From an uncultured Pelagibacteraceae bacterium (lineage in GTDB: Bacteria > Pseudomonadota > Alphaproteobacteria > Pelagibacterales > Pelagibacteraceae), in assembly GCA_902530635.1 (NCBI GenBank), contig CACABC010000002.1, positions 53,501 to 117,500 of the forward strand: a DNA stretch of 64,000 nucleotides. The letters are read 5' to 3'. The notes under the pieces are model-generated. The model made no database searches, was not told where the DNA came from, and was given only the letters and a program-made list of their open reading frames with translations. Position numbers and translations under genes: made by a program. Positions 1 through 64,000 of this stretch are shown piece after piece (within the stretch, counting starts at the first letter, position 1; each line of letters starts with the position of its first letter).

Positions 1-331
1 TTTTAAATGCAGATATTGCTACAAATACTGCTGCTAAACCAACAAGACTATGAAAGCCAGCTACTAACTCTGGCATAGCAGTCATTGGAATTTTAAAAGC
101 AATAAATGCTCCAATGGCCCCGCCAATAAGTAGAAATATGAACACATAAATTGTTGAAGTAGAAAAGTTACCTACTGTTAGAAAAGTAACAGTTATGGCA
201 ATTATCATTCCTAGAATTCCAAAAAGATTTCCTTGTCTAGATGTTTCGGGTGAGGATAAACCTCTAAGCGCAAGAATAAAAAGTATTCCAGAAACTAAGT
301 AAAATATTGCCGATAAGTTTGCTGAAATCAT
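1..331 (-). CDS. pntB: NAD(P) transhydrogenase subunit beta, N-terminal part (partial, runs off window start)
   Basis: Reverse-strand translation MISANLSAIFYLVSGILFILALRGLSSPETSRQGNLFGILGMIIAITV is PntB-like; TAATG overlap with the upstream pntA2 stop. Confidence 0.92.
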   Translation of the reverse strand, partial: MISANLSAIFYLVSGILFILALRGLSSPETSRQGNLFGILGMIIAITVTFLTVGNFSTSTIYVFIFLLIGGAIGAFIAFKIPMTAMPELVAGFHSLVGLAAVFVAISAFK

Positions 332-639
332 TATTTATTTTTCTTCTTTTTCTTGTACATTTGAAGCATTCTTTGAGTGACTAAGAATCCACCAAAAATA
401 TTTACCGCAGCTAATACTATGGCTAAAAATCCAAAAATACTTGATATTTCAAAAATATTTTCTGTTGACCCTGCTAAAGCAGCTATAATTGCACCAACAA
501 TAATTACTGATGAAATTGCATTAGTCACAGACATTAAAGGAGTATGAAGCGAAGGCGTAACACTCCAAACAACGTAATAACCTACAAAAATTGCTAAAAT
601 AAAAATACTAAATCTAAATATAAACGGATCAATTTCCAT
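331..639 (-). CDS. pntAB: NAD(P) transhydrogenase subunit alpha part 2 (membrane)
   Basis: 102 aa hydrophobic protein with PntA C-terminal motif (GYYVVWSVTPSLHTPLMSVTNAISSVIIVGA), between pntB and pntAA. Confidence 0.93.
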   Translation of the reverse strand: MEIDPFIFRFSIFILAIFVGYYVVWSVTPSLHTPLMSVTNAISSVIIVGAIIAALAGSTENIFEISSIFGFLAIVLAAVNIFGGFLVTQRMLQMYKKKKKNK

Positions 640-646
640 AATAATT

Positions 647-1726
647 CTAATCCTTTAACAAAGTGTTTTTAATAATTTCATCTTCAAGATTAATAACAAA
701 TTGTTTTTTTTCTTTACTATAAAGATTTCTAACAAAACTGAATAAATTTTTTGCATATAAGTTTGACGCTGTTAAAGGTAATTTATTCATTACATTAGAT
801 ATTCCAATTATTTTTGTTCCTTTTTTATTAACAACTTTATCTACTTCTGAGTAAGCTGCATTACCACCTTGGGCAACAGCTAGGTCAAAAATAATAGATC
901 CAGATTTCATCTTATCTATCATTTTTTCTGTTATAATCCTTGGTGCAGGTCTTCCGGGTATTAAAGCTGTACAAATTATAATGTCACTTTTTGATGCTGC
1001 GTTTTCCAACATTTCTGCTTGCTTCTTTTTAAAATCCTCACCTGCTTCTTTAGCGTAACCACCTTTTGTCTCTAAATTTTCAGAACCCTCTACTGTTAAA
1101 AATTTTCCACCTAAACTCTCAACTTGCTCCTTTGCAGTTAATCTTACGTCTGTAGCAGAAACTATTGCTCCTAATCTTTTTGCAGTTGCAATTGCTTGTA
1201 ATCCGGCAACTCCAGCACCAACCACTAAAACTTTGGCTGCAGGAACTGTACCTGCTGCAGTCATCATCATTGGAACTGCCTTCTGGTATTCATATATCGA
1301 CTCTATAACAGCTCTATAACCTGCTAGATTAGCTTGAGAAGAGAGGACATCCATTGACTGAGCTCTTGTTATTCTAGGAAGCAAATTTAATGCAAAAATA
1401 TTTAATTTATTTTTAAGAAATTGTTTTTCTTTTTCAGGATTATAATTGGATACAATTAAATGAGAGTTTTCTTTAATTTGTCCTAGCTCCTTACTTTCTG
1501 GAAAGTTTACTTTACAAATTAAATCTGATTTAGATAAAACATCTGAAGCATTGTTTAAAATTTCTACACCGTTATTAGTGTAATCCTTGTCACTAAAACC
1601 TAAACTTTCACCAAAACCTTTTTCTAAAAAGACCTTTAAACCTAAATTTATAAAGTTTTTGGATGTTTCAGGTGTAATTGATATTCTTTTTTCTGGACTT
1701 AGTTCTTTTGTTGAGCCGACGTTCAT
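647..1726 (-). CDS. pntAA: NAD(P) transhydrogenase subunit alpha part 1
   Basis: 359 aa; AlaDH/PNT domains, VLVVGAGVAGLQAIATAKRLGAIVSATDVR NAD-binding motif. Confidence 0.95.
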   Translation of the reverse strand: MNVGSTKELSPEKRISITPETSKNFINLGLKVFLEKGFGESLGFSDKDYTNNGVEILNNASDVLSKSDLICKVNFPESKELGQIKENSHLIVSNYNPEKEKQFLKNKLNIFALNLLPRITRAQSMDVLSSQANLAGYRAVIESIYEYQKAVPMMMTAAGTVPAAKVLVVGAGVAGLQAIATAKRLGAIVSATDVRLTAKEQVESLGGKFLTVEGSENLETKGGYAKEAGEDFKKKQAEMLENAASKSDIIICTALIPGRPAPRIITEKMIDKMKSGSIIFDLAVAQGGNAAYSEVDKVVNKKGTKIIGISNVMNKLPLTASNLYAKNLFSFVRNLYSKEKKQFVINLEDEIIKNTLLKD

Positions 1727-1734
1727 TGAGAAAA

Positions 1735-1860
1735 TTAGCCTTGTCTTGCTTTAAACTTTGGCTTTTTTTTATTAATTACGTAAACCTTGCCTCTACGTCT
1801 AACTAATTTAGAGTCTAGATCTCTTTTTTTTAACGACTTTAATGAACTAGCAATTTTCAT
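1735..1860 (-). CDS. rpmJ: 50S ribosomal protein L36 (YkgO-like, zinc-free type), not in the supplied ORF track
   Basis: Own translation: [41 protein letters not shown]. Confidence 0.95.
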
Positions 1861-1868
1861 AATTTTTA

Positions 1869-1984
1869 GCCTGGCAACGTCCTACTCTCCCATATCTTAA
1901 GATAAAGTACCATCGGCGCAGAAGGGCTTGACTTCCGAGTTCGGAATGGGATCGGGTATGACCCCTTCGCAATAATCACCAGGC
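1869..1984 (-). rRNA. rrf: 5S ribosomal RNA
   Basis: Reverse complement GCCTGGTGATTATTGCGAAGGGGTCATACCCGATCCCATTCCGAACTCGGAAGTCAAGCCC...GGGAGAGTAGGACGTTGCCAGGC; complementary ends and conserved 5S core; exact ends approximate. Confidence 0.95.
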
Positions 1985-2048
1985 AGTGATTTATAATATT
2001 TTTATTTATGATTGTAAATAGCTGAAAAATAGCTTTGAGGAGGCATTT

Positions 2049-2123
2049 TGGTGGGCGTGATAAGAATCGAACTTATGGCCTCTACGATGTCAACGTAGCG
2101 TTCTACCATTGAACTACACGCCC
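2049..2123 (-). tRNA. tRNA-Val(GAC), CCA end encoded
   Basis: GGGCGTG..GTTCAATGGTAGAAC..CTACG TTGACAT CGTAG..ATAAG TTCGATT CTTAT CACGCCC ACCA cloverleaf; anticodon GAC. Confidence 0.92.
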
Positions 2124-2134
2124 TGAGTGAAGCT

Positions 2135-2902
2135 TTATTTAAAACCATATTTTTTTAATGAATTTATTGAAATTAGAAAAATTGATTTTAAATTTTGAAA
2201 AATTGTAAATTTGTTATGATTTTTATTTATATGCCAAATCCAAAATACATTTCTTATTTTACTACTTTGTAATGAATTACTTGTAATTCTATAATACATC
2301 AATACATTTGGACACTTAAAAGCATTACCGATTTTTTTTAAAATTTCACACTTATAAAGATAATCTTCACATACCTTTAAATTCTCAAATTTAATTTCTC
2401 CTAAAACTGATCTTTGAATTATTACAGAACTCATAGCAATAGAAGTATTTTTAGTAAATTTTTCAAAATTAAAAGATGAGGGAACAATTACTTTTTTTTT
2501 TAAAGATTCATTTCCATTTTTTTCAGTAAATGGAACATAGTCTGAATAGGAAAAACTGTAATTATTTTCTTCCATAAATTCAATTTGTTCTTTTAATTTG
2601 TCTTTATTCCAATAATCGTCCGAATCTAAAAAAGAAATATATTTAGAATATGTTTTATTAATAACATAATTTCTACAAAATCCTGGGCCTTCTGTTTTTT
2701 TTAGATTTATAATTGTTATATTTTTAATAGACTTAAATTTATCAATTATTATTTTTGAAATATCATTAGAATTGTCATCGATAATATAAAGATGCCATCT
2801 TTTAAATGTTTGATTAATAACCGAGTTTATAGCTTTCTCCAAAAAATTACCTTTGTTGAAATTTGGCATAATAATATCAACTAAATTATTTTCGTTAATC
2901 AT
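2135..2902 (-). CDS. Glycosyltransferase family 2
   Basis: VDIIMPNFNKGNFLEKAINSVINQTFKRWHLYIIDDNSND ... FLDSDDYW GT2 motifs. Confidence 0.9.
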   Translation of the reverse strand: MINENNLVDIIMPNFNKGNFLEKAINSVINQTFKRWHLYIIDDNSNDISKIIIDKFKSIKNITIINLKKTEGPGFCRNYVINKTYSKYISFLDSDDYWNKDKLKEQIEFMEENNYSFSYSDYVPFTEKNGNESLKKKVIVPSSFNFEKFTKNTSIAMSSVIIQRSVLGEIKFENLKVCEDYLYKCEILKKIGNAFKCPNVLMYYRITSNSLQSSKIRNVFWIWHINKNHNKFTIFQNLKSIFLISINSLKKYGFK

Positions 2903-3929
2903 ATTTTTTTTCCATAATTATTTTTGTCATTTCATTTAAAAAAAGTTTTTTATTTGGAAATTTATTATTAGTAATTTTTTCTTGTATATTTTTATAGTTG
3001 TTCATTATAAAATTAATTTTATTACTTAGGGACTCTGAATTTCTCTCTGCTACTAAAACTCCCTCTTTATTTCTCTTAACATATGATATTTCTGGAAAAA
3101 TTATGACTGGTCTTAACCTTGATAATGACTCGTCTAAAACTTGTGGATGACCTTCAGTATAAGACGGCAAAACAAATATGTTGTGCTGATCATATATTTC
3201 CATAATAGCTTCGTGATTTTTTTCAAAATGAACTATATTAACTTTTTCGTTTTCTAATTTTTTATCATGAAATTTTTCTGGATTAATAATTGTAATGGTA
3301 AAATCTAATTTTACTTTTTTTAGTATCTGTAACAGGGAAAAAATACCTTTTTCGACTCTTATTCTTCCAACATATAAAAGTTTAATTTTTGATAGATCTG
3401 GTGACTTTCTATTGTCAAACCAATTCTCATTAATTTGAGAGGGTGATACTATCTCTCCTTTTTTTCCTTTTAACAAATGTGATCTACAAGCAATCAATTC
3501 GGATTTCCAAGATACCAGACTAAACATAAAATGATAAATTATTGGTCCAAAAAATTTAGAATAATATTTGTATTCCTGATAACCATCACTTCTTAAATAA
3601 ACAAAAACTTTCTTTCTTAATAAAAATAATAATAAACAGATTATAAAACTATATGGGGATAAAGAAATTATTAAATACTTTTTATTAAGATTGATAGTTT
3701 TAAGAACTTTTAAAATATATGCGATTATTCCGCTGGAAATAACGATATTATTTAAATTTATTTTATGAGATGTTCTTACTAATTTGGATTTTCTGACAAA
3801 AAGTTCAATTTCAAAATCTTTACTTAAACCTTCTGGTATTGATTTCATGTCAATATTGTCACAAAAATAATTTTTTCCATCAAATTGAGTTTTTTCATTA
3901 CTAATTATTGCTAAATTTTCTTTTTCCAT
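2895..3929 (-). CDS. Glycosyltransferase family 4-like
   Basis: LLYVGRIRVEKGIFSLLQILKK ... NIFVLPSYTEGHPQVLDESLSRLRPVI GT-B motifs. Confidence 0.85.
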   Translation of the reverse strand: MEKENLAIISNEKTQFDGKNYFCDNIDMKSIPEGLSKDFEIELFVRKSKLVRTSHKINLNNIVISSGIIAYILKVLKTINLNKKYLIISLSPYSFIICLLLFLLRKKVFVYLRSDGYQEYKYYSKFFGPIIYHFMFSLVSWKSELIACRSHLLKGKKGEIVSPSQINENWFDNRKSPDLSKIKLLYVGRIRVEKGIFSLLQILKKVKLDFTITIINPEKFHDKKLENEKVNIVHFEKNHEAIMEIYDQHNIFVLPSYTEGHPQVLDESLSRLRPVIIFPEISYVKRNKEGVLVAERNSESLSNKINFIMNNYKNIQEKITNNKFPNKKLFLNEMTKIIMEKKYD

Positions 3930-3935
3930 GGGAAT

Positions 3936-4841
3936 TTAGGTAAAGCTAATTATTCTCTCAGCAATTTTTTCTGGAAGTATAAATAACAAAAACAACTTAA
4001 TTTTATTTATGTTGTTAGGATATTTTATTATTTTATAAAATAATGAAAAACTTCTTTCTTTTTTTATAAGAATAACATTTGAATAAAATTTTTCCCATTC
4101 ATTAAATACTTTTAAATTTTTTTTACCTCCAAACATATTTTTTGCTATTAATTCTTGATACCATGTACTGAATTGTTTTGATTTTTCACTAAAATATTTT
4201 TTTTGCATTTGGTTTTCATGTTGTCTATAAATTGCAATAACTTCTTGTATTGCTGCAAATTTATATTTTAAAGAAAATCTTAATACAAAATCCAAATCTG
4301 CTAACAAATTATAATGTGTTTTGAAGATTTTAGATTTATTTAAAAATTTCTTCCTAAGCATAATTGTTAATAAACCAACACTGTAATTTTTTAAAAGATC
4401 CTTCGTAATATAACCCTCTGGAAGCTTCTTTTCAGTGATTAATTGTTTTTTTCTAAACAAATTACTTTTATTTATTTTCATAAATTTTCCATAAACTAAA
4501 CCAACATTTGGATCTGCAAATTTTTTTATTTGTAGGGATAATTTGTTTGGAAGCCAAAAATCATCTTGGTCTAAAAAAGCTATAAACTCTCCTTTTGCTT
4601 TTTTAATTGCTGAATTTCTTGATTCATATAAACTTACTTTCTTTTTCCTAAAATAATATTTAAGTCTTTTGTCTTTAAAATTTTTAAAAATTTTTTCACT
4701 AGCATCTATTGAATTATTGTCCCAAAATATTAACTCCCATTTTTTATATTTTTGTTTTAAAACGCTTCGAATCGCTTCATTTAAAAAAGTCTCTCCATTG
4801 TGACAATTCATTATCACTGAAACAAGGCCCTTTGATTTCAT
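3936..4841 (-). CDS. Glycosyltransferase family 2
   Basis: VSVIMNCHNGETFLNEAIRSVLKQKYKKWELIFWDNNS ... FLDQDDFW. Confidence 0.9.
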   Translation of the reverse strand: MKSKGLVSVIMNCHNGETFLNEAIRSVLKQKYKKWELIFWDNNSIDASEKIFKNFKDKRLKYYFRKKKVSLYESRNSAIKKAKGEFIAFLDQDDFWLPNKLSLQIKKFADPNVGLVYGKFMKINKSNLFRKKQLITEKKLPEGYITKDLLKNYSVGLLTIMLRKKFLNKSKIFKTHYNLLADLDFVLRFSLKYKFAAIQEVIAIYRQHENQMQKKYFSEKSKQFSTWYQELIAKNMFGGKKNLKVFNEWEKFYSNVILIKKERSFSLFYKIIKYPNNINKIKLFLLFILPEKIAERIISFT

Positions 4842-4872
4842 ATATAATTAATTGTTTATCTTAAAAATAATA

Positions 4873-5439
4873 TTAATTGGGAGGATATTCCGTTTTTCCA
4901 ATTATTAAATCTACTAAAGACAATAGAAGTATTTGGTGAACATTTTCTATGTGATTATAAGCTTTGCTATTAACCCAAAAATTAATATCACCAAGCTCAG
5001 CTAAATTGTTGTTTTTATCATTTCCAGTAAATGTAATAATTTTTTTAATTTTTTTCTTTCTCGCATACTTCGCGCCATTAGTCATATTTGGAGAATTTCC
5101 GCCGGCCGAAATTAATATTAAAGAATCTCCTTCATCGCCATAAAACTCTATTGCCTTTTCGACCCATCTTTCGTAACCGTAATCATTAGAAAAACAAGTT
5201 AGCAAATCAGATTCGTTATAATTTGTACATCTGACTCTTGCATTTTTAGTTAAATCCACACTGAAATGACTTGCTATTGCGGCGCTACCTCCATTTCCAA
5301 AAATCATTGTTTTTTTTCCTTCAGATTGAGTTTTTTGTAAAATTTCTTTTACTTTTACCAGATCCTCAAAATACTTTTCGTTGTTTAATAGATCTTTTAA
5401 ATCACTAAAGTATTTTTTCAAAAATTTAAGGTCTGACAT
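4873..5439 (-). CDS. SIS-domain isomerase, sedoheptulose-7-phosphate isomerase-like
   Basis: MIFGNGGSAAIASHFSVDL ... ILISAGGNSPNMTNGAKYAR; GmhA-like SIS domain. Confidence 0.8.
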   Translation of the reverse strand: MSDLKFLKKYFSDLKDLLNNEKYFEDLVKVKEILQKTQSEGKKTMIFGNGGSAAIASHFSVDLTKNARVRCTNYNESDLLTCFSNDYGYERWVEKAIEFYGDEGDSLILISAGGNSPNMTNGAKYARKKKIKKIITFTGNDKNNNLAELGDINFWVNSKAYNHIENVHQILLLSLVDLIIGKTEYPPN

Positions 5440-6215
5440 TATTTTAGTTTTCCTTCTTCTCGCATTTTTTTTCTAATTTTTGTTGCGGAAATTTCTTGGA
5501 TATCTTGAGATAAGACAATTTCTTCAATTTTGTATCCGACTCCTCTACCATAACAAATATTAGTAATGTTTGGTACTAATGATATTTTAATACGATTTTT
5601 AAAATCTTTAAGAGCGATTTCTATATTTTTTTTTACTGTTTCAAAATCAAAAGGATTATCGCCTATACCTTTTACATCTCTAACCATAATATTTACTTGT
5701 CCTGTTTTTTTTACTATTTCTTCAAAAAGAGCTTGGTGTCCGCCATGCCACGGCTGCCATCTACCCAGCATTTGAGCTGTAGGCTTCCTATTATCCCATT
5801 TATAATTTGTTATTTGATCTGCAATTTTAATCGACCAAATTTCAGCATTTTGCTCTGTTACTCTTACATCATATTTTTCAGGTTTAACAAATATTTTATT
5901 TGTATCTTCAAATCTTCCTTTTTTTATTGTGTCTACCCAAATAATAAAGTCTGGGTTAAATAGCTCTCTTGCTTTTGGTGTAGGACAAACAAAGTCTGCT
6001 ACAACATGTGATCCCTCTTTTTTAAATTTCTCTGCTTTTTCTGCCATCCTCTTAGCTTGTCTAATTCTTCCTTCGGGAGAAAAATCCCAATCATTTGCCT
6101 CTTTTCTAACTTTGTCAGCATTTAGCCAGGTGGCACCAATTTTTGGAACAAGTTTATCTGCTAAATAGGTTTTTCCAGCACCGGGCAAACCCATTATTAG
6201 AATTTTTTTTTTCAT
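5439..6215 (-). CDS. Fusion: APS-kinase-like P-loop kinase + NMNAT/cytidylyltransferase-like nucleotidyltransferase
   Basis: N-term IMGLPGAGKTYLADKL Walker A; C-term GRWQPWHGGHQALF (HxGH-type) and ISATKIR motif. Confidence 0.8.
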   Translation of the reverse strand: MKKKILIMGLPGAGKTYLADKLVPKIGATWLNADKVRKEANDWDFSPEGRIRQAKRMAEKAEKFKKEGSHVVADFVCPTPKARELFNPDFIIWVDTIKKGRFEDTNKIFVKPEKYDVRVTEQNAEIWSIKIADQITNYKWDNRKPTAQMLGRWQPWHGGHQALFEEIVKKTGQVNIMVRDVKGIGDNPFDFETVKKNIEIALKDFKNRIKISLVPNITNICYGRGVGYKIEEIVLSQDIQEISATKIRKKMREEGKLK

Positions 6216-6221
6216 AAATTG

Positions 6222-6713
6222 TTAAGAGGTGACTTTATATTTATATGCTAAGTATAAATAGAGTACTCCCTCTATAAGTAAAGAGAAAAGTAATGTAGAT
6301 AACAAGCTTGAGGCAAAAAACGGAATTGCTAAAGTGTAGCAAGTTATAAGGCCTTCTAGGGTATAACCGTATGACCCAACTGTCCAGACACCAAAATTAG
6401 TTACTAAAAAAAATATGACTGCTCCAGTTAATGCACCTGGTATTCTAAAACTAATACTATTATTAAAGTAGATTGGAAGGAAACCAATTAACAAAACACT
6501 TCCCCATGTCCAGAGTATGAGGCTGTGAAAACCAATAAATAGATCTGTAATTGCAAAAGAAATTATCAAAAAAGCAATATATTTAAATCCAACAATGGCA
6601 GGAATATAGAAACTTAAAGCTAATAAACTCGTAAAATTCCAAGGGTGAGGTATAAAACGGCTAGCCGCCAAGCATAAAAATATACCCAAAAATATTTTCA
6701 ATTCTTTCGTCAT
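6222..6713 (-). CDS. Small polytopic membrane protein, DUF6580-like (ECF S-component-like?)
   Basis: 163 aa hydrophobic, motif ASRFIPHPWNFTSLLALSFY; downstream of riboswitch-controlled TonB receptor. Confidence 0.6.
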   Translation of the reverse strand: MTKELKIFLGIFLCLAASRFIPHPWNFTSLLALSFYIPAIVGFKYIAFLIISFAITDLFIGFHSLILWTWGSVLLIGFLPIYFNNSISFRIPGALTGAVIFFLVTNFGVWTVGSYGYTLEGLITCYTLAIPFFASSLLSTLLFSLLIEGVLYLYLAYKYKVTS

Positions 6714-6722
6714 GTATACTTT

Positions 6723-8693
6723 TTAATATACTCTTTTTAACCCAAAATTAAAAGTTCGACTCATTTGTGAATATTGGTGTGATTGCTCGTAATTTGCATC
6801 AAAAATATTTACTGCATTTAGAGTTAAGTCAAAATTTTCTGAAATTCTATAATCACTAGAAAATCCAAATGTAATATAATCGTCAAGCAACACATCTGTG
6901 AAAGAGTTATTGCTATTACCAAAATCTCTAGTTTCATCAACATATTTAATTAAAAAAGAGTTTGTCATACCAGGAAGAGTTTCGTGATTAATTTTTGAAG
7001 TAAATGTATTCCTTGGAACTCTAACTTTTGCATCTTGCATTCCAGACTTTAATGTACAACCTGCATAACAATTATTTGAGTCATATGAGTCTGTGTAAGT
7101 ATAATCAAAATCTATTCCAAATTTTTTATTTTTGGGTTTCCAATTTAACCCCAGCTCAATACCTTTTGCGTAATTTACACCATATGTATTTCCCATTTTC
7201 CAATTATTTCTATAATCAGAATTAAGAGGATTTTTTTGTTCAACATAAAAGTAAGCAATATCTAAATTTAAATCGAGAGCATCAAAGAAGGTTTCGTAGC
7301 CAAAATCGTAACTGTTTGCTCTTTCTGCATTTAAATCTTCAACCTTCATACCGGCGTATCCATCACCTGAATATGTTCCGCCGCCCGATGCATTTGTATT
7401 TCCGTTTGCGTAATGCAAATCATATAAAGAGGGAAATCTAATACCGGAACCAAAGGAAGATCTAAGCTTAGATTTATTATCTATTTTATAAGCCATTGTT
7501 ACTCTTCCACTTGGTTTACTACCAGTAGCAGAATGTTCATCATTTCTTAAACCTATTGTTCCGAATAATTTTTCACTTGGTCTAAATTGATAGTCAAAGT
7601 ATTGAGAGTAAATATGTTCATCCGCAGCCTTATCAAAGAATATTTGACTCCATCCTGTTGCTGATGGCGCATAGTCTCCATCGTATCTGGCTGCATCAAA
7701 TTCAGCATCTAAACCATAAACAACTCTATTATCTAAATTAAAATTGTAAGTTCCTGTAAAATTAAATGCATCTCGGTAACCAAAATAATTTTGAAACTTT
7801 CCTGTCGTTTCGGTTGTATTTCTCTCTATATATGTTTTGTTATAACTGAATGAATTATTAAATTTACCCTCATCATGTAATATTTTTAAAGAATACGTTC
7901 CTTCTGTATTTTCGCTTGCATCATTGACGTCTGTTGAAGCTGACGCTACTGCATCATATTGAAAGTCAGCGCTAACAAGTCTTAATGTATTTTCGATTTT
8001 TAAATTATCATTTAATTTAAAATCTAAACTTCCGTGTAAGCCATTGTTTTTATAGCTATCACTTTCATCGTTATCATTCATTGCTGAAATACCGTTAGTT
8101 AGAAAACGATTTATACCTAAGTAATAATTTATTTTATCATTTCCCCCATCTGCTGAATAATAAATACTATTTGTATCATTTGATCCTGATTGAAAAGTAG
8201 TATTTTGTCTAAATCCAGGTTTTCCTTTTTTTGTAAAAATGTGAATTGTTCCGCCAATTGCATTAGGACCATAAAGTGAACTTTGATTTCCTTTTAACAC
8301 TTCAACTCTATCAATTGACTGTTTCATTATATTTTGAAAATAAAAACTGTTATCTGGAGAACTTGGATCAGACATTTTTACCCCATCTATATAAACTGTG
8401 GAGTATCTTTTTTCTAATCCTCTCAGCTGAATTCCCATGTTAGTACCATGTCCACCATCTTGAAAAGTATTTGTGCTTCCAGACTCTTGGTCAATTATTG
8501 CACCAAGGAAACTTTCATTAGAATTTCTAATTGTTTCCCCGTCTATAACAGTAACTGTACTTCCGACTGTACTTAAAGACTGGGGTGATTTACCTGGTGA
8601 AATTACAATCACAGGTACATCTTTGGAAAATGCTTTATTAAAGAATATAAATATTATTAAAGCTGAAAATAATATTTTAATAATTTTTTGCAT
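6723..8693 (-). CDS. TonB-dependent outer membrane receptor, BtuB-like
   Basis: Signal peptide, plug domain (LRGLEKRYSTVYIDGVKMSD, DRVEVLKGNQSSLYGPNAIGGTIHIFTKKG), C-terminal beta-signal ending FNFGLKRVY; preceded by cobalamin riboswitch. Confidence 0.92.
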   Translation of the reverse strand: MQKIIKILFSALIIFIFFNKAFSKDVPVIVISPGKSPQSLSTVGSTVTVIDGETIRNSNESFLGAIIDQESGSTNTFQDGGHGTNMGIQLRGLEKRYSTVYIDGVKMSDPSSPDNSFYFQNIMKQSIDRVEVLKGNQSSLYGPNAIGGTIHIFTKKGKPGFRQNTTFQSGSNDTNSIYYSADGGNDKINYYLGINRFLTNGISAMNDNDESDSYKNNGLHGSLDFKLNDNLKIENTLRLVSADFQYDAVASASTDVNDASENTEGTYSLKILHDEGKFNNSFSYNKTYIERNTTETTGKFQNYFGYRDAFNFTGTYNFNLDNRVVYGLDAEFDAARYDGDYAPSATGWSQIFFDKAADEHIYSQYFDYQFRPSEKLFGTIGLRNDEHSATGSKPSGRVTMAYKIDNKSKLRSSFGSGIRFPSLYDLHYANGNTNASGGGTYSGDGYAGMKVEDLNAERANSYDFGYETFFDALDLNLDIAYFYVEQKNPLNSDYRNNWKMGNTYGVNYAKGIELGLNWKPKNKKFGIDFDYTYTDSYDSNNCYAGCTLKSGMQDAKVRVPRNTFTSKINHETLPGMTNSFLIKYVDETRDFGNSNNSFTDVLLDDYITFGFSSDYRISENFDLTLNAVNIFDANYEQSHQYSQMSRTFNFGLKRVY

Positions 8694-8769
8694 GTAGCAA
8701 GTTTTTTACCCTTTATTAACTTAAACTTTTTTGCCACTGCAAATTTTAAATTTGTAGAACTAGACTTTT

Positions 8770-8880
8770 CCTGGCCTTCATTCAACAGCGGACTATACTG
8801 GGTGGCGCTCCGACTTTAACGGTTGCAGGAACAGCAAGTGAATTTCACACATATTTCCCACCATGCATTTCAGTATGTTT
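8770..8880 (-). promoter_or_regulatory. Cobalamin (B12) riboswitch aptamer
   Basis: Reverse complement CATACTGAAATGCATGGTGGGAAATATGTGTGAAATTCACTTGCTGTTCCTGCAACCGTTAAAGTCGGAGCGCCACCCAGTATAG matches the GGGAA..GTG.GAA..CAC..GCTG..CC.GCAACCGT..AAGTC core; ATACTG/CAGTAT and GGTGG/CCACC close the element; sits in the TonB-receptor leader. Confidence 0.88.
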
Positions 8881-8961
8881 TAATTTTAATGATGATATTT
8901 ATTAAATTATTTTTTGATGGTCAATATAAAAAATGAAAAATTTATACACTCTTTTATTTAA

Positions 8962-10584
8962 TTATACCATTTCGTCTGCGTATCCCTTTTTAAGATCAGA
9001 CGTGTCTGGAATATCACAGTATGGATTCTCAACTTTCTCGAAATCCTCTGCACCACCATGGGGATCTGCATCAGGTTTTGGCATGTAGGTTTCTAGATAT
9101 TCTTGCTTAAGAATTTTATAAATTCTACTTCCTTCTTCATCATTTTTTTCTGCTCTTTCTATTTCTTTCCATCTACTTTTAGGGAATTTAACATACAAGC
9201 TAAAACATTTTCTAATTTCGTCTATTTCGTGTGGTGGGTATTGAGGCATATATAATTGTGGTGACATGGTGTTACATTTAGTAATTGTTTTATGATCAAG
9301 ATAACCGAGATCCTCACACATTTTTCTTAATGGTGTTCCATGAAAAGGTATAAATGTATAGATATTTGCGTTTGTAGCATCTATTTGTCTGTTTATTTCA
9401 ATTGTATCAAACGCTAACTTTTTTGTTTCTGTTGGAAAACCAGTAATGTTATTTACACTGAAAGCAATCCCATATTTTTTTGGAATTTTTAACTTCTCGA
9501 TTATGTCTTTATTTTTCCACCTTCTATCAAGGATCCTTGATCTAAATTCTTCATTTCCATGTTCTACTCCAAAAGAAATTCTATGTAGGCCAACTTTAGC
9601 TAAATTGGAAATGTTATAATCTGTAATTGTTTCTGGTCTAGTTTGCATCCAGAAAGGAAGCTTTATATCGGAATAAATTTCACAAAATTCATCAAGCTCC
9701 TTTTTACTCATACCTAAAAATGTGTCAGCCCAAAAATACATGTATTCAACGTTATGAACTTCTTTGAAGTGTTTTAATTCTTTGTGAACCAAATCCATTC
9801 TTTTTTTTCTGTAAAAATTGTGACCAAGACCTTTGTATAGTTTAGCCTGATCCGGTGAGTTACAAAATGTACAAGTGAAAGGACACCCCCTGATTGTTTC
9901 AACTGGAAACATCTTGTAAACTTTTCCTGCCATAGGCCTGTAAAGTCTTTTGTCTTCAAAAATTGTAGTATCAATAATTGGGTTTTTGTTTATATCGACC
10001 GGTCTTGTAATTGAATTTTTTTTAATTTCTTTTCCTTTTTTCTTAACCCATAAATTTGTAACATTTGAATAATCTTCTCCTAGCTCGATTTTTTTACAAA
10101 GATCTATAAGTGCATTTTCTCCTTCGCCAACACAAACCAAATCTATAAATTCGTTTTCAATACATAAATCTGGTGCCATTGTCGGAAAAACACCACCAGC
10201 AATTACAGGTGTTTTGTTTTGTTGAATATATTTTTTTATTTCACCTAATAACTTTACACCTAACTCCCACATATCCTCTGTTGTGGATAGAGCAATTAAA
10301 TCTGGTTTAAATTTGTTTACTTGTTCTTTTATGTCATCTTGCCATTTAGTTTTTTTAGGAACTAATCCTCTTTTCACCATTTCTTTTGAAAATGGCACAA
10401 CATTTAAACCTTCTTCTTTTGTACCATCGGAGTTATTACCATGATCAGTTGAGTAATAAGTTGTGTCAAAAACTTCTATTTTGTGACCCTCTTTTTTTAA
10501 AATTGCCGAAAAGGTTGCAATAGCTGGTGGCAACATGTTCATACCATAGGTGTTTGGATATAAAAATAAAACTTTAATTCCCAT
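8962..10584 (-). CDS. B12-binding-domain radical SAM protein
   Basis: N-term FLYPNTYGMNMLPPAIATFSAILKKEGHKIEVFDT; central RGCPFTCTFCNS CxxxCxxC cluster motif. Confidence 0.88.
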   Translation of the reverse strand: MGIKVLFLYPNTYGMNMLPPAIATFSAILKKEGHKIEVFDTTYYSTDHGNNSDGTKEEGLNVVPFSKEMVKRGLVPKKTKWQDDIKEQVNKFKPDLIALSTTEDMWELGVKLLGEIKKYIQQNKTPVIAGGVFPTMAPDLCIENEFIDLVCVGEGENALIDLCKKIELGEDYSNVTNLWVKKKGKEIKKNSITRPVDINKNPIIDTTIFEDKRLYRPMAGKVYKMFPVETIRGCPFTCTFCNSPDQAKLYKGLGHNFYRKKRMDLVHKELKHFKEVHNVEYMYFWADTFLGMSKKELDEFCEIYSDIKLPFWMQTRPETITDYNISNLAKVGLHRISFGVEHGNEEFRSRILDRRWKNKDIIEKLKIPKKYGIAFSVNNITGFPTETKKLAFDTIEINRQIDATNANIYTFIPFHGTPLRKMCEDLGYLDHKTITKCNTMSPQLYMPQYPPHEIDEIRKCFSLYVKFPKSRWKEIERAEKNDEEGSRIYKILKQEYLETYMPKPDADPHGGAEDFEKVENPYCDIPDTSDLKKGYADEMV

Positions 10585-10644
10585 ATTTTAAATTAGTTAT
10601 TTTTTGTTTTTGCAATGCTACACGTTTCTTTTTTTTTTTCAACA

Positions 10645-11601
10645 TCAATATAATTTGTTGTATCTTGTGCTGATTTTGGCCTCTTTGAAAAATTTTTCGT
10701 TACTTTCTCGATAATAATCTCGAATAATTTTTTGATATTCCTGATTCTCTTTTTTTGAGATAGTAATGCTTGAAAAAGTATTTTTTAAAATAAAATTTTT
10801 TATACTTCTGGGGATAAAATTTTTGATTGAGCGCACCAGATTATTTTCACTTAATTTATATCTAAGTTTCGAAGAAAATCTTATTTTTTTATCATTAGAT
10901 ACTCCCTTATTTACTATCTCATCAGAAAATAGGGGTTTGGTGTACTGTTTGTCTAAATTTAAAAACTCAACAAATTCACTTACAAAGTTTTCTCTATTTA
11001 ATTTAAAATCTTCATAGAATAAAAATTTTATTTTAGAATTTTTAAAATTAGTTGAAAGATTATTATAAAGTTTATAGAAGTTAAAAGAGTCTGCAAATAA
11101 TAAAAATTGAAATATTTCTCGATTTGATTCTTTATTTTTATTAAAACATTTAATTAATTTTTCAAAATCTTTAATGCCCAGTGCCTCTGAATATATTGGG
11201 TAGGCATGAAAATACAGAGATTTAATGAGATCATATTGGTTTCTTAATACTACTAAAAAATATATTTCTATATCTTTGTGTTTGTTTTGTAATAATTTAT
11301 TAAAGAATTTTATATCTTTAAAATTATTTCTTAGATTTAGATAGGAAACATACTTTTCTGATGAAATAACGTTTAATTTTCTTTGATCGAAAAAATCTAG
11401 ATAGTTTTTCTCATTTAAAATCCCTGTTTCAGTATAATTATCTGCGATTTTATTTAGTTCGTTTTGAGTAATTTTTACATCATTCCAATTTTTATAATTT
11501 TTTGGACCAATTAAATTTATATCCTTATGTTCAGGAAAAATATTTTTTTGTAAAAACGTAGATCCAGTTCTAGGGTAACCTAAGTGGTATAAAATTTTCA
11601 T
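10645..11601 (-). CDS. Sulfotransferase-like protein
   Basis: MKILYHLGYPRTGSTFLQKNIFPEHKDI PAPS-type P-loop; FLVVLRNQYDLIKSLYFHAY. Confidence 0.75.
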   Translation of the reverse strand: MKILYHLGYPRTGSTFLQKNIFPEHKDINLIGPKNYKNWNDVKITQNELNKIADNYTETGILNEKNYLDFFDQRKLNVISSEKYVSYLNLRNNFKDIKFFNKLLQNKHKDIEIYFLVVLRNQYDLIKSLYFHAYPIYSEALGIKDFEKLIKCFNKNKESNREIFQFLLFADSFNFYKLYNNLSTNFKNSKIKFLFYEDFKLNRENFVSEFVEFLNLDKQYTKPLFSDEIVNKGVSNDKKIRFSSKLRYKLSENNLVRSIKNFIPRSIKNFILKNTFSSITISKKENQEYQKIIRDYYRESNEKFFKEAKISTRYNKLY

Positions 11602-11620
11602 TATTTTTAATATTTTAGAA

Positions 11621-12958
11621 TTAAAGTTTTAAGGAATTTCTTTTTTTTTTAAATATTACACACTGTCCATATTTTCTCAACTTATATTCAAAAATACTGT
11701 TGGAAATTTGTTTTGAATTGATTGGTATCCAAAGTTGAGACGAAAAGAAATCTAGTATTTCTGAAGTAGTAATATGAATTACTTTTGGTGTCTTGCACTC
11801 AAGTGACTCAATTACTGTAGATATATTTCCTATATGAATTGATGCTGAATTCTTGTTATTCTTTTTAATAAAGCTTAAATATTTATTTTGTAACTTATAA
11901 ATCTTTTTTTCAAAATTTTTATATTTTTTGATTTTTTGAGTTGCAGGATGAAGACAAACTTTAAGGGGTTTTATTTTTAGTTTTGAAAGATAATTCTTAA
12001 AAAGTATATCTAAACACAAAAAAACTTTGTTAAAGTCACCAACAATAATAGGTAAAAAAATTTTGTTTGAGAAAAATTCTTTATTTCTTTTTTCTGTTCT
12101 GACAGATGATATTTTTTTTAGTTTATTTTTTGGCCAACCTAAATATTTTGAATAAATTTTTAATCCACAATTACTGTGAACTGAAAGTATATCAGGTGAT
12201 AAATAGCTGTAAGAATTCCAAAAAGGAAAAGGATTATGAGTATGATCAAAACCTATTGTTTTTACATTTTCTTCTTTTGCAAGTTTAATTATTGAATTTT
12301 GAAAAGGTTGAGATTCAAGAGGCATATAAACCTTTTTAATAACTTTAAAAAATTCTTGTTCGACAAAATGTTTTTTTAACTCATGAGCCAAATATGAATC
12401 AAAAGATAATTGATGATAAATATTAAATAATTTTATTTTATTTAACTTTATTAATTTAAGAACATATTTTAATAAATTAATACTACCAGAAATTATATTA
12501 CTTTTTTTTGTTTGAATAATAATCAGATTTTTATTAAATTTTTTAGGCAGCTGATCATCCGCGTGTACAAGTATCCAAAGAATTTTTTTTTTGTTACTTG
12601 TTATTTTAAAGTACGGATCCGTAAATAATCCATTATTTTTAAAATTTTTAGTATAAGACCATGAGAATATTATTCTATTATATTTTGCTAAATTTTGTTT
12701 AGAACAATCTCCATGTATATCTACGGAACTAAAATTTTTAATATACAAAAGATTCTTTAATTGTTTAAAAAAATTTATATTATTAATATTTTTTGTTATC
12801 TTTCTAATATTATTTTGTTTTTTTAAATTAGAATACATAAGATACTTTAAACATGATAATGAGCTTATTTCTGCATCAATATTTTTAGCTATTAATTTTT
12901 TTAAGTATTCTTTTTTAAAAGAAATTATTTTATTTCTCACTAAATTAATATCTTTCAT
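11621..12958 (-). CDS. Putative GT-B-like surface carbohydrate biosynthesis protein
   Basis: FDHTHNPFPFWNSYSYLSPDILSVHS ... KVCLHPATQKIKKYKNFE ... SIHIGNISTVIESLECKTPKVIH. Confidence 0.5.
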   Translation of the reverse strand: MKDINLVRNKIISFKKEYLKKLIAKNIDAEISSLSCLKYLMYSNLKKQNNIRKITKNINNINFFKQLKNLLYIKNFSSVDIHGDCSKQNLAKYNRIIFSWSYTKNFKNNGLFTDPYFKITSNKKKILWILVHADDQLPKKFNKNLIIIQTKKSNIISGSINLLKYVLKLIKLNKIKLFNIYHQLSFDSYLAHELKKHFVEQEFFKVIKKVYMPLESQPFQNSIIKLAKEENVKTIGFDHTHNPFPFWNSYSYLSPDILSVHSNCGLKIYSKYLGWPKNKLKKISSVRTEKRNKEFFSNKIFLPIIVGDFNKVFLCLDILFKNYLSKLKIKPLKVCLHPATQKIKKYKNFEKKIYKLQNKYLSFIKKNNKNSASIHIGNISTVIESLECKTPKVIHITTSEILDFFSSQLWIPINSKQISNSIFEYKLRKYGQCVIFKKKRNSLKL

Positions 12959-12986
12959 TTATTTTTTTTAGATATTTAAATATATT

Positions 12987-13928
12987 TTATTTTTTTAGAT
13001 AATAGTTTTTCTCAGCCCAATTAGTGAATAATCTTAAACCTTGGATCAAATTAATCTTTGACTTAAATTTTAAATGTTTATTAATTTTTTTAGTGTCTGC
13101 ATAACACCCTAGAATATCACCGGGAGTGGGATTTGAGATAGAAATTTTCAACTTATTATTTTTTTTATAAATTTTTGCAAGACTTAAAATTAATTTTCTA
13201 ATAGTTGTTTTTTTTCCTGTTCCTACATTATAAATTTGGTTAGGGTACTTTGTGCTTTTCATAAGTAAAGACAAAGATTCAACTACATCGTCAATATAAA
13301 TTAAGTCTCTAAATCTTTTTAAGCTACCATTTACAATAATTCTGTTTTTATTTCTTATTAAATCTAGAAAGATTGAAACAATACCTTGGTCTTTTCTAGA
13401 TAAATCTTGTCCGGGTCCATATACATTAAAGAATCTTAATATATTCCATTTGATTTTATTTTTTTCACAAAGTTTTATTAAATACCTTTCGCTAGCATAT
13501 TTTGAAATTGCATAAAAAGATTTAGGATCACATTTAACATTTTCAGAAAGTTTTTCTTTTTTATTCTCTCCATAGACTGTAAAAGTAGATGCAAATAATA
13601 TTCTTTTTGCATTTATTTTTTTAGCAAACTTAACAATGTTGATAGTGCTAATTAAATTCAATTTTAAATCTGTCTCTGGAATAATAAATGATTTTGGTCC
13701 AGATGATTGACCAGCTAAATGTATAATAGAGTGAATATTTCTTAGGTTTATTTTTTTAAGTTTTTTAAAATTTGTCAAATCGCATTTTAAAAATCTTACC
13801 CCATTAATTTTATTTTTTTTTAAATTAGAATTATCGATAACAATAATATTAAATTTATTTTTTATTTTTTGAATGAGGTTTGATCCTATAAAACCTAATC
13901 CTCCAGTTATTATAATTTTTTTTTTCAA
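12987..13928 (-). CDS. NAD-dependent sugar epimerase/dehydratase (SDR-e)
   Basis: IITGGLGFIGSNLIQKIK; YAISKYASERY YxxxK. Confidence 0.88.
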   Translation of the reverse strand: MKKKIIITGGLGFIGSNLIQKIKNKFNIIVIDNSNLKKNKINGVRFLKCDLTNFKKLKKINLRNIHSIIHLAGQSSGPKSFIIPETDLKLNLISTINIVKFAKKINAKRILFASTFTVYGENKKEKLSENVKCDPKSFYAISKYASERYLIKLCEKNKIKWNILRFFNVYGPGQDLSRKDQGIVSIFLDLIRNKNRIIVNGSLKRFRDLIYIDDVVESLSLLMKSTKYPNQIYNVGTGKKTTIRKLILSLAKIYKKNNKLKISISNPTPGDILGCYADTKKINKHLKFKSKINLIQGLRLFTNWAEKNYYLKK

Positions 13929-15007
13929 AGGAATAATTTTCTTCTTTTTGCCTCTTTAAGACCTACAAGAAACTGTTTCATTAAATTATATGGGCCTATA
14001 CTTATATTTATGAAACTGTCCCATGGTTTTTTATATGGGCCTTTTACATAAATAAATTTTTTTCTAAGGAATTTCACAACATTTTTAGCTTTTTTAGCAT
14101 CATTAAATTTTATCAAAACATAATTTCCATATTGAGATCTACTTTGTAATCCAATTTTTTTTAAATTTTTCTTTAAAAGTTTTCTAGAAATTTTGATTTT
14201 TAAGGTATTTTTTTTAATTATACTATAATTGTCCAATAAATATTCTGCTACTGCTATACTAATAGAGCTTAATTCGTGAGCTATTCGAGCTTTTGATAAT
14301 ATGCTCATATTTTCTTTTGAAGATATTGTATATCCAGCTCTTATAGATGGAACACCGAAAGCTTTTGAAAATGTTCTTAGAATAATTAAATTTTTGAAAT
14401 TTTTTAATAATGGTAAAGCAGATTTTGCTCCAAAATGATAATATGCCTCATCAACAACTAAGAAACAATTAATTTTTTTACATCTTGAGGCGATTTCTTT
14501 TATTTCTTTTAAACCAAAGGTATTTTCAATAGGCTGGTTAGGATTTGGAAGGAATAGAATTTTTGGTTTAGTTTTAAAAAATTTATTAAATTCTTTTTTT
14601 TTAATCTCGTAATTTTTTGTGTATCCTATTTTAAATAATTTTAGTTGAAAAATTTTAGAGTAAACTTCATACATTGCGTAAGTAGGGCTTAGAACTGCGA
14701 TTATATCCTTTGGTTTTGTTATTAAATTTAATAAATTTTTAATACTTCCATCAATTCCCGATGTGATCAAAATTTGATCTTCATTAACTTTATCAAATTT
14801 AGCTATTTTTTTATATAAGTTGGTTATTTCTGGGTACGTACTAAAAAAACTTGATGGCTTTCCTTTTAAAACTTTATGTATAAAATTACTTGGCCATAAA
14901 TCTACTTTTTCATTTCTATCCAATCTTAAACCTTTAATTAGATTTCTTCCTTCTGCAACTCTTTTTCTTTCAATATTTTTTAAATGAAGATTTCTTTTTA
15001 TAAACAT
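13925..15007 (-). CDS. HisC-like class I/II PLP aminotransferase
   Basis: LFLPNPNQPIENTFGL, VVDEAYYHFG, LIILRTFSKAFGVPSIRAGY. Confidence 0.82.
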   Translation of the reverse strand: MFIKRNLHLKNIERKRVAEGRNLIKGLRLDRNEKVDLWPSNFIHKVLKGKPSSFFSTYPEITNLYKKIAKFDKVNEDQILITSGIDGSIKNLLNLITKPKDIIAVLSPTYAMYEVYSKIFQLKLFKIGYTKNYEIKKKEFNKFFKTKPKILFLPNPNQPIENTFGLKEIKEIASRCKKINCFLVVDEAYYHFGAKSALPLLKNFKNLIILRTFSKAFGVPSIRAGYTISSKENMSILSKARIAHELSSISIAVAEYLLDNYSIIKKNTLKIKISRKLLKKNLKKIGLQSRSQYGNYVLIKFNDAKKAKNVVKFLRKKFIYVKGPYKKPWDSFINISIGPYNLMKQFLVGLKEAKRRKLFL

Positions 15008-15011
15008 TTTT

Positions 15012-15746
15012 TTAAATCAAACTTTCAACAAGTTTCAAATCCTTTAAATTGTCTACAGCATGAGTATTATGTGATAATTTAACTAATTTAACTTTGTAGT
15101 TGTTTTCTAAAACTCTTAACATATCAATGGACTCTGCTTTTTCTAGTTTAGTCTCCTGCAAAGAACTGTATTTAAACAAAAAATCTCTTTTAAAAGGTAT
15201 TACACATACTTGCTTCAAAAAATAATTTTTTTTAAACTTTTTATAGCTTGGTATTACTGATCTCGAGAAATAAATTGCGTTCATATTTTTATCGTGTGTT
15301 ACTTTAATTGTATTTTTATTTAAAAGTTCTCTATTGTTAGTTATAGGTCCCATAAGATTTATTACATTAATGGACTTATCACGTATCATCGGCCTAATTG
15401 CTATGTCAATCATTTTTCCTGTGACCATTGGTTCGTCACCCTGTATCATAACTACAATTTTGTATTTTTTTTTTTCTTTTTTTTCTAAAATCTTTACAGC
15501 TTCACAAACCCTGTCAGAGGCTCGTGTATGCTTTTTGCTAGTCATAACAACTTTTTTTTTTAATGAATTTACGTAATTAAAAATTTCTTTGTCACAGGTT
15601 GCTGTAACTAAATTAGTAATTAACTTACTTTTGCTGCAATTTTCAATAATTCTTTGAACCATTGGAATTCCATTAATTTTTTTCAACGGTTTTCCAGGGA
15701 ATCTTGAGCTTCCCATTCTCACTGGAATAACTGCTAGGATGTTCAT
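15012..15746 (-). CDS. CMP-KDO synthetase-like (KdsB family) cytidylyltransferase
   Basis: VIPVRMGSSRFPGKPLKKINGIPMVQRI ... IQGDEPMV ... HNTHAVDNLKDL. Confidence 0.82.
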   Translation of the reverse strand: MNILAVIPVRMGSSRFPGKPLKKINGIPMVQRIIENCSKSKLITNLVTATCDKEIFNYVNSLKKKVVMTSKKHTRASDRVCEAVKILEKKEKKKYKIVVMIQGDEPMVTGKMIDIAIRPMIRDKSINVINLMGPITNNRELLNKNTIKVTHDKNMNAIYFSRSVIPSYKKFKKNYFLKQVCVIPFKRDFLFKYSSLQETKLEKAESIDMLRVLENNYKVKLVKLSHNTHAVDNLKDLKLVESLI

Positions 15747-16517
15747 TTATTTTCCTTTTTTACTGAATAACTTTTCTACTGCTTGGTTAATAATAAATGT
15801 ATCTGTGCTATAAGGTATAAAATTATAACCTTCTCTAATATATTTTTTTAATTTCTTATAGTTTGGATCGATCAAATGTAAACCACAAGAAATTTTATGA
15901 TTTTTGCATTCAGACTTTATATTTTTTATTACTTTTTTGAATTTGTTATTTTGAAATTTCCCTGGAATTCCCATTGATGCAGATAAATCGTATGGACCTA
16001 TTAAAATACAATCTAAATTTTCTACCTCTAATATTTTATTTAAATTTTTTATTGCTTTAATATCTTCGATCATAGCAATTATTATAGGATCGACTTTAGA
16101 TTTTATATATTTATTAAATTCTTTTCCAAACTTATTTGACCTTGAAAAACCAACGCCTCTTTTTCCTTTTGGGGGCAATAAGTTAATACTTATAATTTTT
16201 TTTAATTCAGACTCATTTGTTATATTTGGAATGATAATCCCGTCTACACCTGCGTCTAAAACTTGTTTGCATATCTCAATATTTTTGTTTGGTAATCTTA
16301 CAAAAGTAGCTTTGTTTTTAATTTCTGCTACTCTTAAAAGATTTGGTAAATCACTAATATTGAATAATCCATGCTCAAAATCAAAAGTTAAACAATCAAA
16401 GTTTTTATTACACAAAATTTCAGTTAAGTTTGGATTAGAGATTTGAGACCAAGAACTAATTACTGTTTTTCTTTTTTTAAACTTTGTTCTAATTTTTTTT
16501 AAGTTACTTAAATTCAT
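15747..16517 (-). CDS. HpcH/HpaI aldolase family protein
   Basis: LTFDFEHGLFNISDLPNLLRVAE ... VRLPNKNIEICKQVLDAGVDGIIIPNI ... AMIEDIKAIKNL ... ILIGPYDLSASMG. Confidence 0.88.
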   Translation of the reverse strand: MNLSNLKKIRTKFKKRKTVISSWSQISNPNLTEILCNKNFDCLTFDFEHGLFNISDLPNLLRVAEIKNKATFVRLPNKNIEICKQVLDAGVDGIIIPNITNESELKKIISINLLPPKGKRGVGFSRSNKFGKEFNKYIKSKVDPIIIAMIEDIKAIKNLNKILEVENLDCILIGPYDLSASMGIPGKFQNNKFKKVIKNIKSECKNHKISCGLHLIDPNYKKLKKYIREGYNFIPYSTDTFIINQAVEKLFSKKGK

Positions 16518-16520
16518 TTT

Positions 16521-17378
16521 TTATTTTTTAAGTGATTTACTGTATTGTAAAATATTTTTTTTAAAATTAGATTTAGTTGGATGTAGTGATTTTCCAATTC
16601 GAGGTATAAAAGGGCTAGGTCTAACGTCATAATGTCCTTTATTTTTTAAAAAAATAATATTTTTTTTTGATATTTTAAACATTTTTGAAAATAAATTAAA
16701 AAGATATTTGGCTTTTAATTTTTTTTCTCCAGTTAATGTCAGATATTGATTATCATACTTTTTAGACATAGATCTAAAACACAATTTAACTGCGTCTTTT
16801 ACATAAATATAACTTCTAATAGAATTTTTTGTTCCTTTATAAATCAATTTTTTTCTAAAAAGTATATTTTCTAAGATTTTCCTAATTCCGTTATCAGAGC
16901 CAGCTCTTTCACCATAAATAGAGCCGAATCTTAAAATTGAGTATTTTAAATTAAATCTATTTTTATATTCCTCCACATAATCTTCAGCGGCTTTTTTACT
17001 TCTACCATAAAATCCACCTTCTTCTGTGTTAGCATAAATCGTACTTGCATGAATAAATTTTTTCACTTTATATTTTCTAGAAACTTCTAATGCATTAACC
17101 GTTCCAAGAATATTGAACCTTACTGTTTTAATAGCTCGATATTTAAGAGAGTCCATATCTGCAAGAGCGGCAAAATTGAAAACATAGTCTGATCCCTTTA
17201 TCGCCAAAGATAATTTTTTTACATTCAAAGTATCTCCAATTATCATTTTTTGACCTTTCTTTAGCCAGGGTGATTTTTTCAAATCAAAAATTGTAACTTT
17301 ATAATTCATTTCAGACAAATAGTCTGACAGATGAGATCCTATAAAACCACTACCACCTAGCACAGTAACTTTCTTCAT
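16521..17378 (-). CDS. NAD-dependent sugar epimerase/dehydratase
   Basis: VLGGSGFIGSHLSDYLSE; FYGRSKKAAEDY. Confidence 0.88.
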   Translation of the reverse strand: MKKVTVLGGSGFIGSHLSDYLSEMNYKVTIFDLKKSPWLKKGQKMIIGDTLNVKKLSLAIKGSDYVFNFAALADMDSLKYRAIKTVRFNILGTVNALEVSRKYKVKKFIHASTIYANTEEGGFYGRSKKAAEDYVEEYKNRFNLKYSILRFGSIYGERAGSDNGIRKILENILFRKKLIYKGTKNSIRSYIYVKDAVKLCFRSMSKKYDNQYLTLTGEKKLKAKYLFNLFSKMFKISKKNIIFLKNKGHYDVRPSPFIPRIGKSLHPTKSNFKKNILQYSKSLKK

Positions 17379-17384
17379 TATATT

Positions 17385-19058
17385 TTAAATACTTAAATTA
17401 TTAAAAAGTTTTTTAAAGCTTTTACTATTTTCTCTTTCGTATATATATTTTTGAAAATTAAATTTAGTACTTTTAACAATTGTTTTAATACATTTTCCTA
17501 AATTATTTTTGCTATTTACATAATATACAGCAGAATTTTTTTTTGACATATTTGTCTCAGAGTCACAATGTTTATATCTTTTCCATTGATCAAACAAAAT
17601 TACTGGTATTTTTGAATTTAAAGAATCTTCAATTATTGTAGATGAATAAGAAATTGTAACCCCAATCTTTTTGAATAAAATATGATTTTTTTGATCTGTA
17701 AAATATAAATTTTTAAATATTTTTTTTAAATATGGAATGCTTTTAAATTCTGTTGGGTGAGGTTTAACAATAATTTTCTTATTTTTAATAGATTTAGCTA
17801 TCTTATTTAAAAATATTAAATTTTGAAAATACTCATAAAACATTTCTATGCCATAAAAGTGCATACCATCAAAACCCCTATTAGTGACAGCATATAAAAT
17901 ATCACTTCCATTATTTTTGATTGTTTGATTAAAAATTAAATTACCAGTTTTTATATTTTGTGAGTTCTTTCTAAATTTTTCGACAAATTTATCTGCAATT
18001 TTAGACTGAACACAAAATATATTTCCTTTTTTTGTAGTTAATTCTTCTGAAAGAATTTTGTTGTATTTATTTGAATATTTATTTCCTGTTAAAGATAGAG
18101 TCCCATGGCTTATTTGCAAACAAGGAATTTTTAATTTTTTTGAAATTTCAGATAAGTATCCGTTAATTCCTCTTAAAACATTCAACATTATTAGTTTTGG
18201 TTTATTATTTTGTAAAAAACTTTTAACAACCAAAGATAAATTTTTTAATTCCTGAAGTTCATACAAAGCTTCATTTTTTCTAGAGTTAATTATATTTGAA
18301 TAGTTTATTTTTTTAAAAATAAAATGAATTTTTGGAATATTTATATTAGTTTTCTTTTTTGAATTTATTTTTTTGATTTTAATTATTTTAAGCCCAAGTA
18401 TTTTATATATAGTTTTTTTATACCAAGGTAATCTTTCCTGATTGAAAGTGGCAATTTTAATTTTTTTATTAAATAAATTAAAAAAAATTCTTTTAAAATT
18501 GTATCCTAAATTCGAAACAATAATATAATTATCCTTGAATTCAGATGTTATAATTTTAAAGTCGTATATCTTTCTTGAGTTATTTATTTTATCTCTATTT
18601 AATAATATTATTTTATTTCTTAAGAAAGAATTTTTTAAAATTTTACTTAAAAAATAATTATTTTCAGGATTAACAAAACTAAAGCTTTGCCATCCAGATA
18701 GAAAAATTTTATTTATTAAATATTTTTTTTTAATCTTCTTTAATACTTCATTTATAAAAAAACATGAGTTGAAATATTTTCTTTGTATACCAATATATCT
18801 ATTTATTAAAAATTGATCTAAATTATTTCCAAATTTAAATTTTTTAATCATTTTTTCAGAACCAATAATTCCTTCTTTGTGAAAATTATTTTTAAGAAAA
18901 GTTAATGGATTTAAATAATTTATTTTATTTTCTTCAAAAAAAATTAAAGTTTCTAAATTTACTGGAACCCATATAATACCTCCCTTATTTTTAATATTTC
19001 TATTTATAAAAATAATTTCTTTTCTTGTTTGCGCAAATGCTAGATTAACTTTTTTCAT
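17385..19058 (-). CDS. Putative GT-B-like surface carbohydrate biosynthesis protein
   Basis: LQISHGTLSLTGNKYSNKY ... KIIVKPHPTEFKSIPYLKK ... GVTISYSSTIIEDSLNSKIPVILFD. Confidence 0.55.
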   Translation of the reverse strand: MKKVNLAFAQTRKEIIFINRNIKNKGGIIWVPVNLETLIFFEENKINYLNPLTFLKNNFHKEGIIGSEKMIKKFKFGNNLDQFLINRYIGIQRKYFNSCFFINEVLKKIKKKYLINKIFLSGWQSFSFVNPENNYFLSKILKNSFLRNKIILLNRDKINNSRKIYDFKIITSEFKDNYIIVSNLGYNFKRIFFNLFNKKIKIATFNQERLPWYKKTIYKILGLKIIKIKKINSKKKTNINIPKIHFIFKKINYSNIINSRKNEALYELQELKNLSLVVKSFLQNNKPKLIMLNVLRGINGYLSEISKKLKIPCLQISHGTLSLTGNKYSNKYNKILSEELTTKKGNIFCVQSKIADKFVEKFRKNSQNIKTGNLIFNQTIKNNGSDILYAVTNRGFDGMHFYGIEMFYEYFQNLIFLNKIAKSIKNKKIIVKPHPTEFKSIPYLKKIFKNLYFTDQKNHILFKKIGVTISYSSTIIEDSLNSKIPVILFDQWKRYKHCDSETNMSKKNSAVYYVNSKNNLGKCIKTIVKSTKFNFQKYIYERENSKSFKKLFNNLSI

Positions 19059-19064
19059 TCTGTA

Positions 19065-20162
19065 TTATAGTTTTCGAGGATATTGTTTTTCACTATATTC
19101 AGTCTCAGAGAATTTAGAAATTCTTTTTAAATAGTAATAAATATAAAAAATAAAATTTTTGAAATTAAATCTTTTCAAACTTTCTTTAAAATTAATAATC
19201 TCAACTTTTAAAGGGAGAAAATATGATATTGGTAAAATTCTTTTTCTACATCTTTTTGGATAATCATATTTTTTATAGAAATTCTCTAATTTTTTTTCGA
19301 TATAACAAATATCTTTTTGATAAAAAAAGTTATCATCAATATTGCTTCTAAAGTTTTTATTTATTCCTCTCAAATCTTTTTTAACAAGAGAATCTCCCCA
19401 CCATTGAAAACCATGATAGGTGGAGTTTTCCATTACATTTTCATATTTTATATTAAATGTTTTGCAAAAATTATTCATGATATCTGAATTTTTCAAATGC
19501 AAATCTTCAAGTTTTATTACGAAAGTTTTTTTCTTTAACTCACTTGTTTTTTTTAAATGACTAAACGTTCTTTCCAAGTGAAAATTAAATCTCCAAGCAT
19601 CCAGATAATCCTGTTCGTAATAAGCTAAATTTTTCATAAAGGAGCTATATGAATCTATTGGATCTCTTATGGTGCAAACAATATCGAAATTAATATTTTT
19701 AATCGAATTAAATCTAAAAAAATGATGAAGATTTAATACCACCAATTTCTTTTTATCTAAATCTTCTCCAGATGCTTTTGAATAAGCTAAATTTAGCGCG
19801 ATAATTACTTTTCTTATATCATCAGTTTCCTCTTTGATGATTTTAATAAAATTATTTTTAAATTGTGATTTATCAACTGTATAATAACTTTTTTTATCTT
19901 CTCCAAGATAGTCATGCCTCTCATATCGCCCAACTTTTGCTACACCTTTTTTATAAGATCTTGAGTCAAAAAATTCCTCATAATTTTCTATGAACTTTCT
20001 TGCAATGATTTCAGAATTTCTCTCGTTCTTTATAATTTTCAAAAATTCATCTACATAAAAAGATCCAGGAAATTGTGAAATCTCTGAATGTTGGTCTAAT
20101 AAACTTTGAAAAAAATCTATTCCACCTCTGGACATGCAGGCCAAAATTACTACTAACTTCAT
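19065..20162 (-). CDS. Sulfotransferase-like protein
   Basis: N-term degenerate P-loop MSRGGIDFFQSLLDQHSEISQFPG; DIVCTIRDPIDSYSSFMKN. Confidence 0.72.
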   Translation of the reverse strand: MKLVVILACMSRGGIDFFQSLLDQHSEISQFPGSFYVDEFLKIIKNERNSEIIARKFIENYEEFFDSRSYKKGVAKVGRYERHDYLGEDKKSYYTVDKSQFKNNFIKIIKEETDDIRKVIIALNLAYSKASGEDLDKKKLVVLNLHHFFRFNSIKNINFDIVCTIRDPIDSYSSFMKNLAYYEQDYLDAWRFNFHLERTFSHLKKTSELKKKTFVIKLEDLHLKNSDIMNNFCKTFNIKYENVMENSTYHGFQWWGDSLVKKDLRGINKNFRSNIDDNFFYQKDICYIEKKLENFYKKYDYPKRCRKRILPISYFLPLKVEIINFKESLKRFNFKNFIFYIYYYLKRISKFSETEYSEKQYPRKL

Positions 20163-20710
20163 TATTTTTTAAATTTAATTGATTTCTTTATTTTTGAAAT
20201 TAATTCTCTTGCGAGTTGAGATGTATTTTTATTAAAATTGTTTTTTATAAGTACATTATAATTAGTTGGATATTCTGGTTTAATTTTAATGCCGACAATT
20301 TCTCCTTTGACTTTTGGGCTATGATAAATTTTCTTTTTTTTTTTAGAAATTATTTTTTTTAAATTAGATTTGATGTAAATCTCAAAATAATTTTCAATAT
20401 TTTTTCTGTTCCAATTTCTTGGTTCATTCATCATGCCTACTATTGCAAAAATAAGATTAATATTTTGATTTGTAATAAACTTTGCAAATTTACAGAATTT
20501 TCTCGATAAAATTAATCTTGATTTAAGATCATATTTGTTAAATTTAAAAATTTTTCTTAAATCGTCACCACTCATTATTAAAGTAGGACCATATAAATTA
20601 GTTATTTCTCTTTTTATCTTTTTGGCAATTGTAGTTTTTCCAGAACCAGAAAGGCCAGTAACCCAAAATAAAATTCCCTTTTTTTTATTAAATAAGATTT
20701 TCTTTTTCAT
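20162..20710 (-). CDS. cysC: Adenylylsulfate kinase (CysC-like)
   Basis: GILFWVTGLSGSGKTTIAKKI, SGDDLRKIF; APS kinase fold. Confidence 0.82.
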   Translation of the reverse strand: MKKKILFNKKKGILFWVTGLSGSGKTTIAKKIKREITNLYGPTLIMSGDDLRKIFKFNKYDLKSRLILSRKFCKFAKFITNQNINLIFAIVGMMNEPRNWNRKNIENYFEIYIKSNLKKIISKKKKKIYHSPKVKGEIVGIKIKPEYPTNYNVLIKNNFNKNTSQLARELISKIKKSIKFKK

Positions 20711-21813
20711 TTTTTGCTCAATAAAATTTTAGTTAAATCTTTTGTTTTAATTTTTATTGGATTATTTTTAAGCCTTAAAGGATTAATTCCTGAAAGGATT
20801 TTACCATAGTCTTTGTATATATCTATTCCAAGTTTTTTAAAGTTTGTTTCAAGTGCCGACTTTTTTTTAATTTTTTCTATATAAAGTATAAGTTCTAAAA
20901 TAGATCTAGTGCCTGCTAAATTTTGAATAATTTTAAATCTTTTTTGAAGATTAAATTTGCTTTTTGAATAAGCCATGTTTTCAAAATTAAACTTTAAAAA
21001 ATCGTTTAGTGTTAAAGATACAGCGTGACCATGGCTAATATTGTAAAATGCAGTAAAGGGGTAAGAAAGTGCATGTGGCGCAGTAGTTTTCGATATACTT
21101 ATTGCTTTCCCTGAAAAATTTGCTGCAAGAGCCATTTGAAAAGTATTTTTCAGTGATGGATTGTTTACGAAATTTAAATAATTTTTAAAAGATAGCTTTA
21201 AAGATTTTTTTGCATAAAAAACACTTTTAGCTGTTGATTTTAAAGATAAAAGAGACTCAATTGATTGTGATATTGCATCAAAGCCAGCTGAAGCTTTAAT
21301 TTTTTTTGATGCTCTAATAATTAATTCTGGTGATAAAATAAATTTATCTGGTTTGAGACTTTTGTGTTCAATAGAATATTTTATCTTATTAATGTATATA
21401 ACTGCATTTGATGTTACTTCTGCACCAGAACCTGCGGTGGTTGGTATTACTAAAAGATTAAAAGATTTTTCTATAATTTTATAAGTATTTTTTTTAATTT
21501 TTTTATCAACATCAAAAGAAAATTTTAATACATTTACTATTTTTGAGTAATCAATCACAGAGCCTCCACCTAAAGCAATTACAAGATCAGGATTGAATTT
21601 TTTAATTTGTAAGTATATATATTTTAATTCTTTAATCTCTGGATAATAAGATTTCTTAAAATAAAACTTATGAATTTTATTTAATAAAATACTTGGAAGA
21701 ATTTTAGAAGCACCAGATTTGTAATAAGAATTTTTTCCAGTTAAAATAAAAATTTTTTTAAAAGATTTTTTGTATATTATTTTTTTCAGTTTATTGATAC
21801 TTTTATAATTCAT
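20707..21813 (-). CDS. Iron-containing alcohol dehydrogenase, predicted phosphonoacetaldehyde reductase
   Basis: VIALGGGSVIDYSK, VIPTTAGSGAEVTSNAVIY, HAVSLTLNDFLKFN; immediately downstream of ppd. Confidence 0.82.
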   Translation of the reverse strand: MNYKSINKLKKIIYKKSFKKIFILTGKNSYYKSGASKILPSILLNKIHKFYFKKSYYPEIKELKYIYLQIKKFNPDLVIALGGGSVIDYSKIVNVLKFSFDVDKKIKKNTYKIIEKSFNLLVIPTTAGSGAEVTSNAVIYINKIKYSIEHKSLKPDKFILSPELIIRASKKIKASAGFDAISQSIESLLSLKSTAKSVFYAKKSLKLSFKNYLNFVNNPSLKNTFQMALAANFSGKAISISKTTAPHALSYPFTAFYNISHGHAVSLTLNDFLKFNFENMAYSKSKFNLQKRFKIIQNLAGTRSILELILYIEKIKKKSALETNFKKLGIDIYKDYGKILSGINPLRLKNNPIKIKTKDLTKILLSKK

Positions 21814-22910
21814 TAACCAATAAATTGGGTCTTTAATTTCTTAAGTTTAGTCGGTCTTAGGAGGTTTTCAATTTTGTGATTTCTAATTTTTATTTCAAAA
21901 AAACTCGGTCCTTTAGATTTTAAAAATTTATTTAATTCTCTCAAAAAGTTTTTTTTATCTTTTGCTTTAAAAAAATGTTTATAACCTAAACTCAATGATA
22001 AATTTTTAAAATTAATACTGTTTGCTATTGTAGGCTGGCATCCAACAGACTCGTGCGAAGCATTATTAAAAAGTATATGTTTAAAATTTTGCGTCCCAAA
22101 ATTTCCTATCAGTCCCATAGATCCAAGATGCATCAATAATGATCCATCACCGTCTAAGCATAGGACTTCTTCTTTACTATTTAACGCTACGCCTAATGAC
22201 ACCATAGAAGAATGACCCATACCACCAACCATATAAAAGTCTTTGCCATTTTTTAAATTTCTTTCTTTTCGAATTTGAAAAAGTTCACGAGAAGTATATC
22301 CGGTTGTTGAGATTAATTTTGTATCATTTTTTATTTTTTTTAAAATATTTGAAATTGCATAGCTTCTTAAAAGTTTATTTTTATTAACTTTAACTTTAAT
22401 TTTTCTTCTTGATATAAGAACATTACGCTCAACCAGACATGCAACGGGAACTTTTTTTTGTTGAGAATATTTTAAAATTCTTGATATCTTTTTTAAATCT
22501 TTATCATGTCTTAGAATGCAAGTTTTAATTTTTAATAATTTAAGTAATTTCAGGGTGATTTTTCCCTGCTCGATATGCTGAGGTTCATCTTTTGAATTTG
22601 GTGAACCTCTCCAGCCAATTATTAATAACATTGGAACTGAATAAACATTTGAGTTTGCAATTGATACTAAAGGGTTAATCGCATTGCCTAATCCAGAATT
22701 TTGCATGTATACGGCTGCTACTTTTTTCTTTGTTAAATAATAGCCAATAGCTAGTGATATTGCCCCACCTTCATTGGTAGCAATTATATGGCTTTTTTTA
22801 TTTAATTTCTCTAATGGAAACGTGATAGTTTTTAAAACACTATCAGGCACGCCTGTAAAAAAATTAATTTTCTTTTTTAAAGTAGAAATGAACTTTTCTG
22901 AAGATAGCAT
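21813..22910 (-). CDS. ppd: Phosphonopyruvate decarboxylase (TPP-dependent)
   Basis: FTGVPDSVLKTITFPLEK ... ATNEGGAISLAIGYYL ... LCLDGDGSLLMHLGSMGLIG ... FNNASHESVGCQPT. Confidence 0.9.
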   Translation of the reverse strand: MLSSEKFISTLKKKINFFTGVPDSVLKTITFPLEKLNKKSHIIATNEGGAISLAIGYYLTKKKVAAVYMQNSGLGNAINPLVSIANSNVYSVPMLLIIGWRGSPNSKDEPQHIEQGKITLKLLKLLKIKTCILRHDKDLKKISRILKYSQQKKVPVACLVERNVLISRRKIKVKVNKNKLLRSYAISNILKKIKNDTKLISTTGYTSRELFQIRKERNLKNGKDFYMVGGMGHSSMVSLGVALNSKEEVLCLDGDGSLLMHLGSMGLIGNFGTQNFKHILFNNASHESVGCQPTIANSINFKNLSLSLGYKHFFKAKDKKNFLRELNKFLKSKGPSFFEIKIRNHKIENLLRPTKLKKLKTQFIG

Positions 22911-24223
22911 TACTTCACAAGTGTTAAAATATCTTTTATTGGTGTGATTTTATTTTCGATTGGTGATGATCTTTTATGTTTTAAAATCATTTTAGCAGCT
23001 TCAGTCATAGCAGGATAAGCGGCACGTAACATATGATTTGCATAAATAACAATTTTAAAACCGTTTCTAATAAGTTCTGACTCCTTAGTCTTTGAATATG
23101 TAGATGGAACTGCAACCATAGGCTTAAAAAATTTGCTTTTTCTAAATCTTTTTGCAAATGCAAAAATTTCTTTTGGATTCTTTTCTTTACTATGTATTAA
23201 AATTGCATCTGCACCAGCTTTTGAGTATTCATCTGCTCTCTTTAATGCATCCTCTATTTTTTTTCCAAGAATTAAACTCTCTATTCTTGCAATTATCATA
23301 AAATCATCAGATATTTTTGCTTTTTTTGCAACTTTGATTTTTTTACAAAAATCTTTAATTTTATCTTGGGATACATTTTTTTGATTTTTAAAAAGCGAAT
23401 TTTTTTTGAGACCAATTTTATCTTCTATAACTATTGCTGCAACACCTGCTCGCTCTAGGGATTTTACCGTATACGAGATATGTTCAATTCTACCACCATT
23501 ATCTGCGTCAAAAATTATTGGTTTAGTTGTTACATCTAAAATTTCATTTAAACCTGAAAGTCTAGTAGATATATCGACCGACTGATTATCTGGCTTTCCT
23601 CTAGAAACAGAGTCAGTCAAACTGGATGACCACATCCCGTCGAATTCATAAAATCTATTGTTTTTTTCAATACTTAGATTCTCAATAATTAAACCTCCAA
23701 TAGAATTATGTGTCTCTAGTACTCTAACTATATCTTTAACCTGAATTAATCTTTTTAACTTTGATTTTCTAATTTCAGGAGTTGTTCCTGTTTGTAAAAT
23801 TTTATTTTTAATTTTTGAAGATGAAATATTTTTTGTATAGGGAACCTCAATAAGTTTTCCAGACCATTTTTTTAAAGTTTTAATAACTTTTGCTCTTGTA
23901 CTTTTTTGAATACCTGTTTTCCAATCATCACCGTGTACTACATAATTGGGTTTTATTTTTTGAAGATTCTGTGTGTAATCAAGAGTTTTTTGCTGTACCA
24001 CTTTTTTTACATATCTTATATTCTTTAAAATAACTTCACGTTGTCTGTAATTCAAATGAGGTAATTTCCTGTAAGAAGTTATAGCTTTATCCGTTAATAA
24101 TCCCACAGTTACATTTCCTAATTTAGATGCATATTTTAAAATATTGATATGTGCCTCGTGTAAAATATCTGCAGAAAAAGCAACATAAACTGATTTTTTA
24201 CTTTTATTTTTTTTCATTTTCAA
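22910..24223 (-). CDS. pepM: Bifunctional cytidylyltransferase / phosphoenolpyruvate phosphomutase
   Basis: C-term contains the PEP mutase signature EDKIGLKKNS and IFDADNGGRIEHI; N-term YVAFSADILHEAHINILKYASKLG is a cytidylyltransferase-like domain. Confidence 0.92.
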   Translation of the reverse strand: MKMKKNKSKKSVYVAFSADILHEAHINILKYASKLGNVTVGLLTDKAITSYRKLPHLNYRQREVILKNIRYVKKVVQQKTLDYTQNLQKIKPNYVVHGDDWKTGIQKSTRAKVIKTLKKWSGKLIEVPYTKNISSSKIKNKILQTGTTPEIRKSKLKRLIQVKDIVRVLETHNSIGGLIIENLSIEKNNRFYEFDGMWSSSLTDSVSRGKPDNQSVDISTRLSGLNEILDVTTKPIIFDADNGGRIEHISYTVKSLERAGVAAIVIEDKIGLKKNSLFKNQKNVSQDKIKDFCKKIKVAKKAKISDDFMIIARIESLILGKKIEDALKRADEYSKAGADAILIHSKEKNPKEIFAFAKRFRKSKFFKPMVAVPSTYSKTKESELIRNGFKIVIYANHMLRAAYPAMTEAAKMILKHKRSSPIENKITPIKDILTLVK

Positions 24224-24960
24224 AATTTTCTTAGTTTAACATAATCTTTATTAGAATTAATATTTACCCAGTAATAGTTTTGTTTCTTGATAGCATATAG
24301 TGAATCTCCAGTAAATTTTATATAATTATTAATAACAATTTCCCACGGTAATTTTTTATTTCTTCCAACCAAAAATTTATCCATAAAATTAAAAATTTTT
24401 TCTGATGATAATTTTGATATTTTATTTATTCCAATAACTTCCCCTAGAAAATTTTTAATTTTAGAAATATAATTAATTTCCTTAATTCTTAGTTTTTTAT
24501 CTACTTCAACAACTAAACTATTTTTTTTAAGAATTTTATTGTTTGAATGAATTCCAATAATATTTTTATTTTTATTTCTTATAATATTATCTAAAAATAA
24601 CGGATTAAAAAAAATATCAGTATGTAAGAGTAAAATGGGCATTTTTTTTTTAAACCAGGATTTCTTAAAAGAATGCCAACTGCAACCATGATTATTTTTT
24701 CTAAAATTTTCTATTTTAATAATATTAAATTTTATACCTTTAATTTTTTTTAGTACTTGCAATATCATATGAGATTTATATCCAAGAACTATTGAAATTT
24801 GTTTAGCTTTTCTTTTCTTTAAAATATCTATTATGGATTCTATTAAATATTTTTTTTCTATTTTAATCAATGATTTAGGGTGTTTTTTTCCCTTTTTCCC
24901 GAACCTTTTGCCAGTGCCAGCCGCCAGTAATAATATTGAATACTTGCTTAGATTTATCAT
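24220..24960 (-). CDS. MobA/LicC-like nucleotidyltransferase (PntC-like candidate)
   Basis: ILLLAAGTGKRFGKKGKKHPKSLIKIEKKYLIE NTP-transferase signature; adjacent to pepM. Confidence 0.78.
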   Translation of the reverse strand: MINLSKYSILLLAAGTGKRFGKKGKKHPKSLIKIEKKYLIESIIDILKKRKAKQISIVLGYKSHMILQVLKKIKGIKFNIIKIENFRKNNHGCSWHSFKKSWFKKKMPILLLHTDIFFNPLFLDNIIRNKNKNIIGIHSNNKILKKNSLVVEVDKKLRIKEINYISKIKNFLGEVIGINKISKLSSEKIFNFMDKFLVGRNKKLPWEIVINNYIKFTGDSLYAIKKQNYYWVNINSNKDYVKLRKF

Positions 24961-25793
24961 CTAATCCAAATACGAAGTAACGATCTTTGTGGACCTTTGT
25001 TATTCAATTTAAAACCTGATCTACCATGGGCTAAATAATCATTATTCAAAATAATTATATCACCCTCGTTAAGCCTGTATTTAGTTTGAAATTTTTTTTT
25101 ATTTAACAATTCATCTAATGTATTCATTGCATTAATTATTTTGGGTGACAAAGCTGATTTTTTTATATTATGCCCTGCCTCAATATATTCTCTTAAGTAT
25201 CTAAATCTGAAATTATTATAACTATTTTCAAAAATAGCTTTTTTAAAAATATTGTTATTAGAAAATCTAAAACCTCTTCTCTCAAAATAAAATCTATCTT
25301 TAAGTACATTCAAGATTTTTTTATTATTTTTTTTTAAATATCTATAAATTTTGTTTGTAGAAACAATTATAGAATCTCCTCCTTGCTTGGCCTGATTTAA
25401 GCATGCCATAATTACATATTTCGGGGGACTATATAATTGTGGTCCATCTGAATGTATTGCGCCACCTATATTAGTTTGGTGATACCTTAGTTTAATGTTT
25501 TTATTTTTTAATTTTTTCTTAAGAAGCTTTGTATTAGGTTTAACTAAAACAAATTTTTGTCCATGTTTATTTTGCGACAAAGGTTTACCAAATAATTTTG
25601 AAAATTTTATAGTTTTTGAAATTATTTTATTGGGGTCTTTTTCAAATTTTTTTATTATTATAAAAAAATTTTTTTTATTTAAATATAGCTTTTTAATATT
25701 CTTAATACTATTTTTAAGATTAAGAGTTTTTTTATTATTTTCTGTATAAATTATGAAGTTATTTTTTAGTTGTTTTAAAATATCTTTTTTCAT
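24957..25793 (-). CDS. TauD/TfdA-type Fe(II)/2OG oxygenase
   Basis: GGAIHSDGPQLYSPPKYVIMACLNQAKQGGDSIIVS (HxD) and distal LNNDYLAHGRSGF...RSLLRIWIR (H/R). Confidence 0.78.
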   Translation of the reverse strand: MKKDILKQLKNNFIIYTENNKKTLNLKNSIKNIKKLYLNKKNFFIIIKKFEKDPNKIISKTIKFSKLFGKPLSQNKHGQKFVLVKPNTKLLKKKLKNKNIKLRYHQTNIGGAIHSDGPQLYSPPKYVIMACLNQAKQGGDSIIVSTNKIYRYLKKNNKKILNVLKDRFYFERRGFRFSNNNIFKKAIFENSYNNFRFRYLREYIEAGHNIKKSALSPKIINAMNTLDELLNKKKFQTKYRLNEGDIIILNNDYLAHGRSGFKLNNKGPQRSLLRIWIR

Positions 25794-26446
25794 TTAATTT
25801 TTTTTCTTTTTTTTATAGTATAATTCAAATATTCAAAATCTTTTGCATTATCAAGATCTATACTCTCGTCATCTTGTACTTCAAAGAAAAAAGGTTTGTT
25901 ACCTATTCTGCATTTGTATTTTTTAAGTGCTCTTTTGCTAATTCCATATAGTCCAGTAGTCTCTACAACGACAGGTGTTGCGTCTTGACTTCTTGGTAAT
26001 TTTTTAGGTGAATAATTTACTGGCTTTTTTTTATGCCAAAACCAAGAATATAGAGATTTAGACGTTAATATTGAATCATATTTTTTGGTATTCTTTAAAA
26101 ATTTAATACATGAGTTAATAGTAGATACTGTCATTAGTGGAGAAGTAATAAATAATTGAAAATAAATATCTGCATCAATGATTTTAGAGTGGTAATTGAT
26201 TAGATCATTTCCGTTCGCACTATTCTTTGCAAGTTTTGGTAATCTTTTAATAAAATGGATTTTGTTTTTTTTACAATATTTATTTATTTCATCACTATCT
26301 GAATCAACATAAATTTCATCAAATTTACATTTTAATATTTTATGTAAAAGAATTTTATATAAAGGTACACCATTAATTTTAATAAAATTTTTTCCAGGCA
26401 CTCTAGTAGAGTGCTTCTTTATTGGAATAATTGCAACAACTTTCAT
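25790..26446 (-). CDS. NeuA/CMP-sialate synthetase-like cytidylyltransferase
   Basis: VAIIPIKKHSTRVPGKNFIKINGVPLYKILLHK; QLFITSPLMT. Confidence 0.82.
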   Translation of the reverse strand: MKVVAIIPIKKHSTRVPGKNFIKINGVPLYKILLHKILKCKFDEIYVDSDSDEINKYCKKNKIHFIKRLPKLAKNSANGNDLINYHSKIIDADIYFQLFITSPLMTVSTINSCIKFLKNTKKYDSILTSKSLYSWFWHKKKPVNYSPKKLPRSQDATPVVVETTGLYGISKRALKKYKCRIGNKPFFFEVQDDESIDLDNAKDFEYLNYTIKKRKKIK

Positions 26447-26452
26447 AAATTT

Positions 26453-27493
26453 CTATTTAATTAATTTAAATATTAAACTTTTAAATATAAAATTATTTTT
26501 ATCAAAGCTTATTTTCATTTTATCTTTTTTAATTTTATTTTTCCATTTTTCTTTACTTAAAGAAAATAAGAACTTTATTTTTTTTTCAAAGTTTTTGTAA
26601 ATTAGGTTGTCTAATATGTATGTCTTATTAAGATTTTTATAAGTTTTAAAGTATAATTTTTGTAAATCAAAAAATATAATTTTTTTTTCCTTAGCTAGCA
26701 TCTCTAATCCCAGGTTGGAATTAAAACATGCTATTGTTTTTGACATGTCAGCTAATGTGTAAGGAGATATTTTTTTTTCAATGTAAAATTTTTTACAATT
26801 TTGGTTAATAAATTCTAGTTCATCTTTTTCCCATTTATATTTTTTTGTCTTAAATTGATTGTATGCGAGTGCTATTAATAATTTTTTATTATGGTTTAAA
26901 CAATATCCATCTAATAATTTAAGTATTTTTGCTTCTATTTTTCTCTCTGAAGTACTCTGTCTTTTTCTAAATTGTGAAATATACATAATATCATATTTTT
27001 TTTTTTTAAAATTTTTAACTAAAATTTCATTATTTTTTAAAGCTCCGGAAATTATAAACTTTGTTTTTATAATTTTTTTTAGTATTTTTTTTATTCTTTT
27101 ATCGTAAACAAAATAATAGTCTGTCTTGTTATTACTAAAAATTTTTTTGTAAATTTTATTTTCACCAGCCCATACATTGCCTAACTGATAACAAATAGAA
27201 ATAATTTTTGGAAAAAGTTTTTTTACTTTTAATAGTTTTCCATTCATATCATGGCCAATTACAATTTTGGGCGATAAAGATTTGATTAAAAAGATTTGAT
27301 AATTTTCTTTTATTATTTTTAAATTAAATTGGAACTTACCTATAGAATAAATAAATGCTTGAATTAAATATATTAGATATATTTCATTTTTAAGTACGTA
27401 ATAATTAATATTTTTAAATTTAAGGTCAGCATAATTATTATCTACTAATAATAAGTCAACTTTTTTATTTACTTTAAAATTTAGTTTATACAT
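26453..27493 (-). CDS. Putative glycosyltransferase-like surface carbohydrate protein
   Basis: CYQLGNVWAGENKIYKKIF ... IACFNSNLGLEMLAKEKKIIFFDLQ; GT-B-like organisation. Confidence 0.4.
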   Translation of the reverse strand: MYKLNFKVNKKVDLLLVDNNYADLKFKNINYYVLKNEIYLIYLIQAFIYSIGKFQFNLKIIKENYQIFLIKSLSPKIVIGHDMNGKLLKVKKLFPKIISICYQLGNVWAGENKIYKKIFSNNKTDYYFVYDKRIKKILKKIIKTKFIISGALKNNEILVKNFKKKKYDIMYISQFRKRQSTSERKIEAKILKLLDGYCLNHNKKLLIALAYNQFKTKKYKWEKDELEFINQNCKKFYIEKKISPYTLADMSKTIACFNSNLGLEMLAKEKKIIFFDLQKLYFKTYKNLNKTYILDNLIYKNFEKKIKFLFSLSKEKWKNKIKKDKMKISFDKNNFIFKSLIFKLIK

Positions 27494-27528
27494 TTGGTGA
27501 CTATCTCAATTCAATTATGTTAGAGAAC

Positions 27529-28815
27529 TTATTTAAGAACTTTAATGACTTTTTTCTTTTTCAATATGGAGATTTCTGACAAAACTTTGCTTATTTTTTC
27601 ATTTATAGTCTCTGCAATTTGTATCAAATCAAATTTTCCATCTGCATAGGCTAGAATATTCATTCTTGTCTTTACTAAGCTATTCGTTTTTTTTGTACTA
27701 ATAGAGGGATAAAGTTTATATTTTGATAACATTGGTTCTCCTAAAGTTTTAGTTTGAATTTTAATTGTTTGTGTATTTTCAATTAGATTAATAACTTTTT
27801 TGTATATTTTAATTGAGGAGTCTAGTCCTTGAATTGAAATAAATTTTAAATCATCATGGGATGTATGGTATTCTGGATATTCACCGTATTTACTTTTCAT
27901 GATTGAACATACCGGCAAATCTACTCCTGGACTATTGTATTGTCTTTCATCACTACCTCGATCCAAAAAACTGTAATATTTTACTTTCTTTTTTTGTCTT
28001 TTGAGAACATATCTTGCAGCACAGTCCGCTAAGGTATTACCCTTTTTTGATTGTAAAAACGAAAAGTTCTTGTTGTCTCCAACACATACAACTTGAAACC
28101 CGGCAATTAAATTTTTTTTTAAATATTTTATATTTTTTTTTAAATATCCTATTGTTCCTATAGTTTCTGGAAGAAACAAAATTCTATATGAATATTTTTT
28201 ATTTTTTTTAGTTTTTAACCATTTAGCTAAGGCCAAAGATACTACTAGACCAGAAATTTCATTATTACCCATGGATGGATGGCAAATATTGGTTGAGATT
28301 AAAATTTCTTTTTTTAGCTTACCTTTTATATATATTTCTCCATATTTTAAATTTCCCTTTTTAAAATTTGAATCAATAACCACTTTATATTTGCCTTTCT
28401 TTAATACCTTTCTTTTATTATGTGAAATACAAAAGCCCCAATGTTTTTTATAATAACTGGTAACATATGGAATTGCATTTGGTTGTGATTTAAGTGAATA
28501 AATATGCTTGTTTAACTTCTTGAAATTTAAAATTTTATTAATTGGTCTAGAATACCCAACAAGATGTAAATTATTTTCTTTAAAATCTATAATTTTTTTT
28601 CCTTTTAATTCAGCAACATATGCATCTCGTACATTCCACTCTAGTGGAATGTTCCAGTCAAAAACTTTATGGCCGCTCTTTATATTGTGAATTTTTAATT
28701 GAGAGCAAATTTTTTTAAAGTAAACAAGAGTTTTATTCACTCCTTCTCCAGTCAAACTTCTATTAAATGGAAATATATTCTTGGCCCAAGAATATGCTTT
28801 TTTTCCTTCTGACAT
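27529..28815 (-). CDS. DUF4910/DUF2172-like aminopeptidase-domain protein
   Basis: LFPFNRSLTGEGVNKTL start; ILISTNICHPSMGNNEISGLVVSLALAKWL and PVCSIMKSKYGEYPEYHTSHDDLKFI. Confidence 0.75.
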   Translation of the reverse strand: MSEGKKAYSWAKNIFPFNRSLTGEGVNKTLVYFKKICSQLKIHNIKSGHKVFDWNIPLEWNVRDAYVAELKGKKIIDFKENNLHLVGYSRPINKILNFKKLNKHIYSLKSQPNAIPYVTSYYKKHWGFCISHNKRKVLKKGKYKVVIDSNFKKGNLKYGEIYIKGKLKKEILISTNICHPSMGNNEISGLVVSLALAKWLKTKKNKKYSYRILFLPETIGTIGYLKKNIKYLKKNLIAGFQVVCVGDNKNFSFLQSKKGNTLADCAARYVLKRQKKKVKYYSFLDRGSDERQYNSPGVDLPVCSIMKSKYGEYPEYHTSHDDLKFISIQGLDSSIKIYKKVINLIENTQTIKIQTKTLGEPMLSKYKLYPSISTKKTNSLVKTRMNILAYADGKFDLIQIAETINEKISKVLSEISILKKKKVIKVLK

Positions 28816-28821
28816 AATAAT

Positions 28822-29058
28822 TTATTTTATTATTTTTTTAAGAATTTTATTGATGGATTTTTCATCCATCATTTGTATTACTAGCTTTTGATCAAGATTA
28901 ATTTTAAAATATTTTTCAATTGAAATTATTAATTGTAAATGACCAAACGAGTCCCAATTTTCCACATTTTGCGTGCTTAGATTTTTTTCAACACTATTTT
29001 TTAAGTTAAATTCCTTAATAATTATATTTCTAATTATTTGTTCTAATTTCTTTTCCAT
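28822..29058 (-). CDS. Acyl carrier protein
   Basis: 78 aa with phosphopantetheine site ENWDSFGHLQLIISIEKYF; overlaps downstream end of the AMP-ligase. Confidence 0.88.
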   Translation of the reverse strand: MEKKLEQIIRNIIIKEFNLKNSVEKNLSTQNVENWDSFGHLQLIISIEKYFKINLDQKLVIQMMDEKSINKILKKIIK

Positions 29059-30619
29059 TTTTTATTCTGCTTAATTTATTAGTATCAATTTTTCCATTTT
29101 TATTACGAGGAAAATCACTATTTATAATAACAATTTTTTGTGGAACCATATATTTTGGTAGTTTTTTCGATAATATTTTTGTAATTTTATCCTGATTCAA
29201 AGAATTATTTTTTGTCGAAACAAATGCTGCGATATATTTTTTACTATTTTTTTTATCAAAATCTACTACAACTTTTGTTTGGTCAACTGTTTCTATACCA
29301 GAAATAGCATGCTCGATCTCTTCAATTTCAATTCTATAGCCCTGGACTTTAACTTGGTTGTCTGATCTTCCAACGTAAAAATAATTACCTTCACTATCAA
29401 TTTTTAAAATGTCACCAGTTTTGTAAATTTTTTGCGGAAATCTCTCATCAACTGGATTATTAATATAATATTTTTTATTCAAATAAGGACTTGCCCAATA
29501 CCCCTCGGAGATTTGTGGTCCATAAACATAATGTTCACCTTTTTTTGCATGTGGTGTAAATTTATTTCCATTCATAAGAATAACCCTTATCAAAGGTAAT
29601 GGTTTTCCTACTGGTATAGATTGATTCTTTTTTATATTTTTTGGAATCTCATAACTGTGAGATATTATTGCGGTTTCTGTAGTTCCATAAACGTTATAAA
29701 CTTTTGATTTCTTTACATGTTTATACCAATCATAGATAAGATTTTTTGGTATAGCTTCACCTGTCAAAACTAAGTGTTTAATTTGTTTAATTTCTTTTTT
29801 TTCCAAGTTTGAGTTTTCACGTAAATTATTAATTAAACTTGGAATACAGAATACTACATCAATTTTTTTGTTTTCTTTAAAGTAAATATAAGGATTAATT
29901 CTATAACTTCTTTTATTAAAAGGGATTAAAGTACCAGAATTCATCCAGCAAACAAAAAGATCGAAAATTGAAGGATCAAAAGTCAAATCCGAAAAATGTG
30001 AAAATCTAAGTCCTTTTTCAAACTCAAAAAGTTTTTTAGATAAATTTAAAAAAGTGCTTGTATTTTTGTGAGTTACCATAACACCCTTTGGATTTCCTGT
30101 ACTTCCTGAAGTAAAAATAATATAAGCCAGATCACTTGGTGAAAGGTCATACTTCATTACAGGCTTGTCTGATTTATACTTTTTTAGAGACGATAAATTA
30201 TATATGTTTTTACTAGTTTTTTTTGTTTCATCTAATATTAAAATTTTCGTATTAAAATTTTTCAATGTACTTGAAAACTTTGCAAAGTACTTCTTTTCAC
30301 TTATGATAAATTTTGGTCTTAAAACTTTGATTAAATAAGATATTCTTGCATTCGGGAAAGAAGCAGATAAAGGTACCCAGCAAGCCCCACTTTTTAGTAT
30401 ACCTAACACTGAAGCATATTGATTAATGTTTTTTTCAGTAAAAATACAAATTCTATCGTTTGGCGCAATTTCGTTTGTTATCAAAAAATTAGCTATTTTA
30501 TTTGAAAATTTATCTAGATAGCTATATTTAAAATTTTTTCCTTCATAGCTAACACAAATTTTATTAGGGTTTTTCTTTGCTGTTTCTTCAAAAAAATCTT
30601 GTTGGAAATTTAAGTTCAT
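29030..30619 (-). CDS. Amino-acid adenylation-type AMP-dependent ligase
   Basis: LAYIIFTSGSTGNPKGVMVTHKN; YKTGDILKIDSEGNYFYVGRSDNQVKVQGYRIEIEEIE; PRNKNGKID. Confidence 0.92.
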   Translation of the reverse strand: MNLNFQQDFFEETAKKNPNKICVSYEGKNFKYSYLDKFSNKIANFLITNEIAPNDRICIFTEKNINQYASVLGILKSGACWVPLSASFPNARISYLIKVLRPKFIISEKKYFAKFSSTLKNFNTKILILDETKKTSKNIYNLSSLKKYKSDKPVMKYDLSPSDLAYIIFTSGSTGNPKGVMVTHKNTSTFLNLSKKLFEFEKGLRFSHFSDLTFDPSIFDLFVCWMNSGTLIPFNKRSYRINPYIYFKENKKIDVVFCIPSLINNLRENSNLEKKEIKQIKHLVLTGEAIPKNLIYDWYKHVKKSKVYNVYGTTETAIISHSYEIPKNIKKNQSIPVGKPLPLIRVILMNGNKFTPHAKKGEHYVYGPQISEGYWASPYLNKKYYINNPVDERFPQKIYKTGDILKIDSEGNYFYVGRSDNQVKVQGYRIEIEEIEHAISGIETVDQTKVVVDFDKKNSKKYIAAFVSTKNNSLNQDKITKILSKKLPKYMVPQKIVIINSDFPRNKNGKIDTNKLSRIKNGKEIRTNN

Positions 30620-31428
30620 TTTAAAGGAAATTTATCTATTTTATATTTTGGCTTTCGTTTAAGAAAAAAATTTATATCTTTTTTTAAACAACTAATTCCT
30701 ACATCGAAACAAGGCTTCATTTTGACTTTCGTAATTTTGATTTTTTTATTTTTATTTTCAACTAAAATTTTATTCTTTTTTAAAATTTTTTTAAAATTTT
30801 CTAAATCATAAATTACATCCAGATTTAAATATCTTAGTGTACTGATGCTATTATTAAATTGTTTTTTTCCCTTATGTGTAATAGGAACATTAAAAAGTTT
30901 ATTATACAGGTAAGGAACACCAAATCTAAATTCTATATACCTCGTAAAAGTAAACGTAGCTTCGGAAAAATCACAACCTAATAAAACAATATCAGCATTT
31001 AAATTATAAAGTTTATCCCAAGCAGAATCGACACCGAATCCATTGCTAGTTCCTCCTTCTGTAATAAATTTAGCTTTTTTTCCAATTGCTGTAATATTAA
31101 ATAATGGATTATTAGATCTGAATGAATTTGGTTTTTTTGTTAAATAATGACTTAATGCACCAAACTCTCTGTGAGAATTAGATTTCTTTTTGTCAAAATT
31201 TATTTTCCTATCAGCATAATCCCAGTTAGAGCTGGGAACGCATATTGTGGAATTTTTTCCAAAATTTTTCTTTAGAATGTTTAGTATTACTTCTGGCATC
31301 TTATTTATTTTTACGCCATTTGCTATTCCAATATGAACTAGAGAGGAATGAACAACATAACAAGAATTTTTTTTAAAATTAATTTGTTTTAGAGCGTTAT
31401 CAATCTCTTTTTTTGATATTTTTTGCAT
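30616..31428 (-). CDS. AAC(3)-family N-acyltransferase
   Basis: CYVVHSSLVHIGIANG ... HREFGALSHYLTKKPNSFRSNNPLFNITAIGKKA; AAC(3) fold motifs. Confidence 0.82.
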   Translation of the reverse strand: MQKISKKEIDNALKQINFKKNSCYVVHSSLVHIGIANGVKINKMPEVILNILKKNFGKNSTICVPSSNWDYADRKINFDKKKSNSHREFGALSHYLTKKPNSFRSNNPLFNITAIGKKAKFITEGGTSNGFGVDSAWDKLYNLNADIVLLGCDFSEATFTFTRYIEFRFGVPYLYNKLFNVPITHKGKKQFNNSISTLRYLNLDVIYDLENFKKILKKNKILVENKNKKIKITKVKMKPCFDVGISCLKKDINFFLKRKPKYKIDKFPLK

Positions 31429-31448
31429 TTTGTTTTAGGTGCTAAAAT

Positions 31449-32555
31449 CTATTTTTTATCATCTCCGTCAAGATACCAGGTGTACATATTTCCATCTTTT
31501 GCTATCTCAACACTTTGAGGTTTCTTCCAGCTAGGATTCCATTTGAGTCTTTCTTCATAACTAAAGCCTGAGTTTAGAAGCAAAGAATTATCTTCTAACC
31601 TTTTTTTTATAATTGTATCCTCGTAAATTACTATTTTTCCAATATCACTCAATACTGCATACTTTGGTTTTGATCTTCCTGAAAATAAACCACAGCTACT
31701 TAATCTTCTTGTAAGATCATAACCTTTTTTTAAACTGGTTCTGTGGTGACTTGTTCCAACCATTGGAATTGCATGAAATAAGTAATGTGCCTCGATATCA
31801 TTTTCTCTTAATTTTTTATATAATTCCACTAAAGTGGAAAAGTCGTCGTTAACTCCTTTGAGAAGAGGGTTCTGGTTATAAATTTTAAAACCAATATTTT
31901 GAAGTTTTTTTATGGATTTAATAGATTCATCCCAAAACTCTAGGGGGTGGTTTACATTTATTCCCACTTCGAATCTAAATTTTTTAAAACTTGAAAATAA
32001 TTCCAACATGCCATCATTGATTCTTTCTGGGTCTTGAAATGGGACTCTTGTTCCTATTCTTATAATGGATATATTTGGAGCATTCTTTTCTATTTGTTCT
32101 AAAGTAAATTTCAAAAGAGGAAGGCTCATTAGAGGGTCTCCACCTGTTATTAGCACCTCGAACACATCCTTTTTATTTTCCTTTGAAGACATATATTTTG
32201 TTGCTCTAATAATTTCATCTTTTTTCATTGTCTGAATTGGATATTGACCCCTTAGACACCATCTGCAGTGTGCCGCACATACAGTTGTTGGCTCAATTAA
32301 AATTGTGGGTTTATAGAGTCTCTCAACACCTACTAAGGGCATACCCTCATAACTAACTTCAACGTTTGACTCATAGTGTCTTGTTCTCTCTATATTGCTT
32401 GAATAATTTTCTTTTTTAGATTGTAAATATTGTGAGGCAACAGCAAAATATTCTTTACTATCAACACCATAATCTTTTTTTAAATCATGAATTTTTGATT
32501 TTAAAAAAGGTGATATAATTTCTTTAAATGATCCTTTTTCTTTTGTACCGGCCAT
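31449..32555 (-). CDS. KamA-family (lysine 2,3-aminomutase-like) radical SAM protein
   Basis: KPTILIEPTTVCAAHCRWCLRGQYPIQTMKKDEI ... VLITGGDPLMSLPLLKFTLEQI; CxxxCxxC present. Confidence 0.82.
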   Translation of the reverse strand: MAGTKEKGSFKEIISPFLKSKIHDLKKDYGVDSKEYFAVASQYLQSKKENYSSNIERTRHYESNVEVSYEGMPLVGVERLYKPTILIEPTTVCAAHCRWCLRGQYPIQTMKKDEIIRATKYMSSKENKKDVFEVLITGGDPLMSLPLLKFTLEQIEKNAPNISIIRIGTRVPFQDPERINDGMLELFSSFKKFRFEVGINVNHPLEFWDESIKSIKKLQNIGFKIYNQNPLLKGVNDDFSTLVELYKKLRENDIEAHYLFHAIPMVGTSHHRTSLKKGYDLTRRLSSCGLFSGRSKPKYAVLSDIGKIVIYEDTIIKKRLEDNSLLLNSGFSYEERLKWNPSWKKPQSVEIAKDGNMYTWYLDGDDKK

Positions 32556-32557
32556 GA

Positions 32558-34606
32558 TTAGTTTAACCTTGAAAATCCAGAAGTTTTTGTTGGTCCCTCT
32601 AATAAATTATCAATATTTTTTTTATTCATCTCACAATCTCGAATAGTCCTAAAAATACAATCTAAATTTTTAAAATATTTTTTAATGATATTATTATCAT
32701 GATGTACAGAAATGTAAATCGTGTTTGATGCTAAGAAATTTTTTTTAAGCATTTCTTGAGTTAAAAACGTTTGATATTTCAAATTATTTTTGTTTATAAA
32801 GTTGAATGTGCAAAGAGCGTCTAATCCAGAAATAGAAATTTTTAATTTATATTTTTTTGAGAGTTTGATCCATGATTTTTTAATTTTTTTTCCTATTAAT
32901 GAAATTTTTTTCCATGATTTAGTCCTCTCCATAACCTGGAGAGTTTTTAGGCCTGCTGTCGGTCCAATTCTTTCTGTCCAAAAAGTACTACTTATGAACG
33001 AATTGTTAGCGTGTTTCATAACCTCAGATTTTCCAAGTATAGCGTTTATTGCGTACCCATTCCCTAAAGCTTTTCCGAATACAGCTAAATCGGGATATAC
33101 TTTATATTTCATGTGTAACCCTCCAAAATTTTCTCTAAAGCCAGAAGTACACTCATCAAAAATAAGAATAATATTATATTTATTTGCTAGTCGTCGAACT
33201 TTGATAAGAAAATTATTTTTTGGTGGAAAATTTCTCATTACTTCCATTTTTATAATTCCAACATCTGGATGTTTTTTAATTATTTTTTTTAAATCATTAA
33301 TTTCGTTATATCTGAAAGTAAAAACAGTATTTTTAAGTTTTTTAGGTACTCCAGAATTTGGAATACCATCTATAAGATGATTTTTAAGATTATTTGATTT
33401 ATTTAAGTTTGCAGAGATATACCAATCATGCCAACCATGATAGCCGCAAATTGCAATCTTATAGCGTGGTCCAGCTGCAGCTCTAGCAATTCTTATCGCT
33501 ACAGCGTTTGCTTCTCCTCCACTTCTAGTAAATTTAGATTTTGAAGCCCAAGGATGTAAACTAATTAATTTTTCAGCTAAAAAAACTTCTTCTGGGCAAT
33601 TCAGGGTGGTTAGATTTCCTTTTTGAATTGTATTTTTGACAGCATTATCAACTTCTGGGTTCGAGTATCCCAAAATATTTGTTCCAACACCCATTAAAGA
33701 AAAATCCGTAAATCTTTTGTTATTTAAATCCCAAACATAACATTGCTTAGCTTTACTAAAGTAGCAAGGCCAAAGATTTGGTGCAAATCTATCCTCTCTT
33801 TTAGATAAAAGCATATTACCCCCTTCGATTGAGTTTTTAGCCCTTCTCCAAAACTTTTGTCCAAGTCCCATTTTAAAGCCTTCGTTTCTCATCTTATTTC
33901 CTACGTTAAAAAGCTTCATTTTAATCATAGCCTTATTTATTTCATCAAAAGAGAAAACTATTCTTGGATAAAAATAATTAAATATTTTTTTTATTTTCCA
34001 CAAATCATTTTTTTCATCTAGAGTTAGATTTTCTTTGGACAAATCTTTTGTATTTAATAAATTAATTTTTTTGCAATTAATTTTATTAATTAGAGTAGTG
34101 ACATGTTCTCTGTCACTTAACTTTTTTGTAATTTTTTCAAGCTTTTCCAAAATTTTAAATGAAATTACTTCTACGTCCATGCCATCTGGGAAAGATGCAG
34201 GATAAATATTACTTGAATATTCAGCTTTTTCTAAGAAATGTCTTTTTACAATTTTATCTATTAAGAACGGATCTACAAGTGGGCAATCACCTGTGACTCT
34301 GACAATATTTTGAGCTTTTATTTTTTTTGCAATTTTATAAAAACGCTTAAGAACATCATGCTCTGATCCTTTAAAGAACTTTATTTTTTTTTCTTTTAAA
34401 TGCTTCTCTAAATTTTTATTTTTTTTATTATTTGGTATAGCTACTATTATTTTATCAACGTTTTTAGATTTCGATAACCTTGAGACTATTATTTGAATTA
34501 TACTTTTTCCATTAATTTTATATAAAACTTTTTTTGGAAATCTTATAGAATTTTCTCTAGCCTGTACTAAAACAACAGTTTTATGTTTTTTTATATTTAT
34601 TTCCAT
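32558..34606 (-). CDS. Fusion: SpsF-type cytidylyltransferase + class III (GSA-type) aminotransferase
   Basis: N-term VLVQARENSIRFPKKVLYKINGKSIIQI; C-term FTRSGGEANAVAIRIARAAAG, LAVFGKALGNGYAINAI PLP lysine. Confidence 0.9.
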   Translation of the reverse strand: MEINIKKHKTVVLVQARENSIRFPKKVLYKINGKSIIQIIVSRLSKSKNVDKIIVAIPNNKKNKNLEKHLKEKKIKFFKGSEHDVLKRFYKIAKKIKAQNIVRVTGDCPLVDPFLIDKIVKRHFLEKAEYSSNIYPASFPDGMDVEVISFKILEKLEKITKKLSDREHVTTLINKINCKKINLLNTKDLSKENLTLDEKNDLWKIKKIFNYFYPRIVFSFDEINKAMIKMKLFNVGNKMRNEGFKMGLGQKFWRRAKNSIEGGNMLLSKREDRFAPNLWPCYFSKAKQCYVWDLNNKRFTDFSLMGVGTNILGYSNPEVDNAVKNTIQKGNLTTLNCPEEVFLAEKLISLHPWASKSKFTRSGGEANAVAIRIARAAAGPRYKIAICGYHGWHDWYISANLNKSNNLKNHLIDGIPNSGVPKKLKNTVFTFRYNEINDLKKIIKKHPDVGIIKMEVMRNFPPKNNFLIKVRRLANKYNIILIFDECTSGFRENFGGLHMKYKVYPDLAVFGKALGNGYAINAILGKSEVMKHANNSFISSTFWTERIGPTAGLKTLQVMERTKSWKKISLIGKKIKKSWIKLSKKYKLKISISGLDALCTFNFINKNNLKYQTFLTQEMLKKNFLASNTIYISVHHDNNIIKKYFKNLDCIFRTIRDCEMNKKNIDNLLEGPTKTSGFSRLN

Positions 34607-35454
34607 TTTGAAGGATCTATTAATTTTTTATTTTTTTGGGATAAAAAACTTTCAAATTTTAGATTTTTTTTTATTTTACAATCTAAGACTTGTTTAAATT
34701 GTTTTTCATTTTCAATACCAATTACATATCCTGAAATATTTTTCACACCATTAATAAATGATAAGCAAGCTGTTAATCCTGATATTCTATTTTTATTTAA
34801 CCAATTATAATAATCTTTCCAAAAAGTTCTCCATCTTTTAAAGTACTTCATTTTTCTTAAGTCTTTAGATAGTAATATTCCTTGTAAAAATATGGATCTA
34901 GCATGTATTTCAATATTTTTTTTTCTAATATTTTGTAAAAAATTTTTATCACAAAAAGTTTGATTAATAATATTTAATGGAACTTGAAGAATATCAAATT
35001 TATACTTTTTTAATAAAATCTTTGCTTCTCTTAAATTATAAACAGAAAATCCAATTTTTTTTATCTTTCCTTTTTTTTTTAGCTCATTTAAATTTAAAAT
35101 ATATTTTTTATATTTATTATTTAGTAAAATATTTGAGTTATGTATCAAAACACAATATAGAGATTTAGTTTTTAAGTCTCTAACAATATTTTTAATTATT
35201 TTTTCTATCCATAGTTCTGCATTTATATTGTTATTAGTAGGAATAGATATTTTTGTTATTACTTTAATTTTATTTAAATTTAATTTTCCTAAAATTTTAT
35301 GTACTCCAGAATAATTTATTGACGTATCTATATATCTAACTTTATTTTTGTTTGAATTTTTAATAATTTTTTTAAATTCGGAAAATCTGATAGATTTTTT
35401 TAAAAAACCGTATTTTTTATTAAGATTTGCAGTACCAAGAATTATTTGTGACAC
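34597..35454 (-). CDS. Aldo/keto reductase
   Basis: LGTANLNKKYGFLKK ... YIDTSINYSGVHKILG ... KKIGFSVYNLREAKILL. Confidence 0.82.
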   Translation of the reverse strand: MSQIILGTANLNKKYGFLKKSIRFSEFKKIIKNSNKNKVRYIDTSINYSGVHKILGKLNLNKIKVITKISIPTNNNINAELWIEKIIKNIVRDLKTKSLYCVLIHNSNILLNNKYKKYILNLNELKKKGKIKKIGFSVYNLREAKILLKKYKFDILQVPLNIINQTFCDKNFLQNIRKKNIEIHARSIFLQGILLSKDLRKMKYFKRWRTFWKDYYNWLNKNRISGLTACLSFINGVKNISGYVIGIENEKQFKQVLDCKIKKNLKFESFLSQKNKKLIDPSKWK

Positions 35455-35461
35455 GAAAGAT

Positions 35462-36508
35462 TTATTTTATAAAACTTAATTTTAAAGGTGTAGCTTGCAT
35501 AATGTTTTTTTTCGCTGTTTTGCCAATAACTTTTTCAAAGTATTTTGGATGCAAACCATACCCGGGTCTAATAATTTTTATATTGTTGTAATTAATTTTA
35601 TCTCCTTTTTTAATATTTCTAACAACAAATATTGATCTTTTTAATCTTGAATTTTTTATTTCAGTTTTGTCAATTTCAAATTTTTTTTGTCCCAAAGCTT
35701 CCCAGGCAGCAAATGTTTCTTTTACAAGTGCACGAAATTCCTGGGGTGGGAGAGAAAAATCTTTGTCAACACTTCCATCATTATTTTTTAAAACTATATG
35801 TTTTTCAATAATTGTTGCTCCAAACGCAATACTAGCAACAGCTGCGCCAATGCCTTTGGTATGATCAGATAAACCAATTTCACACTTAAGTTTATCTCTT
35901 AATAATTCAATTGATTTTAAATTTGAACTTGATGGATGGGATGGATAACTACTTGTGCATTTTAAAAAAGCAAAATTTTTATTTTTTGTCTTAATGAAAA
36001 TTTTTCTAATTTCCTCAATTTCTCTTAGTTGAGTCATACCTGTTGATACTATTACTGGTTTCATGGTATTTGCTACTTTTTCAATTAGTGGAAAATGATT
36101 ATTTTCAAATGATGCTATTTTGTATGCGGGGCAATCAAGCTTTTCTAAATAATCTAATGATTTAAAATCAAATACAGAGCTAAAACAAATTATTCTATTT
36201 TTTTTTGCAAAATTAAATATCTTTTTGTGCCATTTTTTTGGTGTAATAGCTTTAGTGTATAAATCAAAAAGTTTTTTTCCATTCCATGGGCTTGCTCTGT
36301 CATTAATTCTAAAATAATTTTTTTCAGAGTTTATAGTAATTTCATTTAAATCAAATGTTTGTAGTTTTACTGCGCTTGCTCCAGCTTTTTTAGCACTTCT
36401 AATAATCTTTAAAGCTCTATTTAAGGATCCTTTGTGGTTTCCAGAAATCTCAGCAATTATAAAAGGTTTATGATTTTTGCTTATAATTCTTTTGCCAATT
36501 TTAAACAT
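35462..36508 (-). CDS. pseI: N-acetylneuraminate/pseudaminic acid synthase (NeuB/PseI family, with SAF domain)
   Basis: FIIAEISGNHKGSLNRALKIIRSAKKAGASAVKLQTFDL ... LKCTSSYPSHP ... GLSDHTKGIGAAVASIAFGATIIEKH; C-term SAF region. Confidence 0.9.
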   Translation of the reverse strand: MFKIGKRIISKNHKPFIIAEISGNHKGSLNRALKIIRSAKKAGASAVKLQTFDLNEITINSEKNYFRINDRASPWNGKKLFDLYTKAITPKKWHKKIFNFAKKNRIICFSSVFDFKSLDYLEKLDCPAYKIASFENNHFPLIEKVANTMKPVIVSTGMTQLREIEEIRKIFIKTKNKNFAFLKCTSSYPSHPSSSNLKSIELLRDKLKCEIGLSDHTKGIGAAVASIAFGATIIEKHIVLKNNDGSVDKDFSLPPQEFRALVKETFAAWEALGQKKFEIDKTEIKNSRLKRSIFVVRNIKKGDKINYNNIKIIRPGYGLHPKYFEKVIGKTAKKNIMQATPLKLSFIK

Positions 36509-36959
36509 ACTTTAATTTCAAAATTTTAATATTTTTTTTAGTTTTGTTAATTATAAAACCTGCAGATTGTAAAGCTCTCAAAGATTTTAGATTATTATTA
36601 AAAACTTTCGCAAAAATTGGTTCCTTTTTTTTATTATATTTTTTGAATTTTTTTATAAATAAATTTAACATTACAGAAGAATAACCCATACCTCTTTGCT
36701 TTGGAGAAATAATATATCCGATTTCTAAATATTTATTTTTTTTTAAATATACTGCTCCACATTTTTTTGCTTTTGAAAAGAAAATCCATAAAAAACCCCT
36801 TAATTTAATTTGATGATTAAACCACTTTGAATGATCAGATAATTTTATTTTTTTTTTATTAAAACTCATTTTTCTAGTTGAAATATTATTTCGTAAATTG
36901 TAAAAATATCTAGAGTCATTTTTTTTTGCTATAGACAATCTAAAATTTTTATTTTTCAA
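36501..36959 (-). CDS. GNAT-family acetyltransferase (PseH-like)
   Basis: YLEIGYIISPKQRGMGYSSVMLNLFIKKF GNAT acetyl-CoA motif; next to NeuB/PseI. Confidence 0.75.
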   Translation of the reverse strand: MKNKNFRLSIAKKNDSRYFYNLRNNISTRKMSFNKKKIKLSDHSKWFNHQIKLRGFLWIFFSKAKKCGAVYLKKNKYLEIGYIISPKQRGMGYSSVMLNLFIKKFKKYNKKKEPIFAKVFNNNLKSLRALQSAGFIINKTKKNIKILKLKYV

Positions 36960-36961
36960 CT

Positions 36962-37150
36962 TTATTTGGAAAGTTTTTTTACTAATTTAGTAATTTTTTT
37001 ATCTTGATTTGAAATCCTATTCAGAATTTTTTTTGCATCTTTTGGAGCATGTTTAAAAGCTAATTTTAATAAACTCATCCAGTTTTCGTTATTTTGTGAT
37101 CGAATTTTTTTAATTTTATTTATGATTTTATTAGAATTATTTTTTTTCAT
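36962..37150 (-). CDS. Small charged protein of unknown function
   Basis: 62 aa, NNENWMSLLKLAFKHAPKDAKKILNRISNQDKKITKLVKKLSK; tightly packed between neighbours (1-2 nt gaps). Confidence 0.65.
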   Translation of the reverse strand: MKKNNSNKIINKIKKIRSQNNENWMSLLKLAFKHAPKDAKKILNRISNQDKKITKLVKKLSK

Positions 37151-37151
37151 T

Positions 37152-38309
37152 TTACCTTCTTAAAAGGAAAGCTTTTATTAAATAGCAAATCTTATTAACT
37201 TGTTTTATACTAAGATTATAGTAAATCGGTAAGGAAATTTCATCTTCAAAAAACTTTTCGGCTATTGGGAAATCACCTTTTTTATATCCAAAATTTTTCA
37301 TATAAAATGGCTGTAAATGTATTGGAGTGTAATGAACTTGTAAGAAAATGTTCTTTTTTGCAAGAAAATCAAAAAGTTTCCACTTCTTTTTTCCAATTTT
37401 TTTAAAATTAATTAATAATGGAAATAGATGATAAGCATGATAATTATTTTCTTTGACGTATTGTGTTTTAAAAAAATTTTTACCCTCAAAATTTTTTCTA
37501 TAAATTTTCGCAATTTCATTTCTTTTTTTTACAAATTTATCTAATTTTTTTAATTGACTGATTCCTAATGAGCATTGAATATCCGTGATTCTATAATTGA
37601 ACCCAAGATATTTCATCTGATAATTCCAGGGTTTTTCTTTAATTTTAGTTTTTAACACACCATGTGATCGTAAAATTTTTACCTTATCATGAATTTTTTT
37701 ATCATTAGTTAATACTGCTCCACCCTCTCCAGTGGTTATATTTTTAACTGCATGGTAACTATGGACAGCTATATCGGCATATTTAGAGGCATAATTTTTT
37801 TTGTAATAATATTTAGCTCCAATTGCGTGGCAATTGTCATTTATTAATTTTACATTAAATTTTTTTGTAATAAGAGAAAGTTTTTTCCAGTCACAAGGGT
37901 TCCCAGCAAAATCTGTTGCGATCAGAGCTTTTACTCTTCTTTTATATTTGTTGTACTTTTTTATTTTTTTTTCTACTTCAATTAAATCAATATTAAAATC
38001 TTTTTCATTAATATCTATAAATACTGGTGTAGCACCACAATAAATGACAGCATTAGATGCTGCCAAAAAGCTCATTACTGAACACAATATTATATCATTT
38101 TTTTTCCATCCTAATGCTAAACCGCATAAATGAAGACCAGCAGTTCCATTGATAACAGCACAAGAATATCTAGATCCAAATTTTTTGTTTAAAACCTTCT
38201 CAAATTTTGTAACTTGTGGTCCTTGAGTTAACTTTTTACTTCTTAGTGTTGAAATAACAGATTTTTCATCGAGTTTATCGATGTACTGTTTACCGTAAGT
38301 GATTGTCAT
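37152..38309 (-). CDS. pseC: DegT/DnrJ/EryC1 aminotransferase (PseC-like)
   Basis: SYHAVKNITTGEGGAVLTND PLP lysine motif; LHLCGLALGW; adjacent to PseB. Confidence 0.85.
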   Translation of the reverse strand: MTITYGKQYIDKLDEKSVISTLRSKKLTQGPQVTKFEKVLNKKFGSRYSCAVINGTAGLHLCGLALGWKKNDIILCSVMSFLAASNAVIYCGATPVFIDINEKDFNIDLIEVEKKIKKYNKYKRRVKALIATDFAGNPCDWKKLSLITKKFNVKLINDNCHAIGAKYYYKKNYASKYADIAVHSYHAVKNITTGEGGAVLTNDKKIHDKVKILRSHGVLKTKIKEKPWNYQMKYLGFNYRITDIQCSLGISQLKKLDKFVKKRNEIAKIYRKNFEGKNFFKTQYVKENNYHAYHLFPLLINFKKIGKKKWKLFDFLAKKNIFLQVHYTPIHLQPFYMKNFGYKKGDFPIAEKFFEDEISLPIYYNLSIKQVNKICYLIKAFLLRR

Positions 38310-38312
38310 TAA

Positions 38313-40176
<1,864 letters not shown>

Positions 40177-40182
40177 TCAAAC

Positions 40183-41973
40183 CTAATTTCTATTTGCTGT
40201 AATTAATTTATTAAAGCTTGGATCACTTCTTCTAAGTACATTGAACTTTCCAAACTTTTTTACCTTGGAATTTTCTAAAAATAGAATTTTATCACAATTT
40301 TTTAACGAATTTAAACGATGAGTTACAAAAATGAGAGTGGCTTTTTTAAAATTCTTTTTAATATTTTTCAGAACTTTAACTTCTGAAATTGTATCTAAAG
40401 CATTAGTTGCCTCATCAAATATAATAATTTCAGGATTGTTATATAGGGCTCTAGCGATAACAATTTTTTGTTCCTGCCCACCACTTAGTCGCAAACCACT
40501 ATCACCTAATTTTGTATTGTATTTAAATCTTAATTTTTTTACATGTTTTTCTAAATCTACAATTTTACAAAGTTTTTTTATATTCTTTAAATGGTTTTTT
40601 TTACTTTTTTCACCTAGAGATATGTTGTTTATTATTGTGTCATTAATAATGTATCTTTCCTGTGTCGCATAACCAATTTTCTTTTTCCACTGATTATTTT
40701 CAAAAATTTCTATTGGTTTTCCATCTAAATTTATATCTCCATCTTCTTTTTTTAATAAACCACTCAAAATATTTATAAATGTTGACTTTCCAACGCCCGT
40801 TTTTCCACATACACCTATAAATTCTCCCTTTTTAATTTTTGCTGTAATATTAATTTTGTTTCTAGAATTTTTATATTTGTATCTTAAATTTTTAATTATT
40901 AAATACTTATTGAATCTAATATTTTTAGAGTAACTTTTAATTTTATTCTTTTCTTTAAAATTAATTATTTTTTTTAAGTCTGGATAAATTTTGTTGTAGA
41001 TATCTGAATGAAACCTTATTTGAAGAACTTGTAGATAGATTTCTTGTATACCTGGTATAATTCTTCTTAAAGAAATAGCTATTACGCCAAGCACTGGAAT
41101 TATATTTTTTAAATCTTCAGACTGAAAAAATAAAATTAAAGATATAATTAAAATGCCACCATACGCAATTACTTCGATAAAATAAGATGGCAATATGCTA
41201 TAAAAATTTTGTTGAACATTTGCATTTTTATAAAGTTTTGCAGAAAAATTAAAATTATTTGCAAAATAATTATTTTTGAATAATTTTAGTTGCTGGATAA
41301 CTCCAAACGCATCACCTAAAGATTTAGAAAATCCTTCAAAATATTTAGAATAATTTTTTGATATTTGATCATATTTTTTACTAACTTTTTTATAAAATAA
41401 AAAGTAATAACCTAATAATATAATTGCTAAAATTATAATAATAGTGGATTGGTAAAGAAGGAGAAAAGTAAAAATTATCGATGTAGTTAGTATTTGAGAA
41501 AATATAAGAATGTATGGTGATAGAGTTCCTGATATTAAATTCTCAACATACGTTGTACATTTTTGGATCAATAGTGATTTATTTTGTGAAGAAAAAAAAC
41601 TATATGGTTGTTTTAAATAAAAGTTAAAAACTTCACTTGTCATTTCATAAATTAGTTTTCTTGAGAAATTTATTGAAAAAATTTTAGAAATAAATCTTAT
41701 AAGTTGATTTAGAAAAATTAGAGTAAAGGAAACTAACCCCAAAAAAATTAAAAATTCATTATTATCATATCCTAGAAAATTATTTATTTTTCTCAAATAA
41801 AGATTTTCATTTAATAAATTTGGATCCACTAATAGTGAGAGAAATGGGATAACCGAAACGACTCCTATCAAGTCTAAAGCGCTTGATAGAAATGCTAAAA
41901 ATATAACAAAAAATAAATAATATTTATTTTTTTTATCCAACAATGAAAAAATGTTATTTATTTTTTTAAACAT
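40183..41973 (-). CDS. ABC transporter, fused TMD-NBD (PglK/MsbA-like flippase)
   Basis: N-term TM region; GVCGKTGVGKSTFINILSGLL Walker A, LSGGQEQKIVIARAL signature, IIIFDEATNALD Walker B. Confidence 0.92.
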   Translation of the reverse strand: MFKKINNIFSLLDKKNKYYLFFVIFLAFLSSALDLIGVVSVIPFLSLLVDPNLLNENLYLRKINNFLGYDNNEFLIFLGLVSFTLIFLNQLIRFISKIFSINFSRKLIYEMTSEVFNFYLKQPYSFFSSQNKSLLIQKCTTYVENLISGTLSPYILIFSQILTTSIIFTFLLLYQSTIIIILAIILLGYYFLFYKKVSKKYDQISKNYSKYFEGFSKSLGDAFGVIQQLKLFKNNYFANNFNFSAKLYKNANVQQNFYSILPSYFIEVIAYGGILIISLILFFQSEDLKNIIPVLGVIAISLRRIIPGIQEIYLQVLQIRFHSDIYNKIYPDLKKIINFKEKNKIKSYSKNIRFNKYLIIKNLRYKYKNSRNKINITAKIKKGEFIGVCGKTGVGKSTFINILSGLLKKEDGDINLDGKPIEIFENNQWKKKIGYATQERYIINDTIINNISLGEKSKKNHLKNIKKLCKIVDLEKHVKKLRFKYNTKLGDSGLRLSGGQEQKIVIARALYNNPEIIIFDEATNALDTISEVKVLKNIKKNFKKATLIFVTHRLNSLKNCDKILFLENSKVKKFGKFNVLRRSDPSFNKLITANRN

Positions 41974-41974
41974 T

Positions 41975-43129
41975 TTAATTAAATAAATTTATATTTTTTT
42001 TTATAAAATATTCAGAAATAAAAAAACTTGGTGAAAATAAATTTTTAGTTTTTTCAGTAAAAGGTACTTTAAATGAGTCTTGTAGTTCTTTATCAAAATT
42101 AAATTTTCCACATCTAAAATTTGTCATTTCGCTAACAGCATTAAAAATTTCATCTGGAGAATTTTCAATTAATTCTAAATTAAATTTATTATACTGATTA
42201 GTTTCATCAAAAATACCAACTGGGGTTTCTTCATTTTTGAATTTAAAATTAAGATCAATTAATTTTTTGTAAGGTATATATTTTTTATTTTTTTTATCAA
42301 AAACTTTTTTGAATATTACTACTACGTTATTTTGAAAAGTGAACAAATTTGGAGGGTGTATCCAATTTGTGTATACAATAGGTTTTTGAAAGTTCATTGC
42401 TAATATGTCAGGTCCTGAACCTGTTCCAATATAAATATCGCAATTCTTCATTAACAATAAATCATTTTTTTCATTTCTAAATTTAGAAAATGTATAGTCA
42501 AATATCTTTTTATCTGAACACCTTTTTTCGGCTTTTGAACCAAACCTAACTAGTTGAAAGTTTTTTTTTAAAAAGGGTGTTAGCGCTAACTCAAAGTTAG
42601 ATATATTTTCGTTTCTATAACTGTGATGACTACTTTCTAAATTACTTATTTTTTTTTTATAGGCACTATCACGACAACTAAAAAGTAAGTATTTTTTTTT
42701 TAATAAATTATTAATTTCATTATCAGTACTTTTATTATTGCTAATATCAAAATAAATCTTATTTTGGTTATATAGTTTTTTATATACACAATTATCTCGG
42801 TGAATATATCCATGAATTAAAATATTTTTTATATTATCAGTATATAAATTTGATTTGTAATAAAAATAATAAATAATATTGTAAAAAATATTTAATTTCT
42901 TTTTCATAATTATAGAAAAGGCTTTAAGAAAAATTTCTAAATTTACTATTTTTTTTTTGAAAAATAAGTGCGAAGGATCAATAATAATTTCAAATTTTTT
43001 ATTTTCTTTGGAAAGATATAATAAATTAATCAATCCTCCTAAGATTGATGGATCGATATAAATAAATTTTTTATTTTTTAAAAATGGATTTAGCATAAAG
43101 AAAGTAATTTTTTTTAAAAGGCGTCTCAC
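41975..43129 (-). CDS. TIGR04372-like putative glycosyltransferase
   Basis: LFSCRDSAYKKK ... MKNCDIYIGTGSGPDILAMNFQKPIVYTNWIHP. Confidence 0.65.
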   Translation of the reverse strand: MRRLLKKITFFMLNPFLKNKKFIYIDPSILGGLINLLYLSKENKKFEIIIDPSHLFFKKKIVNLEIFLKAFSIIMKKKLNIFYNIIYYFYYKSNLYTDNIKNILIHGYIHRDNCVYKKLYNQNKIYFDISNNKSTDNEINNLLKKKYLLFSCRDSAYKKKISNLESSHHSYRNENISNFELALTPFLKKNFQLVRFGSKAEKRCSDKKIFDYTFSKFRNEKNDLLLMKNCDIYIGTGSGPDILAMNFQKPIVYTNWIHPPNLFTFQNNVVVIFKKVFDKKNKKYIPYKKLIDLNFKFKNEETPVGIFDETNQYNKFNLELIENSPDEIFNAVSEMTNFRCGKFNFDKELQDSFKVPFTEKTKNLFSPSFFISEYFIKKNINLFN

Positions 43130-43133
43130 AAAT

Positions 43134-44534
43134 CTAAAGATATTTATTTATATATGATGAGCTAAAATGTGCTAGAGGTAGTAATCTGTTTTTATTATAA
43201 AAATTGTTTTTAAAAAAAATGTTCTTAAATTTTTTATTTAAATGGATAAAATCTTTTTTTTCTTTATTATTTCCTGAAACTAGATTGAGCATTTCATCAA
43301 CTGATACTAAAATTTCATCTTCTGTGTTTTCTAAAACTTTCAGTTTTTTTGATAAAAATTGTTTGGAAGTATGTGTATATCCTATTTTTTTTATCGAATA
43401 TGATTCTCCTATTGAAATTATTTGATTTTTTTCATTAAGCACTGTTTTAGGTAAAAAAATTGAGTTATGATTAAATGAATAGTAATCCATAAATGGTAGA
43501 TAATTGGTTATAAGTATCGGTGTTTTAAAAAAACTTGCTGCAGTCCAAAATCCTGATGATGTGCCAATCACAAATTTACTGGTAGCTGCTAAAAAAATGT
43601 CCATAAACTCAGAATTTAGATTGGAGAAGGGATAATCAATTAAACCTTCAAGTTTTGGAAGAGGTGTCATGCTTTTATTGCCTATTCTAAAAACTAGACC
43701 ACCTTTTGATATGATTTTTTTAACTGATTTTAAATAATTTTTTGGGTTTACATTTCTAAAGGATTGATCATCAGAAATTTTACTTTCTCTAACGTGTAAA
43801 GCAACATACCACTTGTACTTATCTAGATTATGCTTTTTTAACAATTCTCTACCTTTATTTAAATAATTTTTTTCAATTTTAAAATAATTAAATTTTAAAT
43901 TTTTATTTTTTTGTCTGTGTTGATTTATTAAATTTTCTGTTACTGGCCATGGATAATATTTATTTTTATATGGTAATGTTATTTCAATAGGAGTTTTGTG
44001 GTAATAAATTTTATTTATATTTTTGAAGTATGAAAAACTGTTTTGATTAAAGTTTAAAAATGGCTTGAAAAATCTAAACAAAAAAAAATTTGTTATTTTG
44101 TCATACTTTTTAATAAATATTTTTGGTTTACTAAATATTTTTTGAATATTAATTCGATTGTATAAATATGCAAAAACTGTTCTGTAATTACCAAAACTTC
44201 CAGTGATTCTGCAAGAAGGTATGATCTGATTCTTTAAAAAAAAGTTAAATTTTTTTTTTGGTTCCCATAAATACTTTGTTTCTTCAAAATCTTCAATATC
44301 ATTGTAACCTTTTTCTATTTTCCCTTTTTCTAAATTTAACTTTGATCTAAAAAATACTACTGCAGGATTTTTTAATAGTATATTATTATTTAAACTCTCT
44401 ATTTCTTTTAAACTTTTCTCATTTTTAAGTTTTTTAATAACACTTTCTTCTTTAAATGACGCGTAAAATATTAAAAAAAGAGAATTTAACTTTTTTTTAA
44501 AATGTCCTAATAAATTTAAATTAGTTTCTTTCAT
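43134..44534 (-). CDS. TIGR04372-family putative glycosyltransferase
   Basis: WYVALHVRESKISDDQSFRNVNPKNYLKSVKKIISKGGLVFRIGNKSMTPLP ... FVIGTSSGFWTAASFFKTPILITNYLPF. Confidence 0.8.
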   Translation of the reverse strand: MKETNLNLLGHFKKKLNSLFLIFYASFKEESVIKKLKNEKSLKEIESLNNNILLKNPAVVFFRSKLNLEKGKIEKGYNDIEDFEETKYLWEPKKKFNFFLKNQIIPSCRITGSFGNYRTVFAYLYNRINIQKIFSKPKIFIKKYDKITNFFLFRFFKPFLNFNQNSFSYFKNINKIYYHKTPIEITLPYKNKYYPWPVTENLINQHRQKNKNLKFNYFKIEKNYLNKGRELLKKHNLDKYKWYVALHVRESKISDDQSFRNVNPKNYLKSVKKIISKGGLVFRIGNKSMTPLPKLEGLIDYPFSNLNSEFMDIFLAATSKFVIGTSSGFWTAASFFKTPILITNYLPFMDYYSFNHNSIFLPKTVLNEKNQIISIGESYSIKKIGYTHTSKQFLSKKLKVLENTEDEILVSVDEMLNLVSGNNKEKKDFIHLNKKFKNIFFKNNFYNKNRLLPLAHFSSSYINKYL

Positions 44535-45294
44535 TTAAATTTTTGAAAATAAAATTTTTTATTTTTTTATTACCGATTATTTTAGTTAAAGTTGGTTTAT
44601 TAATTTTATAGTTATTTTTGTATTGAATTTTATTTTTTTGATTTTGGTTCAAATTATTATTTTTTAAGCTCTTGTAGTAAAAAACTTTTTTTCCAACTAC
44701 ATTAAATATACCTTTTTTTTCTTTTTGTACTATTTTTAAAATAAAGTTTGCAGTGTCAGAAAATAATATTGGTTGAAAATAATTGTTGTAGTTTCTCTTT
44801 CTCATTTCTAACAGCCATTTGATTAAAGAATTATTTAAAATTACATTTTTGGATGGCCTGATAATAGAAATCTTTTTATTATATTTTTTTCCTTTTTTAT
44901 TTAAAATTTTTTTCTCAGCAAGTAATCTTAGATTTCCGTATAAAGAATTTTTATTATAGATTGACATGGTTGAGAGATAAATAACAAATATATTTTTCTT
45001 AATTAATTCTTTAATTAAATATGGAATAGCAATTCCGCTAATATTTTTTGCATTTTTATATTCTCTTTTACTGTTATTTTCTCCATCTATACCTGCAAGA
45101 ATAATAGCTGAATTTATATCATCAGGAATACTTATTTTTTTTAAATCTAAAAGATTTAGAAATATATTTTTATTATTCATCTTTTTTTTTCTTCTTGTAG
45201 TCAATAAATAATTAATCTTCTTTTCTTTAAATTTTTTTACTAAATATCTTGACATTTTCGAATCTCCCCCAACTATGAGAGTTTTTTTTTTCAT
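44521..45294 (-). CDS. NAD-dependent epimerase-like protein
   Basis: LIVGGDSKMSRYLVKKFKEK; IYLSTMSIYNKNSLYGNLRLLAEK. Confidence 0.6.
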   Translation of the reverse strand: MKKKTLIVGGDSKMSRYLVKKFKEKKINYLLTTRRKKKMNNKNIFLNLLDLKKISIPDDINSAIILAGIDGENNSKREYKNAKNISGIAIPYLIKELIKKNIFVIYLSTMSIYNKNSLYGNLRLLAEKKILNKKGKKYNKKISIIRPSKNVILNNSLIKWLLEMRKRNYNNYFQPILFSDTANFILKIVQKEKKGIFNVVGKKVFYYKSLKNNNLNQNQKNKIQYKNNYKINKPTLTKIIGNKKIKNFIFKNLNERN

Positions 45295-45314
45295 TTTAAA
45301 TTATGATTTAAATA

Positions 45315-45980
45315 TTATTCAAAATAGATGAACTCGTAGTCTCCGTTATAACCCGCTTGTTTGAAGATCCATTTCCATTCATCATCATCGTAGAAACTTT
45401 CAGCTGTTAAAGCCCAACATTGCAAGTTAAAAAGTTCTTTTTCGTTTCTGTATCCTTCAACCATTACATATTTTTTTTTTCCAACTCTTTGAATTTCTTT
45501 CAGTGATTTAATTAAACTATTTAATTTCAAATTATGAAGGCAAGCAAAAGTCATAACAAGATCAAAAGATTTTTTTTTAAAAGGAAACTTTTTTGTAGCA
45601 TTATGTAGAAATAGATATTTCTTTATTTCTTTTTTTGAGTTTTTAATTCCATATCTAGAAACATCAAAACCACTTATTGTAAGACCTGGCAGAATTTTTT
45701 TCATTTCGTAAAGTAAAAAACCTTTCCCACAGCCAACATCTAAAACAGAGGAATTATCTTTTAGTTTATATTTTTTAATCATTTTTTTTGCAACGCTAGA
45801 CCATCTTCCTGGAATATACTTGTATCCTCCATAACCATAACTTCTTTTTCCATCCCAGTAATCGTATTCGAACTTTCTTGCCTTCTTCATGCACTTAACT
45901 TTTTCATTTATCATTCTTTCTAAATAATCTCTTTTAGTTGATTGATGCAAACTGGTTATAAGATTAAAAAATTTTCCCAT
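45315..45980 (-). CDS. SAM-dependent class I methyltransferase
   Basis: SSVLDVGCGKGFLLYEMKKI; FDLVMTFACLHNL. Confidence 0.88.
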   Translation of the reverse strand: MGKFFNLITSLHQSTKRDYLERMINEKVKCMKKARKFEYDYWDGKRSYGYGGYKYIPGRWSSVAKKMIKKYKLKDNSSVLDVGCGKGFLLYEMKKILPGLTISGFDVSRYGIKNSKKEIKKYLFLHNATKKFPFKKKSFDLVMTFACLHNLKLNSLIKSLKEIQRVGKKKYVMVEGYRNEKELFNLQCWALTAESFYDDDEWKWIFKQAGYNGDYEFIYFE

Positions 45981-45986
45981 TTTTTT

Positions 45987-46766
45987 TTAAATGTATCCAC
46001 CATCAATATTTAAATTAGCAGATGAAGCAAAAGTTGCATGTTTAGATGCCAACATAAGAACAAAGGGTGCGATCTCCTCAAATTTGCCAAATCTACCAAT
46101 TGCATGATGATTTTTTAAATAATTTTTAACTAGTTTAGGATTACTTTTTGATAATCTATCCCAATATTTGCCTTCTGATTTTAAAACACCAGGCATAATA
46201 TTTGAAACAATAATATTGTGTTTGGCCATCTCTCTACCCAAAACTTTTGAATACATATTTAAATATGATTTTGCACAAGAATATGCGGGAGCTGGAGCCT
46301 CACCGCCAGAAGTTGTTCCTCCTGTAATTGCATTAGAAGAAGAAATATGAATTATCCTACCCCACTTATTTTTAATCATATGAGGACCAAAAATTTTATT
46401 CAACTCAATAGCTATTCCTGCATTAAACATCCAATTATCTGACCAATTCTCCAAGTCTGAAAATATATCTGTACTTCCAAGACTGCCTCCTAAATTGTGA
46501 ACAATAATATCAATCTTTTTATTATTTTTAATTATTTCCTTTGCAACTTTAGTTGGTTCCCCTTTTTTTCTTAAATCCGATACAATAAAATTGTGTCTAT
46601 TTTTCTTCCCACCAAAATCTCTGATTAAAGACTTTAATTGATTTTCATTTCTTGCAACCAATGTTAGTAGAGCTCGCTCGCTAAAAAATTGTTTTGCTAT
46701 TTCTCTACCCAGACCTCTACTAGATCCAGTAATTACAACTCTTTTATTTTTTAAACCCAAATCCAT
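45987..46766 (-). CDS. Short-chain dehydrogenase/reductase
   Basis: VVITGSSRGLGREIAKQF; HNLGGS; YSCAKSYLNMY; ANLNIDGGYI. Confidence 0.9.
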   Translation of the reverse strand: MDLGLKNKRVVITGSSRGLGREIAKQFFSERALLTLVARNENQLKSLIRDFGGKKNRHNFIVSDLRKKGEPTKVAKEIIKNNKKIDIIVHNLGGSLGSTDIFSDLENWSDNWMFNAGIAIELNKIFGPHMIKNKWGRIIHISSSNAITGGTTSGGEAPAPAYSCAKSYLNMYSKVLGREMAKHNIIVSNIMPGVLKSEGKYWDRLSKSNPKLVKNYLKNHHAIGRFGKFEEIAPFVLMLASKHATFASSANLNIDGGYI

Positions 46767-46769
46767 AAA

Positions 46770-47720
46770 TTATTTTTTTGATTTTTTTACCCAATGCAAA
46801 ATATTCTTTTTTAGGTATTCTGTATCAAGATTATAAACTTTTCTTAACCAATTTCTATCTCCATACCTTTGACTATAAAAATCCTTAATACCAAATCTTT
46901 TCACTGGAATATCAAGATTATTTTCGGCAACTATTTCACAAATTTGACTGCCAATTCCTCCGTCGATATGTTGTTCTTCAATAGTAACAATTGCTGAGTT
47001 TTTTTTTATTAGATCAACTATTTTTTTTTTGTTAACAGGTTTAATTAAATAAATATATATACTTGATGTTTTGACTTTATTTTTTTTCAAATATTTTTTT
47101 ATTTCATCAACTTCATGAACCATACTTCCAGTAGTAATTATACAAACGCCGTCTCTTTGGTTTTCAATCAATCCTTCGGATAATTTTTTTGTTTTAAAAT
47201 TTAAATCTTTAAAAAAACCTTTATCTAACTTTATATAAACAGGTTGGTTAGATTTATATGCTAGGTTAACTGATAATTTAGAAGATTCATTATCTGCTGG
47301 ATTTATAATTTTTAAATTTGGTAATGACTTCATCATTGCTACATCTTCAATAGCTTGGTGTGATGTTCCATGGTATGCATATGTTAAACTTGAGCCATTT
47401 CCAATTATAGTAACAGGTAGATTTGGAAAACAAATATCAACTTTAATTTGTTCTAAACATCTTTGTGTAATAAAAGGTGTTATTGTGAATATAAAAACTT
47501 TCTTCTTATTTAGTGCCATTCCTGCTGCAACACTAACCATGTTTTGTTCACTTATCCCAATGTTCATATATTGATTTTTTAAATTTTTTTTAAATTTAGC
47601 TAAGGCCCAAGCACCATGATCTGCTGTTAAAAACAAAACATTTTTATCTTTTTTACCTAATTTTTCTAACTCCGAGAAAAATGCTGTCATTATATCAGTT
47701 TGATCCCTGTTGATTTTCAT
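46770..47720 (-). CDS. Transketolase-like, C-terminal subunit
   Basis: FLTADHGAWALAKFKKNL ... MNIGISEQNMVSVAAGMAL ... VTIEEQHIDGGIGSQI. Confidence 0.9.
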   Translation of the reverse strand: MKINRDQTDIMTAFFSELEKLGKKDKNVLFLTADHGAWALAKFKKNLKNQYMNIGISEQNMVSVAAGMALNKKKVFIFTITPFITQRCLEQIKVDICFPNLPVTIIGNGSSLTYAYHGTSHQAIEDVAMMKSLPNLKIINPADNESSKLSVNLAYKSNQPVYIKLDKGFFKDLNFKTKKLSEGLIENQRDGVCIITTGSMVHEVDEIKKYLKKNKVKTSSIYIYLIKPVNKKKIVDLIKKNSAIVTIEEQHIDGGIGSQICEIVAENNLDIPVKRFGIKDFYSQRYGDRNWLRKVYNLDTEYLKKNILHWVKKSKK

Positions 47721-48526
47721 TAAGAATTTAGCTCTATTTTTGCCTTATCATATTCCTCATTATTTGGAACAGAGTGATGCCATTTAACATTGCCTTCCAT
47801 AAAAGAAACTCCTTTACCTTTAACCGTGTTAGCAATTACTACAATAGGCTTTTTAGTTTTTGTTTTTTTTATTTTGTTAAAAACTCTATTCAATTTTTTT
47901 ATTGAGTGTCCATCGGTTATAACTGTTTTAAAACCAAATGATTTAAATTTATCTACTATTGGATCCAAAATCATACAATCTTCAGTTTTATCCATTACTA
48001 TTTGTTTATTTCTATCAACTATAATAACTAGATTATTTAGCTTAAAATTATTTGCAAATATTAATGCCTCCCAAGTAGACCCTTCGTATAATTCTCCATC
48101 ACTTATAAGGACAAAGGTTTTATAACTTTTATTATCTAGTTTGGCTGAGTATGCCAAACCGCAACCAACTCCTAAACCATGTCCTAAAGACCCGGTATCA
48201 AACTCTACACCAGGAACTTCTTTGTTTAAGTGCGTAGCTAGTCTTGTATTATTCTTGCAATATTTTTTTAATTCATTTTTATTAAAAAAACCTAAGCTAG
48301 AAAGGACTGAATAGAATGCTGCTGAAGCATGTCCTTTGCTTACTATAAGTCTATCCCTGTTTTTTAAGTTTGGTTTTTTTGGATTAAATTTAATGTTTTT
48401 TCCATAGAAAAGAGAGATAAGAATATCTACACAGCTAAAACTTCCACCGATATGGCCTGACTTTGAATTATAGATCATGTTTAAAATTGATCTTCTAATA
48501 TCCTTAGATATTTTGATGTAATTCAT
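47720..48526 (-). CDS. Transketolase-like, N-terminal (TPP-binding) subunit
   Basis: SGHIGGSFSCVDILISLFYG ... SKGHASAAFYSVL ... LISDGELYEGSTWEALIFA. Confidence 0.9.
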   Translation of the reverse strand: MNYIKISKDIRRSILNMIYNSKSGHIGGSFSCVDILISLFYGKNIKFNPKKPNLKNRDRLIVSKGHASAAFYSVLSSLGFFNKNELKKYCKNNTRLATHLNKEVPGVEFDTGSLGHGLGVGCGLAYSAKLDNKSYKTFVLISDGELYEGSTWEALIFANNFKLNNLVIIVDRNKQIVMDKTEDCMILDPIVDKFKSFGFKTVITDGHSIKKLNRVFNKIKKTKTKKPIVVIANTVKGKGVSFMEGNVKWHHSVPNNEEYDKAKIELNS

Positions 48527-48539
48527 TTTATTTGTAAGA

Positions 48540-49619
48540 TTAATTTAATGGTTTTAACCAACCACAACGATTGCAAGCTTCAACGGTACCCTCTTTTTCG
48601 ATAGTTTCTTTAAACTTTTTAAATTTTTCACCAAATATTACTTTATCTAAACCATCTTTTACATTCCCCATATTTACGGCAAGGCAAGGGAAGAACGTGC
48701 CATCTACATTTATATGGGCTGTACCCCAGGGTGCAGCACAAGGTTTGTAATTTTTTTTATCATGATTAACATTATTACAATAATCCATATCAATTTTTTT
48801 ATCATCATCTGCTACTGACGCTAGTGCTGGGTGAAGGAATGCAGTTTTTTTATTTTTTTTATTATATTCTTTTACTTGATTCAGCTGATCAATAATTATT
48901 TTCCAATTTTTATAAGCTGGCGCTATACTTTTTTCAAATATTTTCTCAAATTTAAACATAACATCAGAATGTTGAATTGGAGAACCTTTCAAAAATTGAA
49001 AAGCATGAGTATCACATTGCAAATCTTCGACGCAATACTTGTGGATTCTCAGAAGATCTTTTGCATTTTCATCTAAAACAACTGTTTTTGAGTCAAGATT
49101 GCAATGATCATATTTTAATTCTTTTTTTCTTTTTTGAAAATATAGCATCATATTTTCTACATGCCGCCATTTTTCATCCCATTTGTTCTCTTGAATATTT
49201 GCCTGCTTTCTAATTGTGTTTTTTTCATTATCAATAGAAATTGATAAAACTTTAAAATTTTTATATTCCAACATGAAGTCGATTAAATCTTTGGTGAGTA
49301 ACAAACCATTGGTAATCATGTTACATTCGAATCTTTTAGCAACATGATCAAAAATTTTCTCAAAGTTTTTTATTACCATTGGTTCACCACCCGTTAAAGT
49401 GACTCTTGATCCTTCTGGTAATTGATCAGCAAGTTTAATCCAATCTTCTGCTGTCATTGCTCCATTTTGTTTTTTTCTGTCTTGAAAGCAAAAAGTACAA
49501 GCTAGATTACACAAATTTGTTAAAACAAAACAGAATCTCTTTGGATAAGGAATATTATTTTTTTTTGCATTAATCGCATATTCGATCAAATTGTCATGAT
49601 ATTTTCCTTTTTGATTCAT
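48540..49619 (-). CDS. Radical SAM/SPASM-domain protein
   Basis: FVLTNLCNLACTFCFQDR; VTLTGGEPMV; C-term CAAPWGTAHINVDGTFFPCLAVNMGNV...CNRCGW. Confidence 0.9.
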   Translation of the reverse strand: MNQKGKYHDNLIEYAINAKKNNIPYPKRFCFVLTNLCNLACTFCFQDRKKQNGAMTAEDWIKLADQLPEGSRVTLTGGEPMVIKNFEKIFDHVAKRFECNMITNGLLLTKDLIDFMLEYKNFKVLSISIDNEKNTIRKQANIQENKWDEKWRHVENMMLYFQKRKKELKYDHCNLDSKTVVLDENAKDLLRIHKYCVEDLQCDTHAFQFLKGSPIQHSDVMFKFEKIFEKSIAPAYKNWKIIIDQLNQVKEYNKKNKKTAFLHPALASVADDDKKIDMDYCNNVNHDKKNYKPCAAPWGTAHINVDGTFFPCLAVNMGNVKDGLDKVIFGEKFKKFKETIEKEGTVEACNRCGWLKPLN

Positions 49620-49640
49620 AAATTTTAAAAGTTTAAAGGC

Positions 49641-50567
49641 TTAATAATAAAACCACAATAAATGTCTCTCTCCTTTTTTTGGCATAATTCCATAATGAGC
49701 AGTTTTTAAATCAATTAGAGCTAAATCTCCTTTTTTACAATTTAAAAATAATTTTTTACAACTTTCGTTTAATTTATTTAATTCAGCCCCCTCAACGTAA
49801 TGTGACTCACCATTTTCTATTTTAAATTCAAATTGTTTAAGTAAAAGATTAGTATAATATTTTTTTAGCATTTTAGAATGTGTTGATTTATTATAGTAAA
49901 TAGTTGCTCCATTTTCTTCATTAACATCATTAAGAGCCACAAAACATCTTAGTTTATGTATATAAAGATCTATATGAGGTTTGCCGGCTATTGCCTCATT
50001 GCTTTTAACTTTGCTGTAGTCTTTTAATACTGGATGAACAGCACTACCATCATGAGTAACATTATAAATAACATATGGTTTATTCTTATTTAGATGGTAG
50101 GTGAGTGTTATCAAGTTTAATTCTAATTTTTTTCCAATTTTATTAAAAAAAGAATTTAAAGAATTAAGACCTTTGATCTTTATAGATCTTCCTAATTTTT
50201 CTAAATAAATTGTTTTTTCATTAATATTTATACTCTCACTCTGGATATATTCAGTATTTTTTGCCTTTTCTAATGGTATTTGATCTAGAATTCCCGAACA
50301 CTCTTTTTTTAAATTGTTAATTTCTTCATCAGAATAAAAGTTTTCGATTATAGCTACTCCATTTTCTTTTAGCTGCTTAAGGGCTTTTTTTACCTTGTTA
50401 TCCTTTTTTAAAAATATTGAAATTAAAAATATTCGGAATTTAAAGAAAATATCATCTAAATTTATGATTATAGAAAAAATAGGTTTGGCAAATTTTTTAT
50501 TTAATTTTTTGAAAAACCTTAATTTTTTGATAATTTTATATATCATGATTTTAAAAAACTTTTCCAA
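49641..50567 (-). CDS. Phytanoyl-CoA dioxygenase (PhyH)-like Fe(II)/2OG oxygenase
   Basis: LKENGVAIIENFYSDEEINNLKKEC ... KPHIDLYIHKLRCFVALNDVNEENGATIYYNKSTH ... DLKTAHYGIMPKKGERHLLWFYY. Confidence 0.82.
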   Translation of the reverse strand: MEKFFKIMIYKIIKKLRFFKKLNKKFAKPIFSIIINLDDIFFKFRIFLISIFLKKDNKVKKALKQLKENGVAIIENFYSDEEINNLKKECSGILDQIPLEKAKNTEYIQSESININEKTIYLEKLGRSIKIKGLNSLNSFFNKIGKKLELNLITLTYHLNKNKPYVIYNVTHDGSAVHPVLKDYSKVKSNEAIAGKPHIDLYIHKLRCFVALNDVNEENGATIYYNKSTHSKMLKKYYTNLLLKQFEFKIENGESHYVEGAELNKLNESCKKLFLNCKKGDLALIDLKTAHYGIMPKKGERHLLWFYY

Positions 50568-51592
50568 ATATTTTCTATTAGCTTAATATCTTTTGCTGCA
50601 TCTTCTGCCTTATTAACTTTAATTTTATTATTTTTAATATCGTTAATAAAAGCATCACATTGATTTTTGAAAGACCAAGATTTTTTTGATTTGAATAAGT
50701 GATTTTTTCCTGACAACCTTTTATTAATCACAAAACTTGCAGACTTATTCTTAAGATGTTGTGGAGGAAGTTTTACTATTATAGAACCAAATTCAAAATA
50801 TATTTCAAAAGTTTCATCCCAACCATGCTTTGTAAAAAAACCAGTTTCAAGAATAGCATTAAATTTTTTATATTTAAGATTCACTAAAGAAATTTTGTCA
50901 TCTGATAAATCTGCGTGAAGAACTTTTGGAATTTCATTTGTAAAATATCTTAATAAACTTACGTTGTGACAATAAAGATTTAAGTATTTTTCATAAGCTT
51001 TTTTAAATTTATTAGGTAGCCAATTTGGTTTCAATGGCCAACTAGGTTTTTTAATAAAATTTTTTTCTGAAGTTTTCAAATAAAAATTTTTACTATCATA
51101 ACCGCTACCGGACAGCCTATGAGATTTTATTAATACTATTTTTCCCAAACTTCTGTTTTTAAGTATTTTATCATAAGCTTTTTTGGCTTTGATTATACCT
51201 TCGTCATAAATTTTATTATATCCAACTTTGTGTAAAGATTTATTTCTTTTAGCGATACGTAAGAGTTTGGATGATTGTATAGAATTCCCCGCCATTGGCT
51301 TTTCCGTTAAAATAGGTTTACTAAGTTTTAGAAATTCTGAAGAAATGGGACCGATCATTTCTCTCTTGGTTATTATAGCAACACCATCATATTTCTTGAT
51401 ATCTTTTATTAAACCTCTATGAGAAAAATAGGAATTTTTTATTTTGTATTTTTTAGTTATTTTTTTTCTTAATTCGTTTCTTGCTTCAACAAGTCCAAAT
51501 ATTTTACAGTTTTTATTCTTATAAAAGTTTTCAATAAAACCTATTTGACCGTTAAATCCTCCACCTACAATTCCAACTTTAATTTTTTGCAT
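50543..51592 (-). CDS. Gfo/Idh/MocA-family oxidoreductase
   Basis: VGIVGGGFNGQIGFIENFYKNKNCKIFGLVEAR; LTEKPMAG. Confidence 0.88.
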   Translation of the reverse strand: MQKIKVGIVGGGFNGQIGFIENFYKNKNCKIFGLVEARNELRKKITKKYKIKNSYFSHRGLIKDIKKYDGVAIITKREMIGPISSEFLKLSKPILTEKPMAGNSIQSSKLLRIAKRNKSLHKVGYNKIYDEGIIKAKKAYDKILKNRSLGKIVLIKSHRLSGSGYDSKNFYLKTSEKNFIKKPSWPLKPNWLPNKFKKAYEKYLNLYCHNVSLLRYFTNEIPKVLHADLSDDKISLVNLKYKKFNAILETGFFTKHGWDETFEIYFEFGSIIVKLPPQHLKNKSASFVINKRLSGKNHLFKSKKSWSFKNQCDAFINDIKNNKIKVNKAEDAAKDIKLIENIWKSFLKS

Positions 51593-51598
51593 TTAAAT

Positions 51599-52006
51599 TT
51601 AAATTTTTATTTTTTTTGGACTTTTCTTGAGAAAAAATTTTATTTTGAATAATGTTTCTAGCTTTTCGATATCTTCTGTGTTTTTTAAAAGTATGTTTTC
51701 AAGCGAAAAAAGTACTTTTTTTCCTTTTTTTTTTATAACTCTATATAACTTTTCTCTTTCATTCTTTTTTTTTGGTAATTGAGCTAAACTATAAAAAGCA
51801 ATTCCATCAAACTTTCCCTTGTTTATGTCAATCAACATTTCATTATAATTTAAAAAACAATTTTTAATCCCGTATTCTGTAAAACTTAATTTATAATCAT
51901 ATCCTCTTTTACTACATGCATCTCTGATAACTAAATTTTGAACTTTTTGATGGTTAATTGTGCCATCTAAAAGTTTTCTGCTTGATATATATCCTTTGAA
52001 AATCAT
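51599..52006 (-). CDS. Sporadic carbohydrate cluster protein (LIC12192/TIGR04323-like)
   Basis: FKGYISSRKLLDGTINHQKVQNLVIRDACSKRGYDYKLSFTEYGIKNC ... DGIAFYSLAQLP. Confidence 0.8.
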   Translation of the reverse strand: MIFKGYISSRKLLDGTINHQKVQNLVIRDACSKRGYDYKLSFTEYGIKNCFLNYNEMLIDINKGKFDGIAFYSLAQLPKKKNEREKLYRVIKKKGKKVLFSLENILLKNTEDIEKLETLFKIKFFLKKSPKKIKI

Positions 52007-52011
52007 TTAAA

Positions 52012-52800
52012 TTATTTATGTCCGGGTGATTTGTATTCTAAGCCAATTTTTGTAGCTGCTCTTATTTTAAGAGGAGAGAAAAAGCTTCCAAGTTCTTTCT
52101 GCATATATGGAGTAAATAGCCCTTTGAACCTACAGTTCAAAGATACTCTCGTCTCACCAGTCCTATTTATTAGGTTTCCATGAGGTAAATTTTGGTTAAA
52201 AAGAAGATAGTTACCATAATTAATTTTTATAAATTTTAAATCTTTTTTAAAATTTTTATATAAATCTGTTACAGATTTAATTTTTTGTTTTGAGAATGAA
52301 GAGTTAAACTTTTTAATTTTTTTTGAATTAAGAATAAACATTGATTTCGTTTTGTAACAATTCACCATAGGTATCCATAAAACAGTTTCGAAAGGCGAGT
52401 CTCCTGACCAAGTGTCTGAGTGAATAGGCAACAATGAGCTTTCATCATTAGGTAATTGTATTGATAAATTAATACTGTTTTGCATTGCAAGTTCATTTCC
52501 TACTATATTTGAAATCATATCTTCTGCTATTGAAAAATAATATTTTTGAAATTTTTTATCTTTATTAATTAAATTTATTAAATTAAGCCTTACTTTATTT
52601 AAGTTTTTTTCTTTTAAATACAGATGGAGATTATTTAAATTAAATTTTTTAGGACTAATATTTAATTTCAAAATTTTTATAAGGTTTTTTTTTATTAAAT
52701 TATTTATATAAGATAGTGATTTTTTATTCTCAGATTTTTTAATAATAAAACCCTCATTTAAAAAAGTACTTTCAAATTTAGAATGGTTGTTTAATTTCAT
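52012..52800 (-). CDS. Sporadic-carbohydrate-cluster 2OG-Fe(II) oxygenase-like
   Basis: LPIHSDTWSGDSPFETVLWIPMVNCYKTKSMFIL ... FNQNLPHGNLINRTGETRVSLNCRFKGLFTPY. Confidence 0.75.
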   Translation of the reverse strand: MKLNNHSKFESTFLNEGFIIKKSENKKSLSYINNLIKKNLIKILKLNISPKKFNLNNLHLYLKEKNLNKVRLNLINLINKDKKFQKYYFSIAEDMISNIVGNELAMQNSINLSIQLPNDESSLLPIHSDTWSGDSPFETVLWIPMVNCYKTKSMFILNSKKIKKFNSSFSKQKIKSVTDLYKNFKKDLKFIKINYGNYLLFNQNLPHGNLINRTGETRVSLNCRFKGLFTPYMQKELGSFFSPLKIRAATKIGLEYKSPGHK

Positions 52801-53867
52801 TAAAAAGGTCCAGTAAAATCTTTATATGGAATATCAGTCTCATTTAAACCTTGTTTTGGTAAATATTTTTCAATTATTTTTAGTTTAATTGATTTTCGAG
52901 TTATTTTTGATATGGCCTTTAAAATTTCATTTAAGTTTAAATAGAAATCTTTAGCTAAAACCCTTGTGCTTGGAATAGGCATTTCTTTTATTCCAAGACG
53001 TACAGGATTTGACTTTAAGTTTTTAGAAAGATTTTCGCAGACCAAAGAAATTATTTCTGAACTTATACCAAAAGATTTCCAACCATTATCTAAAACTAAA
53101 AGATTTTTTGTTTTTTTCACTGATTTTAAAATCAAATTTTTATCAAGGGGACGAATTGTTCTGAGATCAATAATTTCTGCTGAAATTTTGGATAATTTTA
53201 ATATTTTTTTAATACGCATTAATTGAATTAATGCATCAGAAAATGAAACTATGGTTAGATCTTTTCCTTTTTGGATAACTTTAGCTTTTCCTATTTTTAC
53301 TGAATATATTTTTTTTGGGACACGGCCTTGAATATTATGAAGCCACCTGTGCTCAAAAAATATCACTGGTCCATTATCTTTTATGCTACTTACTAAAAGA
53401 CCTTTTGCATCATAAGCATTTGAGGGTGCTACAACTTTAAGACCAGGAATATGTGCAAACAATGTCTCTAAAGACTGAGAATGTTGCGGACCCTGACCCC
53501 AACCTTTCCCAATGATTAATCTTATCACCAAAGGTACTTTTTGTTTCCCACCTGACATAAAATTCCATTTTGCTGCTTGATTAATAATTTGCTCTATCGA
53601 TAAAAGACTAAATTCTACTCTTTGATGGGATAATACTGGTTTCAGACCTCTAGTTGCTGCACCAATACAAATTCCTGTTAGTGCACTTTCAGAAGTAGGT
53701 GGTTCTATAACTCTTTTTGTACCAAAAATTTTTGATAATCCAGATGTTGTTCCAAAAATTCCTTTAGGATCGTTAGTTCCGAGTCCAATTAAAATTATTT
53801 TTTTATCCTTTTTCATCATTTGAATAAATGTATTTCTTATAGACTCCGAAAATTTAATTAACGTCAT
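52800..53867 (-). CDS. Pyruvate dehydrogenase E1 beta-like subunit
   Basis: RVIEPPTSESALTGICIGAATRGLKPVLSHQRVEFSLLSIEQIINQAAKWNFMSGGKQKVPLVIR. Confidence 0.9.
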   Translation of the reverse strand: MTLIKFSESIRNTFIQMMKKDKKIILIGLGTNDPKGIFGTTSGLSKIFGTKRVIEPPTSESALTGICIGAATRGLKPVLSHQRVEFSLLSIEQIINQAAKWNFMSGGKQKVPLVIRLIIGKGWGQGPQHSQSLETLFAHIPGLKVVAPSNAYDAKGLLVSSIKDNGPVIFFEHRWLHNIQGRVPKKIYSVKIGKAKVIQKGKDLTIVSFSDALIQLMRIKKILKLSKISAEIIDLRTIRPLDKNLILKSVKKTKNLLVLDNGWKSFGISSEIISLVCENLSKNLKSNPVRLGIKEMPIPSTRVLAKDFYLNLNEILKAISKITRKSIKLKIIEKYLPKQGLNETDIPYKDFTGPF

Positions 53868-54842
53868 TTATTTGTAATAACTATAATATTTTTTTAGATC
53901 TTTACTGGTTGGATATGCACTTGCCTTTGCAAATTCAAAAGCACTATTAACCTCGGCATCAATCGACATTTCTATTCCATCTAAAAATTCTTTTTTAAAA
54001 ATTTTTCCAACTTTTTTCTTTATTTTTTCAAGTGGACAATTTTTTATCCATTTTTTTAATTCACCTTTGTTTCTATAATTTAAATTATCATCCCAAAAAG
54101 GACCGCAATGTTCTAGCCATCTATATGTATTAAACTCTATAAAGGAAGGTTTTGAGGTTCTTTTAATTTCTTTGATAACTTTACGAGAGATATTAAAAAC
54201 ATTTAAAACATCATTTCCATCGGTTTGGTATGCCTTTAAACCATGGGCCTTAATAATATCTTTAACTTTTCTTTTATTTGGCTGTCTTTCTCTTAAATGA
54301 GTATAAACAGAGTAATAATTATTTTCACAAACGAACAAAATCGGTAAATTATTTAAAGCAGCAAAATTTATTGTTTCATGAAAAATTCCTTCTTCGGTTG
54401 CTCCTTCACCAAAAAAAATAACTGTTAAATATCTCTGATTTTTTTTTAGATGTAATGATTTTAAAGCTATACCTGCTCCAATTGGTATTGGGCTGCCCAC
54501 AATTGGAATGGACATCATAATCCCAGCTTTCTGATCTTGTAAATGCATTGATCCTCCCATACCTTCGGCACAACCAGTTTTTTTTCCATATATTTCAGCA
54601 ATCATACTTTTTAGATTTCCACCTTTTGCTAAATAATGAGCATGACATCGATGACTGCTAATTATTTTATCGATCTTTTTTAAATTTTGACAAACACCAG
54701 CTGCGACTGCTTCTTGTCCTATAGATAAATGTATTGGACATCTCATATCCCATTCTGAATAGTTTGATGCAATTTTATTTTCGACTCTTCTTATCCGATA
54801 GATCTTTTTAAAAAGTTCTAAAATTAGTGTTTTTTTTTCCAT
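53868..54842 (-). CDS. Pyruvate dehydrogenase E1 alpha-like subunit
   Basis: SIGQEAVAAGVCQNL, SSHRCHAHYLAKGG, EGMGGSMHLQD, FFGEGATEEGIFHETINFAALNNLPILFVCENN. Confidence 0.92.
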   Translation of the reverse strand: MEKKTLILELFKKIYRIRRVENKIASNYSEWDMRCPIHLSIGQEAVAAGVCQNLKKIDKIISSHRCHAHYLAKGGNLKSMIAEIYGKKTGCAEGMGGSMHLQDQKAGIMMSIPIVGSPIPIGAGIALKSLHLKKNQRYLTVIFFGEGATEEGIFHETINFAALNNLPILFVCENNYYSVYTHLRERQPNKRKVKDIIKAHGLKAYQTDGNDVLNVFNISRKVIKEIKRTSKPSFIEFNTYRWLEHCGPFWDDNLNYRNKGELKKWIKNCPLEKIKKKVGKIFKKEFLDGIEMSIDAEVNSAFEFAKASAYPTSKDLKKYYSYYK

Positions 54843-55935
54843 AAAAATTATTTATCGAGTCAGATACATATTTTAAATGTTTTTTTGTTAAATTATGATG
54901 AATGGGTATTGAAAGAATTCTCTTTGATTGATTTTCGGTATTTTTTAATAAAAAAATTTGTTTTTTAAACATTTTTTGTAAATGTATGGGCCTTGGATAA
55001 TGAATAAAAGATTCTATGCCTTTTAGCTTTAAATATTTTTGTAAACTATCTCTTTCTGGAACCTGAATTACAAAAAGATGATAGGTATTAAATTCATTTT
55101 TTGTTTCAGGAGGACAAAAAACAAATCTTTTGTCTAAGTTTCTGTAATAATATTTAGCATTTTCTCTTCTTTTTTTAATAATTTTTTTTAAAGTTTTTAA
55201 TCTAAAATTAAGTATTCCTGCCTGAATATTATCTAATCTTGAATTGAATCCAAAAAAGTCAGCTTCATCTCTATTTTTTAATCCATGATTTCTTAATTTA
55301 GATATTAACTTTGCATTTTTAGCATCTTTAAAAATTATAAATCCTCCATCACCCATTCCATTAAAATTCTTTAAGGGATGTGTAGAAAAACAGGCTACAT
55401 CTCCAAAAGTTCCACATAGTTTTCCCTTAAACTTACTTCCAAAAGCTTGGGCACAGTCTTCAATAATTTTTAAGTTATATTTGTTTGCTATTCGAACTAT
55501 TGAGCTCATGTCACAACTTCTTCCAGTTAAATGCACAGCCATTATGGCTTTTGTTTTTTTTGTTATTGCCTTTTCAATTTTTGATGGGTCTATATTTTGA
55601 TTGGGCAAAACCTCAACAAAAATTGGTTTCGCTCCAAGGTGAACAATTGTTGACGTTGAGGCAATATAAGAGTTCGATGTAGTTATAACTTCATCTCCTC
55701 TTCTAATCCCTATAGCATACATGCCAAAAGTTAAAGCATCCGTGCCACTATTAACTGTTACAGCACTTCTAGAAAAAATATTCTTTAATTTTTTTTGAAA
55801 TGCTACAACTTCAGAAGCATTAACACCCACATAATCTCCGCTTTCTAAAATTTTGTTAATTATTGGTAAAAGATCTTTTTTTTCTTCTTTCCACTGTTCT
55901 GTAAAATTTAAATATTTAATTTTCATAAGATTCAT
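54808..55935 (-). CDS. DegT/DnrJ/EryC1 family aminotransferase
   Basis: ACFSTHPLKNFNGMGDGGFIIF PLP lysine; VNSGTDALTFGMYAIGIRRGDEVITTSNSY. Confidence 0.92.
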   Translation of the reverse strand: MNLMKIKYLNFTEQWKEEKKDLLPIINKILESGDYVGVNASEVVAFQKKLKNIFSRSAVTVNSGTDALTFGMYAIGIRRGDEVITTSNSYIASTSTIVHLGAKPIFVEVLPNQNIDPSKIEKAITKKTKAIMAVHLTGRSCDMSSIVRIANKYNLKIIEDCAQAFGSKFKGKLCGTFGDVACFSTHPLKNFNGMGDGGFIIFKDAKNAKLISKLRNHGLKNRDEADFFGFNSRLDNIQAGILNFRLKTLKKIIKKRRENAKYYYRNLDKRFVFCPPETKNEFNTYHLFVIQVPERDSLQKYLKLKGIESFIHYPRPIHLQKMFKKQIFLLKNTENQSKRILSIPIHHNLTKKHLKYVSDSINNFYGKKNTNFRTF

Positions 55936-57022
55936 AAAATTTTTTCACTGTTTTAACGATATAACTCAATTGATCTTTTGATAAGTGTTGGTCGCAAGGG
56001 AAAGAAATAATTTTTTTTGCATGTTCGTCGGTAACTGGGAAATCACCTTTTCTGTAAATCGAATGGAAAGGTTTTTGTCTATAAATTGGTGTGGGATAGT
56101 GAATTTTAGCTTCTATACCTTTTTTGATACAATAATTTAAAAGACTATTACGATTTTTTGCAAAAACTATGTATAGATGAAAAACGTGTCTAACATTTTT
56201 CGGTCTTTTAGGAATATTGATCCCGTTAATTTTAGATAACTCTTTATCAAGAAATTTTGCATTTGAGATTCTTTTTGTAGCAATTTCTTTAGCCTTTGGA
56301 ATTATCCAATTACCGACAACTGCTTGCAAAGTATCCATTCTAGAGTTGTAACCGAGTAGATTAACAACATCTCGGTTAACCAATCCATGATTTCGCAATA
56401 ATTTAATTTTTTTATAGGCTGCTTTACTATTTGTAACAATCATTCCGGCATCAGACCAAACATTAATATTTTTTAATGGGTGAAAAGAAAAGGCACCTGT
56501 TAATCCAAAAGTCCCACTAATTTTATTTTTATATGTTCCTAAAATTGATTGACATGCATCTTCTATGATAGGTATTTTAAAATTTTTTGAAATTTTCATT
56601 ATTTCTTCCATGTTAGAAACACATCCAGTAAAATGAACAGGAATTATTGCTTTAGTTTTTTTGTTTATTGCTTTTTTTATTTTTTTTACGTCTATACAAA
56701 AAGAATCATCGCAATCTACAAATTTAATTTTTGCTCCAACTTCATTAATGGCACCAACTGTTGCAACAAAAGTGTTTGCAGCAGTTATAACTTCATCACC
56801 AGCCTTTATGTCTATATATTTTAAAGATAGTTTAATTGCATCTGTACCAGAGTTTACGCCAATTGCATATTTTGAGCCTACTAGTTTTGAAAAATTTTTT
56901 TCAAATATTTCTAGTTCTTTTCCTAAAGTAAAATCTCCTTTTGGAACAAAGTTTTTTAATTTTTTCCATAGAGAATCAGCCTTACCAAACTGTTGGGGTA
57001 AATACGAATATCTAACCTTCAT
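55916..57022 (-). CDS. DegT/DnrJ/EryC1 family aminotransferase
   Basis: AFSFHPLKNINVWSDAGMIVTN; VNSGTDAIKLSLKYIDIKAGDEVITAANTF. Confidence 0.92.
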   Translation of the reverse strand: MKVRYSYLPQQFGKADSLWKKLKNFVPKGDFTLGKELEIFEKNFSKLVGSKYAIGVNSGTDAIKLSLKYIDIKAGDEVITAANTFVATVGAINEVGAKIKFVDCDDSFCIDVKKIKKAINKKTKAIIPVHFTGCVSNMEEIMKISKNFKIPIIEDACQSILGTYKNKISGTFGLTGAFSFHPLKNINVWSDAGMIVTNSKAAYKKIKLLRNHGLVNRDVVNLLGYNSRMDTLQAVVGNWIIPKAKEIATKRISNAKFLDKELSKINGINIPKRPKNVRHVFHLYIVFAKNRNSLLNYCIKKGIEAKIHYPTPIYRQKPFHSIYRKGDFPVTDEHAKKIISFPCDQHLSKDQLSYIVKTVKKFYESYEN

Positions 57023-58002
57023 TTCAAGTTTAAATTTTTCATTCTTTTAATATTAAAATAAAATTCATTTTCTAATGTATTTTGTAAAAATTTATTTTTA
57101 AACGCATTCTGCAAATCTATTACAGCATCTTTTATATTTTTTTTTGGTATGAAACCTAATTCGCTTTTAATTTTTTCAGAGGATATATGATATGATCTAT
57201 TATCTTCAGTTTTTTTATAAATTAGATTTACATCATTGCCTATAACATCTTTTACATCTTTGCTAAGTTTTTCTACCGAAAAGTTTTCATATCCGGCATT
57301 GAATATTTTTCCAGCAATTTTTTTATCTGGACTTTTAAGGAGCAATAGATACGCGTCTACCATATCATCTATATGAATATTAGGTCTTAGTTGATTTCCT
57401 CCAAAAACTGTTATTTCCCTTTTGTGATACGCTAAATTTGTTAATATATTAACTACTAAGTCGAGTCTTTGCCTTGGGGCAAAACCACAAACTGTCGCAG
57501 GTCTAATTGTTACGGTAGTAAAATCTATATTTTGATATTTCTGTAATATTTTCTCGCAGTCAGCTTTAAATTTAGAATAATCAGTCAAAGGTTCTAAATT
57601 CATTTCTTCATTAACATTAGTTTCTTTTTTAATACCGTAGACACTAGATGAAGATGCGTAAATAAACCTTTTTACTCGACAATCTCTAGAAATTTGTACC
57701 AATGGTTCAAAGGCATTTAAATTAATATCCCTTCCCAAGCTTTTGTTTAGCTCAAAACTCGGATCGTTTGAAATACATGCCAAATGTATAACGGCATCCA
57801 TGTTTGCTATATTTTTTTTTAGCAAATTTTGATCTCTGATATCCCCCTTTAAAATTTTTAAATTTTTATGAGGTTTGAGTACATCTTGACCGTAGATCAT
57901 AAGATCTAAAACCGTAACTTCGTAGCCTTCTTTTAGTAGTTTTGGGACTAGTGCAGAACCAACATATCCTGCTCCACCTGTAATTAATATATTTTCTAAC
58001 AT
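57019..58002 (-). CDS. NAD-dependent sugar epimerase/dehydratase
   Basis: ILITGGAGYVGSALVPKLLKEGYEVTVLDLMIYG; YASSSSVYGIK; YSKFKADCEK. Confidence 0.92.
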   Translation of the reverse strand: MLENILITGGAGYVGSALVPKLLKEGYEVTVLDLMIYGQDVLKPHKNLKILKGDIRDQNLLKKNIANMDAVIHLACISNDPSFELNKSLGRDINLNAFEPLVQISRDCRVKRFIYASSSSVYGIKKETNVNEEMNLEPLTDYSKFKADCEKILQKYQNIDFTTVTIRPATVCGFAPRQRLDLVVNILTNLAYHKREITVFGGNQLRPNIHIDDMVDAYLLLLKSPDKKIAGKIFNAGYENFSVEKLSKDVKDVIGNDVNLIYKKTEDNRSYHISSEKIKSELGFIPKKNIKDAVIDLQNAFKNKFLQNTLENEFYFNIKRMKNLNLK

Positions 58003-59535
58003 CTAGCTTAGATAAGCTTGCAGACTTTTAATTATATCTGTTTTTTTTATTTGTTTGCTGTTTCCCATAAACTGAATTTTTATAGCGGCAGCTAATGCTG
58101 AAACAAGCATTGAAAAATTAATATCATTTTTTTTATAAATTCCAATTGAAAGAAGAGCCAACATTGCATCTCCTGTTCCAACTTTATCTAAAATATTTTT
58201 AGCAAAAGCGGGACAGCTTAAAAGTTTATTCTTATTTTTAATGTATATTTTTGACCCTATATTTCCTGAAGTTACAGTTGTATATTGTGATTTTAATTTA
58301 CTAGCCAATTTCTTTATCAGGGTTTCTACTACGTCATATTTATTCCTTAATTCATGACGCATCTCATTCTCATTAATTATAACTAAATTTGCTCCAACAT
58401 AATTTGAAATAGTATGATGACCTAAATTTGCTGCATTTAGTTGAGCATTGACTGCAATAAATTTTGAATATTTGATTATTTTTTTGGCTGAATTGCTTGA
58501 TATTAAACCGTGACCATAATCAGAAACAATTACGAGATCGTGTTTTTTAATATGTTTTATAATTTTTTTATTAAAATTAGAGCTCTGAACTTTATTTAAA
58601 GGATTATCGTTAATAGAATAAACGCCTAATACTTTGTTTTTGTTGGTTGAGTCAACAAATCTCTTTTTGATTATAGTTGTGGAATCTTTTTTTGCTATAA
58701 AATCCTGGTTGACATTCTTTGATAAATTTTTCTTTATAAAAGATAGTTGTTCTTTTTTTTCTCCTATACTGCTGAGAAGTGTAATTTTTTTACAAAAACC
58801 TGATAAATTTTTTGCAATAGCTGCAGCACCTCCCAAATATTTTTCCTTATATAAATCCCTTAAAACTAGCACGGGTTCTTTACCAGATTTTCCTAAGGCT
58901 TCGCAAAAAACATACTCGTCTATAATTGTTTCTCCAATTACTAAAATCTTTAAATTAGAGTATGAATTAATAGTTTTTGAAATTTTCAAACTAGTATCAA
59001 AATTTTTGTTAGTTTTCAATCTTTCTAAAAATTTTTTTTGTTGAACTGATAAATTAAAACCTGAAGTATTAATTATTTTACTAGAACTGTACATCTCATC
59101 ATCAGTATAGGCTATTCGACCCCCAATACTTTTTATAGCTTTTTCTTCTTCATTTATTTGTCCGGTAACATCTAATTTGTTGTTTATATAATCTTGACCC
59201 TTACAATAAATATTTGGTTTAAGAGTTTTAATAGCTTTGACTGCATTTTCTGTAGAATTTGAACAGACATAATCTACATTTTCTAAAGCAGCTATACATT
59301 GCATCCTAGTATTAATTTTAAAAATTGGTCTATTAGGTCCTTTGTTTACGTATTGATCGTGAGTAACTGTAACAACCAAAATATCCGCAAGTTTTTTTGC
59401 AGAATTAAAATGCTTAATATGACCGGCATGTAAAATATCAAAAACTCCATGACAATGAACTACTTTTTTTCCTCTTTTTTTTAAAGTGGTAATTTTTTTA
59501 CCTAAATCTTTTAGATCAAATATCTTTTTTTCCAT
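58003..59535 (-). CDS. HldE-like bifunctional protein with nucleotidyltransferase N-terminal and PfkB sugar kinase C-terminal
   Basis: N-term KVVHCHGVFDILHAGHIKHFNSAKKLADILVV; C-term GETIIDEYVFCEALGKSGKEPVLVLRD..YLGGAAAIAKNLSGF, KVGTGDAMLALLSIG. Confidence 0.9.
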   Translation of the reverse strand: MEKKIFDLKDLGKKITTLKKRGKKVVHCHGVFDILHAGHIKHFNSAKKLADILVVTVTHDQYVNKGPNRPIFKINTRMQCIAALENVDYVCSNSTENAVKAIKTLKPNIYCKGQDYINNKLDVTGQINEEEKAIKSIGGRIAYTDDEMYSSSKIINTSGFNLSVQQKKFLERLKTNKNFDTSLKISKTINSYSNLKILVIGETIIDEYVFCEALGKSGKEPVLVLRDLYKEKYLGGAAAIAKNLSGFCKKITLLSSIGEKKEQLSFIKKNLSKNVNQDFIAKKDSTTIIKKRFVDSTNKNKVLGVYSINDNPLNKVQSSNFNKKIIKHIKKHDLVIVSDYGHGLISSNSAKKIIKYSKFIAVNAQLNAANLGHHTISNYVGANLVIINENEMRHELRNKYDVVETLIKKLASKLKSQYTTVTSGNIGSKIYIKNKNKLLSCPAFAKNILDKVGTGDAMLALLSIGIYKKNDINFSMLVSALAAAIKIQFMGNSKQIKKTDIIKSLQAYLS

Positions 59536-59540
59536 TTAGT

Positions 59541-60527
59541 TTATCTTTTTTTTAGAAGTTCGAACCAGATTTTTGTAGCTTTTTTGATTTTTTTGGGTGT
59601 CCACACAGGTGCATCTTTAAACTTTTCTATATTTTTCACCAAATCTTTTACGCCTTCTTCTATTCTTACTTTGGGTTTCCAATTAAGATCTTTTCTTATT
59701 TTTTTTATATCAGCTAAAGATCTATCAGGCTCTCCAGGTCTTTTTGGTATTTTTATTGTCTTTCCTCCTACTAAACGAGCAATTTTATTTACTTGCACCT
59801 CTTTTCCTCCCGCTAAATTATAAATCTCACCAGTCTTGTTAGAATAAGCTGCTTTTAAGACAGCATTGACCAAATCACTTACATGTATAAAGTCTCTAGT
59901 CTGTTTTCCATTTCCAACTACTGTAAGAGGTTTGTTTGCTAGCTTCTGAGCTAAAAATACTCCAAATACAGCACCGTATGCTCCTGTAGTTCTTGATCTT
60001 GGGCCATAACAATTAAAAAATCTTAAACTTATTGCAGGGAAATTAAATACTTTGTTCCAATGCATTACTAATTCTTCGCCCTGCCATTTTGTTAGTGCGT
60101 ATGGATACATTGGTTTTACTGTTGAGTCTTCTCTTGTAGGAAAATGTTTTGGGAAACCATAACAACTTGCTGAAGCAGCATAAATAAATTTTTTAATCTT
60201 TGCTTTTTTTGATGCTCTAACAATGTTAAAAGTACCAGTAACATTAGAATCAAAATATTTTTTTGGATTTTCAATGCTGGGCACAATATCTGCTAAACCC
60301 GCTAAGTGAAATACATAATCAACGCCAGAAAAATATTTATCTATATTATTGTTTTTAGAAATATCAATATTTATAATTTTAAGATTTTTTTTGGAATGTC
60401 CTTTTAAATTAGATTTCCTGCCAGTACTAAAATTATCTAAAACAATAACTTTATGCCTATTTTTAATAAGAAGATCTACTAAATTGCTTCCTATAAATCC
60501 TGCTCCACCTGTAACTAAAGATTTCAT
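59541..60527 (-). CDS. NAD-dependent sugar-nucleotide epimerase (UDP-sugar 4-epimerase-like)
   Basis: LVTGGAGFIGSNLVDLLIKNRHKVIVLDNFSTGRKSNL; YPYALTKWQGEELVMHW; FFNCYGPRSRTTGAYGAVFGVF. Confidence 0.92.
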   Translation of the reverse strand: MKSLVTGGAGFIGSNLVDLLIKNRHKVIVLDNFSTGRKSNLKGHSKKNLKIINIDISKNNNIDKYFSGVDYVFHLAGLADIVPSIENPKKYFDSNVTGTFNIVRASKKAKIKKFIYAASASCYGFPKHFPTREDSTVKPMYPYALTKWQGEELVMHWNKVFNFPAISLRFFNCYGPRSRTTGAYGAVFGVFLAQKLANKPLTVVGNGKQTRDFIHVSDLVNAVLKAAYSNKTGEIYNLAGGKEVQVNKIARLVGGKTIKIPKRPGEPDRSLADIKKIRKDLNWKPKVRIEEGVKDLVKNIEKFKDAPVWTPKKIKKATKIWFELLKKR

Positions 60528-60598
60528 AATCTATTTAACCAATGCTCCGCACTTTGCAAAAAATATGCTTCTACATCTCTCTTTCTCATTTCTATTTT

Positions 60599-61096
60599 CT
60601 AGACTGGGGTAAATAAAAATTCTTTTTTTTTAATTGTTGTTTTTATATTACCCATTAAAATCTTAATTCTATTTTTTTGCAAATTAATAATTTGAAAAAT
60701 CTTGTCAGTAAAAGGTCCAGATGAAAATCTATATTTTTTATTCATTTCTAAATCAAAAAAATTTCTTGAGAGAAAACCATCTTCACTTTCTAAGTCTTTG
60801 CACTTACTAATAAATTTTTCTATATCTTTTTGTGATTCTATAAAACCCTCTAAAAAATATTTTAGGCCTCTTGTAAATCTCAACGAATTAATTGTTTTTT
60901 TACATTCCAAACTATTATGAAAGCAGAATAAATAATCTCCGAGTAAATTAAACTCTTTATTAATTAATTTATTATTTTTAAATTTTTGAATACGTAATTT
61001 TGGAATGTAGATCTTAAATTCTTTGCCTAATTTTTCAGTCAAGTCTTCTTTGAGTAAGGCCAGTTTTTTTTTATCAAATTTCAATACTGTCCACAT
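60599..61096 (-). CDS. NusG/RfaH/UpxY-like transcription antitermination protein
   Basis: MWTVLKFDKKKLALLKEDLTEKLGKEFKIYIPKLRIQKF...LLGDYLFCFHN NGN-domain pattern; follows an EPS-type MarR gene. Confidence 0.75.
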   Translation of the reverse strand: MWTVLKFDKKKLALLKEDLTEKLGKEFKIYIPKLRIQKFKNNKLINKEFNLLGDYLFCFHNSLECKKTINSLRFTRGLKYFLEGFIESQKDIEKFISKCKDLESEDGFLSRNFFDLEMNKKYRFSSGPFTDKIFQIINLQKNRIKILMGNIKTTIKKKEFLFTPV

Positions 61097-61097
61097 T

Positions 61098-61400
61098 TTA
61101 TTTTCCCTTGAGTTCTTTCTTTAACTCGTCATATTCGTTCATTTTTCTTTTCATATAATTTAAGGTAAGCTTAGTTTTTTGTGCAATACCCTTAGGTGTT
61201 AAGACGTAAAAGTAGTTGAGTTTATTTGGATTTTTTTTAAAATTTTCTATTTTAATTAAACCTTTTGACTGTAATGCTTTTAAACAATAGTTTAATTTTC
61301 CCAAACTAAAGCCTAGCTCTTCGGCTAGCTCCCGCTGGGTAGATTCAGGTTTTTGTTGAATCTTTCTTAAAACATCAAAATGATCTTCTTGGTTCTTCAT
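61098..61400 (-). CDS. MarR-family EPS-associated transcriptional regulator (TIGR04176-like)
   Basis: FDVLRKIQQKPESTQRELAEELGFSLGKLNYCLKALQSKGLIKIENFKKNPNKLNYFYVLTPKGIAQKTKLTLNYMKRKMNEYDELKKEL. Confidence 0.88.
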   Translation of the reverse strand: MKNQEDHFDVLRKIQQKPESTQRELAEELGFSLGKLNYCLKALQSKGLIKIENFKKNPNKLNYFYVLTPKGIAQKTKLTLNYMKRKMNEYDELKKELKGK

Positions 61401-61401
61401 A

Positions 61402-61441
61402 TGTTCAATTATTGAACATTCTATTGTTCAATAATTGAACA
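61402..61441. promoter_or_regulatory. Two 17-bp palindromes, TGTTCAATTATTGAACA and TGTTCAATAATTGAACA, 23 bp centre to centre; candidate MarR operator
   Basis: Read directly in sequence; immediately upstream of the MarR start codon (61398-61400). Confidence 0.75.
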
Positions 61442-61461
61442 GTAAAGGTTTTTCTTGTATT

Positions 61462-61467
61462 ATTATA
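61462..61467 (-). promoter_or_regulatory. Candidate -10 box TATAAT for the MarR-NusG operon
   Basis: + strand attata; upstream of the palindromic operators; no clear -35 seen. Confidence 0.35.
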
Positions 61468-61531
61468 ATTTTCACTGACCTATAGTGTGTGTGAAATATA
61501 AGGTACAACTATATGTTGTAATAAGAAACTT

Positions 61532-62590
61532 CTAATTTTTATCAGTTTTATTAATAATTTTTATTAATTCTGGAGCAATTATATTTGCTATTTCTTGGGA
61601 TCCTTTTGGTGTTGTATGAATGCCATCCCACCAAAAATCAAATTTGCCATCTAATTTAGATGCAAGATCTATACATTCATATTCTTTAATTTTACAGTGA
61701 TTTATTAAAGATAAATTCAAAGCTGCAAGTGCTGTATTATTAAAACCTTCGGCTGTTAATTGATTTATAAAAATTGGAATAGCATTAATTTTCTTAGTTT
61801 CTACATGTAGCTTATCCACTCTAGAAATATAAACATTTATAAGTTTTTTATGTTCTGTTAAAACGGTATTAGATTCATTATTATTTTTAAATTCTTTATA
61901 ACTTAAAAACTTTGTGTTACTTGATCTATATTTTTTAATCCCTTCATCAAAATCATAAAGAAGTTTTTTGTCTGATTTGTGGTATTTGTGTTTTATTTTT
62001 CTTACAAAATCATAAAGTAAACTTCTTGATTTAATATTATCCCAAATTCTTTCATATTTAGAGTCGCTTAAAATTTTCCCATCTTGAAATTCATTTCTGA
62101 GTTTCTGGTCTGCATACTGATCATTTATTCCTATGTAATAAATAATATATCTAGGTTTAAAATCTTTAAGTCTCGGAAACCAATACTTTAAATTAGAAAG
62201 ATGGCCTCTGGTTGACTGACCTTCAATGCCAGCATTTGAAATTTTTATCTTTATATTTTTTTCAGAAAGTTTTTGATTTAAAATTTCTGTAATAGTATAT
62301 CTTTCTGGCTTATATCTTTCATCTGTAGTGCTGCCTCCTATAATTACCGCTGATATATCTTGGAGTGGAACATCTTCTCCTCTAAATGCATAATAATTTC
62401 TTTTATAGATAAATTCGATTGGTTTTCCATGATAGTTTACAATGTATGTTGTTTTCCTTAAACGATGCTCTCTAACGTAAGGTCCAAGATTATTTTTATC
62501 AAACCAATTACCAAAAAATATCTCGATCAAGGATATTATGATTAATGTAACAAGTATATTTATAGATAGTATTTTAAAAAAATTTTTCAC
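61532..62590 (-). CDS. SGNH/GDSL-type hydrolase with N-terminal membrane anchor
   Basis: N-term TM; AVIIGGSTTDERY, IYYIGINDQY, FWWDGIHTTPKGSQEIA (DxxH). Confidence 0.82.
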   Translation of the reverse strand: MKNFFKILSINILVTLIIISLIEIFFGNWFDKNNLGPYVREHRLRKTTYIVNYHGKPIEFIYKRNYYAFRGEDVPLQDISAVIIGGSTTDERYKPERYTITEILNQKLSEKNIKIKISNAGIEGQSTRGHLSNLKYWFPRLKDFKPRYIIYYIGINDQYADQKLRNEFQDGKILSDSKYERIWDNIKSRSLLYDFVRKIKHKYHKSDKKLLYDFDEGIKKYRSSNTKFLSYKEFKNNNESNTVLTEHKKLINVYISRVDKLHVETKKINAIPIFINQLTAEGFNNTALAALNLSLINHCKIKEYECIDLASKLDGKFDFWWDGIHTTPKGSQEIANIIAPELIKIINKTDKN

Positions 62591-62599
62591 AGAAAGAGT

Positions 62600-64000
62600 T
62601 TAATCTAATTCAAAATTTGATTGATAGTTTTTTTTCAATTTTTTATCTTGCTGTTCTTTATATAAAATATAGTTTTCACATACTAAAATATCCAGATTTG
62701 TTCCCATAAAACACTTAAAAGAATCTTCAATAGAGCAAACTATAGGTTCACCTCTAATATTAAATGACGTATTAACTAATAAGGGACATCCTGTTATTTC
62801 TTTAAACTTTTTTAAGAGTTTATAATATTTAGTATTAGTTTCTTTATGAACTGTTTGAATTCTTGCTGAATAATCAACATGAGTTACAGCAGGAATGGAT
62901 GATCTTTTAACATTTAATTTTTCTATACCAAAAAGTTTCTGATCTTTTTCATTCATCGGTATTTGTATATTTTTTTTTACATTAGCTACTAATAGCATAT
63001 AAGGACTATCGGAATTTAAATCGAACCATTCACTGACGTCTTCCCTTAATATAGAGGGGGCAAAAGGTCTAAAGCTTTCTCTAAATTTAACTTTTAAGTT
63101 AAGTTCTTTCTGCATTTTATCAGATCTTGGATCTGCAATAATTGATCGTGCCCCTAAGGCTCTTGGTCCAAATTCCATACGTCCTTGAAACCAACCAATA
63201 GTTTTTTTATTATTTAACTCCTCGGCAACAGTGCTAATTAGATTAGCTTCATCTTTTTTTTCATATTTTGCTCCTAAAGAGTTTAAAATTTTTTCAATAT
63301 GATCGTCTTTAAATGATGGTCCAAGATAAGAGCCTTGCATGCTATCACCTTTACCATTTATTTGTCTTTTATTTCCAAGTTCTTGATACCAAAATGCTAA
63401 AGCTGCTCCTAAAGACCCTCCGGCATCACCAGCTGCTGGTTGAAACCAGATATTTTCAAAAATATTTTTTTTTAATACTTTTCCGTTTGCTACACAATTC
63501 AAGGCGACTCCACCAGCCATACATAAATTTTTAATCTTTGTCTCTTTAGAAATTGATTCAGTTAATCTTAAAACAATTTCTTCAGTTACAGCTTGGATAG
63601 ATGCTGCAATGTCCATATGGAATTGTGTCAATAAATCTTTTTTTGGGTCTCTTGCCTTTTCGCCGAATAATTTGGAGAATTTATCATTTGTCATTGTGAG
63701 TCCAGTTGCATAATTAAAATACTTCATGTTAAGTCTAAAAGATCCATCATCTTTTATATCAATAAGTTCTTTTAGAATAAGATCTTTATATTTAGGCTGA
63801 CCATAGGGAGCTAGACCCATAACTTTATATTCTCCGCTATTAACTTTAAAACCGGTGTAATAAGTAAATGCTGAGTAAAGCAATCCAATAGAATGTGGAA
63901 AATGAATTTCTTTGATCATTGTTATCTTATTTTCTTTACCAACTGCTACTGTTGTAGTTGCCCATTCTCCTACGCCGTCTAATGTCAATATAACTGCTTC
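62600..64000 (-). CDS. Carbamoyltransferase (NodU/CmcH family), partial, runs off window end
   Basis: TLDGVGEWATTTVAVG ... CMAGGVALNCVANGKVL ... GWFQGRMEFGPRALGARSIIADPR ... LVNTSFNIRGEPIVCS. Confidence 0.92.
   Translation of the reverse strand, partial: EAVILTLDGVGEWATTTVAVGKENKITMIKEIHFPHSIGLLYSAFTYYTGFKVNSGEYKVMGLAPYGQPKYKDLILKELIDIKDDGSFRLNMKYFNYATGLTMTNDKFSKLFGEKARDPKKDLLTQFHMDIAASIQAVTEEIVLRLTESISKETKIKNLCMAGGVALNCVANGKVLKKNIFENIWFQPAAGDAGGSLGAALAFWYQELGNKRQINGKGDSMQGSYLGPSFKDDHIEKILNSLGAKYEKKDEANLISTVAEELNNKKTIGWFQGRMEFGPRALGARSIIADPRSDKMQKELNLKVKFRESFRPFAPSILREDVSEWFDLNSDSPYMLLVANVKKNIQIPMNEKDQKLFGIEKLNVKRSSIPAVTHVDYSARIQTVHKETNTKYYKLLKKFKEITGCPLLVNTSFNIRGEPIVCSIEDSFKCFMGTNLDILVCENYILYKEQQDKKLKKNYQSNFELD

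Follow-up and report, generated by a model that had tools for sequence, protein, structure and literature searches.

A candidate aminomutase, ligase and carrier protein module beside pseudaminic acid-type genes in an uncultured Pelagibacteraceae bacterium

Our analysis of a five-gene run (27529-32555) in a 64,000-nucleotide stretch of contig CACABC010000002.1 from an uncultured Pelagibacteraceae bacterium, hereafter called the window, suggests that these genes probably form a module which makes a beta-amino-acid side group and attaches it to a pseudaminic-acid-type nonulosonic acid. The strongest sign is that one mutase, the KamA-like radical SAM/PLP protein KAM, is recurrently paired with unrelated carboxylate activators, which suggests that KAM makes the acid that is later activated. 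Amino-acyl groups on sialic-acid-like sugars are known chemically, including amino-acyl legionaminic acid in C. botulinum (PMC5207245); the genes that make or attach them are mostly unknown. The five-gene module represents a concrete, testable gene set for such amino-acyl sugar tailoring.

All five genes are encoded on the minus strand in an operon-like arrangement (Table 1), with intergenic distances of 6 nt (DUF4910/ACP), -29 nt (ACP/ligase), -4 nt (ligase/AAC(3)) and 20 nt (AAC(3)/KAM). Profile matches and gene calls agree with the five consecutive genes described in the first-pass annotation, and the 29-nt overlap of ligase and ACP that it had reported is exact. In the proposed pathway, KAM would turn a small neutral amino acid into a beta-amino acid by shifting its amino group, and the ligase would adenylate this product and charge the ACP with it at the phosphopantetheine. 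Transfer from the ACP would then fall to an acyltransferase, for which the AAC(3)-fold protein is the most likely candidate, perhaps with help from the DUF4910 protein; the acceptor would be an amino group on either the sugar made by PseB and PseC or the completed sugar acid. The sugar acid would be CMP-activated and become part of a surface glycan. The sequences themselves show which enzyme families are present, which catalytic residues are retained or lost, how the genes are linked and what is co-conserved, and from these we infer the substrate, the order of the steps, the acceptor and the identity of the transferase.

Table 1. Genes of the predicted module and of the adjoining sugar pathway in the window.
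Feature	Coordinates	Strand	Remarks
KAM, KamA-like radical SAM/PLP protein	31449..32555	-	368 aa; predicted 2,3-aminomutase, small neutral amino acid
AAC(3)/Antibiotic_NAT-fold protein	30616..31428	-	270 aa; predicted N-acyltransferase, divergent 'Arg type'
Stand-alone amino-acid adenylating ligase	29030..30619	-	529 aa; TIGR01733
Acyl/aminoacyl carrier protein (ACP)	28822..29058	-	78 aa; phosphopantetheine site Ser37
DUF4910-DUF2172-HTH_47 protein (CA_C2195 family)	27529..28815	-	428 aa; PF16254, 3k9t
SpsF-type cytidylyltransferase/HemL-like aminotransferase fusion	32558..34606	-	PF02348 + PF00202
Aldo/keto reductase	34597..35454	-	PF00248
PseI, pseudaminic acid synthase	35462..36508	-	TIGR03586 431.1 bits vs cut-off 340.3
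GNAT acetyltransferase, PseH-like	36501..36959	-	TIGR03585 23.5 bits, below cut-off 93.1
PseC aminotransferase	37152..38309	-	TIGR03588 425.1 bits vs cut-off 423.5
PseB dehydratase	38313..39317	-	TIGR03589 504.9 bits vs cut-off 407.8
CMP-sugar synthetase-like (PseF/KdsB family)	25790..26446	-	PF02348; TIGR03584 45.5 bits, below cut-off

The nonulosonate neighbours named earlier are borne out: they adjoin KAM upstream, and PseB, PseC and PseI all exceed their equivalog cut-offs, which makes a pseudaminic-acid-type nonulosonic acid the most likely surface sugar. PseG had no match in the window with three candidate queries taken from related loci. A holo-ACP synthase is encoded in the window's genome. 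The window also carries phosphonate genes at 20.7-24.2 kb, with PEP mutase and phosphonopyruvate decarboxylase above equivalog cut-offs. Their presence would fit a module that tailors a phosphonate, as FrbF does, and so would the fold comparison, in which FrbF ranks first for the AAC(3)-like protein. However, none of the 25 KAM relatives has a homologue of either phosphonate enzyme in its flanks, and nonulosonate genes of pseudaminic/legionaminic type recur at KAM loci (relatives of PseI, PseC and PseB in six loci each). We consider phosphonate tailoring highly improbable; the nearby phosphonate genes are probably unrelated to the module, and a nonulosonic acid remains the favoured acceptor.

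KAM is predicted to be a 2,3-aminomutase. It matches TIGR03822 (E=2.9e-42) and exceeds the cut-off of Pfam Radical_SAM. With lysine 2,3-aminomutase (2a5h) and KamA it shares the fold family, the Fe-S cysteines, Arg134 and the PLP Lys; it differs from them in the loss of both lysine-binding Asp residues, and it misses all curated cut-offs (TIGR03820, 118.9 vs 525.4 bits; TIGR00238, 128.5 vs 199.2 bits). Aligned to our residue reference, the C. subterminale lysine 2,3-aminomutase (CsLAM, 2a5h), the window KAM retains Cys93, Cys97 and Cys100 of the CxxxCxxC cluster, the carboxylate-binding Arg102 (CsLAM Arg134) and Lys307 (PLP Lys337). The printed CsLAM segment stops short of this Lys, which was placed via the G-K motif of other KamA proteins. 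In lysine 2,3-aminomutase, Asp293 and Asp330 bind the side-chain amine of the substrate; in the window KAM, these positions are occupied by Ile263 and Leu302. Across the KAM relatives with readable sequence, apart from the divergent L035, Ile or Val stands in for Asp293 and Leu or Met for Asp330, with Arg134 and the PLP Lys unchanged. Both Asp residues are present in five of six other KamA proteins used as controls. The exception, a Rhizobium plasmid protein annotated 'lysine 2,3-aminomutase', has Arg and Met instead, so that loss of the Asp residues alone is not unique to the KAM clade. Since both lysine-binding positions are hydrophobic, the substrate of KAM is probably a small neutral amino acid, and the residues predict a new substrate class for this aminomutase clade. 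Moreover, the conserved Arg points to binding of a free carboxylate, and KAM thus likely acts on a free neutral amino acid rather than on an ACP-bound one. No characterised enzyme within the clade was found in the literature searched. The distribution of PanD does not decide for or against beta-alanine as the product: it had no match in genome G000 and five other KAM genomes, and is present in two KAM genomes.

An alignment of two KAMs (window and Magnetococcales) retrieved 25 loci besides the window, in proteobacteria, Bacteroidota, Streptomyces, Phycisphaerae and Thaumarchaeota; pattern scans using a single KAM protein gave no match in genome contigs or viral contigs. KAM is present in one of the 397 genomes sampled from the family and, at a strict cut-off, in two of 398 phylum genomes. 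One of these two is the window's own, and the second is a Magnetococcales MAG (G133; same contig as L029). Due to this rarity, few loci bear on co-conservation, and several of these are closely related.

A carboxylate-activating enzyme is encoded near KAM in 18 of the 26 loci, window counted, which correspond to fewer than 18 independent events because several loci are close kin. Four types can be distinguished: an A-domain ligase with ACP (window, L013, L015, L016 and L029), a PaaK-like CoA ligase (L014, L021, L022, L023 and L024), an ADP-forming acyl-CoA synthetase (L026, assigned by Pfam, and L032, assigned by similarity, both thaumarchaeal) and a PGM1-type ATP-grasp enzyme with a transporter alongside in six Streptomyces loci (assigned by Pfam in L027 and L025, by similarity in the others). 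Magnetospirillum sp. UT-4, a cultured strain, carries the PaaK type. The A-domain and PaaK types are interleaved on the tree of KAM sequences, where the window protein clusters with those of two Pelagibacteraceae of the PaaK type at moderate support (90/96). This kinship and the small, AT-rich genome point to a SAR11-like bacterium. Judged from this gene linkage, the activating enzyme is interchangeable among KAM loci. LpxD-like N-acyltransferases are encoded in L021, L024, L026 and L032, as well as in L022, where the copy is cut by the contig end. Because KAM is paired with alternative activators and five of its loci carry such N-acyltransferases, the most economical reading is that a beta-amino acid is activated and placed on an amino sugar. 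Other uses of KAM are possible, since no activating enzyme was identified beside it in L017-L020, L035 and L037, and L033 and L036 were not judgeable; in the GC-rich loci, genes were called mechanically and an activating enzyme could be missed. A PhyH-type dioxygenase lies near six KAM loci; we dropped it as a part of the module, the window's only match being weak and distant (49644-50582). As a tentative generalization, about which we are slightly doubtful, KAM may define a family of radical SAM 2,3-aminomutases in Bacteria and Archaea that acts on neutral amino acids (alanine, giving beta-alanine, or one similarly small) and mainly supplies beta-amino-acyl groups for nonulosonic acids via interchangeable activators. 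As a marker, the clade could also help to locate loci of this kind in Streptomyces, in marine bacteria and in archaea that oxidise ammonia.

Among the loci with the A-domain type, L013 has KAM-AAC(3)-ligase-ACP in the same order as the window, and L015 has AAC(3)-ligase-ACP-KAM-DUF4910 beside PseB-, PseC- and PseI-like genes. L016 carries KAM-ligase-ACP, with AAC(3) and DUF4910 divergent and close by. KAM thus has DUF4910 next to it in L015 and in the vicinity in L016. In L029, an unclassified protein is followed by the ligase (37% identical), the ACP and KAM (44%), next to flhA-like and other flagellar genes, whose names we read from the sequences. The co-occurrence of all five genes expected in the first-pass annotation therefore holds in part: mutase, ligase and ACP are found together in five loci, one of which comes from a different class of the phylum and has flagellar genes as neighbours instead, whereas AAC(3) is present in four of the five and DUF4910 in three.

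The ligase exceeds the cut-off of the TIGR01733 amino-acid adenylation domain (325.7 vs 317.4 bits). Asp215 of its FDPS motif, the amino-binding Asp, is kept in five orthologues, and the pocket positions relative to GrsA, which we take to be D P F F V T V I I K, suggest a pocket that fits a small side chain. KAM loci alone yielded true ligase orthologues (>840 bits); the matches in L080 and L081 (~340 bits) were discarded as ordinary NRPS domains with no KAM nearby. The ACP alone had no Pfam match and carries the WDS phosphopantetheine motif, which is invariant across five aligned ACPs. The ligase, ACP and AAC(3)-like protein might also move an ordinary alpha-amino acid such as alanine or glycine, with KAM acting elsewhere, for example on a sugar or on an ACP-bound aminoacyl group. 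Such a route would agree with the Asp kept in the ligase, which binds the amino group in alpha-amino-acid A-domains, with the KAM loci in which no ligase was identified, and with the alanyl- and glycyl-type groups known on flagellin sugars (PMC5207245). However, an Asp conserved among adenylation enzymes is reported to bind the amino group of beta-amino acids as well (PMC11284099). Moreover, KAM retains the carboxylate-binding Arg and the PLP Lys of an aminomutase, and its occurrence near four activator types is best explained if KAM makes their acid. We regard transfer of an alpha-amino acid as unlikely and favour a beta-amino acid as the activated group.

The AAC(3)-like protein belongs to Antibiotic_NAT (PF02522, 91 bits vs cut-off 25), and its predicted structure (mean pLDDT 77.6) matches that of AAC(3)-IIIb as well as FrbF, with TM about 0.7. 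The family uses a His/Glu dyad in the motif T-x-x-H-x-x-E (PMC8956665); the window protein has Thr160-x-x-Arg163-x-x-Glu166, with Arg at the position of the catalytic His, and its role as transferase is thus only inferred. A plain resistance enzyme was rejected, as the protein scores 61.5 bits against the 270-bit AAC(3) cut-off and the catalytic His is absent. The same Arg is found in all four KAM-linked AAC(3)-like proteins and in L002; the remaining 33 in our sample have His (31) or Met (two). The Arg may be an adaptation to amino-acyl donors, in which case the amine of the donor might act as the base, or may mean that the protein is not the transferase or works differently. The model in which a beta-amino acid is passed to an amino sugar, put forward in the first-pass annotation, is largely supported by the residues kept in the mutase, the pairing with activators and the nonulosonate links; its AAC(3) transferase step is weakened by this Arg.

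An alternative for the same pathway is that the DUF4910 protein or the PseH-like GNAT protein acts as the transferase, with the Arg-type AAC(3)-like protein otherwise employed, for example in ACP docking. The DUF4910 protein matches PF16254 (E=1.3e-94) as well as DUF2172 and HTH_47, and PDB 3k9t (E=6.9e-95). Das et al. 2014 linked DUF4910 with ACP, N-acetyltransferase, SpsE/NeuB and SpsF genes, proposed a modification of amino sugars and suggested that DUF4910 could transacylate an amino sugar (PMC4000134). This suggestion, the Arg in the KAM-linked proteins and the gene content of L029 all favour another transferase; L029 has a GNAT-superfamily protein instead of AAC(3), three of nine members of the family of its unclassified protein matching the GNAT model Acetyltransf_1. 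The same paper reports the DUF4910 family to lack a recognisable peptidase active site, which speaks against DUF4910 as the enzyme. The family assignment of the first-pass annotation stands, whereas 'aminopeptidase' is only a label of the fold. Furthermore, Thr160, Glu166 and the overall fold are intact in the AAC(3)-like protein, whose gene adjoins the ligase in three of four loci. Many His-type Antibiotic_NAT proteins are encoded next to FkbH-domain or ligase genes (FkbH confirmed in L003), and carrier-bound donors thus fit the family. On balance, a different transferase seems somewhat unlikely, and the AAC(3)-like protein remains our preferred candidate.

The system is not wholly new, since its context of DUF4910, ACP, N-acetyltransferase, NeuB and SpsF genes was published in 2014 (PMC4000134). 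The neighbourhoods described there share the DUF4910 family, ACP, N-acetyltransferase and nonulosonate genes with the window, but the example in the printed table has an ATP-grasp ligase and lists neither a radical SAM aminomutase nor an A-domain ligase. What is new is the coupling of an aminomutase to nonulosonate genes, together with the clade-wide loss of lysine-binding residues and an occurrence that extends across Bacteria and Archaea. Among the open-licence papers searched, we found no report joining an aminomutase with nonulosonic acids.

Other systems resemble parts of the module. Like Dlt D-alanylation, it combines a stand-alone amino-acid ligase with a small carrier protein. However, the ligase scores 264.9 bits against the cut-off of 559.9 of the DltA equivalog TIGR01734, and neither DltB (MBOAT) nor DltD was found among the 20 genes scanned with Pfam (20162-40176); on these grounds we rejected a Dlt variant. 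The type B flagellin glycan of C. difficile likewise carries an amino acid on an amino sugar and involves acyltransferase and D-alanine-ligase-like genes, but its sugar is Fuc3N rather than a nonulosonic acid, and no mutase is described in the accessible text (PMC5207245). The order of radical SAM 2,3-aminomutase, stand-alone ligase and ACP recurs in macrolactam starter pathways such as that of incednine (IdnL4/IdnL1), where IdnL4 is thought to use glutamate and a polyketide synthase takes the place of the sugar as acceptor (PMC11284099).

Within the same surface-glycan island of the window, the PEP mutase and the phosphonopyruvate decarboxylase of a phosphonate gene set both exceed equivalog cut-offs. 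The set groups a cytidylyltransferase–PEP mutase fusion, the decarboxylase and an Fe-alcohol dehydrogenase, and suggests the formation of CMP-activated hydroxyethyl- or aminoethylphosphonate. The window also encodes an unusual fusion of an SpsF-type cytidylyltransferase with a HemL-like class III aminotransferase, the product of which may place a further amino group on the sugar.

Genes for AAC(3)-like proteins were also found in other settings. An FkbH-domain gene adjoins one not only in L003 but also in loci L039, L041, L043 and L053-L066, in some cases with an ACP gene in between, and this pair, which recurs in the phylum, possibly represents a second carrier-dependent acyl-tailoring module. 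In L012, the gene for an Arg-type protein (Arg in place of the catalytic His) has neither an A-domain ligase nor KAM, the KamA-like predicted aminomutase, beside it; its gene run includes several genes for radical SAM proteins, one for a TauD-like dioxygenase and others that resemble LuxC/LuxE.

In six Streptomyces loci (L025, L027, L028, L030, L031 and L034), genes for a PGM1-type ATP-grasp ligase and an MFS transporter come after KAM; together they form a cluster that may direct the synthesis of a small peptide containing a beta-amino acid. An ordinary KamA (L111) is adjoined by ATP-grasp D-Ala-D-Ala-ligase-like and ornithine-cyclodeaminase-like genes.

Coordinates of the features in the window and in related loci
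Feature	Locus	Position	Source
Phosphonate set	window	20707-24223	
SpsF-type/HemL-like fusion	window	32558-34606	
FkbH-domain gene and adjoining AAC(3)-like gene	L003	128-2247	G027, same genus as window
Arg-type AAC(3)-like gene and its run	L012	10856-18897	G031, same family as window
KamA, ordinary type (Asp293 and Asp330 retained), with its adjoining genes	L111	1354-3490	Thioflavicoccus plasmid
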